Assembly: GCA_020851975.1 (NCBI GenBank)
Contig: JADZBS010000092.1
Location: 1 to 41,361, forward strand
Length of the DNA: 41,361 nt
Direction: 5' to 3'
From: Gammaproteobacteria bacterium
GTDB taxonomy: Bacteria > Pseudomonadota > Gammaproteobacteria > Steroidobacterales > GCA-2729495
Position 1 is the stretch's first letter, and each line of letters begins with the position of its first letter. Of the stretch, positions 1-41,361 are shown piece after piece. Made by a program: the position numbers and the translations under genes. The notes under the pieces were generated by a model. The model had not been told where the DNA came from, made no database searches, and saw only the letters and a list, made by a program, of their open reading frames with translations.

Positions 1-345
1 CAGGATTGGCTGCCCGTGCCCGACCATCGTGTCGCTGAAACGCATGAACAGCGAGGGATGGGCAGGCGGCTTGCGGCCCATCTCGTGGATGTGCTCCAGG
101 TAGTTCATGCCCACGCAGATGATGCGGGCCGGATCGGGTATCGGCATCGACAGCTGCAGCATGTCGATGTCCAGCGGCACCGACTCCCGCACCGCGACAG
201 CCAGCTCCGGGAGCGCGTCCGCTGCCAGCACCGATTTGAGAACGGGGAACCGCGCACGAAAGTCCGCTGGCGCAGGCTGCAGCCCGGCAGCGGAAACCAC
301 ACCGTAACCCGGCTGCTGTTGATGCTGGAAACTGGCAATACGCAT
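1..345 (-). CDS. Fumarylacetoacetate hydrolase family protein (C-terminus beyond window)
   Basis: This is the first 115 codons of an enzyme whose remainder lies to the left of the window. The family cleaves or hydrates/decarboxylates 2-keto acids with a divalent metal in the cytoplasm. The diagnostic stretch is CVGMNYLEHIHEMG near residues 80-93, matching the catalytic-domain entry of 2-keto-4-pentenoate hydratase/fumarylacetoacetase-like proteins. The preceding residues form the usual short N-terminal domain. The ATG at 345 has GAGG eight bases upstream and lies seven bases after the stop of the MscS gene, so it is the last visible gene of the five-gene minus-strand operon. The metal-ligand acidic residues of the family fall outside the window, so substrate class cannot be told. 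Confidence 0.85.
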   Translation of the reverse strand, partial: MRIASFQHQQQPGYGVVSAAGLQPAPADFRARFPVLKSVLAADALPELAVAVRESVPLDIDMLQLSMPIPDPARIICVGMNYLEHIHEMGRKPPAHPSLFMRFSDTMVGHGQPIL

Positions 346-352
346 AATCGCC

Positions 353-1987
353 TCAGGGTGCGCCGTCCGGCGGTTTTGCCGGCGACTGGAACCACTGCTC
401 ACGCGGGACGATTTTCGGCGTCTCCGGATCGCCCTCGTAGGCCGGCGTCATGATCTGCACGCCATGCTCGTTGAACACGTCGAGTATGTTCTGGTGCAGG
501 ACAGAATAGGTGGCGAGCAGTTGATCGGCTTCCGCCTTGTAAACGCTCAGCTGGTAGGTCACGGCGAAATCGCCGAGACTGCGCTGCCAGACAAATGGTG
601 CAGGATCGGCCTGCAGCCCCGGGGTTCGTTGCGCAGCTTCGATCAGCATGGCATGCACCTGACGCCAGGGCACTGCGTAGCCAATGCCGACCTCGGTCTG
701 CAGGATCAGCCCCCGCTCGCGGGCCAGCGCACTGAAGTTGGTGATGCTGGAATTCATGACGGTGGCGTTGGGAATCGTCACCTCCTCGTTGCGAATGGTA
801 CGCACCCGGGTGGTCAGCAGCCGTACCTGCGTCACCACACCACGCACCTCGCCGATCTGGATCAGATCACCGATGCGGAATACCCGGCCGAAGGTGGCCA
901 GATAGCCGGCAATCAGATTGGCCACGGAGGACGAGGCACCCAGCGACAACAGCAGGCCGGCAAACACCGACAGTCCGCGCAGCGCCTCCGAGCCCGAGCC
1001 GGGCAGATAGGGGTAGGCCATCACCAGCGCCACGCCCAGCACCAGCGTGCGGATGATCTTGTAGCTCGGCAGGGCCCACTCACGCTCGAAATTGACCAGC
1101 TCGACCGTGCCGCGCTCCAGGGCGTCGAAATACAGCCGCAGCAGGCGCAGACCGAAGCGCGTGACGAGTGCGAGCACGGCCAGGAACAGCAGTTTCGGAA
1201 TGTAGTCCGCGATGCCGAGAGCGATCGTGGCGAGCGGTTTCAGCAACAGATCGGCAATATCGTCGCTCAGCCACCGGGTCCAGGGAAACTGGCTGAAAAC
1301 CACATCGATCCAGACTATGGCGATGGCGATGATGGCGATGAACCGCAAGGTGCGTATCGCGCTCTGCAGCGTACGCAACATCGACCCGACTCCGACATGC
1401 ATGGCACTGCCGAGTTTTTCGGACAGGGACTCGATGCGGGCTCCGTAGCGACGTTCGAGCAGGCCGTTCAGACGCCGCAACAGCCATCCGGCCAACAGCA
1501 GGGCAGCGATGGCAACAGCGGTCGCCACGACACTGAGCGCGAGGCTCTTGAGCAGGTGCTCGGGTGTCCGTTCCAGCCGGTAGCGCTGGATGGAGTCGGC
1601 GATCTGGCGGCGATGAAGCTCGGCCAGCACCGTCGGTGTCACCGACTCAAACCGTGCATCGGGTTCCGAGACATAAACCAGCAGGCGATCACCGGCACGG
1701 ATGCCAAGCCCCACGGGCTCGGGTGCGATGCTCAGAGCATCCGGGCGCACGGCAGGATCATCGGCCGCATCACGTATGCGCTGAGCAATCGCCGCTGCCC
1801 GCTTCTGTGGCGGCTGCGACGAAGCACCGCGAACCTTGAACAGGGTATGGCCGTCGATCTGGACGGGCGCCGTCGCCACCTCGGCGGGACTGGCCTCCGA
1901 CAGCTCTTCCGCTTGGCTGACCGGCATCAGGCCGGCGCCAGCCAGCAGCACCAGCAGGCATCGGGCGAGCATTGACCCGGTCGGCAT
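353..1987 (-). CDS. MscS-family mechanosensitive ion channel with periplasmic N-terminus
   Basis: A 544-residue inner-membrane channel protein, expected to open under membrane tension. The start at 1987 is preferred because AGGA sits eight bases upstream and it clears the neighbouring gene by 34 bases; the frame is open further upstream but would overlap that gene. Residues 1-27 are a signal peptide or first membrane segment, followed by a periplasmic stretch, then hydrophobic segments near 148-170, 215-232, 264-280 and 313-328. The pore helix with GASSSVANLIAGYLA lies near 350-364, followed directly by the MscS beta-domain with FRIGDLIQIGEVRG and VTIPNATVMNSSITNFS. It is longer than E. coli MscS (286 residues) because of the extra N-terminal part. 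Placement between catabolic genes is unusual. Confidence 0.9.
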   Translation of the reverse strand: MPTGSMLARCLLVLLAGAGLMPVSQAEELSEASPAEVATAPVQIDGHTLFKVRGASSQPPQKRAAAIAQRIRDAADDPAVRPDALSIAPEPVGLGIRAGDRLLVYVSEPDARFESVTPTVLAELHRRQIADSIQRYRLERTPEHLLKSLALSVVATAVAIAALLLAGWLLRRLNGLLERRYGARIESLSEKLGSAMHVGVGSMLRTLQSAIRTLRFIAIIAIAIVWIDVVFSQFPWTRWLSDDIADLLLKPLATIALGIADYIPKLLFLAVLALVTRFGLRLLRLYFDALERGTVELVNFEREWALPSYKIIRTLVLGVALVMAYPYLPGSGSEALRGLSVFAGLLLSLGASSSVANLIAGYLATFGRVFRIGDLIQIGEVRGVVTQVRLLTTRVRTIRNEEVTIPNATVMNSSITNFSALARERGLILQTEVGIGYAVPWRQVHAMLIEAAQRTPGLQADPAPFVWQRSLGDFAVTYQLSVYKAEADQLLATYSVLHQNILDVFNEHGVQIMTPAYEGDPETPKIVPREQWFQSPAKPPDGAP

Positions 1988-2021
1988 CCTCACATTCCTG
2001 CCCCGTCCCGCCGCAATCGAC

Positions 2022-3131
2022 TCAGTTGGCCTTGTCACCGATGTTCGCCGCTTCCCAGGCACGAACCTTCTTGCGTGCGGCATCGAACAGACGCTCGTAG
2101 TTGCCCTTGCGCACTTTCTCGCGCGCTTCCGGCGTGAGCAACTGCCAGACCGGATCGTACATGTAATAGACCTTCAGATATTTTTTCTGGTCGCCCGGTG
2201 CCACCTCGTCGGTACCAAAAAGAAAACGGTCCGGGTACCGGTTGATGATACTCGCCGTACGCTGTGTGGCCTCGGGAGTGGCGACAGCGTACTTGGCAAC
2301 CTCATCCCAGGAGATGTCAAAGTACAGGTGCTTGAGGGCGGGGTCCTCCAGCATCGCCTTCACGATATCCATATGACCCACCGGCCGCTCGGCCCCACCA
2401 GCCGCAGCAACCGATTGCACCGGATGCACCACCCGGCCGATGCCCACATGCGCCCAGATGATGGTGGCGCCCGGATGACGACGAAGCAGATCCTTGGCCT
2501 GGGTCAGGTAGACCGGCTCGGCGCCCTGCTTCGCGAAGGGCATGTCGATGTCGTTGTGCAGGATGGCGATCAGGCCGGACTCGGCACAGAAGTCGAAGAT
2601 CCGGTCCAGGGCCGGATCGGTCAGGCTGGCCGTATCACCCGCGACTTTCGAGGACACGAACTCCTTGTGGATCGTGAACTCACCGATGCCGGTGAAGACA
2701 CCAGGAAAAGTCGTCAGCACCCGCTTGATGTGCTCGACGCCGTACATGTCGGCCGGATTGAAGCCGGTGATCATCGGATCGAAGCGCGCCCGATCTGCCG
2801 GCTTCAGGGACAGATACTGCGAGGCAATCCAGGCGTCGGTGAAGGAGTAGTAGTACAGCGGCGCATCGGTCTGCAGGTAGTAGGTCGGCGCATAGTTGCC
2901 GGAGTTCTCGTAGGACCAGGTCTGCTGCAGCGGGATGCCGAACAGCGCAACCCGGCCGACCTTGTCGCCCATGATCTCCAGGAACCTGTGGATGTCCGGG
3001 CCTTGCTGGACGTAGTTGGTCAGATGGAAGTGCGCGTCGTTGAACTCGTAGGCGGGCTCGGCCGTGGCCTGCCCCGCAACCAGCACCGGCAGACAGGCAG
3101 TTGCGGCAATGACGGCCAACCGGGTGCGCAT
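2022..3131 (-). CDS. Exported metal-dependent amidohydrolase (amidohydrolase-2/TIM-barrel type)
   Basis: A 369-residue hydrolase with a cleavable signal peptide (about residues 1-24, ending in A-x-A before EPAYEF). Metal ligands typical of the superfamily are visible: HFH at 34-36, Glu151 in GIGEF, His192 in ILHND, His228 in IIWAHVG and Asp308 in LFGTDE. The family hydrolyses amides, lactones or decarboxylates aromatic acids; this member's substrate is unknown. Export to the periplasm is less common for this family, but the upstream genes encode a periplasmic glutaminase and an outer-membrane porin, so the three probably share a compartment and a substrate stream. It ends 34 bases before the MscS start and begins 9 bases after the glutaminase stop. 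Confidence 0.88.
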   Translation of the reverse strand: MRTRLAVIAATACLPVLVAGQATAEPAYEFNDAHFHLTNYVQQGPDIHRFLEIMGDKVGRVALFGIPLQQTWSYENSGNYAPTYYLQTDAPLYYYSFTDAWIASQYLSLKPADRARFDPMITGFNPADMYGVEHIKRVLTTFPGVFTGIGEFTIHKEFVSSKVAGDTASLTDPALDRIFDFCAESGLIAILHNDIDMPFAKQGAEPVYLTQAKDLLRRHPGATIIWAHVGIGRVVHPVQSVAAAGGAERPVGHMDIVKAMLEDPALKHLYFDISWDEVAKYAVATPEATQRTASIINRYPDRFLFGTDEVAPGDQKKYLKVYYMYDPVWQLLTPEAREKVRKGNYERLFDAARKKVRAWEAANIGDKAN

Positions 3132-3140
3132 CGGGATGCT

Positions 3141-4163
3141 CTAGCGCGGATTCGGGCCAAATACACCCACGCCCAGCTCGCCGGCAATGTCGCGGATGGC
3201 GTTGAGCGAACGCACGCTGTTGCCCGCCTCGTTCAGCCGTGGCGAGAAGGCCGCGATGGCAAACTTGCCCGGCACCACCGCGACGATGCCGCCGCCCACA
3301 CCGGTCTTGGCCGGCAGGCCGGCGGTGTACATCCACTCGCCCGATTCGTCGTAGAAGCCCGCGGTGGCCATGACAGCCAGCAGTTCCGGTACATCATTCG
3401 CATTCATGACGCGCTTTTTCGTCAGCGGGTTCACGCCCAGGTTGGCGAGCGTCGCGCCCATGATGGCCAGATCCTTCGCGCTGACACCGATCGAACACTG
3501 CCGGGTATAGACGCGCATGGCTTCCTCAGGCTCGCTGTATAACCGCTCGTAGTTGTAGAGCAGGTTGGCGATGGCGCGGTTGCCGAAGGCCGTTGTGTAC
3601 TCCGACTCGTACACCTCCTCCAGCACCGTGAGCGGCTGCGGACTGCCGGCAAAATCGCTGATGTTCTGCAGGATCTTGTTCCAGCGATCCTGCTCGGAGC
3701 TTGCCTGCACCAGACTCACCGCCGCGATGGCGCCCGCGTTTACCAGCGGATTGACCGAGCGCTTGTCCTTGTAGGTCTCGATGGCCAGCCGCGAGTTGAA
3801 GGGCAGGCCGGTGGGCTCCACGCCGATCTTGTCGTCAAGCACCTGCGGCCCCTGCTGGGTCATGATCAGCGCCGCCGTGAAGGGCTTGGACACCGACTGG
3901 ATGGAGAACTTGTAGTCGACATCACCAGCGGTGTAGATCTTGCCGTCCTTCGTGGCGATCACCACGCCGAACAGTTCACTCGGCGTCTTGGTGAGAATCG
4001 GGATGTAGTCGGCGTTCTTGCCTTCCTGCAGACCCTTGTACTTCGCGTGTGCGGCGTCAACGACCCGCTGCAACTCCCTGGGCGAGGGATCAGCGGCATT
4101 GACGGAGCTAAAACCCAGCGTGGCCAGTGCCAGCGTGGCGAGCAGTGTTACTGACGATTTCAT
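3141..4163 (-). CDS. glsA: Glutaminase A (serine-dependent), with signal peptide
   Basis: A 340-residue glutaminase converting L-glutamine to glutamate and ammonia. The beta-lactamase-like catalytic motif SVSK is at about residues 90-93, followed by the family blocks SVNPLVNAGAIA and KTGVGGGIVAVVPG. The start at 4163 is chosen because AGGAG lies eight bases upstream; an in-frame ATG ten codons earlier has no such site. Residues 1-24 are a hydrophobic signal sequence ending near VNAADPS. Ordinary bacterial GlsA is cytosolic and about 300-310 residues, so the signal peptide is notable and suggests periplasmic action. It lies 26 bases after the porin stop and 9 bases before the amidohydrolase start. 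Confidence 0.93.
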   Translation of the reverse strand: MKSSVTLLATLALATLGFSSVNAADPSPRELQRVVDAAHAKYKGLQEGKNADYIPILTKTPSELFGVVIATKDGKIYTAGDVDYKFSIQSVSKPFTAALIMTQQGPQVLDDKIGVEPTGLPFNSRLAIETYKDKRSVNPLVNAGAIAAVSLVQASSEQDRWNKILQNISDFAGSPQPLTVLEEVYESEYTTAFGNRAIANLLYNYERLYSEPEEAMRVYTRQCSIGVSAKDLAIMGATLANLGVNPLTKKRVMNANDVPELLAVMATAGFYDESGEWMYTAGLPAKTGVGGGIVAVVPGKFAIAAFSPRLNEAGNSVRSLNAIRDIAGELGVGVFGPNPR

Positions 4164-4189
4164 GCTTGTTGCTCCTGAATATCCGGCCA

Positions 4190-5416
4190 TCACAGGGTCG
4201 TGCCGAAGTTGTACTTGAAGGAGATCTGCAGACGGGTGTCATCGCCGTCATCGCCGTCGTAATCCTCACGCTCGCCCCACAGCAACTCGGCGCCCACCAT
4301 GACGTTCTCGACCGGGTAGTAGAGCAGGTTGGCCGAGGCATACTGGCCTTTCTTGAAAGTATCGTCCGTCTGGCCGTCGATATTGTCCACCTTGGTGAAC
4401 GAATAGCCTGCCGAACTGCTCCACTGGTCGCTCCACCAGTGATCGTAGTAGGCCGATACACCGGTAAGCTCAACCGCCTCAAGCTGCACGTCGGGATCGC
4501 TGGGCGCCCGGTCCGGACCCGCATCCATGCCGCCATCGTTCATGTAGCTGGCAATGCCCTCGCCGTGGACCACGCCCACGCGGATCGCATCCTTCTCGAG
4601 TACATTGATCACGCTGGTCAGGTTGATGCCCCAGCCAGTGTCGTCATCATCGTAGAGAACGCCGAGGTCCGTGTCCGGACCCGGATCCGTGTCGCCGAGC
4701 ACCTCGGTACCGATCCAGCGCAGGATACCGGCGACCTGTACATGCCCCCAGTCACCCTTCAGGCGGTAGTGGGCAGTCAGGTCGGGCAACTCCTGATCGC
4801 CCTGGGCACCGGGGAAATCGTCCACCTCGCGATACTGTCCCGAATCGATATCGTTGCCCGGATTCTCGATGGCCACGGCAAGGGTCTGGTCGCCCTTGAC
4901 CGGCGTCCAGCGGATCTGCGGATTGCGCAGGAAGACCATGCCGGCCGGACCCCAATAATCGATGGTGTTGGGGAAGATGTCGCCATCCATGAACAGCGAG
5001 TTGGTCTGGCCGGCCAGGAACTGGCCAAACTCGCCGTAGGCATGACGCAGGCGGATGGTGGTTTCACCCGCATCGCTGCCGACGCCGAACATGTCGATCT
5101 CGAACTTCGTGTTGATGTCGCCTTTGGCGGTGGGCAGCGTGGCCTTCACCCCAAAGCGGCTCTGCTTGACGCTCATCATCGCCTGACCGTCGTCACCAAA
5201 CTGATCCTCGTCGGTCGGGATACGCGAGGGCCGCAACGTGTCTTCCCAGTCCGGGTTCACCCGGCCGAAATCCTGGATGTAGTCGAGCTGGGCGAAACCG
5301 TAAACCTCGAAGGACTTCTGACCTTCGGCGGCAAGAGCCGGAGCCATCGCGATGGCAAGGGCCGAACCGGTGGCAAGCGCGGTGAACAGTCGGGTGGCGT
5401 GTGGCTGCAGAATCAT
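4190..5416 (-). CDS. DcaP-like outer-membrane porin
   Basis: A 408-residue outer-membrane beta-barrel of the DcaP family, trimeric channels that in characterised members pass small dicarboxylates and other anionic compounds. The start at 5416 has GGGGAG about eight bases upstream. Residues 1-30 form a signal peptide ending ALAAEGQ. The mature N-terminus FEVYGFAQLDYIQDF and the following MMSVKQSRFGVKA are recognisable DcaP blocks, and the rest alternates in the manner of beta strands with acidic loops (DDDD, DGDDGDD). The protein ends FKYNFGTTL rather than exactly on the canonical terminal phenylalanine. It is the first gene of the minus-strand operon, so it probably sets the uptake side for the enzymes downstream. 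Confidence 0.9.
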   Translation of the reverse strand: MILQPHATRLFTALATGSALAIAMAPALAAEGQKSFEVYGFAQLDYIQDFGRVNPDWEDTLRPSRIPTDEDQFGDDGQAMMSVKQSRFGVKATLPTAKGDINTKFEIDMFGVGSDAGETTIRLRHAYGEFGQFLAGQTNSLFMDGDIFPNTIDYWGPAGMVFLRNPQIRWTPVKGDQTLAVAIENPGNDIDSGQYREVDDFPGAQGDQELPDLTAHYRLKGDWGHVQVAGILRWIGTEVLGDTDPGPDTDLGVLYDDDDTGWGINLTSVINVLEKDAIRVGVVHGEGIASYMNDGGMDAGPDRAPSDPDVQLEAVELTGVSAYYDHWWSDQWSSSAGYSFTKVDNIDGQTDDTFKKGQYASANLLYYPVENVMVGAELLWGEREDYDGDDGDDTRLQISFKYNFGTTL

Positions 5417-5576
5417 GGATCTCTCCCCAATCAGTATTCGACGGACGGCAAGGAAACCAGCCCCTGCACACCGGGGCGCCCGGACGTACTCTCGCATGTC
5501 TTTTCAAGGGTGCGCCCGAATGAACCTCCGATCAAGCGGCTTTTCTTGTTATTGCCGCGCGGGGATCGGATGATAG

Positions 5577-5732
5577 GTCTTGAACGTCCTATTCCGCGGG
5601 GGTCAATATTGCGCGCGAGTTGACAGCACGGTGCGCTACTGCCTGGCTGCCGACGAGGTGGTGGATGCCGACGCTGTCGTGGACGAACGTGACGAAACCA
5701 ACAACGCCATCGTCTTCGGCCCGATACCCTGA
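5577..5732 (+). pseudogene. Possible remnant of a CARDB-like surface-protein domain
   Basis: A start-less frame of 51 codons ends at a stop at 5730-5732. Its last 35 residues, including STVRYCLAADEVV, DADAVVDERDETNNA and IVFGPIP, read like two edge strands of a CARDB (cell-adhesion-related) domain joined together. Such domains usually begin with a VRYYLS-type strand and end with an AESDETNN-type turn about 60 residues later. The middle appears deleted. No in-frame start with a ribosome-binding site is visible. The resemblance is by eye only and the piece is short, so it could be chance. Confidence 0.3.
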
Positions 5733-5856
5733 CGCCGGCATGCGACCTAATCCCGCCGCCAATCGTCGGCGGGCTTGACAACCCGACCAGCGAATCGCGA
5801 CGGTGCCCGCCGCGCGCGGCAGCTAACCCGTTGATCCCTTCCTGTCCTGCCCGGGC

Positions 5857-5872
5857 TGGCACGGGACATGCT
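5857..5872 (+). promoter_or_regulatory. Sigma-54-type promoter (-24/-12) of the PEP-CTERM gene
   Basis: TGGCACG (5857-5863), four bases, then ATGCT (5868-5872). This fits the RpoN consensus TGGCACG-N4-TTGCW with a single mismatch, and the invariant GG (5858-5859) and GC (5870-5871) are ten bases apart as required. Transcription would start near 5883, giving a leader of about 58 bases before the ATG at 5941. RpoN control of PEP-CTERM genes through PrsK/PrsR has been reported in floc-forming bacteria, so the site fits the gene it precedes. No activator site was identified. Confidence 0.65.
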
Positions 5873-5940
5873 TCTTACCGAGCGTGGTTCCGTGGCCGCA
5901 CGGGCCACGGTGGATTCTGTCAAGGAAGGCAAAGGTCAGC

Positions 5941-6669
5941 ATGAAGCTCTCGAACTCGATCCCGATGACGGCCCTGGCAATCGCGCTGCTGGCAGGGGCG
6001 CAGGCGACGGCGGCAACCATCTCGGCGGGCGACGTCGTCACCGTCGGCGACCGGTACGGCAACGTGTTCACGCCGACGCCCGTGGCCGGCGACAGCAACG
6101 GGCTGTACCGCAATCTCACCATCCGCATCAACGGCACGACGAACGTCAATGTCAGTGCCGGCCTGTTCGTGCTCGACTTCCGCGAGGGGACCTCGGACTG
6201 GGAGCAGTTCGAAACCTTCTGCCTGCAGCCGAACGTGTACCTGCAGCCGTTCTCCAATCCCTACCAGGCGATCTCACTCGGTGCCGGCGCCTATGCCACC
6301 GCCTCGGCGGCCATCGGCGAACTCTACGGGCGCTTCCGCGATGCCGTCGTCAACGACCGCACCGCTGCCGCCTTCCAGGTGGCGCTCTGGGAACTGGCCT
6401 ACGACAGCGGCAGGAATCTCGGTGCCGGCAACTTCCAGCTCACCTATCTCGGCAGCGACGTCGCCGCGACGGCGAACAGCTGGCTGGCTGCGATCGACGG
6501 CACAGGCCCGCGCGCCAACCTGCTCGCGCTGGTGAGCAATCCCAATCTCGCCGACCGCCAGGACCTGCTGGTGGAGGATGTCCCGGAACCGGGCACGCTC
6601 GGCCTGCTGGTCGCCGGCGTCCTGGCCGGGGTCGGTCTGCGCCGTCGCGCATCGGTGGCGCACGGCTGA
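5941..6669 (+). CDS. PEP-CTERM surface protein with Cys/Gln motif pair
   Basis: A 242-residue exported protein destined for exosortase/archaeosortase-like processing. The start at 5941 has AAAGG about seven bases upstream. A signal peptide covers residues 1-24. The C-terminus carries the sorting signal: VPEPGTLGLLVAG from residue 214, a hydrophobic segment and the basic tail RRR at 234-236. The body contains FETFCLQPN (Cys94) and AAFQVALWELAYD (Gln146, Trp150), an arrangement resembling thioester-domain surface proteins in which a Cys and a Gln form an internal bond. Function unknown; PEP-CTERM proteins are generally tied to exopolysaccharide or floc formation. It is monocistronic, with its own sigma-54-like promoter and a strong terminator just after the stop. 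Confidence 0.88.
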   Translation: MKLSNSIPMTALAIALLAGAQATAATISAGDVVTVGDRYGNVFTPTPVAGDSNGLYRNLTIRINGTTNVNVSAGLFVLDFREGTSDWEQFETFCLQPNVYLQPFSNPYQAISLGAGAYATASAAIGELYGRFRDAVVNDRTAAAFQVALWELAYDSGRNLGAGNFQLTYLGSDVAATANSWLAAIDGTGPRANLLALVSNPNLADRQDLLVEDVPEPGTLGLLVAGVLAGVGLRRRASVAHG

Positions 6670-6701
6670 AACCGCTCCTGCCAACGGGCTGACGTGACAC
6701 G

Positions 6702-6732
6702 GGAACCCCGCCTTGGCGGGGTTCCTGTTTTT
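6702..6732 (+). terminator. Rho-independent terminator
   Basis: The arms GGAACCCCGC and GCGGGGTTCC form a ten-pair perfect stem with the short loop CTTG, followed by TG and a run of five T. It starts 33 bases after the PEP-CTERM stop and argues against any start of the next gene upstream of it. Confidence 0.92.
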
Positions 6733-6762
6733 CAGAGGCCCGTCGTCGCCTACCATGCCGCC

Positions 6763-7989
6763 GTGGTGACTCCCCGAAAGCTTCTCACGCGGATCAGGAA
6801 GACCTGGGCGTACGGCGCAGCCCGTCGCCGGCGGCAAGGCCTTGGCTCGACTGTCTTCGTCGGCGTGACGGGTACGTCGGGCAAGAGCACGGCGACCGGG
6901 CTCGCCGCCGCCATCCTGCGCACGGCCGGTCCATGCGCCCAGACGCGCGGGTACAACGCGCTCGGCGACCTGGTGCGGTTGTTGCGCAGCATGGGGCCGG
7001 CGCAGCGCTACTGCGTCGCCGAGCTCGCTGCCTTCGGGCCGGGCACGCTCGACCGGCACGTGGCGCTCATCGCGCCCGACATCGCGGTCGTCACGGTCAT
7101 CGGGCGCGAGCACTACAAGGCGTACCGGCATCTCGATGCCGTTGCCGCCGAAAAGGCCAAAGTGGTGCTCGCGCCACCGCAGGACGGCGTGGCGGTCCTC
7201 AACATCGACGACCCGCTGGTGCGTGCCATCGGCGAGCGCACCAGCCGGCGCGTGCTCTGGTTCGGGTGCGATGCGGCGGCAACTCTGCGCCTGGTGCAGG
7301 CCCGCTCGGCCTGGCCGGAGTCGCTCACGCTCGTCGTCGCCTGGGGGGGAGCCGAATATGTGGTGGGCACGCGCCTGCACGGCCGCCATCTCGCCGTGCC
7401 GGTTCTGGCCGCACTCGGCGCCGGGCTGGCAGCGGGCGTGCCGATCGCCGCGGCGCTGGCTGCGATTGCCGCCTTCGAGCCGGCCGCGGGGCGCATGCAG
7501 CCGCTGGCCGCACCGGATGGCATCACCTGGATGCGCGATGACATGAAGTCACCGGCCTGGTCGTTGGCGTTGCCGTTCGAATGGCTGCGCGAGGCCCGTG
7601 CGCCGCGCCGGGTGGCGATCATCGGCACCGTGTCCGACACCCACGGCGACAGTGGGCGCAACTACCGCGACTTCGGCCGCATGGCGCGGACGGCGGCCGA
7701 CCTGGTCGTGTTCGTCGGCCCGCTCGCACACCGTGGGTTGCGGGCGCGTGAGACACCGGACGACCCCACCGTGCAGGCGTTCCCGACGGCGCAGGCTGCC
7801 GCCGCGTGGTTGCGAACGGAACTGCGGGCCGGTGACCTGGTGCTGATGAAGGCTTCGCACAAGGCCGATCACCTGGTGCGGGTGATTCTCGACCGCGAAC
7901 AGCCGATCAGTTGCTGGCGGGAGCGCTGCGAGCAGGTGAGGTTCTGCGACCAGTGTCCTGAACTGCGTGCCGCGCGGACGCCACCCTGA
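6763..7989 (+). CDS. MurF-like Mur ligase family protein with C-terminal cysteine cluster
   Basis: A roughly 408-residue ATP-dependent amide-bond ligase of the Mur superfamily. The P-loop GVTGTSGKST is at about residues 34-43, AELAAFGPG follows, and NIDDPLV resembles the end of the central ATPase domain. RDDMKSPAWS occupies the place of MurF's DDSYNANP, and GTVSDTHG and VLMKASHKADH resemble MurF C-terminal blocks. The uridine-binding N-terminal domain of true MurF is missing, so it is not the peptidoglycan enzyme itself; the acceptor is unknown. The last 25 residues hold four cysteines spaced C-x4-C-x5-C-x2-C. The start is uncertain: GTG at 6763 or 6766. An earlier in-frame GTG lies upstream of the terminator and is rejected. 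Confidence 0.8.
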   Translation: MVTPRKLLTRIRKTWAYGAARRRRQGLGSTVFVGVTGTSGKSTATGLAAAILRTAGPCAQTRGYNALGDLVRLLRSMGPAQRYCVAELAAFGPGTLDRHVALIAPDIAVVTVIGREHYKAYRHLDAVAAEKAKVVLAPPQDGVAVLNIDDPLVRAIGERTSRRVLWFGCDAAATLRLVQARSAWPESLTLVVAWGGAEYVVGTRLHGRHLAVPVLAALGAGLAAGVPIAAALAAIAAFEPAAGRMQPLAAPDGITWMRDDMKSPAWSLALPFEWLREARAPRRVAIIGTVSDTHGDSGRNYRDFGRMARTAADLVVFVGPLAHRGLRARETPDDPTVQAFPTAQAAAAWLRTELRAGDLVLMKASHKADHLVRVILDREQPISCWRERCEQVRFCDQCPELRAARTPP

Positions 7990-8021
7990 GGTCATGCACC
8001 CGGGAGGATGGCGCCCTGGGT

Positions 8022-9110
8022 CTATACGGCCGCCGCCTGCAGGAGCGCATGGACCTCGCGGGCGCGATTCCAGGCCTCACCGGTGTGAACGGCTCCGCTG
8101 TCAGGGCGGGTGGTCGGTGCGCGCAGGTCCTGCGCCATGGCGGCGAGTGCCTCGGACCGACGGATGCCCACGGCCGCACCGATGCGCGCCAGCGCCGCGG
8201 CGCCACCCTCCAGCAGGCCGTCGAAATCCACGAAGAGGACCCGCCGGCTCTGGCGGGCGAGCGCGTAGGTGTAGGCGGCAGTCCAGTACCGGACCCAGAA
8301 CGCGGGATCGACGCGCCAGGGGGCGTTGGCACCAGCCAGCCAGCCGTCGAAGTCGATCGGCTTGAAGTTCAGGCCGAAGTCGTGGTGTCCGATCCACTTC
8401 ATGTAGTCGCGCGCGAACGCGTCCTCGGCATGGGCCTGCAGGAAGCGCTCGTGCTGCCGGGCCAGGGACTGGACCTGGGCCTGCGGGTTGCGGAACAGGA
8501 CGAGCACCCGCGCACTCGGGAACATCTCGAGCAGCGCATCGATGCGCGAGATGTTGGCGTTGTTCTTCGAGAGATAACGCAGGTGGCCGGGATCCTGGCG
8601 TACCGTGCGTCCGAGCGCAAGGATCTTGCGGACTGACTGGCGGATCGCGGCGGCAGCGTCGGGCGGAACCTCGCCGGCGTGCACGGGTGCGAGCCGGTCG
8701 CCGCGCACGATGCGATTGGCCATGTGGGCCAGCCAGACGACTTCCTCGAAGGCTTCCGGGCTGTCGTAGGAGATCTGCATGCCGTCGGCGTGGGCACGCT
8801 CGCGCCGGCGGCCCTGCTCGTGGAAGCGGTGCGACAGCCGGTGCCAGGCGAGTGGCGCCAGCACGAAGGGCATGTTCCGGTAGGTGTACGTGGCGAACTC
8901 CCCGGTGCCGTGGAGGATCTCGAGCAGCAGGGTCGTGCCGGCCCGCGGCAGGCCCGTGACGAAAACCTCGTCCTGCGATTCGACGGCACGGAGTTCCCGG
9001 GCGAACAGGTCGTCCTCCAGCTCGGCAAGGGCCTTCTGGAGCACGGGCATGCCGAAGGCGAGCCGGTGCAGCAGCCGGTCGAGGCCGCTATAGCCGTCGG
9101 AGAATGGCAT
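8022..9110 (-). CDS. PAPS-dependent sulfotransferase family protein
   Basis: A 362-residue protein of the P-loop sulfotransferase family that moves sulfate from PAPS to a hydroxyl or amine. The 5'-phosphosulfate loop VTGLPRAGTT is at residues 51-60, and the 3'-phosphate-binding element LFRNPQAQVQSL, with Arg207 and Ser215, follows a beta strand. No signal peptide is seen, so it should be cytosolic. Its start lies inside the end of the 128-residue membrane-protein gene (23-base overlap), which implies translational coupling within the four-gene minus-strand operon. The acceptor is unknown; lipid, polysaccharide or small-molecule acceptors are all possible. Confidence 0.9.
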   Translation of the reverse strand: MPFSDGYSGLDRLLHRLAFGMPVLQKALAELEDDLFARELRAVESQDEVFVTGLPRAGTTLLLEILHGTGEFATYTYRNMPFVLAPLAWHRLSHRFHEQGRRRERAHADGMQISYDSPEAFEEVVWLAHMANRIVRGDRLAPVHAGEVPPDAAAAIRQSVRKILALGRTVRQDPGHLRYLSKNNANISRIDALLEMFPSARVLVLFRNPQAQVQSLARQHERFLQAHAEDAFARDYMKWIGHHDFGLNFKPIDFDGWLAGANAPWRVDPAFWVRYWTAAYTYALARQSRRVLFVDFDGLLEGGAAALARIGAAVGIRRSEALAAMAQDLRAPTTRPDSGAVHTGEAWNRAREVHALLQAAAV

Positions 9111-9474
9111 GGCGGACCCGGACGTAGGCGAAGGCTGCGACCGTGAGCACGATGACGACGAACGGCGAGGTGAAGCTGCCGAGGATCGGTGCGCGCAGGT
9201 CCGGAAAGGCCGCGATCACCAGCGCGTAGAGTGCATAGAGCACGAGGCCGATGACCAGGAACTTGGCAGCCAAGGTGAGGGTGGCGCCGAGCATCCCGGC
9301 GGCGGCGCGCCGCATGTAGGTTTCCTTGGCAGCGTCGTCGACATCGGCTGCCGCGAACATCTTCATCGCCTCATGCGATCGGGCCAGGATGCCCTCCGTG
9401 TCCCGGCCGAGACCGAGCAGGAACCACAATTCGATGAAGAGCAGGCACGAGGTAGCGAGATAGATCCAGGTCAT
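9088..9474 (-). CDS. Small membrane protein, unknown function (128 aa)
   Basis: Three hydrophobic segments are visible: residues 3-20, about 60-85 (GATLTLAAKFLVIGLVLYAL region) and about 100-120. A charged loop with an RDTEGILARSHEAMKMF helix lies between the first two. I do not recognise a family. The start overlaps the previous gene's stop by four bases (ATGA) and its end overlaps the sulfotransferase start by 23 bases, so it is surely co-translated with both. It may be a membrane partner of the sulfation enzymes; this is inference from position only. Confidence 0.75.
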   Translation of the reverse strand: MTWIYLATSCLLFIELWFLLGLGRDTEGILARSHEAMKMFAAADVDDAAKETYMRRAAAGMLGATLTLAAKFLVIGLVLYALYALVIAAFPDLRAPILGSFTSPFVVIVLTVAAFAYVRVRHAILRRL

Positions 9475-9728
9475 GCCCCGTCGCCTGGCTCGGGCTCCTG
9501 GTCACGGGTGGGTGCGGCACGGTCGTTCTGGTCCTTGCCGGCCGGGTTGCGCGCCTTGCGGAGCATACGCTTGATCGGGTACCAGACGAGGCCGACGATG
9601 GCCATCAGGAGCGCGAGCAGTCCGCCGACCAGCGCACCGATCACGCCCAGGCCGAGGCCCGGCCCCACGTAGGCGAGCGTGGGAGTCGCCGGCAGCAGGC
9701 TCAGCAGAATCAACATGAACGGTCGCAT
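9471..9728 (-). CDS. Small membrane protein, glycine-rich helix (85 aa)
   Basis: The start at 9728 is chosen because a hydrophobic signal-like stretch (MRPFMLILLSLLPATPTLAY) begins there and it lies 23 bases after the upstream stop. The frame is open further upstream but that part is antisense-like and overlaps a real gene. Residues 23-50 form a long glycine-rich membrane helix (GLGLGVIGALVGGLLALL), followed by WYPIKRMLRKAR and a hydrophilic, acidic tail. No family is recognised. It overlaps the next gene by four bases. Confidence 0.7.
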   Translation of the reverse strand: MRPFMLILLSLLPATPTLAYVGPGLGLGVIGALVGGLLALLMAIVGLVWYPIKRMLRKARNPAGKDQNDRAAPTRDQEPEPGDGA

Positions 9729-9751
9729 GTCAGGATCTGCGTTTCCAGGGT

Positions 9752-11035
9752 TCAGCGATGACAGGCGGGTACGGCTGAAAAGTAGCTCAACGGCACCCAC
9801 ATGCCATTTTGCACATGCTCGTTCTGATCGGGCGCATCGGCGGAAAGATTGTTGAACTCCATCACGTAATCGCCGTGTCGGCTCACCGAGATGATCCGGC
9901 CCTCGCCGGGCACGACGATCAGGACGTTGCCGTTCGGCAGGTACTGATGGGTGCCCATGAGCCTGGAGTAGAACTTCGCACTCCCCGCGAAGAGATCGTT
10001 CGACACCTGCCGTGTGACCGGGTCGATCTTGATGATCTCGGAGCGCTCGCGGCGTGAGTTGTTGTCGTACACGGATATCCTGCCATCCGCGGTGAAATCC
10101 GGATCGTGCTGCTTGAGCCATGGACCCCTGGCCCACCACTTCAGCCGGTGATCGTCCGGGTCGAGGACGGCAACGAGACTGATGGTGCGAAAGCTCAGCA
10201 GGAGGTCCCCTGCCTCGAACTCCGGAAAGGCAGCGGCGAGAGAGGCCGGCAGTACATCGACATCGTTGGGGTGAAACAGGTCGTCTTTTTCCCTGTCGGG
10301 CGGATCCCTCTCGAAGCGCCGGAACGGAAAATCGGGACGGACCCCAAACACCACTGCCGACGGGCCGAGCTTGTCGATGATGTCGTCGAGCAGCGATATC
10401 TCCCGGATGGTAGCCCCGGTTTCAGCGTCGAAGTTCACGATGTCGTTGACGTGGCCGTAGGCCGTGCCATCCCCGCGCCAGACCCAGAACGTTCCGTCGT
10501 CGGCGCGGGACATCTGGTGGTGATAGATGCCCGACTTGATCCACATCGGCTTGCTGCAGGCATCGAGGCGCGCCATGGCCTCGCCGCGGTCGAAGCTGAC
10601 GATGATCGAGCCATCGGGCATGACATGGAACGAATGCGGGTTGCCGACCCCGTTCGCCGAGCCGTCGGGGTCCAGGGCCGTGTAGTCGATCGGCCAGGTG
10701 TGCAGGCGCGTGCCGAGGCTGTCGTAGAGCCACGCGGCATACGAATCCAGCTCGCCGTCCCAACCGACGAATGCGTAGAAGCCACGGTTGATGCGCGCGG
10801 CATCGTGGATGGTCATGAACTGCCGTGCGGCACCGGGCGGTGGCGTAACGCGCCGCCCGTCCGGAAGGATCCTGCCGTACCGAACGAGGCTTTGCGTGGC
10901 CTCGACCGCCGCATCGATCAGCGGGTAGGGCCAGATGCGATACTGTTGTGCCGCAACACCCCAGCCAAACGCCAGGGTGACCGTGAGGAAAATGGCGGAA
11001 ACGATGAATGTGCGCTTGGCGAAAGCGTCCGACAT
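9752..11035 (-). CDS. Arylsulfotransferase (ASST)-family beta-propeller protein
   Basis: A 427-residue protein with an N-terminal membrane anchor or signal (residues 8-29) and a six-bladed-propeller-like body. Family hallmarks are the repeated His-containing blocks NPHSFHVMPDG, FHPNDVDVL, QHDPDFTADGRISVYDN and GTHQYLPNGNVLIV, typical of Arylsulfotran_2 proteins. True ASST enzymes transfer sulfate between phenolic donors and acceptors without PAPS in the periplasm; whether this member is active cannot be decided from sequence alone. It is the first gene of an operon that ends with a PAPS-type sulfotransferase, so two unrelated sulfate-transfer folds sit in one transcript. A promoter candidate lies just upstream. 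Confidence 0.8.
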   Translation of the reverse strand: MSDAFAKRTFIVSAIFLTVTLAFGWGVAAQQYRIWPYPLIDAAVEATQSLVRYGRILPDGRRVTPPPGAARQFMTIHDAARINRGFYAFVGWDGELDSYAAWLYDSLGTRLHTWPIDYTALDPDGSANGVGNPHSFHVMPDGSIIVSFDRGEAMARLDACSKPMWIKSGIYHHQMSRADDGTFWVWRGDGTAYGHVNDIVNFDAETGATIREISLLDDIIDKLGPSAVVFGVRPDFPFRRFERDPPDREKDDLFHPNDVDVLPASLAAAFPEFEAGDLLLSFRTISLVAVLDPDDHRLKWWARGPWLKQHDPDFTADGRISVYDNNSRRERSEIIKIDPVTRQVSNDLFAGSAKFYSRLMGTHQYLPNGNVLIVVPGEGRIISVSRHGDYVMEFNNLSADAPDQNEHVQNGMWVPLSYFSAVPACHR

Positions 11036-11073
11036 GTCCTCGCACCAATCGAAAAACCCCGCGTCCGTGCGAT

Positions 11074-11102
11074 AGGTTACGACTGATTTCGCGAATTGTC
11101 AT
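11074..11102 (-). promoter_or_regulatory. Candidate sigma-70 promoter of the arylsulfotransferase operon
   Basis: On the minus strand ATGACA (-35, five of six matches) and TAACCT (-10, keeps TA---T) are separated by 17 bases. Transcription would begin near 11067, about 32 bases before the ATG at 11035. The -10 is weak. Confidence 0.35.
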
Positions 11103-11158
11103 CGCTACCGGCCCGCCGAACCCGCGGGCACTCCGGCGATCGCCGGCGTCGCCTGTCG

Positions 11159-11542
11159 TCAACCGGCGCGCTGCACCGGCACGCCGTTGCCGCGTCGCAC
11201 GATGCGGTTGGCGCCGTCGACGTAGACGAGGCGTGGCGCGTAGCGGGCGAGCTCGACCTCGGTGTACTGCGCATAGGCCGCGATGATCAGCAGATCGCCG
11301 GGCGCGGCGCGGCGCGCAGCGGCGCCGTTGACGGAGATGGTGCCCGAGCCGCGCTCGGCGCGGATGGCGTAGGTGCTGAAGCGCTCGCCGTTGCTGACGT
11401 TGTAGATGTCGACCTGCTGGTGCTCGCGGATGTCGGCGGCCTCGAGCAGCTCGTCGTCGATGGCGCACGAGCCCTCGTAGTGCAGCTCCGACTGGGTCAC
11501 CGTCACCCGGTGCAGCTTCGCCTGCAGCATCGTCCGTTGCAT
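11159..11542 (-). CDS. panD: Aspartate 1-decarboxylase proenzyme
   Basis: A 127-residue proenzyme converting L-aspartate to beta-alanine for pantothenate and coenzyme A synthesis. The N-terminus [17 protein letters not shown] and the self-cleavage site HYEGS (Gly24-Ser25, giving the pyruvoyl group) are diagnostic, followed by [13 protein letters not shown]. The start at 11542 has GAGGA about nine bases upstream; the frame is open far upstream but that part is antisense to the RHS fragment. Length is normal for the family. It stands alone: the other pantothenate genes are not nearby. An inverted repeat lies 52 bases upstream of the start. Confidence 0.96.
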
Positions 11543-11593
11543 CGTCGTGTCCTCGCGCCAGGGAGCAGGGCGCCCCCGTTTACGCCAGCCGGG

Positions 11594-11614
11594 ATTGTCC
11601 CGTTGGTTGACAAT
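11594..11614. promoter_or_regulatory. Inverted repeat upstream of panD
   Basis: ATTGTC and GACAAT are separated by nine bases. The symmetry and spacing would suit a dimeric regulator, and it sits 52 bases before the panD ATG. No regulator is known to me for this site and six-base arms may arise by chance. Confidence 0.25.
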
Positions 11615-11652
11615 CTCCGATTCTAGAGCAGCCCCTCTACCCCCCGCAACGC

Positions 11653-11718
11653 CAACCGGTGCCGGGTCGAAGTTTCGAAGTTGTTCAACCGGTGCCGGGT
11701 CGAAGTTTCGAAGTTGTT
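11653..11718. repeat. Two perfect tandem copies of a 33-bp repeat
   Basis: Copies at 11653-11685 and 11686-11718 are identical. Each starts CAACCGGTGCCGGGTCGAAG and continues TTTCGAAGTTGTT. The first 20 bases return once more at 14477-14496, in the same orientation, at the other end of the region between panD and purU. Confidence 0.95.
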
Positions 11719-13222
11719 GGTGCGGTCGTTGCCCGCAAGACAACTCGCCTCCCTCACCGGCCCCGGCGGCTACGGCGAGGCCTATGATTACGATGCCGAC
11801 GGCCGCCTCGTTCAGACCACCATCACGGCGGACGGTGAGGACTACGTGATCAATCGGGATTTCAACAGCGCCGGGCTGGTCGACTCGCTGACCTACCCGG
11901 AGAGCACTGGGGCAGCGCCACTGCGCATCCGCTACGGCTACGATCACGGCGTTCTGAATGAGATTGCCGACTACAATGCGCCATCGAATATCTTCTGGAA
12001 GATGCATACGGTGGATGCCCGCGGCAACGCGCTCGATGAATCGCTGTCGATGGGTGTTGCCTCGCCGGCGATCAGCGTGATCAGCGGCTACGATCCGCTC
12101 ACCGGGCTGATCGAGAGCCGCACGGTGGGTCAGGGCTCGCCCTACACCAACCGGCAGAACCTGGCGTTCGAGTGGGATCTGAACGGCAACCTGAAGAAGC
12201 GTACGGATTACAACCAGGGCGGACTCTACGAGGAGTTCTTCTACGACGCCCTGGACCGGCTGGACTACTCGCGCCGCGCCGGGGTGCAGAACCTGGACGT
12301 GGGCTACGATGCCCGCGGCAACATCGCCAGCCGGCTGGAGGGCGGGGTGGCCTACAGCTATGAGTACAACCACGCTGCGCACCCGCACGCGGTGAGCGCG
12401 GTGCTGCACGACTGCGGCTGCAGCTGCCTCACCGACAGCTACCTCTACGACGCCAACGGCAACATGACCAGCCGCGTGGGCGATGCCATCGGCTGGAGTT
12501 CCTACGACCTGCCGCTGACGCTCGCGCTGGGGACCTACAGCAGCCAGTTTGCCTACACCCCGCAGCGCCAGCGCTGGAAGCAGGTGGCCGTCTACGCCGG
12601 CACCACCGAGACCACGCTGTACCTGGGCGGGATGCTGGAGAAGGTGACCCGCGGGACGGTGACCGAGTGGAAACACCGCATCCCGGCCGGATCCGGCTCG
12701 CTGGCGCTGCACACGCGCCGCAGCGGCGCCACCCCGGCGAGCTCGACCTACTACGTCACCGGCGACCACCCGGGATCGGCAACCACGGTGCTGGAGGCCA
12801 ACGGTGCGGTGCTGACCCACCTGAGCTTTGCAGCCTTCGGCAGCCGGCGGCGGGCGAGCTGGCAGGACCAGCTGCTGCCGGCCGAGTGGGGCCCGATCAC
12901 GGCGACGACACGGCGCGGGTTCACGGGCCACGAGCACCTGGACAACCTGTCGCTGGTGCACATGAACGGGCGGGTGTACGACCCGAAGCTCGGGCGGTTC
13001 CTGTCGGCCGACCCGGTGTACGTCGGCGACCTGGCGCGGCCGCAGACGCTGAACCCGTACAGCTACGTCGGCAACAACCCGTTGAGTGCGGTGGATCCGA
13101 GTGGCTGTTGGCACCGGCTGGGAGGTTTGTTTTGTGGACATGACCTTGCGCTGGACAGGGAAACTTCACCCATCCGGGTGATGGCAAGCGCACCACTAGC
13201 AGACAATAATCCCCTCCGGTGA
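11681..13222 (+). pseudogene. 5'-truncated RHS-repeat protein fragment
   Basis: The frame encodes the C-terminal part of an RHS/YD-repeat protein: YD repeats such as [26 protein letters not shown] and [12 protein letters not shown], then the RHS-associated core with [29 protein letters not shown] and [18 protein letters not shown] at about residues 420-475. The frame opens inside the 33-bp repeats without a proper start; full RHS proteins are usually well over 1000 residues with a signal peptide or export domain. After the core only about 38 residues follow, too short for a recognisable toxin. No immunity gene is evident. I regard it as an inactive fragment or displaced tip cassette. Confidence 0.8.
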
Positions 13223-13343
13223 CCTGCTGGCTTTCTTCGGACGACTTCATACTTGGAAGATGGACTACACACCGGGGCTCATGTTTCCGGTAGTTGCCCG
13301 TGAGCTTCCTGAAAACAACATCAACGATCAGGGGGAAAAACAG

Positions 13344-13409
13344 ATGAACACCAAGACAGGTTTGCTGGCAGGACTGGTACTGCCCAAGCGGTATAGGGTA
13401 CTGCTATGA
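13344..13409 (+). CDS. 21-codon leader ORF coupled to the PEP-CTERM gene
   Basis: ATG at 13344 follows AGGGGGAAAAACAG, a fair ribosome-binding site. The encoded peptide begins MNTKTGLLAGLVLP and ends in a basic stretch. Its stop overlaps the ATG of the PEP-CTERM gene at 13406 (ATGA). It may be a translational leader, or the stump of a frameshifted signal peptide. The product is not recognised. Confidence 0.4.
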   Translation: MNTKTGLLAGLVLPKRYRVLL

Positions 13410-14113
13410 AAGTCATTAAAGCGGCCATACTCGTCGTTGCCATGTATGCGGGGGGCGCTTCGGCCACGACTTTGACAGTCATCGCGACCGGGTCCGTCTA
13501 TTCGACAGATAACTTGGACGGCTTTGCTATTGGGGACCAGTTCACGCTGACCTATGACATCGACACAAGTGCGTCTGACTTCAACCCGGACGACTTCAGT
13601 ATTGGCGACTACCGAACAGCGGGAACGAACGTTCGTGTTCAGGTCGCGGATTACCAAGCGACTGCATTGACAGGAGGGGTGCGCGTCATTAATCACAATG
13701 GCAGCCCAACCATCTTTGATGGTGAACCTGACAGTTATGTGTTTGGTTCTGGCCAGTGCCGCTATGCCGGTTTCCAGTTCTGTGACAGCTTTGCGGGCCC
13801 TGACGTGAACTCGAGATTCCCGTTCTTTGTTGAATTTAGCCTCAAAGACCCGACGCGGACGGCATTCTTGTCTGACGCGCTCCCAGCATTCTTACCGCCC
13901 GTTGCAGCGTTCCCTTCCACGCCAATTCTCGACAGTGATGGCAATAATCATCTGATATTGAGCTTCGCAACTGAGAACCTGGGCGGCAACGCGTGGGCAG
14001 GCGTGCTCAGGGTAAAGGCGAATGTGACCTCGGTCGCGGTCGTACCAGTTCCTGCAGCTGTCTGGCTCTTCGGCTCTGCTCTCGGCCTGCTCGGCTGGCT
14101 GCGGCGAAAGTAG
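13406..14113 (+). CDS. PEP-CTERM-type surface protein (VPVPA variant)
   Basis: A 235-residue exported protein. Residues 1-20 are a signal peptide (AGGASATT cleavage region). The C-terminal sorting signal is VPVPAAVWLFGSALGLLG followed by WLRRK, the VPLPA-like variant of PEP-CTERM. The body is beta-rich with no recognised domain; Cys residues flank YAGFQF (CRYAGFQFC). The base composition is lower in G+C than the surroundings (the line 13501-13560 counts 29 of 60 G+C), which suggests transfer. It lies downstream of the RHS fragment. No exosortase gene is in the window. Confidence 0.85.
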   Translation: MKVIKAAILVVAMYAGGASATTLTVIATGSVYSTDNLDGFAIGDQFTLTYDIDTSASDFNPDDFSIGDYRTAGTNVRVQVADYQATALTGGVRVINHNGSPTIFDGEPDSYVFGSGQCRYAGFQFCDSFAGPDVNSRFPFFVEFSLKDPTRTAFLSDALPAFLPPVAAFPSTPILDSDGNNHLILSFATENLGGNAWAGVLRVKANVTSVAVVPVPAAVWLFGSALGLLGWLRRK

Positions 14114-14367
14114 GCCAACCTCTAGTGGGGTGATGCAATACACCGCTCGCGCCGCTGGCCGCAGCGGATAATAACCGGACCCGAGATTGTTGCGGAGTGC
14201 CAGCATGCGCGGCGAAGCCGCGCCTCTAGTCTGGCTGGTTCTCGTATTGGTGACTCCTCCCGCTATGGAAGCCACGGGACGGGACTGCTGGCGCTGAGCG
14301 GGGCGGTTCGCTGACTGAACGCGCCGGGTGGCCGCCTGCCGCAAGCAGGCCCTCGCGATCGCGCGTG

Positions 14368-14472
14368 ATGCCCGCCGGCATCCCCGGCACCGGTGATGCC
14401 CTCGTCGTCGACCCCGACGAGGACTACTGGCCGCGGCTGATCCCCTCGCTCGGCGTTACCTGGAAGTTCTGA
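14368..14472 (+). pseudogene. Possible C-terminal remnant of an outer-membrane beta-barrel
   Basis: A 34-codon frame ends DYWPRLIPSLGVTWKF, with alternating residues and a terminal phenylalanine as in the last strand of outer-membrane barrels. The upstream frame is open but shows no recognisable protein. The likeness rests on about 16 residues and is weak. Confidence 0.25.
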
Positions 14473-14476
14473 CCGT

Positions 14477-14496
14477 CAACCGGTGCCGGGTCGAAG
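14477..14496. repeat. Third, 20-bp copy of the panD-side repeat
   Basis: Identical to the first 20 bases of the 33-bp units at 11653 and 11686 (CAACCGGTGCCGGGTCGAAG), same orientation, ending six bases before the purU stop codon. It marks the right edge of the patchwork between panD and purU. Confidence 0.9.
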
Positions 14497-14502
14497 CCAA
14501 GC

Positions 14503-15366
14503 CTACCGCAGCACCACCGTGCGCCGCCCGTTGAGAAACACGCGGTGCTCGAGCTGCAGCTTGACGGCGCGGGCGAGCGTCAGGCACTCGACGTCGCGGC
14601 CCACGGCGGCGAGGTCCTCGACGGACTGCGTGTGGTCAACGCGCTCCACCGCCTGCTCGATGATCGGGCCTTCGTCGAGATCCGCGGTGACATAGTGTGC
14701 GGTCGCGCCGATCAGCTTCACGCCGCGCGCGTGCGCCTCGTAGTAGGGCTTGGCGCCCTTGAAGCCGGGCAGGAACGAGTGGTGGATGTTGATGATCCGC
14801 CCCGGGAAGCGCTCGCACAGAGCCGGCGACAGCACCTGCATGTAGCGGGCGAGGACGACGAGATCAGCCCGGGTGTCCTCGATGATCTCGAGCAGGCGCT
14901 GCTCGGCCTGCGGCTTGGTGGCCGCCGTCACCGGCACGTGGAAGTAGGGCACCCGGTGCCATTCGGCGAGCCCGGCGAGGTCCATGTGGTTGGAGACGAT
15001 GGCCGGGATCTGCATCGACAGCGCGCGCGTGCGGTAGCGGTACAACAGGTCGTTCAGGCAGTGGTCGTGGCGCGAGACCATGACCAGCACGCGTTGCAGG
15101 ACCTGCGTGTCGTGAACCTGCCAGGCCATCCGGAAGCGTTCGGCGATCGGCTCGAAGCCCGCGGCGAAGGCAGTGCGCGAGAAGCCTGCCGCCGGGGCGG
15201 TGAAGCGCGTGCGCATGAAGAAGCGCTTCGTCTCCGGATCCCCGTAGTGCGAGGACTCGTCGATGAAGATGCCCTGTGCGCTCAGGTAGCCCGACACGGC
15301 GGCGACGATGCCGGTGGTGTCCGGGCAGACGATGGTGAGGACGTGCGATCCCGGCGTCGTGCTCAT
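14503..15366 (-). CDS. purU: Formyltetrahydrofolate deformylase
   Basis: A 287-residue enzyme hydrolysing 10-formyl-tetrahydrofolate to formate and tetrahydrofolate, balancing one-carbon pools. The N-terminal ACT domain (HVLTIVCPDTTGIVAAVSG, residues 8-26) is followed by the formyltransferase-fold catalytic part with IINIHHSFLPGFKG and GATAHYVTADLDEGPIIEQ, which carry the Asn-His-Asp triad. Length matches the family. It is transcribed away from the glutamine-synthetase-like gene, with a 155-base shared upstream region. Confidence 0.95.
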   Translation of the reverse strand: MSTTPGSHVLTIVCPDTTGIVAAVSGYLSAQGIFIDESSHYGDPETKRFFMRTRFTAPAAGFSRTAFAAGFEPIAERFRMAWQVHDTQVLQRVLVMVSRHDHCLNDLLYRYRTRALSMQIPAIVSNHMDLAGLAEWHRVPYFHVPVTAATKPQAEQRLLEIIEDTRADLVVLARYMQVLSPALCERFPGRIINIHHSFLPGFKGAKPYYEAHARGVKLIGATAHYVTADLDEGPIIEQAVERVDHTQSVEDLAAVGRDVECLTLARAVKLQLEHRVFLNGRRTVVLR

Positions 15367-15521
15367 GACGGCCGGTGCCGGCGGATCGCGCGGGTGACAG
15401 ACGGGTGAGGCATGCGGCCAGTCCTGGGAACCGGGTAAGATGACCCCGGAAGCGCGCCGATGTTAGCAGGCCCGAGCATCGTATCGCACGATGCGGACCG
15501 CGCGCGGGGGAGCCGTTCGTC

Positions 15522-16901
15522 ATGCCGGACACGATACTGCAGGCCATCGAGCGGCTGCGCCGCGCCGAGCCGCGGCTGCGCCAGGTCGAGCTGCTCCTGC
15601 CAGACCTCAATGGCATCCTGCGCGGCAAGCGCTGCACGCTGAAGGAACTCGAGGGCATCGCGCGCGCCGGGCTGTCGTTTCCGGCCTCCGGCTACCTGCT
15701 CGACAGCCGCGGCTGCCTCATCGAGGGGCTGGTGCACGGCAACGCCGACGGCGACCCGGACTACCTGTGCCGCCTCGTGCCGGGCTCGCTGGTGCCGGTG
15801 CCCTGGTCGAAGACGCCGCTCGCCCAGGTGCTGCTCGGCATGGAGCACCGCGACGGGCGGCCCCATTTCGCCGACAGCCGCCAGGTGCTCGCCGGCGTGC
15901 TGGCGCGATTCGCGGCGCTCGGCCTGACGCCGGTGGTGGCCGTGGAATACGAGTTCTACCTGCTCGACGACACCCGCGGCGAGGGCCCGCGTGCACGCCA
16001 GCCGCGCGTGCCGGGTACCGAGCGGCGCGCCGGGGGGCCGCGCGTCTACAGCCTCGAGGACCTGCACGAGCTCGACGATCTGTTCTCCGCCATTGCCAGC
16101 GCCAGCGAGCAGCAGCAGATCCCGGCCGGCAGCGTGGTCTCGGAGTACGGCGCCGGTCAGTACGAGGTGAACCTGCACCACGTCGCCGATGCGCTGCTCG
16201 CCTGCGACCACGCGGTGCTGCTGCGCCGGCTGGTGCGCGGCGTGGCCGCGCGCCACGGGCTCGCCGCGACCTTCATGGCCAAGCCCTTTGCCGACCGCGA
16301 CGGCTCCGGGATGCACGTGCACCTGAGCCTCCTCGATGGCGACGGGCGCAACGTCTTCGGTCCGCTGCCGGCGCAGGAGGGCGCCGCCTACGCGCCACGG
16401 CTGCGTCACGCGGTTGGCGGCATGCTTGCTGCCCTGGGCGAGTCGCTGGCGATCTTCTGCCCGAACGCGAATTCCTACCGGCGCATCCGTCCGGGCTGCT
16501 TCGCGCCGATCGCGCCGAACTGGGGCGCGAACCACCGCGGTGTGGCCATCCGCATCCCGGTGTCCGATGCTGCCAACCTGCGCCTCGAGCACCGCCCGGC
16601 CGGCGCCGACTGCAATCCCTATCTCGCCGTGGCCGCGATCCTCGCAGCGGTGCACCACGGCATCACCACGCAGGTGGAACCGCCACCGATGGTGCGCGAG
16701 GGCGAGCAGATCCAGGCGGACGTGACACTGGCGCACCGCTGGGAGTCGGCGCTCGACGCCTTCGACCGCGCACGCGTCCTGCCCGGCTATCTCGGCGAGG
16801 AATTCTGCCGGGTGTTCAGCGTCGCGCGCCGCTTCGAGGCCGATCAGTTCCATGCCGAGGTGCCGAACCTCGATTACGACTGGTACCTGCCCTCGATCTG
16901 A
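15522..16901 (+). CDS. Glutamine synthetase family protein, gamma-glutamylputrescine synthetase-like
   Basis: A 459-residue ATP-dependent ligase that joins glutamate to an amine. Metal and ATP motifs are in family order: VEYEFYLL near residue 145, EYGAGQYEVNLHH near 207-219, GSGMHVHLSL near 262-271, NSYRRIRPG, NHRGVAIRIP and LEHRPAGADCNPYLA. The wording of these blocks fits the PuuA/GlnA3-like branch better than nitrogen-assimilating GlnA, and the adenylylation tyrosine loop of GlnA is not evident. No other putrescine-pathway gene lies beside it, so the amine substrate is open. GGGGGAG sits about ten bases before the ATG. Confidence 0.88.
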   Translation: MPDTILQAIERLRRAEPRLRQVELLLPDLNGILRGKRCTLKELEGIARAGLSFPASGYLLDSRGCLIEGLVHGNADGDPDYLCRLVPGSLVPVPWSKTPLAQVLLGMEHRDGRPHFADSRQVLAGVLARFAALGLTPVVAVEYEFYLLDDTRGEGPRARQPRVPGTERRAGGPRVYSLEDLHELDDLFSAIASASEQQQIPAGSVVSEYGAGQYEVNLHHVADALLACDHAVLLRRLVRGVAARHGLAATFMAKPFADRDGSGMHVHLSLLDGDGRNVFGPLPAQEGAAYAPRLRHAVGGMLAALGESLAIFCPNANSYRRIRPGCFAPIAPNWGANHRGVAIRIPVSDAANLRLEHRPAGADCNPYLAVAAILAAVHHGITTQVEPPPMVREGEQIQADVTLAHRWESALDAFDRARVLPGYLGEEFCRVFSVARRFEADQFHAEVPNLDYDWYLPSI

Positions 16902-16984
16902 GCAGCCGGTCGTCGCGGGCCTGCGGGCTTTTCACCTAGAATACGCGGCCCCGGGGCGGGCTTTCCGGGAGGCGAGGCAAGGCG

Positions 16985-18760
16985 ATGTCCGACTATCAGG
17001 CGCCACTGCGGGAGATGAAGTTCGTCCTCGAGGACCTGGCCGGCCTCGGGGCCATCGCCCGCTTGCCGGCCTTTGCGGAGGCCACGCCCGACGTGATCGA
17101 GGCCGTGCTCGGCGAGGCGGCACAGTTCGCGGGCGAAGTGCTGGCGCCGGCCAACCGGATCGGCGACACGCAGGGCACGCGCGTCGTGAACGGCCAGGTC
17201 GTCGTGCCGCGCGAGTTCACCGCTGCCTACCGGCAGTTCGTCGCCGGCGGCTGGCCGGGCCTGTCGTTCGACACGGCCCACGGTGGCCAGGGGCTCCCCT
17301 ACGTGGTCGGCGTGGCCGCCGAGGAAATCTGGCAGTCGGCCAACCTCGCCTGGTCGCTCGGCCCGCTGCTCACGCAGGGTGCGGCACGCGCCGTGCTGGA
17401 ACACGGCGGCGAGCGGCTGCGTGCGCTCTACCTCGAGAAGCTCGTCACCGGCGAGTGGACCGCCACCATGAACCTCACCGAGTCGCAGGCGGGCTCGGAC
17501 CTGGCCGCCATCCGCACGCAGGCCGTGCCCGAGGGCGAGCACTTCCGCATCACCGGCCAGAAGATCTTCATCACCTGGGGCGACCACGACATGGCCGCCA
17601 ACGTGGTGCATCTGGTGCTCGCCCGGCTGCCGGATGCGCCACCCGGCACGCGTGGCATCTCCCTGTTCCTGGTGCCGAAGTACCTGCTGGCCGCGGATGG
17701 CAGCCCGGGCGAGCGCAACGCCGTGGTGCCCGTATCGGTGGAACACAAGCTAGGCATCCACGGCAGTCCCACCTGCGTGATGGCCTTCGAAGGGGCGGTG
17801 GGCTACCTGATCGGCGCGCCGCACACCGGGCTCGCCAGCATGTTCACGATGATGAACCATGCGCGGCTGTGCGTCGGGATGGAGGGCGTTGCCATCGCCG
17901 AGCGCGCCTACCAGCAGGCACGCGCCTATGCCCGCGAGCGCGTACAGGGGCACGTGCCGGGCGTGGCGGGCAGGGCGCCGATCATCCGTCATGGCGACGT
18001 GCGGCGCATGCTGTTCACCATGAAGGCACAGATCGAGGCGATGCGGGCGGCGGCCTACGTGACGGCGGCACACTTCGACTTAGCGCACCAGGCCACCGAC
18101 GCTGCCGAGCGTGCGCGCCACCAGGCGCGGGTCGAGCTGCTCACGCCCGTGATCAAGGGCTGGTGCTCCGAAACCGGCCAGGCGCTGACCTCGCTGGCAC
18201 TGCAGGTCCACGGCGGTGTGGGCTACATCGAGGAGACCGGTGCGGCGCAGTTCTTCCGCGACGCGCGCATCACCACGATCTACGAAGGCACCACGGGCAT
18301 CCAGGCGGCCGATTTCGTCGGCCGCAAGATCCTGCGCGACGGGGGCGCGGCACTGCGTGCGCTGGTCGCGGAGATCGCTGCGACCGCCGGTGAGCTGCAG
18401 CGCCATGGCGAGCGGCTCGCCGAGCTGCGCGCGGCGCTGCAGGAGGGCGTGGCGGCGATCGGGGCGGCCGGTGCCTGGCTCGCGGCCAACCATGCCCGCG
18501 ATCCGGCCGTGCCGGGTGCGGTGTCCTTCAACGCGCTGATGCTCGTCGGCACCGTGGTCGGCGGCTGGCAGCTCGCACGGGCCGCGGCCGTGGCCTGCGA
18601 CCGGCTGGCCACCTCGCCGGCGGATGCAGCCTTCTACGAAGCGAAGATCCTCACCGCGCGCTTCTACGCCACGCAGGTGATGCCGGTGGTCGGCGCCTGG
18701 CGTCGTGGCATCGAGTCCGGTTGCGAACCGCTGCTCGCCATCGCCGACGAACAGCTCTGA
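16985..18760 (+). CDS. Acyl-CoA dehydrogenase, DmdC-like large type
   Basis: A 591-residue FAD enzyme with the extra C-terminal helical domain found in 3-methylmercaptopropionyl-CoA dehydrogenase (DmdC) and relatives. Visible blocks are MNLTESQAGSDL (flavin/substrate entry), GQKIFITWGDHD, HKLGIHGSPTCVM, LQVHGGVGYIEE and the catalytic-base region TTIYEGTTGIQAADF. The C-terminal part after residue 440 is the added domain. Many proteins of this type act on straight-chain acyl-CoAs, so DMSP breakdown must not be assumed; no other dmd gene is present. It follows the synthetase gene by 83 bases, with a TAGAAT box at 16937 that could be its own -10 element. Confidence 0.9.
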   Translation: MSDYQAPLREMKFVLEDLAGLGAIARLPAFAEATPDVIEAVLGEAAQFAGEVLAPANRIGDTQGTRVVNGQVVVPREFTAAYRQFVAGGWPGLSFDTAHGGQGLPYVVGVAAEEIWQSANLAWSLGPLLTQGAARAVLEHGGERLRALYLEKLVTGEWTATMNLTESQAGSDLAAIRTQAVPEGEHFRITGQKIFITWGDHDMAANVVHLVLARLPDAPPGTRGISLFLVPKYLLAADGSPGERNAVVPVSVEHKLGIHGSPTCVMAFEGAVGYLIGAPHTGLASMFTMMNHARLCVGMEGVAIAERAYQQARAYARERVQGHVPGVAGRAPIIRHGDVRRMLFTMKAQIEAMRAAAYVTAAHFDLAHQATDAAERARHQARVELLTPVIKGWCSETGQALTSLALQVHGGVGYIEETGAAQFFRDARITTIYEGTTGIQAADFVGRKILRDGGAALRALVAEIAATAGELQRHGERLAELRAALQEGVAAIGAAGAWLAANHARDPAVPGAVSFNALMLVGTVVGGWQLARAAAVACDRLATSPADAAFYEAKILTARFYATQVMPVVGAWRRGIESGCEPLLAIADEQL

Positions 18761-18768
18761 GAAGGATC

Positions 18769-18782
18769 GGGGCGATCGCCCC
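18769..18782. terminator. Palindrome between convergent genes, possible terminator
   Basis: GGGGCGATCGCCCC is a perfect palindrome in the 35 bases between the converging acyl-CoA dehydrogenase and cupin genes. No T-run follows on either strand, so its role as terminator is only plausible. Confidence 0.25.
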
Positions 18783-18795
18783 CCGCCCGGCGCTC

Positions 18796-19140
18796 TCAGG
18801 TGTCGTAGGGACGGTCGGTGGCGCTGAACAGCGCGAGCAGCGTCAGGTCCTCGGCGATCTCGACGAAGGCGTGGCGCACGTTGGCCGGGATGAACAGCAC
18901 GAGGCCGGGACGCACGTCGCGGTCCTCGCCGCCGACCCGCAGCCGCGCCCGGCCCTCGATCACCAGGTAGACCTCGTCCTCCAGGTGCGGGCCCTGCAGG
19001 TCGTTCGACCCGGCCGGCAGGCGGTACAGCGCGCCTGACAGTCCGGGCGAGCGCAGGAACTCGAAGAACCTCGGCTCCGGGCCGCGCACCCTCTGCTTGA
19101 GTTCGTCGAGGTCGTAGCTCTGGGGGCTGTCGGGGCTCAT
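18796..19140 (-). CDS. Single-domain cupin protein
   Basis: A 114-residue small beta-barrel. The cupin blocks are visible: GPHLEDEVYLVIEGRARLRVGG gives the first motif (one His and two Glu), and RPGLVLFIPANVRHAFVEI gives the second with a conserved His. Such proteins bind a metal and may be dioxygenases, isomerases or small-ligand sensors; no specific role can be assigned. The start at 19140 is an ATG; a GTG eight codons upstream is an alternative. It is transcribed divergently from the trans-sulfuration gene, sharing a 92-base upstream region. Confidence 0.8.
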   Translation of the reverse strand: MSPDSPQSYDLDELKQRVRGPEPRFFEFLRSPGLSGALYRLPAGSNDLQGPHLEDEVYLVIEGRARLRVGGEDRDVRPGLVLFIPANVRHAFVEIAEDLTLLALFSATDRPYDT

Positions 19141-19232
19141 GCGCGGATGATCCCGGTTCCCCACGGCCGGCGCAACTGCCGGCGGGGGACCTATACAATG
19201 TCGCCCCCGGGCGCGAGGCCGGAGGCGGCGAC

Positions 19233-20423
19233 ATGAATGACGCGAAGCGAAAAAAAGGCGATTCCATGGGTTTCAATACCAGGCAGATTCACGCCGGCGT
19301 GGAGCCGGATCCGGTCACCGGGTCGATCCTCACGCCCATCTACCAGACCACGACCTACGTGCAGGAATCCGTCGACCGGTACCTCGCGAAGGGTTACTCC
19401 TACTCGCGCTCCGCCAACCCGACCGTGCGCGCGCTGGAGCGCAAGCTCGCCGATCTCGAAGGCGGCGCCGATTGCACCTGCTACGGCACGGGCATGGCGG
19501 CGCTGCAGGCGGTCTACCTGGCCTTCCTCAACGCGGGTGACCACGCCATCGTCTCCGACGTGGTCTACGGTGGCACGTACCGGCTGTCGACGAAGATCTT
19601 CAGCCGCTTCGGCGTGGAGTTCTCCTTCGTCGATACCTCGCGACCCGAGGAGGTGCGCCGGGCGCTGCGCGACAACACGCGCCTGGTGCTGACCGAGACG
19701 CCTGCCAACCCGACACTGAAACTGACCGACATCGCGGCGGTGTCGGAGATCGCCCGCGCTGCCGGCGTCCTGCACGCCGTCGACAACACGTTCCTCACGC
19801 CGTATTACCAGCGCCCGCTCGAACTCGGCGCCGACCTGGTGGTGCACAGCACGACCAAGTACTTCGATGGCCACAACGCCACGGTCGGCGGAGCGGTGGT
19901 GGCTCGCTCGGCCGAACTCGATCGCGCGCTGCGCTTCGTGCAGAACGCCACGGGCATGATCATGGCTCCGCACGGGGCGTGGCTCACGCTGCAGGGCTGC
20001 AAGACGCTGTCGGTGCGCCTGGAGCGGCAGTCGGCCAATGCACTCGCCGTGGCGCGTTTCCTCGAAAGCCACCCGAAGGTGGCCACCGTGCGCTATCCGG
20101 GCCTGGAGTCCTTCCCGCAGCGCGAACTCGCCCGGCGCCAGGCTTCGGGTTTCGGCGCCATGCTCTGGTTCGAGGTGCGCGGCGGGGTGGCTGCCGGCAA
20201 GGCGCTCATGGACCGCATCCGCGTCTGGAGCCTCGCCGAGAATCTCGGCTCGGTGGAGTCGTTGATCACCCACCCGGTCACCATGACGCACGCCGACGTC
20301 GAGGAGGCCGAGCGCCGGCGCGTCGGCATCAGCGACGGGCTGGTGCGGCTGTCGGTCGGGATGGAGGACGCCGAGGACCTGATCGGCGCGCTCGACGAGG
20401 CGCTCGGCGCCCTGTCCGCCTGA
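19233..20423 (+). CDS. PLP-dependent trans-sulfuration enzyme (cystathionine gamma-synthase/lyase type)
   Basis: A 396-residue Cys/Met-metabolism PLP enzyme. The lysine that binds PLP is in VVHSTTKYFDGHN, and YSYSRSANPT, CYGTGMAALQ, VYGGTYRLS and ETPANPTLKL are family blocks. C-terminal SLGSVESLITHP is also typical. Sequence alone does not separate gamma-synthase (methionine direction) from gamma-lyase (cysteine direction). The ATG at 19233 follows GGAGG by about eight bases; a second ATG at 19266 also has a purine-rich site and gives a more usual N-terminus (MGFNTRQIHAG). A TATACAAT box at 19192-19199 may be its -10. Confidence 0.92.
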   Translation: MNDAKRKKGDSMGFNTRQIHAGVEPDPVTGSILTPIYQTTTYVQESVDRYLAKGYSYSRSANPTVRALERKLADLEGGADCTCYGTGMAALQAVYLAFLNAGDHAIVSDVVYGGTYRLSTKIFSRFGVEFSFVDTSRPEEVRRALRDNTRLVLTETPANPTLKLTDIAAVSEIARAAGVLHAVDNTFLTPYYQRPLELGADLVVHSTTKYFDGHNATVGGAVVARSAELDRALRFVQNATGMIMAPHGAWLTLQGCKTLSVRLERQSANALAVARFLESHPKVATVRYPGLESFPQRELARRQASGFGAMLWFEVRGGVAAGKALMDRIRVWSLAENLGSVESLITHPVTMTHADVEEAERRRVGISDGLVRLSVGMEDAEDLIGALDEALGALSA

Positions 20424-20454
20424 GGGTGGGGCAACCCGGGCGGTCGGTGGCACG

Positions 20455-20473
20455 CCGGATTTGAAAAATCCGG
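20455..20473. terminator. Hairpin after the trans-sulfuration gene
   Basis: CCGGATTT and AAATCCGG pair perfectly over eight bases with the loop GAA, 31 bases after the stop. It lacks a following T-run and may be a termination or mRNA-end element, or part of the leader of the heat-shock gene downstream. Confidence 0.35.
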
Positions 20474-20545
20474 GTGCGTCCCCATCTAAGGGACAGCGGC
20501 GGGCGCGGCCCGCCCCCCACCGACAGAGACAGAGGAGCAAACGCC

Positions 20546-20992
20546 ATGACGCTGGTCAACTGGAGCCCGTTTCGCGAATTCGAGGACATCTTCGACCGTT
20601 ACAACCGACTGTTCAGCCGCTCGGTCCCGGCCGCCGGCCAGGGCGAGGCCGCCGGGGTGGTGCAGTGGCGCCCGGCCGCCAACATCTCGGAGACGAAGGA
20701 CGAGTACCTGATCAAGGCCGAGTTGCCCGAGGTCGAGAAGAAGGACGTCGAGGTCACGGTGCACGACGGCGTGATCACGATCCGCGGCGAGCGGCGCTTC
20801 GAGCGCACGGATGACAGCGAGAAGCAGCACCGCGTGGAATCGTTCTACGGGACCTTCGCCCGCAGCTTCTCGCTGCCGGCCGATGCCGACGAGGGCAGGA
20901 TCCACGCCGAGTCGAAGGATGGCGTGCTGAAGGTGCGCATCCCGAAGACGCAGGTTGCGAAGCCGAAGGCCATCGAGATCCAGGTCAAGTGA
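20546..20992 (+). CDS. Small heat-shock protein, Hsp20 family
   Basis: A 148-residue ATP-independent holdase chaperone. The alpha-crystallin domain covers about residues 40-140: PAANISETKDEYLIKAELP, VTIRGERRFE-type strands, FYGTFARSFSLP and AESKDGVLKVRIPK, ending with IEIQVK. The start at 20546 has AGAGGAG eight bases upstream. The N-terminus MTLVNWSPFREFEDIFDR is typical of class-A-like bacterial members. The I-x-I/V tail needed for oligomer assembly is reduced (LKVRIPK, IEIQ). No sigma-32 promoter was recognised. Confidence 0.93.
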   Translation: MTLVNWSPFREFEDIFDRYNRLFSRSVPAAGQGEAAGVVQWRPAANISETKDEYLIKAELPEVEKKDVEVTVHDGVITIRGERRFERTDDSEKQHRVESFYGTFARSFSLPADADEGRIHAESKDGVLKVRIPKTQVAKPKAIEIQVK

Positions 20993-20997
20993 CCTCC

Positions 20998-21028
20998 GGC
21001 GGGGACAGGCCCTCAGCCTGTCCCCGCC
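20998..21028. terminator. Perfect 13-bp hairpin after hsp20
   Basis: Arms at 20998-21010 and 21016-21028 (GGCGGGGACAGGC and its complement) enclose the loop CCTCA, six bases after the stop codon. Without a T-run it may serve as an mRNA-stabilising or Rho-linked end, or belong to the repeat field that follows. Confidence 0.45.
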
Positions 21029-21050
21029 CGCACCCTGCAGGAGCGACGCT

Positions 21051-21216
21051 GTAGGAGCGACGCCAGTCGCGAATATTTTTGTCGCGAATATTCGAATTCT
21101 CTCCCGCCACCCCCCGCCTCGCCGGCCGGACACCCGCCGGCGGGACGCTCCCTGCGGGCATCCTGCCCTCCGGTCGCTCGGGTCTCGCGGGCGCTCGGCA
21201 TCCTGCCTCGCTGGCT
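21051..21216. repeat. 167-bp direct repeat, copy 1 (begins with a REP element)
   Basis: Nearly identical to 21298-21465; the differences seen are a few bases in the AT-rich spacer after the REP (near 21074), one base in the C-run near 21109 and one substitution near 21172. It opens with a 22-bp REP unit (GTAGGAGCGACGCC then AGTCGCGA) followed by GCGAATATTCGAATTCTC. Confidence 0.9.
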
Positions 21217-21297
21217 CGACACGCCCGCCACCGGGCGCCCGGCCGGCGAGGCTGCCGACTGCGCCGACGTGCAGGAGCACTCTGTAGGAGCGACGCC

Positions 21298-21465
21298 GTA
21301 GGAGCGACGCCAGTCGCGAATATCCTTCTTCGCGAATATTCGAATTCTCTCCCGCCATCCCCCCGCCTCGCCGGCCGGACACCCGCCGGCGGGACGCTCC
21401 CTGCGGGCATCCTGCCCTCCGCTCGCTCGGGTCTCGCGGGCGCTCGGCATCCTGCCTCGCTGGCT
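21298..21465. repeat. 167-bp direct repeat, copy 2
   Basis: Second copy of the unit at 21051-21216, separated from it by 81 bases. It also starts with the REP unit at 21298-21319 and ends in CCTCGCTGGCT. Confidence 0.9.
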
Positions 21466-21566
21466 GCGCACGCCCGGCGACCGGGCCCTGACGGCAGCCC
21501 GGGGAGGGGGCGCGGGGAGAATCGCGGGGAGAGAAGAGGTCGCGAAGAGAAGATTTGCGAAAAGAA

Positions 21567-21614
21567 TCGCGACTGGCGTCGCTCCTACACGTCGCTCCTA
21601 CACGTCGCTCCTAC
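21567..21614. repeat. Inverted REP copy with two partial copies
   Basis: A full REP unit in the opposite orientation lies at 21567-21588 (core GCGAC-TGGC-GTCGC hairpin), followed by two copies of ACGTCGCTCCTAC at 21589-21601 and 21602-21614. Opposed REP units around a duplicated block are typical of BIME-like clusters. Confidence 0.85.
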
Positions 21615-21786
21615 GGGAAAGGGCGGGCGTGTTGACGTAACGCGGCGCTGCCGTTCACCGAATCCGGGTGACATATCAACGCGGGGGCAAAAGGTGACGT
21701 GATTCACCGAGACGCCGCCGGACTGCGTCTAAGGTGGACATCGAGTCGAGATCGCCAACGGCCAGGACGGCCGAGGTGCGCGGTCG

Positions 21787-22242
21787 ATGAAGCCGAGACG
21801 CGTAGCTCCTAGCATGCCGACCGCCGGACAGGGACGTCCGGCGGTCGTGCTGTTCCTGCTTCTCGCTGCTGCCACGGCTGGTGCCGACGCGCCAGCCGGG
21901 GACACATCGCTCCAACTCGACCTCCCGCCCGCCGACATGCTCACGGGCTTCGGGCAGTGGGACACGGTGCTGGCCTCAGCGGTGCTGCCGGACGCCGCGA
22001 TCGGCAATCCAGTCGACGTCGAGGCCCCCGCTTACGAGCTGGCGGAGGGGCTCGAGGTGCAGGTCGTGCACAATCGCCGCAAGTTCCGCGCCCGCGCCAT
22101 GGACTGGGTCAGCGAACGCTCGGTGGCGATCGGCCAATTCGCCGACTTCATCATCGGCGGCGCCGATTCAGGCTGGCACCTCACCGTCGACCCGCGTGGC
22201 GACGATGAATACCAGCTGCAGTGGAAGGCGCGCTTCCGCTGA
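21787..22242 (+). CDS. Hypothetical exported protein (151 aa)
   Basis: Residues 18-33 (AVVLFLLLAAATAGAD) look like a signal peptide, preceded by basic residues. The mature part is acidic, with ELAEGLEVQVVHNRRKFRARAMDW and a C-terminus rich in alternating residues (YQLQWKARFR). No family is recognised. GAGGTG lies about ten bases before the ATG. It converges on the idi gene. The codon pattern resembles neighbours, so I judge it real, but without a homologue this rests on the signal peptide and start site. Confidence 0.6.
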   Translation: MKPRRVAPSMPTAGQGRPAVVLFLLLAAATAGADAPAGDTSLQLDLPPADMLTGFGQWDTVLASAVLPDAAIGNPVDVEAPAYELAEGLEVQVVHNRRKFRARAMDWVSERSVAIGQFADFIIGGADSGWHLTVDPRGDDEYQLQWKARFR

Positions 22243-22317
22243 TCGCTCAGCGGCGCCGGCGCGCCGCAGGCTGCCAGGACGACACGCAGGACCCAGGCCG
22301 CTCGCGACCGGCGGCGC

Positions 22318-22893
22318 TCAGCGCTGCGCCGCGCGTTCGAGTATCCAGGGCAGGTGCTGGCTGGTGATCTCGGCCCACTCCAGGCGCAACCACGGCGTGA
22401 AGCGTGCGGGGTCGGCGGCTATCTCGGCGGTGAGCGCCGCAGGCGCGACGTAGCGCCAGTCGGCGATCTCCGTCGCGTTGGCTGCTGGCGGACCGCTGTC
22501 GAAACCCGCGAAGACCCAGCACAGCTCGTGCTCGGCCCCGATATTGCCGTAGCGGGCCTCGTACTCGAACTTGTAGAGGAAGGCGAGTTCGGCGCCGAGG
22601 GCGAGTTCCTCGTGCAGGCGGCGGCTGGCCGCGGCTTCGACAGCCTCGCCGCGACGCGGATGGCTGCAGCAACTGTTCGACCAGGCGAGCGGCCAGAGCG
22701 GCTTCTGCGCGCTGCGTTGCTGCAGGAGCAGCTGGCCGCGATCGTCGAACAGGAAAATGGAGAACGCCCGGTGCAGCACGCCGCGGCCGCGATGGCAATC
22801 CTCCTTGCTCATGAATCCCGTCTCGCGGTCCTCGTGGTCCACGAGGATCAGCAGGTCGGCCGGGTTGTTGGCCGGGGCGCCGAGCGCGTTCAC
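22318..22893 (-). CDS. idi: Isopentenyl-diphosphate delta-isomerase, type I
   Basis: A 191-residue Nudix-fold enzyme interconverting isopentenyl and dimethylallyl diphosphate. Key residues are in place: His34 and His41 for metal, the catalytic cysteine in SNSCCSHPRRGE (75-78), the Nudix RRLHEEL and the Glu pair in GAEHELCWVF (121 and 123). The GTG start at 22893 overlaps the stop of the HMG-CoA reductase-mevalonate kinase gene (GTGA), so the two are translationally coupled. This coupling places the isomerase in a mevalonate context, where it is essential because that route yields only IPP. Confidence 0.95.
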   Translation of the reverse strand: MNALGAPANNPADLLILVDHEDRETGFMSKEDCHRGRGVLHRAFSIFLFDDRGQLLLQQRSAQKPLWPLAWSNSCCSHPRRGEAVEAAASRRLHEELALGAELAFLYKFEYEARYGNIGAEHELCWVFAGFDSGPPAANATEIADWRYVAPAALTAEIAADPARFTPWLRLEWAEITSQHLPWILERAAQR

Positions 22894-25148
22894 GGCTCGC
22901 CGCCGGCGGTGAAGGCGATCGCGCGGTAGCCGTGCCGCTCGATGGCCTGCTGCACGCCGGTGGCATCGCCGTCGCAGAGTGCGACGATGGCACCGCCGCC
23001 ACCGCCGCCGGTGAGCTTGGCACCGAGCGCACCGGCTCCACGGGCAATGCCGATCAGCCGCTCGAGTTCGGGCGTGGACACCTGCAGCGCATTGAGCAGG
23101 CCCTGGCAGATGTTCATGAGGTCGCCGAGCGTTGCCACGTCGTTGTCCTGCAGGGCGGCCACCGCCTGCAGCACCAGCGCGTCGATGTCGTCGAAGATCT
23201 TCTCGTACAGCCGCGGGTTGCGCTCGCGTGCCTCGCGCACATTGCCCACGGTGCGCGCCGTGAGCCCTTCCTCGCGCGTCATGGCGACCACCAGGTGCAG
23301 CGGCCGGGTGATGTTGAGCGGTTCGGCCAGCGGCGGCGTGCCGCGGCGGTAGACGAGCGGCCGGCCGTAGGTCGCCAGCGTGTTGTCGATGCCGCTCGGG
23401 CTGCCGTGGGCGATTTCCTCGGAGAGCCAGGCGAGCTCGTTCACCTGCTCGTCGCGCAGTTGCAGGCCGAAGTGGCGGTCCAGCGCGCGGATGATGGCGA
23501 CCGCGATGGCTGCCGAACCGCCGAGCCCCATGCCGCGGGGCACATCGGGGAAGACCTCGATGCGCAGATCGCGATCGGTGAGACCGAGCCGGTCGAGGAT
23601 CACGCCCGCGGCGCACTCGAAGGAGCGGCGCTGCTCGGGCGGCTTGGCGAGCTGGTACTCGACACCCCAGCGCGGGATGAGCAACTCGACACCGCGTCCG
23701 GCATCCTCGACCACGGCGCGCGTGGTCAGCGGCAGTGGCACCGCGATGGCGTGGCGGCCGTAGACCACGGCGTGTTCGCCGAGCAGGATCGCCTTGCCCC
23801 AGCCCACGCCGAGTTCGGCGTCCGCCCCGGCCCTGGCGACGGTGGCCGGCGCGCCCTGGCGTTCGCCGCGCACCTGCTCGAGCAGCTCCTGCGCCTTCCA
23901 GACCTTGATCTCGCCGTCCCGCAGGACGCGTTCGAGCACCTCGTCGAAGAGTTCCGGCGGTGTGCCGGCGGCCTTGACCACGCTGCGCGCATGCAGCGTC
24001 ATGTGGCCGGTCTGGATGCCTTCGGTGGCGAGCGCGCGCAGGGCGGCGAAATTCTGCGCCAGGCCGACCGCGGCCATGACCTCGGCCAGTTCCTGCGCCG
24101 TCTTCGCGCCGAGCAGGCGCATGTTCATGGCCACGCCCGGGTTGGATTCGAGCGGTCCGCCGACGATGCCGACCTTCATCGGCATCTCCAGGCGCCCGCG
24201 CAGGTTGCCCTGGTCGTCCTTCCACCACTGCGACAGCGAGCTGTAGCGGCCCTGGCGCGCCGCGTAGGCGTGGGCGCCGGCCTCGATCGCGCGCCAGTCG
24301 TTGCCGGTGGCGAGCGCGACGGCATCGACACCGTTCATGATGCCCTTGTTGTGTGTGGCCGCGCGGTAGGGGTCGACGATGGCGAAGTCCGAGGCGACGA
24401 TGATGCCGTCGCGCACGCGCTCGCCGGCATAGCCCTTGCCGGCCAGCGCCGCCGGCGGCAGCGTGACTTCGGCGCGGGCCAGCGCCCGGTCGGCGAGGTT
24501 GGAGAGGATGCGCAGGAAGACCTGGCCTTCGGTGAGCGACTCCACCAGAGAGGCCACGCCCTCGCACATGCCGTTGACGAGGTTGGCGCCCATGGCATCG
24601 CGGGTGTCCACCAGCAGGTGCAGTACCAGCATCTCGCCTTCGAGCGTGGTCATCGGATAGCTGCGTACTTCGATGTCCACCGCACCGCCGCCGCGCGCCA
24701 CCATGCGCGGGTGGAAGCTGTTGGCGAGGTCGAGGATTTCCTGGCGGTGCGCGGTGAGCGCGCTCATCGCCCGCGCCATGTCGGGCACGTCGATCACCTG
24801 GATCTGCCCGATCAGGATCGGCGGTGAGGCAGTGGCGCCGAAGCCGCCGCAGTTGCGGGCAACCTTGGCTGCGGCGCTCAGGGCGGCGACGATCGAGGGT
24901 TCCTCGACCACCAGCGGCACCACGTAGTCGCGGCCATTGATGAGGAAGTTCAGGCCGAGCCCGATCGGCATGCCGAGCACGCCGATGACGTTCTCGATCA
25001 TCTTGTCGGCGGCGTTGACGTCGAGCGTGGCCTCGCCGCGGGTGAGGCGTGCGAGATCCGCATCCGAGAGCAGGCCGCGCTCGTGCACGGCGCGCACACG
25101 GTCGGCCGGCGACATGCGGTAGAAGTGCGGGATGCGGGAGCGGGTCAC
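22890..25148 (-). CDS. Fused class II HMG-CoA reductase / mevalonate kinase
   Basis: A 752-residue two-domain protein. Residues 1-430 are a class II (bacterial) HMG-CoA reductase: catalytic Glu in VVEEPSIVAA (about 82-83), DTRDAMGANLVNGM (181-194), catalytic Lys in ATHNKGIMNG (about 268) and His in QTGHMTLH (about 382). A linker of roughly 18 residues follows (GERQGAPATVARAG region, about 428-446). Residues 448-752 are a GHMP-type mevalonate kinase: GWGKAILLGEHAVVYG (449-464), PRGMGLGGSAAIAVA (537-551) and KLTGGGGGGA (711-720). Thus HMG-CoA to mevalonate to 5-phosphomevalonate could occur on one chain. The GTG start at 25148 has GGAGA ten bases upstream and fits the usual SRIPHFYRMSPADR beginning. 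The frame is continuous across the junction near 23.80-23.86 kb. Confidence 0.93.
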   Translation of the reverse strand: MTRSRIPHFYRMSPADRVRAVHERGLLSDADLARLTRGEATLDVNAADKMIENVIGVLGMPIGLGLNFLINGRDYVVPLVVEEPSIVAALSAAAKVARNCGGFGATASPPILIGQIQVIDVPDMARAMSALTAHRQEILDLANSFHPRMVARGGGAVDIEVRSYPMTTLEGEMLVLHLLVDTRDAMGANLVNGMCEGVASLVESLTEGQVFLRILSNLADRALARAEVTLPPAALAGKGYAGERVRDGIIVASDFAIVDPYRAATHNKGIMNGVDAVALATGNDWRAIEAGAHAYAARQGRYSSLSQWWKDDQGNLRGRLEMPMKVGIVGGPLESNPGVAMNMRLLGAKTAQELAEVMAAVGLAQNFAALRALATEGIQTGHMTLHARSVVKAAGTPPELFDEVLERVLRDGEIKVWKAQELLEQVRGERQGAPATVARAGADAELGVGWGKAILLGEHAVVYGRHAIAVPLPLTTRAVVEDAGRGVELLIPRWGVEYQLAKPPEQRRSFECAAGVILDRLGLTDRDLRIEVFPDVPRGMGLGGSAAIAVAIIRALDRHFGLQLRDEQVNELAWLSEEIAHGSPSGIDNTLATYGRPLVYRRGTPPLAEPLNITRPLHLVVAMTREEGLTARTVGNVREARERNPRLYEKIFDDIDALVLQAVAALQDNDVATLGDLMNICQGLLNALQVSTPELERLIGIARGAGALGAKLTGGGGGGAIVALCDGDATGVQQAIERHGYRAIAFTAGGEP

Positions 25149-25359
25149 GGTACTGGCTCTCCGGGACGGCCCGGTTTTCCTGTCGGCTCCGGCGTCCGGA
25201 CGGGGCACCGCAGCCGGGCCGCACGTTAGCAGGAACCTCCTTATATTGCCATGCGATGCATGCGCCCGCGTCGCGCCAGGCGGGGTGTCCGGCGCGGTGC
25301 CGGAGGCCTGTCGAAGGCGGCGGGGGTTTTCCGGCGTCAAATCGGTAAACTGTTCCCCC

Positions 25360-27426
25360 ATGCGTCGCGTCTGGTTCGTTCTCGCCACTCTCGTCTTGTG
25401 TCAGTCCGTGCGGGCCGACGAGGGCATGTGGACCTTCGACAACTTTCCGCGCGACCGGCTGAAGCAGGCGTACGGAGTCGATATCGGCCAGCCCTGGCTC
25501 GACCGCCTGCGTCTGGCCACGGTGCGCCTGGAGGGCGGCTGCACGGGGTCGCTCGTCTCGCCGGCGGGCCTGGTACTCACCAATCACCACTGCGTGGCCG
25601 ACTGCGTAAGCCGGCTGTCGAGCGCAGCCCGCAACGTGCAGGCGGCCGGCTTCATCGCCCGCACCCGGGCGGAGGAGGAGCGCTGCGCGGCCGAGCAGGC
25701 CTCGGTGCTGGTGGCCGTCGAGGACGTGACGGCACAGGTGTCGGCAGCCATCGGGACCCGGTCCGGGGCGGAGGCGAACCAGGCGCGCAAGGCGGTGCTG
25801 ACGCAGCTCGAGACGGCGTGCGAGGCGCGTCATCGCAGCGCGACGGAATATTATTCCTGCGAAGCGGTGACGCTCTACGGCGGTGGCCAGTACTTCATCC
25901 ATCGCTACCGGCGCTACGAGGACGTGCGCCTGGCGTTCGCGCCGGAAACGGACATCGCCTTCTTCGGCGGCGACATCGACAACTTCCAGTTCCCGCGCTG
26001 GAACCTCGACTTTGCGCTGCTGCGGGTGTATGTCGACGGCGCCCCGGCCGTGACGCCCGGGCACCTGCGCTGGCGCCGCGGCGGTGCTGCGGCCGGAGAG
26101 CCCGTGTTCGTCGCCGGTCACCCCGGCAGCACCGAGCGGCTGAAGACCGTCGCGCAACTGCGCTTCGAGCGCGACGTGCGCCTGGCCCGCTGGCTGCTGC
26201 GCGCTGCCGAGCTGCGCGGGCGCTACCTCGAGTTTGCCGCCCGCGGCGAGGAGTTTGCGCGCATCGCGCAGGAGCCGCTGTTCGGGCTGGAGAATGTCTT
26301 CAAGGTGCGCCGCAACCAGATGCGGGTGCTGCTCGACGAGGCGTTCCTCGGCCAGCACGAGCGCGAGGAACGCGCATTGCGCCAGGCGGTGGCGGCCGAC
26401 GCCCGCCTGCGGCCATGGGCGGGCGCCTGGGCCGACATCGAACAGGCGCTCGCCGCCTGGCGTGTCATCTTCGACCGGCACCTGTACCTGGAGCAGGGCG
26501 TGGCGCTGCAGGGCGAACTCGCCGGCTACGCGCGGGTGCTGGTACGCGCCGCCGGCGAGCGCGAGAAGCCGAACGAAGCGCGCCAGCGCGAGTACACGGA
26601 GGCGGCCTTGCCGCTGCTGCAACAGCAGCTGCTCGCACCGGCGCCGGTCTACTCCGAGCTCGAGATCCTGCGCCTCGCCTTTTCCCTCGAGAAGTTCGTC
26701 GAGACGCTCGGTGTCGACGACCCGGCCGTGCGCCTGGCGCTTGGCCGCGAGGCGCCACGGGCGCTCGCCACGCGCCTGGTGCGCGAGACGAAGCTCGGCG
26801 ACCCGGCGTTCCGCACGCGGCTGTGGGACGGCGGGCGGGCGGCACTCGAGCAGTCCGGCGATCCGCTGATCGCGCTCGTGCTGCGCCTGGAGCCCGAGGC
26901 GCTGCGTCTGCGCCAGCGCTACGATGACGAGATCGAGGCGCCGCTCGCGACGGCCGGGGAACAGCTCGCCCGCGCACGCTTCGCCGTGAAAGGCAAGGGC
27001 ACGTATCCGGATGCGACCTTCACGCTGCGCCTGACCTACGGGTCGGTGAAAGGCTGGCGCGAGGGCGAACGCGAGATCACGCCCTTCACCACCATGGAAG
27101 GACTGTATGCGCGGGCCACCGGCCAGGCGCCGTTCCGGCTGCCGCCGCGCTGGGTGCAGGCCCAGCAGCGCATCAATCTCGAGACCCGCTTCAACTTCGC
27201 CGCCGACACCGACATCACGGGTGGCAACTCGGGCAGCCCGGTCGTCGATGCAGCCGGGCGCCTGGTCGGGCTGATCTTCGACGGCAACATCCACTCGATC
27301 GGCGGGGACTACGGCTTCGATCCCGTCCTCAACCGCTCGGTTGCCGTGCACCCGGCGGCAATCATGCTGGCGCTCGGCGAGGTGTACCGCGCCGAGCCGC
27401 TGCTGCGCGAGATGGTCGTCGAGTAG
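25360..27426 (+). CDS. S46 family dipeptidyl-peptidase (DPP7-like)
   Basis: A 688-residue exported exopeptidase with chymotrypsin fold, releasing dipeptides from the N-terminus of peptides in the periplasm. Signal peptide residues 1-19. The catalytic His is in LTNHHCV (76-77), Asp lies in the block IDNFQFPRWNLDFALLR and Ser624 is in GGNSGSPVV. In this family the residue after FD in the block LIFDGN sets P1 preference; Gly here, as in DPP7, suggests hydrophobic P1 rather than the acidic P1 of DPP11, which has Arg. The start at 25360 is the first ATG fitting a signal peptide. It is divergent from the mevalonate genes (211 bases between), with a TATATT box at 25242. Confidence 0.92.
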   Translation: MRRVWFVLATLVLCQSVRADEGMWTFDNFPRDRLKQAYGVDIGQPWLDRLRLATVRLEGGCTGSLVSPAGLVLTNHHCVADCVSRLSSAARNVQAAGFIARTRAEEERCAAEQASVLVAVEDVTAQVSAAIGTRSGAEANQARKAVLTQLETACEARHRSATEYYSCEAVTLYGGGQYFIHRYRRYEDVRLAFAPETDIAFFGGDIDNFQFPRWNLDFALLRVYVDGAPAVTPGHLRWRRGGAAAGEPVFVAGHPGSTERLKTVAQLRFERDVRLARWLLRAAELRGRYLEFAARGEEFARIAQEPLFGLENVFKVRRNQMRVLLDEAFLGQHEREERALRQAVAADARLRPWAGAWADIEQALAAWRVIFDRHLYLEQGVALQGELAGYARVLVRAAGEREKPNEARQREYTEAALPLLQQQLLAPAPVYSELEILRLAFSLEKFVETLGVDDPAVRLALGREAPRALATRLVRETKLGDPAFRTRLWDGGRAALEQSGDPLIALVLRLEPEALRLRQRYDDEIEAPLATAGEQLARARFAVKGKGTYPDATFTLRLTYGSVKGWREGEREITPFTTMEGLYARATGQAPFRLPPRWVQAQQRINLETRFNFAADTDITGGNSGSPVVDAAGRLVGLIFDGNIHSIGGDYGFDPVLNRSVAVHPAAIMLALGEVYRAEPLLREMVVE

Positions 27427-27428
27427 CC

Positions 27429-29087
27429 ATGGGAACGGACCGGCCCTGGGTCGCCCATTATCCGCCTGGGGTGCCTCGCGAGATCGAACTCGACCCGGCG
27501 GCCTCCATCCCGGGCATGCTCGAAGCCGCCTGCGCGCGCTTCGCCGATCACCCTGCCTTCAGTTGTCTCGGGCGCACCATCAGCTACCGCGAACTCGACG
27601 TGTGGTCGGCGCGCTTCGCCGCCTTCCTGCAGAAGCGGCTCGGCCTCGCGCGCGGCGATCGCGTCGCCATCATGATGCCGAACCTCCTGCAGTATCCGGT
27701 GGCGCTCTACGGCGTGATGCGCGCCGGCATGGTGGTGGTCAACGTCAATCCGCTCTACAAGGCCCACGAGCTCGAGCACCAGCTGCGCGATTCCGGCGCC
27801 CGGGCCATCGTGATCATCGCCAACGCCGGGGCGGTGCTCGAGAAGGCGCTCGACGGCACGGCCATCGAGCACGTCATCGTCACGGAGATCGGTGACCTGC
27901 TCGGCGTGCCACGGCGGCAGCTGGTGAACTTCGTGGTGCGCCACGTGCGCCGTCTGGTGCCGGACTTCGAGGTACCTGGCACCGTCAGCTTCGACACCAC
28001 GATCGGCCACGCGCTGCGCCCGGAGCCCGTTGCCCTGCGCGCTGCCGATCTCGCCTGCCTGCAGTACACCGGCGGCACCACCGGCATCTCGCGCGGCGCG
28101 ATGCTGAGCCATGGCAACCTGGTCGCCAACGTGCGCCAGATCAACACCTGGTTCCAGGCGCTGTCGCACCCGGGCGAGGAGATCGTGATCACGGCGCTGC
28201 CGCTCTACCATGTCTACGCGCTCACCTGTAACTGCCTCGCCTACACCGAACTCGGCGGGCACGACGTGCTGATCCCCGATCCCCGCGACCTGCGGGCCTT
28301 CATCCGCGAACTGCGTCGCTGGAAGTTCACCGCCATCACGGGTGTCAACACGCTCTACCAGCACCTCGCCAACCACCCCGACATCCGCAGCGTCGACTTC
28401 TCGCACCTGCGACTCGTCTCGGCGGGCGGCATGGCGGTCATGGAGGCGACCGCGCAGCAGTGGGCGGCGGCGACCGGCACCTCGATCCTCGAGGGTTACG
28501 GCCTGTCGGAGGCCTCCCCGGTCGTGTCCATCAACCCGCCGGAGCAGAAGGCGTTCAGCGGCACCATCGGCATGCCGTTGCCCGGTACCGAGGTGGCGCT
28601 GCGCGACGACGAGGGTCGCGATGCCGCGCCCGGCGAACCCGGCGAACTGTGCGTCAAGGGGCCGCAGGTGATGAGCGGCTACTGGGGCAACGAGGCCGCC
28701 AGCCGCGAGACGTTCACGACGGATGGCTACCTGCGCACGGGCGACGTCGCCGTGATGGACGCGCGCGGTTATTTCCGCATCGTCGATCGCAAGAAGGACA
28801 TGATCTCCGTCTCGGGCCTGAAGGCCTATCCGAACGAGATCGAGAACGTGGTGACGATGCACCCGGCCGTGCTCGAGGCCGCCTGCATCGGCGTGCCCGA
28901 TCCCGCCACGCGCGAGGCGGTCAAGGTGTTCGTGGTGCTGCGCCCCGGGATGAACGCCACGGCCGACGACATCCGCAATCTCTGTCGCGAGCACCTCGCC
29001 GCCTACAAGGTGCCGAAGCACGTGGAGTTCCGCAGTTCGCTGCCGAAGTCCAACGTCGGCAAGATCCTGCGCCGGGAATTGCGTTAG
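27429..29087 (+). CDS. fadD: Long-chain fatty acid-CoA ligase
   Basis: A 552-residue AMP-forming acyl-CoA synthetase that activates fatty acids for beta-oxidation. The ATP/AMP signature is YTGGTTGISRGAMLSHGN, with Arg in place of the usual Lys before GAM. EGYGLSEASPV, GYLRTGDVAVMD, the fatty-acyl-synthetase block YFRIVDRKKDMI and the C-terminal catalytic Lys in SNVGKILRREL are all present. Length is that of E. coli FadD (561). The start lies two bases after the S46 peptidase stop, so the two are co-transcribed, a pairing without an obvious metabolic reason. Confidence 0.93.
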   Translation: MGTDRPWVAHYPPGVPREIELDPAASIPGMLEAACARFADHPAFSCLGRTISYRELDVWSARFAAFLQKRLGLARGDRVAIMMPNLLQYPVALYGVMRAGMVVVNVNPLYKAHELEHQLRDSGARAIVIIANAGAVLEKALDGTAIEHVIVTEIGDLLGVPRRQLVNFVVRHVRRLVPDFEVPGTVSFDTTIGHALRPEPVALRAADLACLQYTGGTTGISRGAMLSHGNLVANVRQINTWFQALSHPGEEIVITALPLYHVYALTCNCLAYTELGGHDVLIPDPRDLRAFIRELRRWKFTAITGVNTLYQHLANHPDIRSVDFSHLRLVSAGGMAVMEATAQQWAAATGTSILEGYGLSEASPVVSINPPEQKAFSGTIGMPLPGTEVALRDDEGRDAAPGEPGELCVKGPQVMSGYWGNEAASRETFTTDGYLRTGDVAVMDARGYFRIVDRKKDMISVSGLKAYPNEIENVVTMHPAVLEAACIGVPDPATREAVKVFVVLRPGMNATADDIRNLCREHLAAYKVPKHVEFRSSLPKSNVGKILRRELR

Positions 29088-29388
29088 CAGGAAGGTCGAT
29101 GCGTTGTCTGCGTTTGGGACGGAAGCCTGGAAATCGTCTTTCGCAAGCTCGCGCGCTTGTGATACGCGGAGAACATGGCTGCTGGCGCCGTTGACCCCGG
29201 CTCACTGGTTCAACCGGGGCGGTCTCCCGGGTTGCCGACCTGCCACGGCGCCGTGACGCGTATCGTGGCCAATACAACGAACAACCTAAGCCGTAACACC
29301 GGCACTTACTTTACATAAGAGACTGACTGTTGCGGCTTGTTCAACTGTTGGGCTAGCATCAGGCATTGAATAAGAACGAGAAAAAGTC
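29088..29388. other. Intergenic region before the third PEP-CTERM gene
   Basis: About 300 bases without a gene. It holds CCCCGG/CCGGGG arms around the loop CTCACTGGTTCAA near 29195-29219, a possible end signal for fadD, and a sigma-54-like element at 29300-29315. Nothing else was identified. Confidence 0.5.
29300..29315 (+). promoter_or_regulatory. Weak sigma-54-like element
   Basis: CGGCACT, four bases, then TTACA. The -24 half matches well but the normally invariant GC of the -12 half reads AC. Its distance to the ATG at 29389 is close to that of the better site before the first PEP-CTERM gene, which is the main reason to list it. Confidence 0.22.
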
Positions 29389-30018
29389 ATGTTGAAGAAA
29401 TATCTTCTGGGTGGCCTGCTTCTCGCCACCGCGACCACCGCGCAGGCTGAAACGGTCACGGCAAGGGTGGTGGCCGACGATCACTACAAGATTTTCATTG
29501 GGGATGCCAACGGCACGTCACTGACCGAAGTGGCGTCCTCCGGGAGCAATCTCTGGTCCAGCCAGGGCATGCCCGTCAATTTCGACATCAGTGTCGGGCA
29601 ATACCTGTACGTCGCCGCATGGGATAGCGCTTCTTACGGGCCGCCACACGCATGGATCGGCGAGTTCGACATCGCGGGCATCAGGCTCTACTCGAACACG
29701 ACCGACTGGGTGGGAAAGAACAACGGCACCATCAAGGACCCGTCCGTGAGCGACGCCGAAGCGCTGGCGAACTCGGCCACCGCGTGGTCGGCGCTCCTGG
29801 CGAGCATGGCCAACGGATCGTCACCTTACGGCACCTTGATCGGCGGTTCTCCGGCGAGCTTCGTATGGACCGACGTCTTTGGTGGAGCCAGCGCCAGCGA
29901 AGGCGGCTATGCCCTGTTCAGAACGGCAAATGCCGTGGTGACGCCCGTGCCCGGTGCACTGCCTCTCCTGCTGTCCGGCATGGGCCTCATGGCTTTGAGG
30001 TCTCGACGACGGAAATGA
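29389..30018 (+). CDS. PEP-CTERM-type surface protein (VPVPGALPLL variant)
   Basis: A 209-residue exported protein. Signal peptide residues 1-20 (LLATATTAQA cleavage). The C-terminus has VPVPGALPLLLSGMGLMAL followed by RSRRRK, a PEP-CTERM-like sorting tail. The body is beta-rich with aromatic residues (VGQYLYVAAWD, AWIGEFDI) and contains no recognised domain and no cysteine. It is single, convergent with modC. No exosortase is in the window. The ribosome-binding site is weak and A-rich (ACGAGAAAAAGTC). Confidence 0.83.
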   Translation: MLKKYLLGGLLLATATTAQAETVTARVVADDHYKIFIGDANGTSLTEVASSGSNLWSSQGMPVNFDISVGQYLYVAAWDSASYGPPHAWIGEFDIAGIRLYSNTTDWVGKNNGTIKDPSVSDAEALANSATAWSALLASMANGSSPYGTLIGGSPASFVWTDVFGGASASEGGYALFRTANAVVTPVPGALPLLLSGMGLMALRSRRRK

Positions 30019-30072
30019 CGATGCCGGTGCCGCCCCCGGCCTGACGTTGTGGGCAGGAAATGCACGGTAACG

Positions 30073-31155
30073 TCAGCAGGCACGCCCCCGCAGCGAGACG
30101 GCCTTCACCAGGGCCCACACCGGCTGGCCGGCGGCGAGCGCGAGCGCTTGCGTGGCCGCGCGCGTGATGCGCGCCAGGATCAGCGCCCCGCCGATATCGA
30201 TCGACACGAGGTCGGAGTCTGCCGACTCGGCGCTGATCGCCGCGATGTGGCCGCGCAGGACATTGCGCACGCTCAGCCCTTCGGGCGGGCGGGTGGCCAC
30301 GATCACGTCACGCGCCAGCATCTGCAGGCGTACCCGCGTGCCGGGTGCGAGCCCGTTCGCGAGGAGCCGCAGCTCGTTGTCGCCGAGCGGTAACCGGCAG
30401 AGTCCCGTCGTCGCATCGATACCGGCGACCGTGGTTTCGAGCACGGCGCCGACGGCTGCGGCACCAACCAGCCGGCCGAGCGCCGGGTCGAGCGCCGCGC
30501 GGACCAGCGGGCCGCTGGTCAGGACGCGGCCGGCATCGAGCGCGACCACGTGCGTCGCCAGCCGCAGGACCTCCTCGAACTGGTGGCTGACGTGGACCAT
30601 CGGTACCTGCCAGCGGTCGCGCAGCCGCTCGAGGTAGGGCAGGATCTCCTCGCGCCGCGCGGCATCGAGTGAGGCGAGCGGCTCGTCGAGGAGCAGCAGC
30701 CGCGGCTGGGACAGCAGCGCGCGCCCGAGCGCCACGCGCTGGCGCTCGCCACCGGAGAGCGTGCCGGGACGCCGCGTGAGCAAGGCCTCGAGGCCTAGCA
30801 GGTCGACCACCTCGTCGAACGGGATCCGCACCGGCACGTGGCGGTGGCGCTTCAGCCCGAACGTGAGGTTGTCCCGCACATCGAGGTGCGGAAACAGGCG
30901 CGCATCCTGGAACACGTAACCGACGCGGCGCGACTCGGCCGGCACCGAGATGCCGCGCGCCGTGTCGCAGAGCACCTCGCCGTCGAGCTCGATGCGTCCG
31001 GCGTCCGGCGCGAGCAGGCCGGCCAGTATCTCCACCAGCGTCGTCTTGCCGCAGCCGGAGGGCCCGAACAGGGCAACCACCGCGGGCAGCGGCGCTTCGA
31101 ACGCGGCCTCGATCGTGAAGCTGCCGCGGCGCTTGCGCAGTTCGACGCGCAGCAT
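30073..31155 (-). CDS. modC: Molybdate ABC transporter ATP-binding protein
   Basis: A 360-residue ATPase that powers molybdate uptake. Walker A GPSGCGKTT is near residues 31-39, Q-loop VFQDARLFPHL, signature LSGGERQRVALGRAL, Walker B LLLLDEPLASLD and the switch His in VHVSHQ. A C-terminal TOBE/Mop-like part follows (about 290-355: GLSVRNVLRGHIAAI), as in ModC, and separates it from most other importer ATPases. Its ATG begins directly after the modB stop (TGA-ATG). Sulfate or tungstate specificity cannot be fully excluded. Confidence 0.9.
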   Translation of the reverse strand: MLRVELRKRRGSFTIEAAFEAPLPAVVALFGPSGCGKTTLVEILAGLLAPDAGRIELDGEVLCDTARGISVPAESRRVGYVFQDARLFPHLDVRDNLTFGLKRHRHVPVRIPFDEVVDLLGLEALLTRRPGTLSGGERQRVALGRALLSQPRLLLLDEPLASLDAARREEILPYLERLRDRWQVPMVHVSHQFEEVLRLATHVVALDAGRVLTSGPLVRAALDPALGRLVGAAAVGAVLETTVAGIDATTGLCRLPLGDNELRLLANGLAPGTRVRLQMLARDVIVATRPPEGLSVRNVLRGHIAAISAESADSDLVSIDIGGALILARITRAATQALALAAGQPVWALVKAVSLRGRAC

Positions 31156-31842
31156 TCAGCGCCCCAGCCGTGCGCGGAAGCGGCGCGCCAGGAGTTCGGC
31201 CGCCAGCAGCCCGGTGAAGCCGAGTGCGAAGGACAGTGCTGCGAGGCGTGCGGCCACGGCATCGCCGCCCGGCGTCTGCAGCGCTGTGTAGAGCGCTAGC
31301 GGGAGCGTGCGGGTCTCGCCGGGAATATTCGACACGAAGGTGATCACGGCGCCGAATTCGCCGAGGCTCGCGGCGAAGGCCGTGACCAGGCCGGCCAGCA
31401 CGCCGGGCAGCAGCAGCGGCAGGGTCACGCTCAGGAAGGCATCGAGCGGCCCGGCACCGAGCGTGCGCGCCGCCGCCTCCAGCCCGGCATCGACATGTTC
31501 GAGCGAGACGCGGATGGCGCGGACCATCAGCGGGAAGGACATCACCGCGGTCGCCAGCGCCGCACCCGAGCGCGTGAACACGAGCCGCAGGCCGAACTGC
31601 TCGTCGAGCCAGCCGCCCACGAGACCACGGCTGCCGAACAGGACGAGGAGCAGGTAGCCCACGGCTACCGGCGGCAGCACCAGCGGCAGGTGCACGAAGG
31701 CATCGAGGAGCGCGCGGCCGGCAAAGCGCCCGCGCGTCAGCAGCCAGGCCACCGCCACGGCGAGCGGCAGGCTGAACAGCACGCTGCGCGTCGCCACGGC
31801 GAGGCTCAGCGTGAGCGCCTGCCACTCCATGTCGGTCAGCAC
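31156..31842 (-). CDS. modB: Molybdate ABC transporter permease
   Basis: A 228-residue inner-membrane permease with about five to six helices. The EAA loop region (LEAAARTLGAGPLDAFLSVTLPLLLPG, shown here only by name as residues about 136-161) and EFGAVITFVSNIPGETRTLPLALY are characteristic of ModB. The start is GTG at 31842 with AGGTG just upstream; ATG at 31830 is an alternative. The first gene of the operon should normally be modA, the binding protein, but the DNA beyond 31842 carries unrelated genes on the other strand. Confidence 0.9.
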   Translation of the reverse strand: MLTDMEWQALTLSLAVATRSVLFSLPLAVAVAWLLTRGRFAGRALLDAFVHLPLVLPPVAVGYLLLVLFGSRGLVGGWLDEQFGLRLVFTRSGAALATAVMSFPLMVRAIRVSLEHVDAGLEAAARTLGAGPLDAFLSVTLPLLLPGVLAGLVTAFAASLGEFGAVITFVSNIPGETRTLPLALYTALQTPGGDAVAARLAALSFALGFTGLLAAELLARRFRARLGR

Positions 31843-31961
31843 GGGAGCACCTGGGATGTCGCCTCGGTGCAGGAAGCATAGCCGCGGCTGCCGGCGCGGG
31901 AAAGGAGCGCCGTGCGCGCCCGCGCTATACTCCGGGCTCCATCACGGGCGAGGTCACCGAC

Positions 31962-32294
31962 ATGCATCCTGGCAGGCTCTTCCCGGCAGTGCTGTGCGTC
32001 TTCCCCGTGCTCGCCGGTGCCGGCGAGATCTATGGCAAGGTGAGCCTAGGCGCCGCGCCGGCAGGGGCGGGCCTGGAGGTGGCGGCGCGCTGCGGTGACC
32101 GCTCCTACCCGGCGGTGAAGACCGATGCCACCGGCAGCTACAACCTCGTCGTCGAGGAAACCGGCAAGTGCACGCTCACCGTCACCCGTGAAGGCGCCTC
32201 GGCGAGTCTGGCGGTCGCTTCCTACGAGGACGCCGCGCAGGCCGACATCGTGCTCGAGGTCCGCGACGGGCAGCTCACGGCGCGTCGGCGGTGA
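31962..32294 (+). CDS. Hypothetical exported protein, carboxypeptidase-regulatory-like fold
   Basis: A 110-residue protein with a signal peptide (residues 1-21, VLAGAGEIYG). The rest reads as a small beta sandwich: GEIYGKVSLGAAPAG, VKTDATGSYNLVVEE, KCTLTVTREG. This resembles CarboxypepD_reg/transthyretin-like domains but I would not assign a function. A TATACT box at 31926-31931 may be its -10. The stop lies just before the start of the next gene, so the two are a probable pair. Confidence 0.65.
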   Translation: MHPGRLFPAVLCVFPVLAGAGEIYGKVSLGAAPAGAGLEVAARCGDRSYPAVKTDATGSYNLVVEETGKCTLTVTREGASASLAVASYEDAAQADIVLEVRDGQLTARRR

Positions 32295-32299
32295 CGCGC

Positions 32300-33214
32300 A
32301 TGGCCGAGGAACCGAAGAAGAAGAAGGACTTCTGGGACAAGGCGGCCATCGTCCTGCACCCGCTCGGCGGCCTGCTCACGGCGTTCGCCGTGGCCTATGT
32401 CGGCATGACCGGGTCGCAACTGCTCGAGCGGCGCCAGTCGCTCGACACCAACGCGCGGCTGTACTCGGAGATCATGAGCCGGCGCGAGGAGGCCGAGTCG
32501 AGCCTGCGCAAGGACATGTTCGTCTCGATCATCTCGACCTTCCTGCGGCCCGGTGCCGACGACCTCGGCGCCAAGGTCCTCAACCTGGAGCTCCTCGCCT
32601 ACAACTTCCACGATTCGCTCAACCTCAAGCCGCTGTTCCTCGAGATCCAGCGCCAACTGCTGCGCTCGGGCGATGCCGCGCGCGCCGGGTATCTGGAGCG
32701 CATCCGCCGCGTGGCGCGCGAGATCACCGCCAAGCAGCTCTTCGCGCTCGAGGGCCACGGCCAGAGTTTCCGTCGCTCGGTGGATCTGGAGGCGCTCGCC
32801 ACGGCCGGGGCGGCGGGGCTGGCGCTCGATCCGGAGACCATCACCGTGCGCCGGCAGACGGCGGAGATCAGCGTGCGCGTCCTCAAGGTCGATCCCGCGC
32901 AGGAGCAGCTCACCGTGCGCATGAAGGTCACCTCACCCGACGGGCGCGTGCAGCTGCCTGATTCGCGCGCGAGCTTCACTGTCGGCTTCTACGATTTCCC
33001 GGTGATCGACAACACGCGCCTGCCCGGCGGCCTGCGCTGCGCCGTGACGCTCGCAAATTTTTCCGTCGTCGCCGCCGATCTCGTCACCGTCTGCTTCCCC
33101 GGCGAGTACGCCAGCCTGAAGGACCGCCCGTACTACGACGAGGTGATCCAGAAGCTGCGCGAGGCCAACGAGGAGGAGATGGCCCGCGTGGACGAGGCGG
33201 CGCCTCTGCCGTGA
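32300..33214 (+). CDS. Membrane-anchored protein of unknown function (304 aa)
   Basis: The N-terminus is highly basic (EEPKKKKDFWDK) followed by one membrane helix at about residues 18-36 (LGGLLTAFAVAYVGMTG), leaving a large soluble part with a helical region (SRREEAESSLRKDMFVSII) and a beta-rich second half. No family is recognised. ATG at 32300 is used; GTG at 32291 overlaps the previous stop and is an alternative. Its pairing with the small exported protein upstream suggests a shared envelope role, but nothing specific can be said. Confidence 0.68.
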   Translation: MAEEPKKKKDFWDKAAIVLHPLGGLLTAFAVAYVGMTGSQLLERRQSLDTNARLYSEIMSRREEAESSLRKDMFVSIISTFLRPGADDLGAKVLNLELLAYNFHDSLNLKPLFLEIQRQLLRSGDAARAGYLERIRRVAREITAKQLFALEGHGQSFRRSVDLEALATAGAAGLALDPETITVRRQTAEISVRVLKVDPAQEQLTVRMKVTSPDGRVQLPDSRASFTVGFYDFPVIDNTRLPGGLRCAVTLANFSVVAADLVTVCFPGEYASLKDRPYYDEVIQKLREANEEEMARVDEAAPLP

Positions 33215-33278
33215 AGCCGAGGTTGCGCCTGCCGGTCGCGGCCCGGATCAGCAGCCTGCCGATGAGGAGACCAACATC

Positions 33279-33659
33279 ATGAACGATCTCGCCTGCCTGA
33301 TCCTGCGCCTTGCCCTAGGCGGCCTGATCCTGTTCCACGGCGTCGCCAAGCTGATCGGCGGCATCGGCCACGTCACCGGCCTGGTGACCGGTGCCGGGCT
33401 GCCCGCCTGGGTCGCCTACGGGGTCTACGCCGGGGAGGTGATCGCGCCGCTCATGGTGATCGCCGGCTGGTACACCCGGCCGGCCGCTGCCGTGATCGCG
33501 GTCAACATGCTCTTCGCCATCGGCCTCGTTCATCGCGACGAACTGTTCGCGCTCAGTGCCATGGGTGCCTGGAAGCTGGAGCTGCAGGTCCTGTTCCTCG
33601 TCACTGCCGTCGCGGTGGCACTGCTCGGCGGGGGCCGTTACGCGCTGAACCGGCGCTGA
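33279..33659 (+). CDS. DoxX family membrane protein
   Basis: A 126-residue four-helix membrane protein. The N-terminal block LACLILRLALGGLILFHG, the motif GEVIAPLMVIAGWYTRPAA and the final helix LFLVTAVAVALLGGG are typical of the DoxX family, whose members occur in redox-stress complexes or as thiosulfate:quinone oxidoreductase subunits. The specific role here is unknown. A clear AGGAG precedes the ATG. It may be the last gene of the preceding pair (64 bases away) rather than part of the following cluster. Confidence 0.85.
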   Translation: MNDLACLILRLALGGLILFHGVAKLIGGIGHVTGLVTGAGLPAWVAYGVYAGEVIAPLMVIAGWYTRPAAAVIAVNMLFAIGLVHRDELFALSAMGAWKLELQVLFLVTAVAVALLGGGRYALNRR

Positions 33660-33743
33660 GGCGGGGTGGGTGCGGAGCGCGGCCGACGTGATGGCTCGAG
33701 CTGCACGTCTGCTCGCGTGGCACGTGCCATGCCCAGCCGGTGG

Positions 33744-33771
33744 TTTACCGCACCGGCCAAACCCGTAGAAT
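33744..33771 (+). promoter_or_regulatory. Candidate sigma-70 promoter of the 33.8-41.2 kb cluster
   Basis: TTTACC (33744-33749) and TAGAAT (33766-33771) are 16 bases apart. Transcription would start near 33778, about 59 bases before the ATG at 33837, placing one promoter ahead of five closely spaced genes. Confidence 0.45.
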
Positions 33772-33836
33772 CCCGGGCAGAGGACCGGCATCCCGGGATC
33801 CTGATCGCCGGGTGCCGCTTGGGGGAGGAACATCGC

Positions 33837-35630
33837 ATGCACGCAGTCTCGAAGCAGGGTGGGCTGGCAGGGACGAACGCCTGGCCGCTCACCGTTGCTC
33901 TTGGCCTGACACTCGCGCTGGCCGGTTGCGGCAGCGGCAAGGAGCCGCAGTCGGCGGCACCGGCAGCGGCGCTCACCGGCAAGGAGCTGATCGACAAGCA
34001 CTGCACGCGCTGCCACCTGGCGCCCGAGCCGGGCGACCTCTCGAAGGAGTACTGGTCGTTCGCGCTGCACTACATGGGCAACTACGTCGGCATGAAGGGC
34101 GACGAGTTCCCGGACATGCGCACGGAAGAGTTTCCGCCCGAACTCGAGCCGGTGAAGGACTACACCAAGCGCTATTTCCTGTACGACAGCCACGGGTATT
34201 TCCGCGACCTCTATCCCTTCAGGCTCTTCATCCCGCCGCAGCCGGAGATGACGCCGGAGGAGTTCCGGCGCATGCGCGAGTACGTCGTCGCCGGTGCCCG
34301 GACCTGGCGTGAGCTGGAGCAGCAGTACCCGAAGGCACCCGTCACGAAGACCTTCAGGGCGCAGTTTCCGAAGCTCGACCTGGAACCCGACGCGCTGATC
34401 CTCTCCACCCAGGTCGACCCGAAGCGCCGGCGCCTGTACGTGGGGCGCACGGTGATCGACGACTGGGTCGGCGGCGGCGGGCGGCGCGAGGGCTTCGACA
34501 AGTGGGACGAGGTGCTCGCCTTCGATATCCGCAGCGGGCAGCGCATCGGTTCCACGCGGGTCGGCAGCGACCCGATCGACATGGCGCTGACCGAACACGG
34601 CCTGCGCCTGGTCACGCACGGGCGCTTCCCGCTGACCGAGGTCGGCATCGCCAACATCGCCGACTGGGAGATCGAGGGCAAGCAGGTGCGCACGCGCATG
34701 CTCGTCAACGGCAAGCAGCGGCTCGTGCAGCATCACAACGTCGACATGAACGGCGACGGCCTGGTGGACATCGTCGCCAACGCCTTCGGCGACGGCGTGG
34801 CGCAGGATGCGCAGAGCTTCCTCGGCATCTACTACCGCACACCGGATTTCGAGCGCCTGTGGCGCGAGGCGCCGGCGGAAATCCCGCCGGGCGTGCTCCC
34901 CGGGGCGTTGCGCGAGAACCTGCTGGCGGTCGACTCCGGCACCATCGGCAATGCCATCGCGGACTTCAACGGCGATGGCCGCCCCGACATCGCGGTCGTG
35001 GTGGCGCAGGGCCATCAGCTGCTGCTCGTCTACACCAACAACGGCGACGAAACCTTCACCCGCCACCTGATCGACCAGCACACGCCGTCCTGGGGCGGCA
35101 ACAGCCTGCGGGCGGCGGACTTCGACGGCGACGGCGACATGGACCTCGTGGTGCTGAACGGCGACAACGTCGCCGGCAACCACGTCGGCAAGGTGGTGCC
35201 GGCGCCGCGGCCGCAGCACGGCATCCGCGTCTACCGCAACGACGGCGACCTGAAGTTCACCGAGGCCTTCTACCACCGCATGCACGGGGCGATCCGCTCG
35301 GTGGTCGAGGACTTCGACGGCGACGGCGATGCCGACATCGCCGCCATCGCGCTGTTCCCGCAGTGGAGCTACGAGGAGCCGGAGACCTTCGTCTACCTGG
35401 AGAACCAGGGTGGATTGAAGTTTGAGGCGCAGTCGGTTTCGCGCGAGTTCTTCGGCGTGTGGTGCTCGATCGAGGCAGCTGATGTCAATGGCGACGGCCG
35501 TACCGACCTGGTGCTCGGGCTCGGCAACTTCCCCGAGCTGGTGCCGCCCGACTGGATCACCGCGCACCCGGCCATGAAGGATCGCGGCGGCAAGGCCGGG
35601 AGCATCCTGTTCCTGCTGAACCAGACGTGA
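33837..35630 (+). CDS. Lipoprotein with haem-c motif and FG-GAP/VCBS repeats
   Basis: A 597-residue envelope protein. The lipobox LALAGC places the lipid-bearing Cys at 31. A CTRCH haem-c attachment motif is at residues 56-60, followed by a cytochrome-like helical region to about 165. The remainder is a propeller of FG-GAP/VCBS repeats with calcium-type loops DMNGDGLVD, DFNGDGRPD, DFDGDGDMD, DFDGDGDAD and DVNGDGRTD. The start at 33837 has GGAGGAA seven bases upstream. Haem plus propeller suggests an electron-accepting scaffold on the membrane surface, perhaps serving a periplasmic oxidation step; that is inference. Its stop overlaps the GTG of the SDR gene. Confidence 0.87.
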   Translation: MHAVSKQGGLAGTNAWPLTVALGLTLALAGCGSGKEPQSAAPAAALTGKELIDKHCTRCHLAPEPGDLSKEYWSFALHYMGNYVGMKGDEFPDMRTEEFPPELEPVKDYTKRYFLYDSHGYFRDLYPFRLFIPPQPEMTPEEFRRMREYVVAGARTWRELEQQYPKAPVTKTFRAQFPKLDLEPDALILSTQVDPKRRRLYVGRTVIDDWVGGGGRREGFDKWDEVLAFDIRSGQRIGSTRVGSDPIDMALTEHGLRLVTHGRFPLTEVGIANIADWEIEGKQVRTRMLVNGKQRLVQHHNVDMNGDGLVDIVANAFGDGVAQDAQSFLGIYYRTPDFERLWREAPAEIPPGVLPGALRENLLAVDSGTIGNAIADFNGDGRPDIAVVVAQGHQLLLVYTNNGDETFTRHLIDQHTPSWGGNSLRAADFDGDGDMDLVVLNGDNVAGNHVGKVVPAPRPQHGIRVYRNDGDLKFTEAFYHRMHGAIRSVVEDFDGDGDADIAAIALFPQWSYEEPETFVYLENQGGLKFEAQSVSREFFGVWCSIEAADVNGDGRTDLVLGLGNFPELVPPDWITAHPAMKDRGGKAGSILFLLNQT

Positions 35631-36460
35631 GCCGGGGCGGCGCAGTCGCGATGGAGCCGGCGGTGCACGTCAGGGGCAAGGTGGCGCTGGTGACCGGCGC
35701 GGCCAAGGGCATCGGGGCGGCCTGCGCGACGCTGCTGGCAGAGCAGGGGGCGGCGGTGCTGGTCGCCGACGTCGACGCGGTCGCGGGGCGGGAGGTCGCC
35801 GGTCGCATCGCCGCCGCCGGCGGGCGCGCCGAGTTCCTGTCGCTCGACGTGACGCGCGAGGCGGACTGGGTGCGCGCGATCGACACGGCGCTCGCACGTT
35901 TCGGCGGGCTCGACGTGCTCGTGAACAATGCCGGCATCGCCATCGTGCGCACGCTGCTCGAGACCACGCTGGATGAGTGGCGGCGCGTGCACGCCGTGAA
36001 CGTCGAGGGCGTGTTCCTCGGCACGAAACACGCCGTCGAAGTCATGCGCCCGGGCGGGCGTTGCGGTCGGGGCGGCTCGATCGTCAACCTCTCGTCGGTC
36101 GGCGGCATGATCGGCGCCGAGGGGCTGTCGGCCTACTGCTCGACCAAGGGCGCCGTGCGGCTCTTCACCAAGAGCGTCGCCATCGAATGCGGCCGGGCGC
36201 GATGGGGCATCCGCGTCAACTCCGTGCATCCCGGCAACACGGACACGCCGATGTTCCGCCAGGAACTCGAGGACATGCGCGCCAAGGGCGCGGTGGCGAG
36301 CGTCGAGGAGGCGATGCAGTTCTACATGGACATGCAGGTGCTGCCCGAGATCGGCCAGCCCCGCGACATCGCCACGATGGTGCTCTACCTCGCCTCGGAT
36401 GCGGCGCGCTTCGTCACCGGCGCCGAATTCGTCGTCGACGGCGGCCTGACGGCGCAATGA
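35627..36460 (+). CDS. Short-chain dehydrogenase/reductase (SDR)
   Basis: A 277-residue NAD(P)-dependent oxidoreductase. Rossmann motif TGAAKGIG at 23-30, NNAG near residue 105, the catalytic Ser in NLSSVGG and the YCSTK block (Tyr-x3-Lys), then NSVHPGNTDTPM. An acidic residue after the second strand (VADVD) suggests NAD(H). Classical SDRs act on alcohols or ketones; the substrate is not predictable. The GTG start overlaps the previous stop by three bases; an ATG at 35651 gives a 269-residue protein and is equally possible. It is co-transcribed with neighbours. Confidence 0.92.
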   Translation: MSRGGAVAMEPAVHVRGKVALVTGAAKGIGAACATLLAEQGAAVLVADVDAVAGREVAGRIAAAGGRAEFLSLDVTREADWVRAIDTALARFGGLDVLVNNAGIAIVRTLLETTLDEWRRVHAVNVEGVFLGTKHAVEVMRPGGRCGRGGSIVNLSSVGGMIGAEGLSAYCSTKGAVRLFTKSVAIECGRARWGIRVNSVHPGNTDTPMFRQELEDMRAKGAVASVEEAMQFYMDMQVLPEIGQPRDIATMVLYLASDAARFVTGAEFVVDGGLTAQ

Positions 36461-36461
36461 C

Positions 36462-37613
36462 ATGAACCGCGGTTTCGACGACGGGCTGGCGGCGACGCTG
36501 CTGGTGTGCGTGGTGTACCCGGTCGGCCCGGCGGCGACGATCCTGATGCCGATGATCGTCGGCGGACTCATCGATGGCTACGGCTACAGCGAGCAGCAGG
36601 CAGGTAACATCGCCGCGCTCGAGGGGCTGGGGCTGGTGGTGGCCTCGTTCGCCGCCACGGTCTGGATCCGGCGCGTGTCCTGGGTGCGTGCGGTGCTCGC
36701 CGGCATCCTCGCCTATGCGACGCTGAACGTCGTGAGCACGACGGTTGCCGATTACACGAGCCTGCTCGCGCTGCGCTTCCTCGCCGGGATCGCCGGCGGC
36801 AATCTCTTCGCCGTCACCGTGGCCGCGCTCGGCGACAACCGCGCGCCCGATCGCGCCTTCGGGCTCGCCCAGGCGGTGCAGGGCGCCATGATGCTGGCGG
36901 CTTTCCTGGCGGCACCGGCGCTGCTCGCGCGTTGGCAGGTCGGCGCGCTCTACCTGATGCTGGCGCTCGCCGCCCTGGCGATGCTGCCCGTGCTGCTGCG
37001 CTTCCCGGCCGCCGGGCGCCTGCGCGCGCAGGCCGTCGCAGGCGGCGCTGCGGTCGAACCCCACACCGCGCTGATCTGGCTCGGGCTCGGCGCAAGCGTG
37101 CTCTACTTCATCAGCGTGTTCGGTTTCTGGGGCTTCGCCGAGCGCATCGGCCAGGCGGCCGGGCTGCCGGCGGCCACCATCGGGCTTGCGCTCGGCGTCT
37201 CGCAGGTCACGGCCATTGCCGGTGCGCTCACCGCCGCGGCAGCGAGCGATCGTTACGGCCGCTACGGGCCGTTGCTGCTGGTATGGCTCGGCCAGTCGGC
37301 GGCGCTCTGGCTGGTGGCGGGATCGTTCGATGCCACGGCGTACTTCGTCAGCACGGGCCTCTTCCAGGCGCTGTTCATCGTCGCGGTCTCCTACCAGATG
37401 GGCGCGATCGCCGCGCTCGACCTGCGTGGCCGCTTCCTGGTGATGATGACCGCGGCCCAGGGGCTCGGCGCAGCCATCGGCCCGGCGGTGGCCGCGACCC
37501 TGATCGGCGAGGCCGATGGCTACGGCCGGATCATCGTCCTGGCTGCTGCGCTGCTCGCCGCGAGCACGCTCGCCTTCCTCTTCATCCTGCGTCGCCCTGC
37601 CGAAACCGCATAG
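36462..37613 (+). CDS. MFS transporter
   Basis: A 383-residue inner-membrane permease with about twelve hydrophobic segments split by a central loop (RFPAAGRLRAQAVAGGAAVEP near 180-200). Small-residue helices and conserved-type loops (AASDRYGRYGPLLL) are typical of the superfamily. It starts one base after the SDR stop, so translation is coupled. It probably moves the substrate or product of the adjacent dehydrogenase and hydrolase across the inner membrane; direction and ligand are not readable. Confidence 0.87.
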   Translation: MNRGFDDGLAATLLVCVVYPVGPAATILMPMIVGGLIDGYGYSEQQAGNIAALEGLGLVVASFAATVWIRRVSWVRAVLAGILAYATLNVVSTTVADYTSLLALRFLAGIAGGNLFAVTVAALGDNRAPDRAFGLAQAVQGAMMLAAFLAAPALLARWQVGALYLMLALAALAMLPVLLRFPAAGRLRAQAVAGGAAVEPHTALIWLGLGASVLYFISVFGFWGFAERIGQAAGLPAATIGLALGVSQVTAIAGALTAAAASDRYGRYGPLLLVWLGQSAALWLVAGSFDATAYFVSTGLFQALFIVAVSYQMGAIAALDLRGRFLVMMTAAQGLGAAIGPAVAATLIGEADGYGRIIVLAAALLAASTLAFLFILRRPAETA

Positions 37614-37693
37614 TCCCCTGCACGTCGTGCTTGGTCGACCGGCCGGCCCTGCGTTAGCATTGGGCGCGTCGTTTGCCGGGGGACCGAGGGTCG

Positions 37694-38887
37694 ATGACCC
37701 AGCCGCAGGAGCGCAAGCCCGTTGCACCCTACCTCGCGGTGGGGCTGTCCACCGTGATCTACGGCATCTCCGAGCGGCGCCAGATCCGGCACAACCTCGA
37801 GACCATCGAGGAGGCGATCCACGCCGGCGTGTCGATGGTCAACATCAACATGCCGGTGAAGCTCATCGGGCTCGCAGAGGGCGCGCTCACCGGCTTCACG
37901 GACGAGATCTTCGACCTGCCGCACGTCATGGCGGCACGCGACCTGTTCATCGATGTGCCGGGCGAGGAAACCGAGCAGCTCGGGCGCCTCGCGAAGCTCT
38001 ACGGCACCTACATCGTCGGCCAGTGCAAGGCACGCTGGCCGGAGGTGATGGCGGATCGCTACTTCAATACGCTGTTCGTGATCGGGCCGAACGGACAGGT
38101 GGTGCACAAGGCGGCCAAGAACCACGTCTGGTGCCGCGAGCGCTCCTGCGTGCCGCACGACGTCTACGACCGCTGGGTCGAGCTCTACGGCGACGGCATC
38201 GAGGCCTTCTACCCGGTGCTGAAGACCGACGACATCGGCAACCTCGGCACCATCTGCTGCAGCGACGGCGAGTACCCGGAGGCCGTGCGGGCGCTCGCCT
38301 TCAACGGCGCCGAGGTGGTCTACCGCCCGAGCGAAGCCACGCCGATGACCACCGCAGGTCCCCGCGGTGGCACCTGGATGATCCAGAACCAGGGCCACGC
38401 CGAGTTCAACACGGTGTACATGCTCTGTCCGAACGCCGGGCCCGTGTACCTCGGCGCCACGTCGAAGCATCCGGTGGACATCGCCGGCGGCAGTGCGCAC
38501 ATCGTCGACTACCGCGGCCAGGTCGTGGCCTACAGCGCCTCGACCAGCAACACCATCGTGGCGGCGACCGTCGACATCGAGGCGCTGCGCCAGTTCCGCG
38601 CCATGAGCCTGAACGCCAACTGGCTGAAGGACCTGCGCGTGGAGCTGTTCCGGCGCATGTACGAGCAGCCGATCCATCCGAAGAACCTGTGGCTCCGGCA
38701 GGAACCGAAGCCGCACGCCCAGGTCGACGACATCTACCGCGCCAACATCGCCCGCCTGGTCGAGCGGGGCGCGTGGACGAAGCCCGCCTTCGAGCACCCG
38801 GGTTGCCGCTATCAGCCTTCCGGCGACGACGACACGACGTGGGAGGAGATCAAGCAGCGGCTCTGGGGCCCGTGGCTCGAGGATTAG
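37694..38887 (+). CDS. Nitrilase-superfamily carbon-nitrogen hydrolase
   Basis: A 397-residue enzyme of the amidase/nitrilase fold. The Glu-Lys-Cys triad can be placed: Glu in GLAEGALTGF, Lys in VVHKAAKNH and Cys in LGTICCSDGEYPEAVRAL. Compared with standard 270-330-residue amidases it has an extended C-terminal tail of about 90 residues (from FRRMYEQPIHPKNLW). It should cleave an amide or nitrile in the cytoplasm. The ATG at 37694 follows GAGGG; a TTG seven codons earlier is rejected. Between the MFS gene and the TonB receptor, it is probably a catabolic step for the imported compound. Confidence 0.87.
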   Translation: MTQPQERKPVAPYLAVGLSTVIYGISERRQIRHNLETIEEAIHAGVSMVNINMPVKLIGLAEGALTGFTDEIFDLPHVMAARDLFIDVPGEETEQLGRLAKLYGTYIVGQCKARWPEVMADRYFNTLFVIGPNGQVVHKAAKNHVWCRERSCVPHDVYDRWVELYGDGIEAFYPVLKTDDIGNLGTICCSDGEYPEAVRALAFNGAEVVYRPSEATPMTTAGPRGGTWMIQNQGHAEFNTVYMLCPNAGPVYLGATSKHPVDIAGGSAHIVDYRGQVVAYSASTSNTIVAATVDIEALRQFRAMSLNANWLKDLRVELFRRMYEQPIHPKNLWLRQEPKPHAQVDDIYRANIARLVERGAWTKPAFEHPGCRYQPSGDDDTTWEEIKQRLWGPWLED

Positions 38888-38914
38888 ACGAGATCAACGC
38901 AAGGGGGAGCATCG

Positions 38915-41251
38915 ATGAACGGACGTGACTGGAAAGCGCCGGCGCTGCTGCCGGCAGTGGCCGTGCTCGGCATGCTGGCGGGCGACGTGGCGATGGCGCA
39001 GGGCACAGGGCCGCTGCAGGAAATGGTGGTCACCGCGCAGCGGCGCGAGGAGAACCTCCAGGACGTCGGCATCTCGGTGACGGCCTTCAGCGATGCGCAG
39101 GTGCAGCAGATGGGGCTCGTCAACAGCGTCGACGTGGCGCAGATGACGCCCAACCTCAACTACACGGTGCCGCAGGGCGAATCGAGCCAGATCAACTTCT
39201 TCCTGCGCGGCGTCGGCCTCAACGACTTCGCCGACGCGCAGGAGAATCCCGTCGCCGTGTACGTCGACGACGTCTACAAGCCGGCCATGGGTGGTCTCGC
39301 CCTGCAGCTGTTCGACGTCCAGCGCATCGAGGTGCTGCGCGGGCCGCAGGGGGCGCTGTTCGGGCGCAACTCCACGGGTGGCGTGATCCACTACGTCACG
39401 AAGCGGCCGACGGCGGACTTCGACGCCTACGCCGATGCCTCCATCGGGTCCTTCGACCAGAAGAAAGTGGAAGCGGCAATCGGCGGCGCACTGACCGACG
39501 GCGTCATGGCACGGCTGTCGGCCGGCTTCAACCGCCACGACGGCTGGACCCGCAACCGCACGCCGAACGTGCAGGACTACAACGAGACCGATTCGATCGC
39601 CGGTCGCGCCCAGTTGCTGTTCCAGCCCAGCGACACGCTCGAGGTGCTCCTCGCCGGCAACTACTCGAAGAACGATGCGGCGGTCGGCGCCTGGCAGCAC
39701 GAAGCGAGCGTGCGGCCGGACGGCAACGTCAGCATTCCGCTGCCCGGCGGTGTCGATGCCTTCGGCTATGCGGACAACGACGGCGACCCCTGGGCCGGCG
39801 ACTACGACCGGCCGGGCGAGGTCGAGGTGGAGAACCGTGGCGTGCAGGCCAACATCACCTGGACCGTCGGCGGACTCGACATCACCTCGATCACGGCCTA
39901 CACCAATGTCGATCGGCTGCAGCAGGAGGACACGGACATGAATCCGTTCCTCGCGCCGCCGTACTCGCCCCCGCCGCCGCCCCCGCCCGGCATCCGCTCG
40001 TTCATCGCGCCGAGCTTCGCCGCCGAGACCGACACCTTCTCGCAGGAACTGCGCGTGGCGGGCGAGGCCGAGCGGCTGCGCTGGCTCGCCGGCGTCTACT
40101 ACTTCGACAACGAGGTAGACGGCGCCTATGACCTCAACACCGATACCATCGGTTTCGTGCGCATGGACGCCGACTACATCCAGCAGACCGACTCCTGGGA
40201 CGTGTTCGGCCAGGTGGAGTTCGATCTCGCCGAGGCCTGGACCATCATCGCGGGCCTGCGCTGGACCGACGAGGAGAAGGAACTCGACTACAGCAACATC
40301 GACACCTCGGGCATCACCGCCGTCTGCAGCCTCGATCCCGGCCAGCCGGGCTGCACCAACGGCGTGCCGACGCCCGTCACCTCCTGGCGGCCGACACCGG
40401 ATCACATGATCCTGTTCAATACGGCGAGCGTCGGCAGCCTGGCGGTCCAGGATGACAGCTACCTGACCGGCCGCCTGCAGGTGAACTGGCAGGTCGCCGA
40501 CGACGTGATGCTCTATGGCTCGTACTCGCGCGGCAAGAAGTCGGCGGGCTTCAACAACGGTTTCGTCGACACCACCTTCGTGTTCGGCAGCAACTTCCCG
40601 CTGGAGACCATCCCGTTCGGCGACGAGACACTCGATGCCTACGAGATCGGCGTGAAGTCCACGGTCTTCTCGGGGACCACGCGCCTCAACGCGGCGACGT
40701 TCTACTACGACTACAAGGACTTCCAGACCTTCCAGTGGCTGATCCTGAACCAGGTGATCTTCAACACCGACGCCGAGGTCTACGGTGCCGAGGTCGAGAT
40801 CGACAGCCGGCCGATCGACGGGCTCACCCTGCAGCTCGGCATGGGCCTGCTCGACGCCACCGCCGAAGACATCCCCACCATCCTCGGTGATGCCCGCCAC
40901 GACCGCGACATGGTGGGTGCGCCCGACGTGAGCGTGAATGCGCTGGTGCGCTACGAGTGGCCCGCGCTCGGCGGCACACTCGCCGTGCAGGGCTGGGGCA
41001 ACTGGCAGCAGGAGATCTGGTACGACATCCAGAACCACCCGGTCTCGAAGGAAGACGGCTACACGGTGGTGAACTTCCGCACCTCGTACACCAGCGGTGA
41101 CGAGGCCTGGGAGGTCTACGCCTACGTGAACAACGCCTTCGAGGAGGAGTACAAGAACTACAGCTTCGACTTCAGCGTGCCGTTCGGCTTCACCCAGGTC
41201 GCCGCCGGCCTGCCGCGGTGGTGGGGGCTGGGAGCGCGCGTGAGCTTCTGA
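38915..41251 (+). CDS. TonB-dependent outer-membrane receptor
   Basis: A 778-residue receptor. Signal peptide residues 1-28 (GDVAMAQ). TonB-box-like EMVVTAQRREENLQDV, then the plug with NFFLRGVGLNDF, VYVDDVYKP, QRIEVLRGPQGALFGRNSTGG and VIHYVTKRP, then the beta barrel ending GLGARVSF on a terminal phenylalanine. The start has GGGGGAG about six bases upstream. This subclass in sphingomonads and related groups takes up diverse organic compounds as well as iron chelates. An extracellular-loop-like segment near residues 345-360 has seven consecutive prolines. It closes the cluster, 27 bases after the nitrilase stop. Confidence 0.95.
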   Translation: MNGRDWKAPALLPAVAVLGMLAGDVAMAQGTGPLQEMVVTAQRREENLQDVGISVTAFSDAQVQQMGLVNSVDVAQMTPNLNYTVPQGESSQINFFLRGVGLNDFADAQENPVAVYVDDVYKPAMGGLALQLFDVQRIEVLRGPQGALFGRNSTGGVIHYVTKRPTADFDAYADASIGSFDQKKVEAAIGGALTDGVMARLSAGFNRHDGWTRNRTPNVQDYNETDSIAGRAQLLFQPSDTLEVLLAGNYSKNDAAVGAWQHEASVRPDGNVSIPLPGGVDAFGYADNDGDPWAGDYDRPGEVEVENRGVQANITWTVGGLDITSITAYTNVDRLQQEDTDMNPFLAPPYSPPPPPPPGIRSFIAPSFAAETDTFSQELRVAGEAERLRWLAGVYYFDNEVDGAYDLNTDTIGFVRMDADYIQQTDSWDVFGQVEFDLAEAWTIIAGLRWTDEEKELDYSNIDTSGITAVCSLDPGQPGCTNGVPTPVTSWRPTPDHMILFNTASVGSLAVQDDSYLTGRLQVNWQVADDVMLYGSYSRGKKSAGFNNGFVDTTFVFGSNFPLETIPFGDETLDAYEIGVKSTVFSGTTRLNAATFYYDYKDFQTFQWLILNQVIFNTDAEVYGAEVEIDSRPIDGLTLQLGMGLLDATAEDIPTILGDARHDRDMVGAPDVSVNALVRYEWPALGGTLAVQGWGNWQQEIWYDIQNHPVSKEDGYTVVNFRTSYTSGDEAWEVYAYVNNAFEEEYKNYSFDFSVPFGFTQVAAGLPRWWGLGARVSF

Positions 41252-41272
41252 GGGCGGGGGCCGGGTTGTTGG

Positions 41273-41294
41273 TCGCGACTGGCGTCGCTCCTAC
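41273..41294. repeat. REP element, copy 1 after the receptor gene
   Basis: Same 22-bp unit as at 21567-21588 (TCGCGACTGGCGTC, then GCTCCTAC), core hairpin GCGAC-TGGC-GTCGC, 21 bases after the receptor stop. Confidence 0.9.
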
Positions 41295-41326
41295 CTGGCT
41301 GCGATCGGGCGTGGCGCTGGAATCGG

Positions 41327-41348
41327 TCGCGACTGGCGTCGCTCCTAC
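41327..41348. repeat. REP element, copy 2 after the receptor gene
   Basis: Second identical 22-bp unit in the same orientation, 54 bases from the first. The pair may continue beyond the window. Confidence 0.9.
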
Positions 41349-41361
41349 GGGGCCAGCCCAC

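Follow-up and report, generated by a model that had tools for sequence, protein, structure and literature searches.

MvaE of enterococci is a fusion of thiolase and HMG-CoA reductase, and the E. faecalis PDB entry 7m1z, matched here by sequence, bears a thiolase name. In the MEP pathway, IspDF is a fusion as well (PMC13001223). The portion covered here of a survey of isoprenoid pathways in bacteria, dated 2026, uses the word 'fusion' once, for IspDF, and describes HMG-CoA reductase as the step at which the mevalonate pathway is usually controlled (PMC13001223). The sequence-only reading of the DNA studied here knew of no characterised fusion of HMG-CoA reductase with mevalonate kinase. This agrees with the open-access literature, in which we found no description of one; a search of open-access papers cannot settle the point, and an earlier notice is possible. 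The locus presented below carries such a fusion, a new and widespread domain architecture of known enzymes.

The window, that is, the whole stretch of 41,361 nucleotides that was analysed, encodes a class II HMG-CoA reductase followed in one open frame by a mevalonate kinase (Table 1). As the best explanation of the whole, we regard the product as a bifunctional biosynthetic HMG-CoA reductase-mevalonate kinase, with a probability of about 0.88, both enzyme activities being putative and read from the sequence. A one-frame fusion of this kind had been proposed from the letters alone and was borne out with exact coordinates, both halves scoring above the cut-offs of equivalog models; the linker, expected near 23.80-23.86 kb, was found very close to that place. 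Pfam matches the protein with HMG-CoA_red (1e-106), GHMP_kinases_N (5.3e-17) and GHMP_kinases_C (6.9e-15), while a regular-expression motif scan of the window gave strand and frame only. That the observation is beyond chance is confirmed by scores far above cut-offs, by the presence of the junction in independent assemblies and by low dN/dS in both halves.

Table 1. Position of the fused gene, its parts and the adjoining idi gene in the window
Feature	Coordinates	Strand	Basis
Fused class II HMG-CoA reductase + mevalonate kinase gene, 752 aa + stop	22890..25148	-	One open frame; Pfam and NCBIfam matches
Reductase half, residues 1-425 (E83, K268, D284, H382)	23874..25148	-	TIGR00532, 1qax alignment, Foldseek
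Linker, residues 426-446	23811..23873	-	Variable sequence and length, dN/dS, low pLDDT
Mevalonate kinase half, residues 447-752 (K452, S545, E577, D588, GGGG 716-719)	22893..23810	-	TIGR00549, PDB alignment, Foldseek
idi, type I isopentenyl-diphosphate isomerase, 191 aa	22318..22893	-	NF002995 and TIGR02150 above cut-offs

The frame runs from a GTG at 25148 to a TGA at 22890-22892 on the minus strand. We take 25148 as the likely start because a relative (L010) has few in-frame residues ahead of the aligned start and because GGAGAG lies 8 nt before this GTG. On the same grounds, an alternative in-frame GTG upstream at 25388, which would give a protein of 832 aa, is unlikely. The GTG start of idi overlaps the TGA of the fused gene by 4 bp (GTGA), and the idi product scores 164.5 bits with NF002995 (cut-off 127) and 148.5 bits with TIGR02150 (cut-off 105.8). 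Upstream of the fused gene lies a divergent peptidase S46 gene. The source genome contains a single match to the fused protein.

Elsewhere in the window, the intergenic region 20950-21650 contains direct repeats about 248 nt apart (e.g. 21110-21227 and 21359-21476, which are 97% alike), and each of its strands carries a REP-like motif, TGTAGGAGCGACGCCAGTCGCGA. A small secreted-looking protein without a Pfam match is encoded at 29389-30018 on the plus strand. Its C-terminal tail resembles a PEP-CTERM sorting signal, and a similar tail is found on another protein of the source genome (L175, 6853-7623).

The fusion is conserved in several bacterial phyla. Of 60 near genomes (the source genome counted), 48 have a match that reads through the junction in one open frame; full-length matches outside the source genome show 51-89% identity, and three of the assemblies with an open junction consist of a single contig (G006, G007, G013). 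Among the best 80 of 586 loci from named genomes, 67 are fused in one frame; these 80 were ranked by likeness to the fused query, and 67/80 is not a frequency. The supposition that the homologues might all be separate genes is thus wrong. The 67 fused loci come from Pseudomonadota (44), Calditrichota (8), Actinomycetota (6), Acidobacteriota (3), Planctomycetota (2) and Ignavibacteriota (1), with three lacking a ranked phylum, and the 13 unfused loci among the same best 80 of 586 belong to Myxococcota (7), Chloroflexota (4), Bacillota (1) and one labelled archaeon. Dyella, Rhodanobacter, Salinisphaera and Cryobacterium are represented by fused isolates; most other named fused genomes are metagenome-assembled, and their phylum labels were taken as given. 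Among genomes drawn evenly, a match across the open junction is present in 10 of 369 from the class and in 2 of 398 from the phylum, the source genome counted in each. Carriage on plasmids was rejected: a tblastn search of 72,556 plasmid records with the fused protein matched 52 of them, but no record had a single place that took in 80% of the query. One near genome, which has a copy of 78% identity, contains a second, more distant one (G031:C164:14-1444; 55% identity over residues 2-473) that may be contamination.

All fused proteins fall on one side of a branch both in a kinase tree of 46 fused and 25 unfused proteins (SH-aLRT 98) and in a reductase tree of 46 fused and 41 unfused proteins, from which L047 was dropped as short (SH-aLRT 100). 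Careful trees return the fused clade at 99/98 for the kinase, with 12 unfused proteins included and those unfused kinases left out that were distant or long (L144, L194-L203, L205 and L207), and at 100/99 for the reductase, with 17 of the 41 unfused reductases used. In none of the four trees, which take 46 of 110 fused loci, does an unfused protein lie inside the fused clade, and no reversal was seen. The nearest unfused reductases are those of Myxococcota, joined to the fused clade at 98/92 in the careful reductase tree; the kinase tree with 25 unfused proteins does not resolve the nearest relative. In four of the seven myxococcal loci (L136, L137, L138, L144) the kinase gene comes after the reductase gene in the same frame. 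One stop codon separates the two, and a plausible start of the kinase lies 3 to about 90 nt beyond it; the remaining three loci show no kinase within the stretch examined. In Oceanobacillus the reductase and kinase genes overlap in different frames. The fusion could have arisen by loss of the stop codon between adjoining genes, which fits the same-frame myxococcal pairs, and we infer that neighbouring genes for reductase and kinase were joined once, the fused gene then spreading between phyla with its operon. The Cryobacterium proteins group with those of Salinisphaera (100/96 in the careful reductase tree and 100 in the kinase tree with 25 unfused proteins); this grouping suggests that the fused gene has moved from one phylum to another.

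Both halves are under purifying selection (dN/dS against six same-genus relatives of 0.12-0.16 for the reductase half and 0.13-0.28 for the kinase half), and the linker gives 0.26-1.20 against the same relatives. By HMM boundaries its length has a median of 20 residues and a range of 0-77 in the 110 fused loci, which include some places represented twice. An AlphaFold2 model built from 60 fused sequences has a mean pLDDT of 83.9 and a pTM of 0.56, with residues 432-443 below a pLDDT of 50, and at this pTM it gives no evidence of a domain interface; among the 42 PDB sequences matched, no chain spans both halves. The model thus predicts two confident domains on a loose tether, their mutual placement not being fixed by it.

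These features bear on why the two enzymes stay joined. The fusion may persist solely because it lets both enzymes be expressed together and in equal amounts, with mevalonate diffusing freely and the tether having no kinetic effect; we give this somewhat less than even odds. It is consistent with a linker sequence that is not conserved and with the lack of a predicted interface, as well as with the four of seven myxococcal loci in which the unfused genes already adjoin in the same frame. Likewise, the adjoining PMK and IDI genes remain separate. However, an operon alone would already meet co-expression, and the lack of any reversal among the 46 fused proteins in four trees also argues against this explanation.

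Mevalonate could instead be channelled, or handled by closeness, so that little of it leaves the protein free, a possibility already raised by the sequence-only reading and one that we consider less likely than not. It draws on the placing of consecutive steps on one chain with a conserved domain order, and on the attachment of the kinase via the C-terminal helices of the reductase, which in P. mevalonii structures form a mobile flap over the active site. A linker of 0 to 77 residues by HMM boundaries and the low confidence at the junction (pTM 0.56) speak against it.

Our preferred picture is one of two functional domains linked flexibly, the benefit being a fixed stoichiometry and mutual closeness. 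The N-terminal class II reductase would convert HMG-CoA to mevalonate and the C-terminal GHMP kinase would convert mevalonate to 5-phosphomevalonate, from which the PMK-like protein and MDC, encoded elsewhere in the genome, and IDI, encoded next door, would lead to IPP and DMAPP. The likeliest gain would be the fixed one-to-one production and the closeness of both enzymes: as soon as the reversible reductase had made its product, the flexibly tethered, ATP-driven kinase would consume it, which implies no dedicated tunnel.

The kinase half scores 247 bits with TIGR00549 (cut-off 163.05). Apart from TIGR00532, which matches the other half, every other NCBIfam model, including those for galactokinase and PMK, scores below its cut-off. 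Solved mevalonate kinases align from about residue 447 onward, and Foldseek matches the predicted structure of this half to M. mazei mevalonate kinase (target TM 0.87-0.88). K452 is present in 110 of 110 fused kinase rows and S545, E577 and D588 each in 108 of 110 (two gaps), and the half bears the glycine run 716-719 (GGGG). Judged by its equivalog model, the GHMP motifs and the catalytic Lys, Ser, Glu and Asp, it is a predicted mevalonate kinase. The GHMP family is functionally broad, with the galactokinase and PMK models scoring lower here, and the half might be degenerate or have another GHMP-kinase function. We consider this improbable: TIGR00549 is above its cut-off, the catalytic residues are kept, dN/dS is low (0.13-0.28) and the structure is nearest to mevalonate kinases in Foldseek.

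The reductase half scores 403.6 bits with TIGR00532 (cut-off 259.95), and its predicted structure matches HMG-CoA reductase chains in Foldseek (target TM 0.92). Its E83, K268, D284 and H382 align with E83, K267, D283 and H381 of P. mevalonii HMG-CoA reductase (1qax), the best PDB match, in which these residues are catalytic. Among the 109 fused reductase rows, K268, D284 and H382 are each present in all and E83 in 107 (two gaps). The reading that the reductase catalytic residues and the GHMP kinase motifs were intact was borne out, for the former by alignment with 1qax and for the latter by the presence of K452, S545, E577, D588 and the glycine run. By its equivalog model and the catalytic Glu, Lys, Asp and His, the half is a predicted class II HMG-CoA reductase. 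Position 146 is His in 106 of the 108 fused rows with a letter there and Asp in P. mevalonii, an NADH enzyme, where it favours NADH; the counterpart in S. pneumoniae HMG-CoA reductase, solved with NADPH, is Tyr. Use of NADPH by the reductase half is likely because His replaces Asp at this position.

In the source genome HMG-CoA reductase, mevalonate kinase, MDC and IDI score above their cut-offs, and PMK-like and HMG-CoA synthase-like proteins below theirs. MDC reaches 256 bits, and its gene overlaps the PMK-like gene on one contig (C112); the PMK-like protein scores 112.1 (cut-off 165.7), its best PDB match being a GHMP protein (3k17). The HMG-CoA synthase-like gene lies on a different contig (C125), and an FPP-synthase-like gene is found beside it and beside the MDC/PMK-like pair. 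This divergent HMG-CoA synthase of 488 aa (L176, 4515-5981) scores 169.8 with TIGR01835 (cut-off 360.35), while PF01154 is above its cut-off and the best PDB match is a bacterial HMG-CoA synthase (5hwp). Similar frames of roughly 490-550 aa occur in many relatives. MEP absence was judged on Dxr and IspH, neither of which gave a match at E up to 0.001 in the source genome; at 92.2% completeness in 150 contigs, absences there are provisional. Since MDC, IDI, PMK-like and HMG-CoA synthase-like genes are present and Dxr and IspH were undetected, the fusion probably serves the only isoprenoid route of this genome.

It is very improbable, in the light of this gene content, that the reductase half serves degradation and oxidises mevalonate with NAD+, as the P. 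mevalonii enzyme does. TIGR00532, its best family, is named 'degradative', and the P. mevalonii enzyme is its best PDB match, but its partner in the chain is the enzyme of the next biosynthetic step, idi is the gene that follows, position 146 is His in place of Asp, and the genome has MDC, PMK-like and HMG-CoA synthase-like genes with Dxr and IspH undetected. With near certainty we reject a sequencing or assembly error that joined two neighbouring genes, which a 150-contig assembly might invite and which had been named as a possible refutation: the junction is open in 48 of the 60 near genomes, single-contig ones (three) among them, and in 67 of the best 80 of 586 named loci.

The near genomes extend this picture. 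Above-cut-off MDC is found in 47 of the 60 and PF01154 in 46, while Dxr and IspH are each found in 9, neither in any of the 48 with the fusion (Fisher p 1.5e-8, kinship ignored). Two genomes (G010, G033) have neither the fusion nor Dxr, and a third (G043) has IspH but neither of these. G010 and G033, from the family of the source genome, have MDC and HMG-CoA synthase with no fusion match and no mevalonate kinase above cut-off; assembly gaps or a different kinase are proposed alternatives for this gap. Among 50 named genomes (48 fused, 2 unfused) a Dxr match is found in 12, all fused and one below cut-off, therefore the fusion does not require MEP loss. Judged by these markers, the fusion accompanies apparent MEP loss in near lineages and not everywhere. 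Four Cryobacterium loci (L119, L121, L128, L131) come from actinobacterial genomes with the fusion and Dxr together, and both isoprenoid routes may coexist there.

Around the 67 named fused loci, a PMK-like gene is found in 60, an IDI-like gene in 50 and an MDC-group gene in 58; the PMK-like gene is the adjoining same-strand neighbour in 57 of the loci and the IDI-like gene in 46. These labels come from a louvain grouping that also took in many antisense ORFs, and we relied only on those groups that had an annotated representative. An HpnH-like gene (adenosyl-hopene transferase; 550 bits for the representative, L077) occurs in nine of the 67, never directly adjoining (L077, L079, L080, L081, L083, L084, L086, L088, L093); any link of the fusion to hopanoid synthesis is weak. 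The wider proposal that an ancient fusion processes mevalonate by closeness or channelling and thereby pulls the reversible reductase forward, travels as a cassette between phyla and in several lineages replaces the MEP pathway as the sole isoprenoid route seems to us doubtful.

What matters in this architecture is that the join has persisted across phyla and between proteins that are no more than about half identical. Natural fused proteins and their matched unfused relatives could be used to test whether tethering consecutive enzymes alters flux or mevalonate release, and the fused gene is a ready-made part for isoprenoid engineering. In pathway surveys, an absent separate kinase gene may mean a fused kinase.

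In comparison with known systems, P. mevalonii MvaA (1qax) has the same fold, length and four catalytic residues as residues 1-425, whereas the fused protein adds a C-terminal kinase and has His, not Asp, at position 146; unlike MvaA, the fused reductase is probably biosynthetic and NADPH-using. Mevalonate kinases (TIGR00549; PDB 2hfs, 6mde) have the three GHMP motifs, the catalytic residues and the fold in common with residues 447-752, which form here the C-terminal half of a two-enzyme chain and not a free enzyme. MvaE, too, unites two enzymes of the mevalonate pathway in one protein, one of them a class II reductase, but it carries at its N terminus the enzyme acting two steps upstream, while the fused protein carries the next-step enzyme at its C terminus; Pfam gives only HMG-CoA_red and GHMP domains in the latter, with no thiolase domain. 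The myxococcal pairs (L136, L137, L138, L144), which have the nearest unfused reductases, share the gene order and frame of the fusion and differ from it by the stop codon between the two genes. Finally, IspDF is also a natural bifunctional enzyme of isoprenoid precursor supply, but it joins non-consecutive steps of the other pathway, whereas the protein described here would join consecutive ones (PMC13001223).
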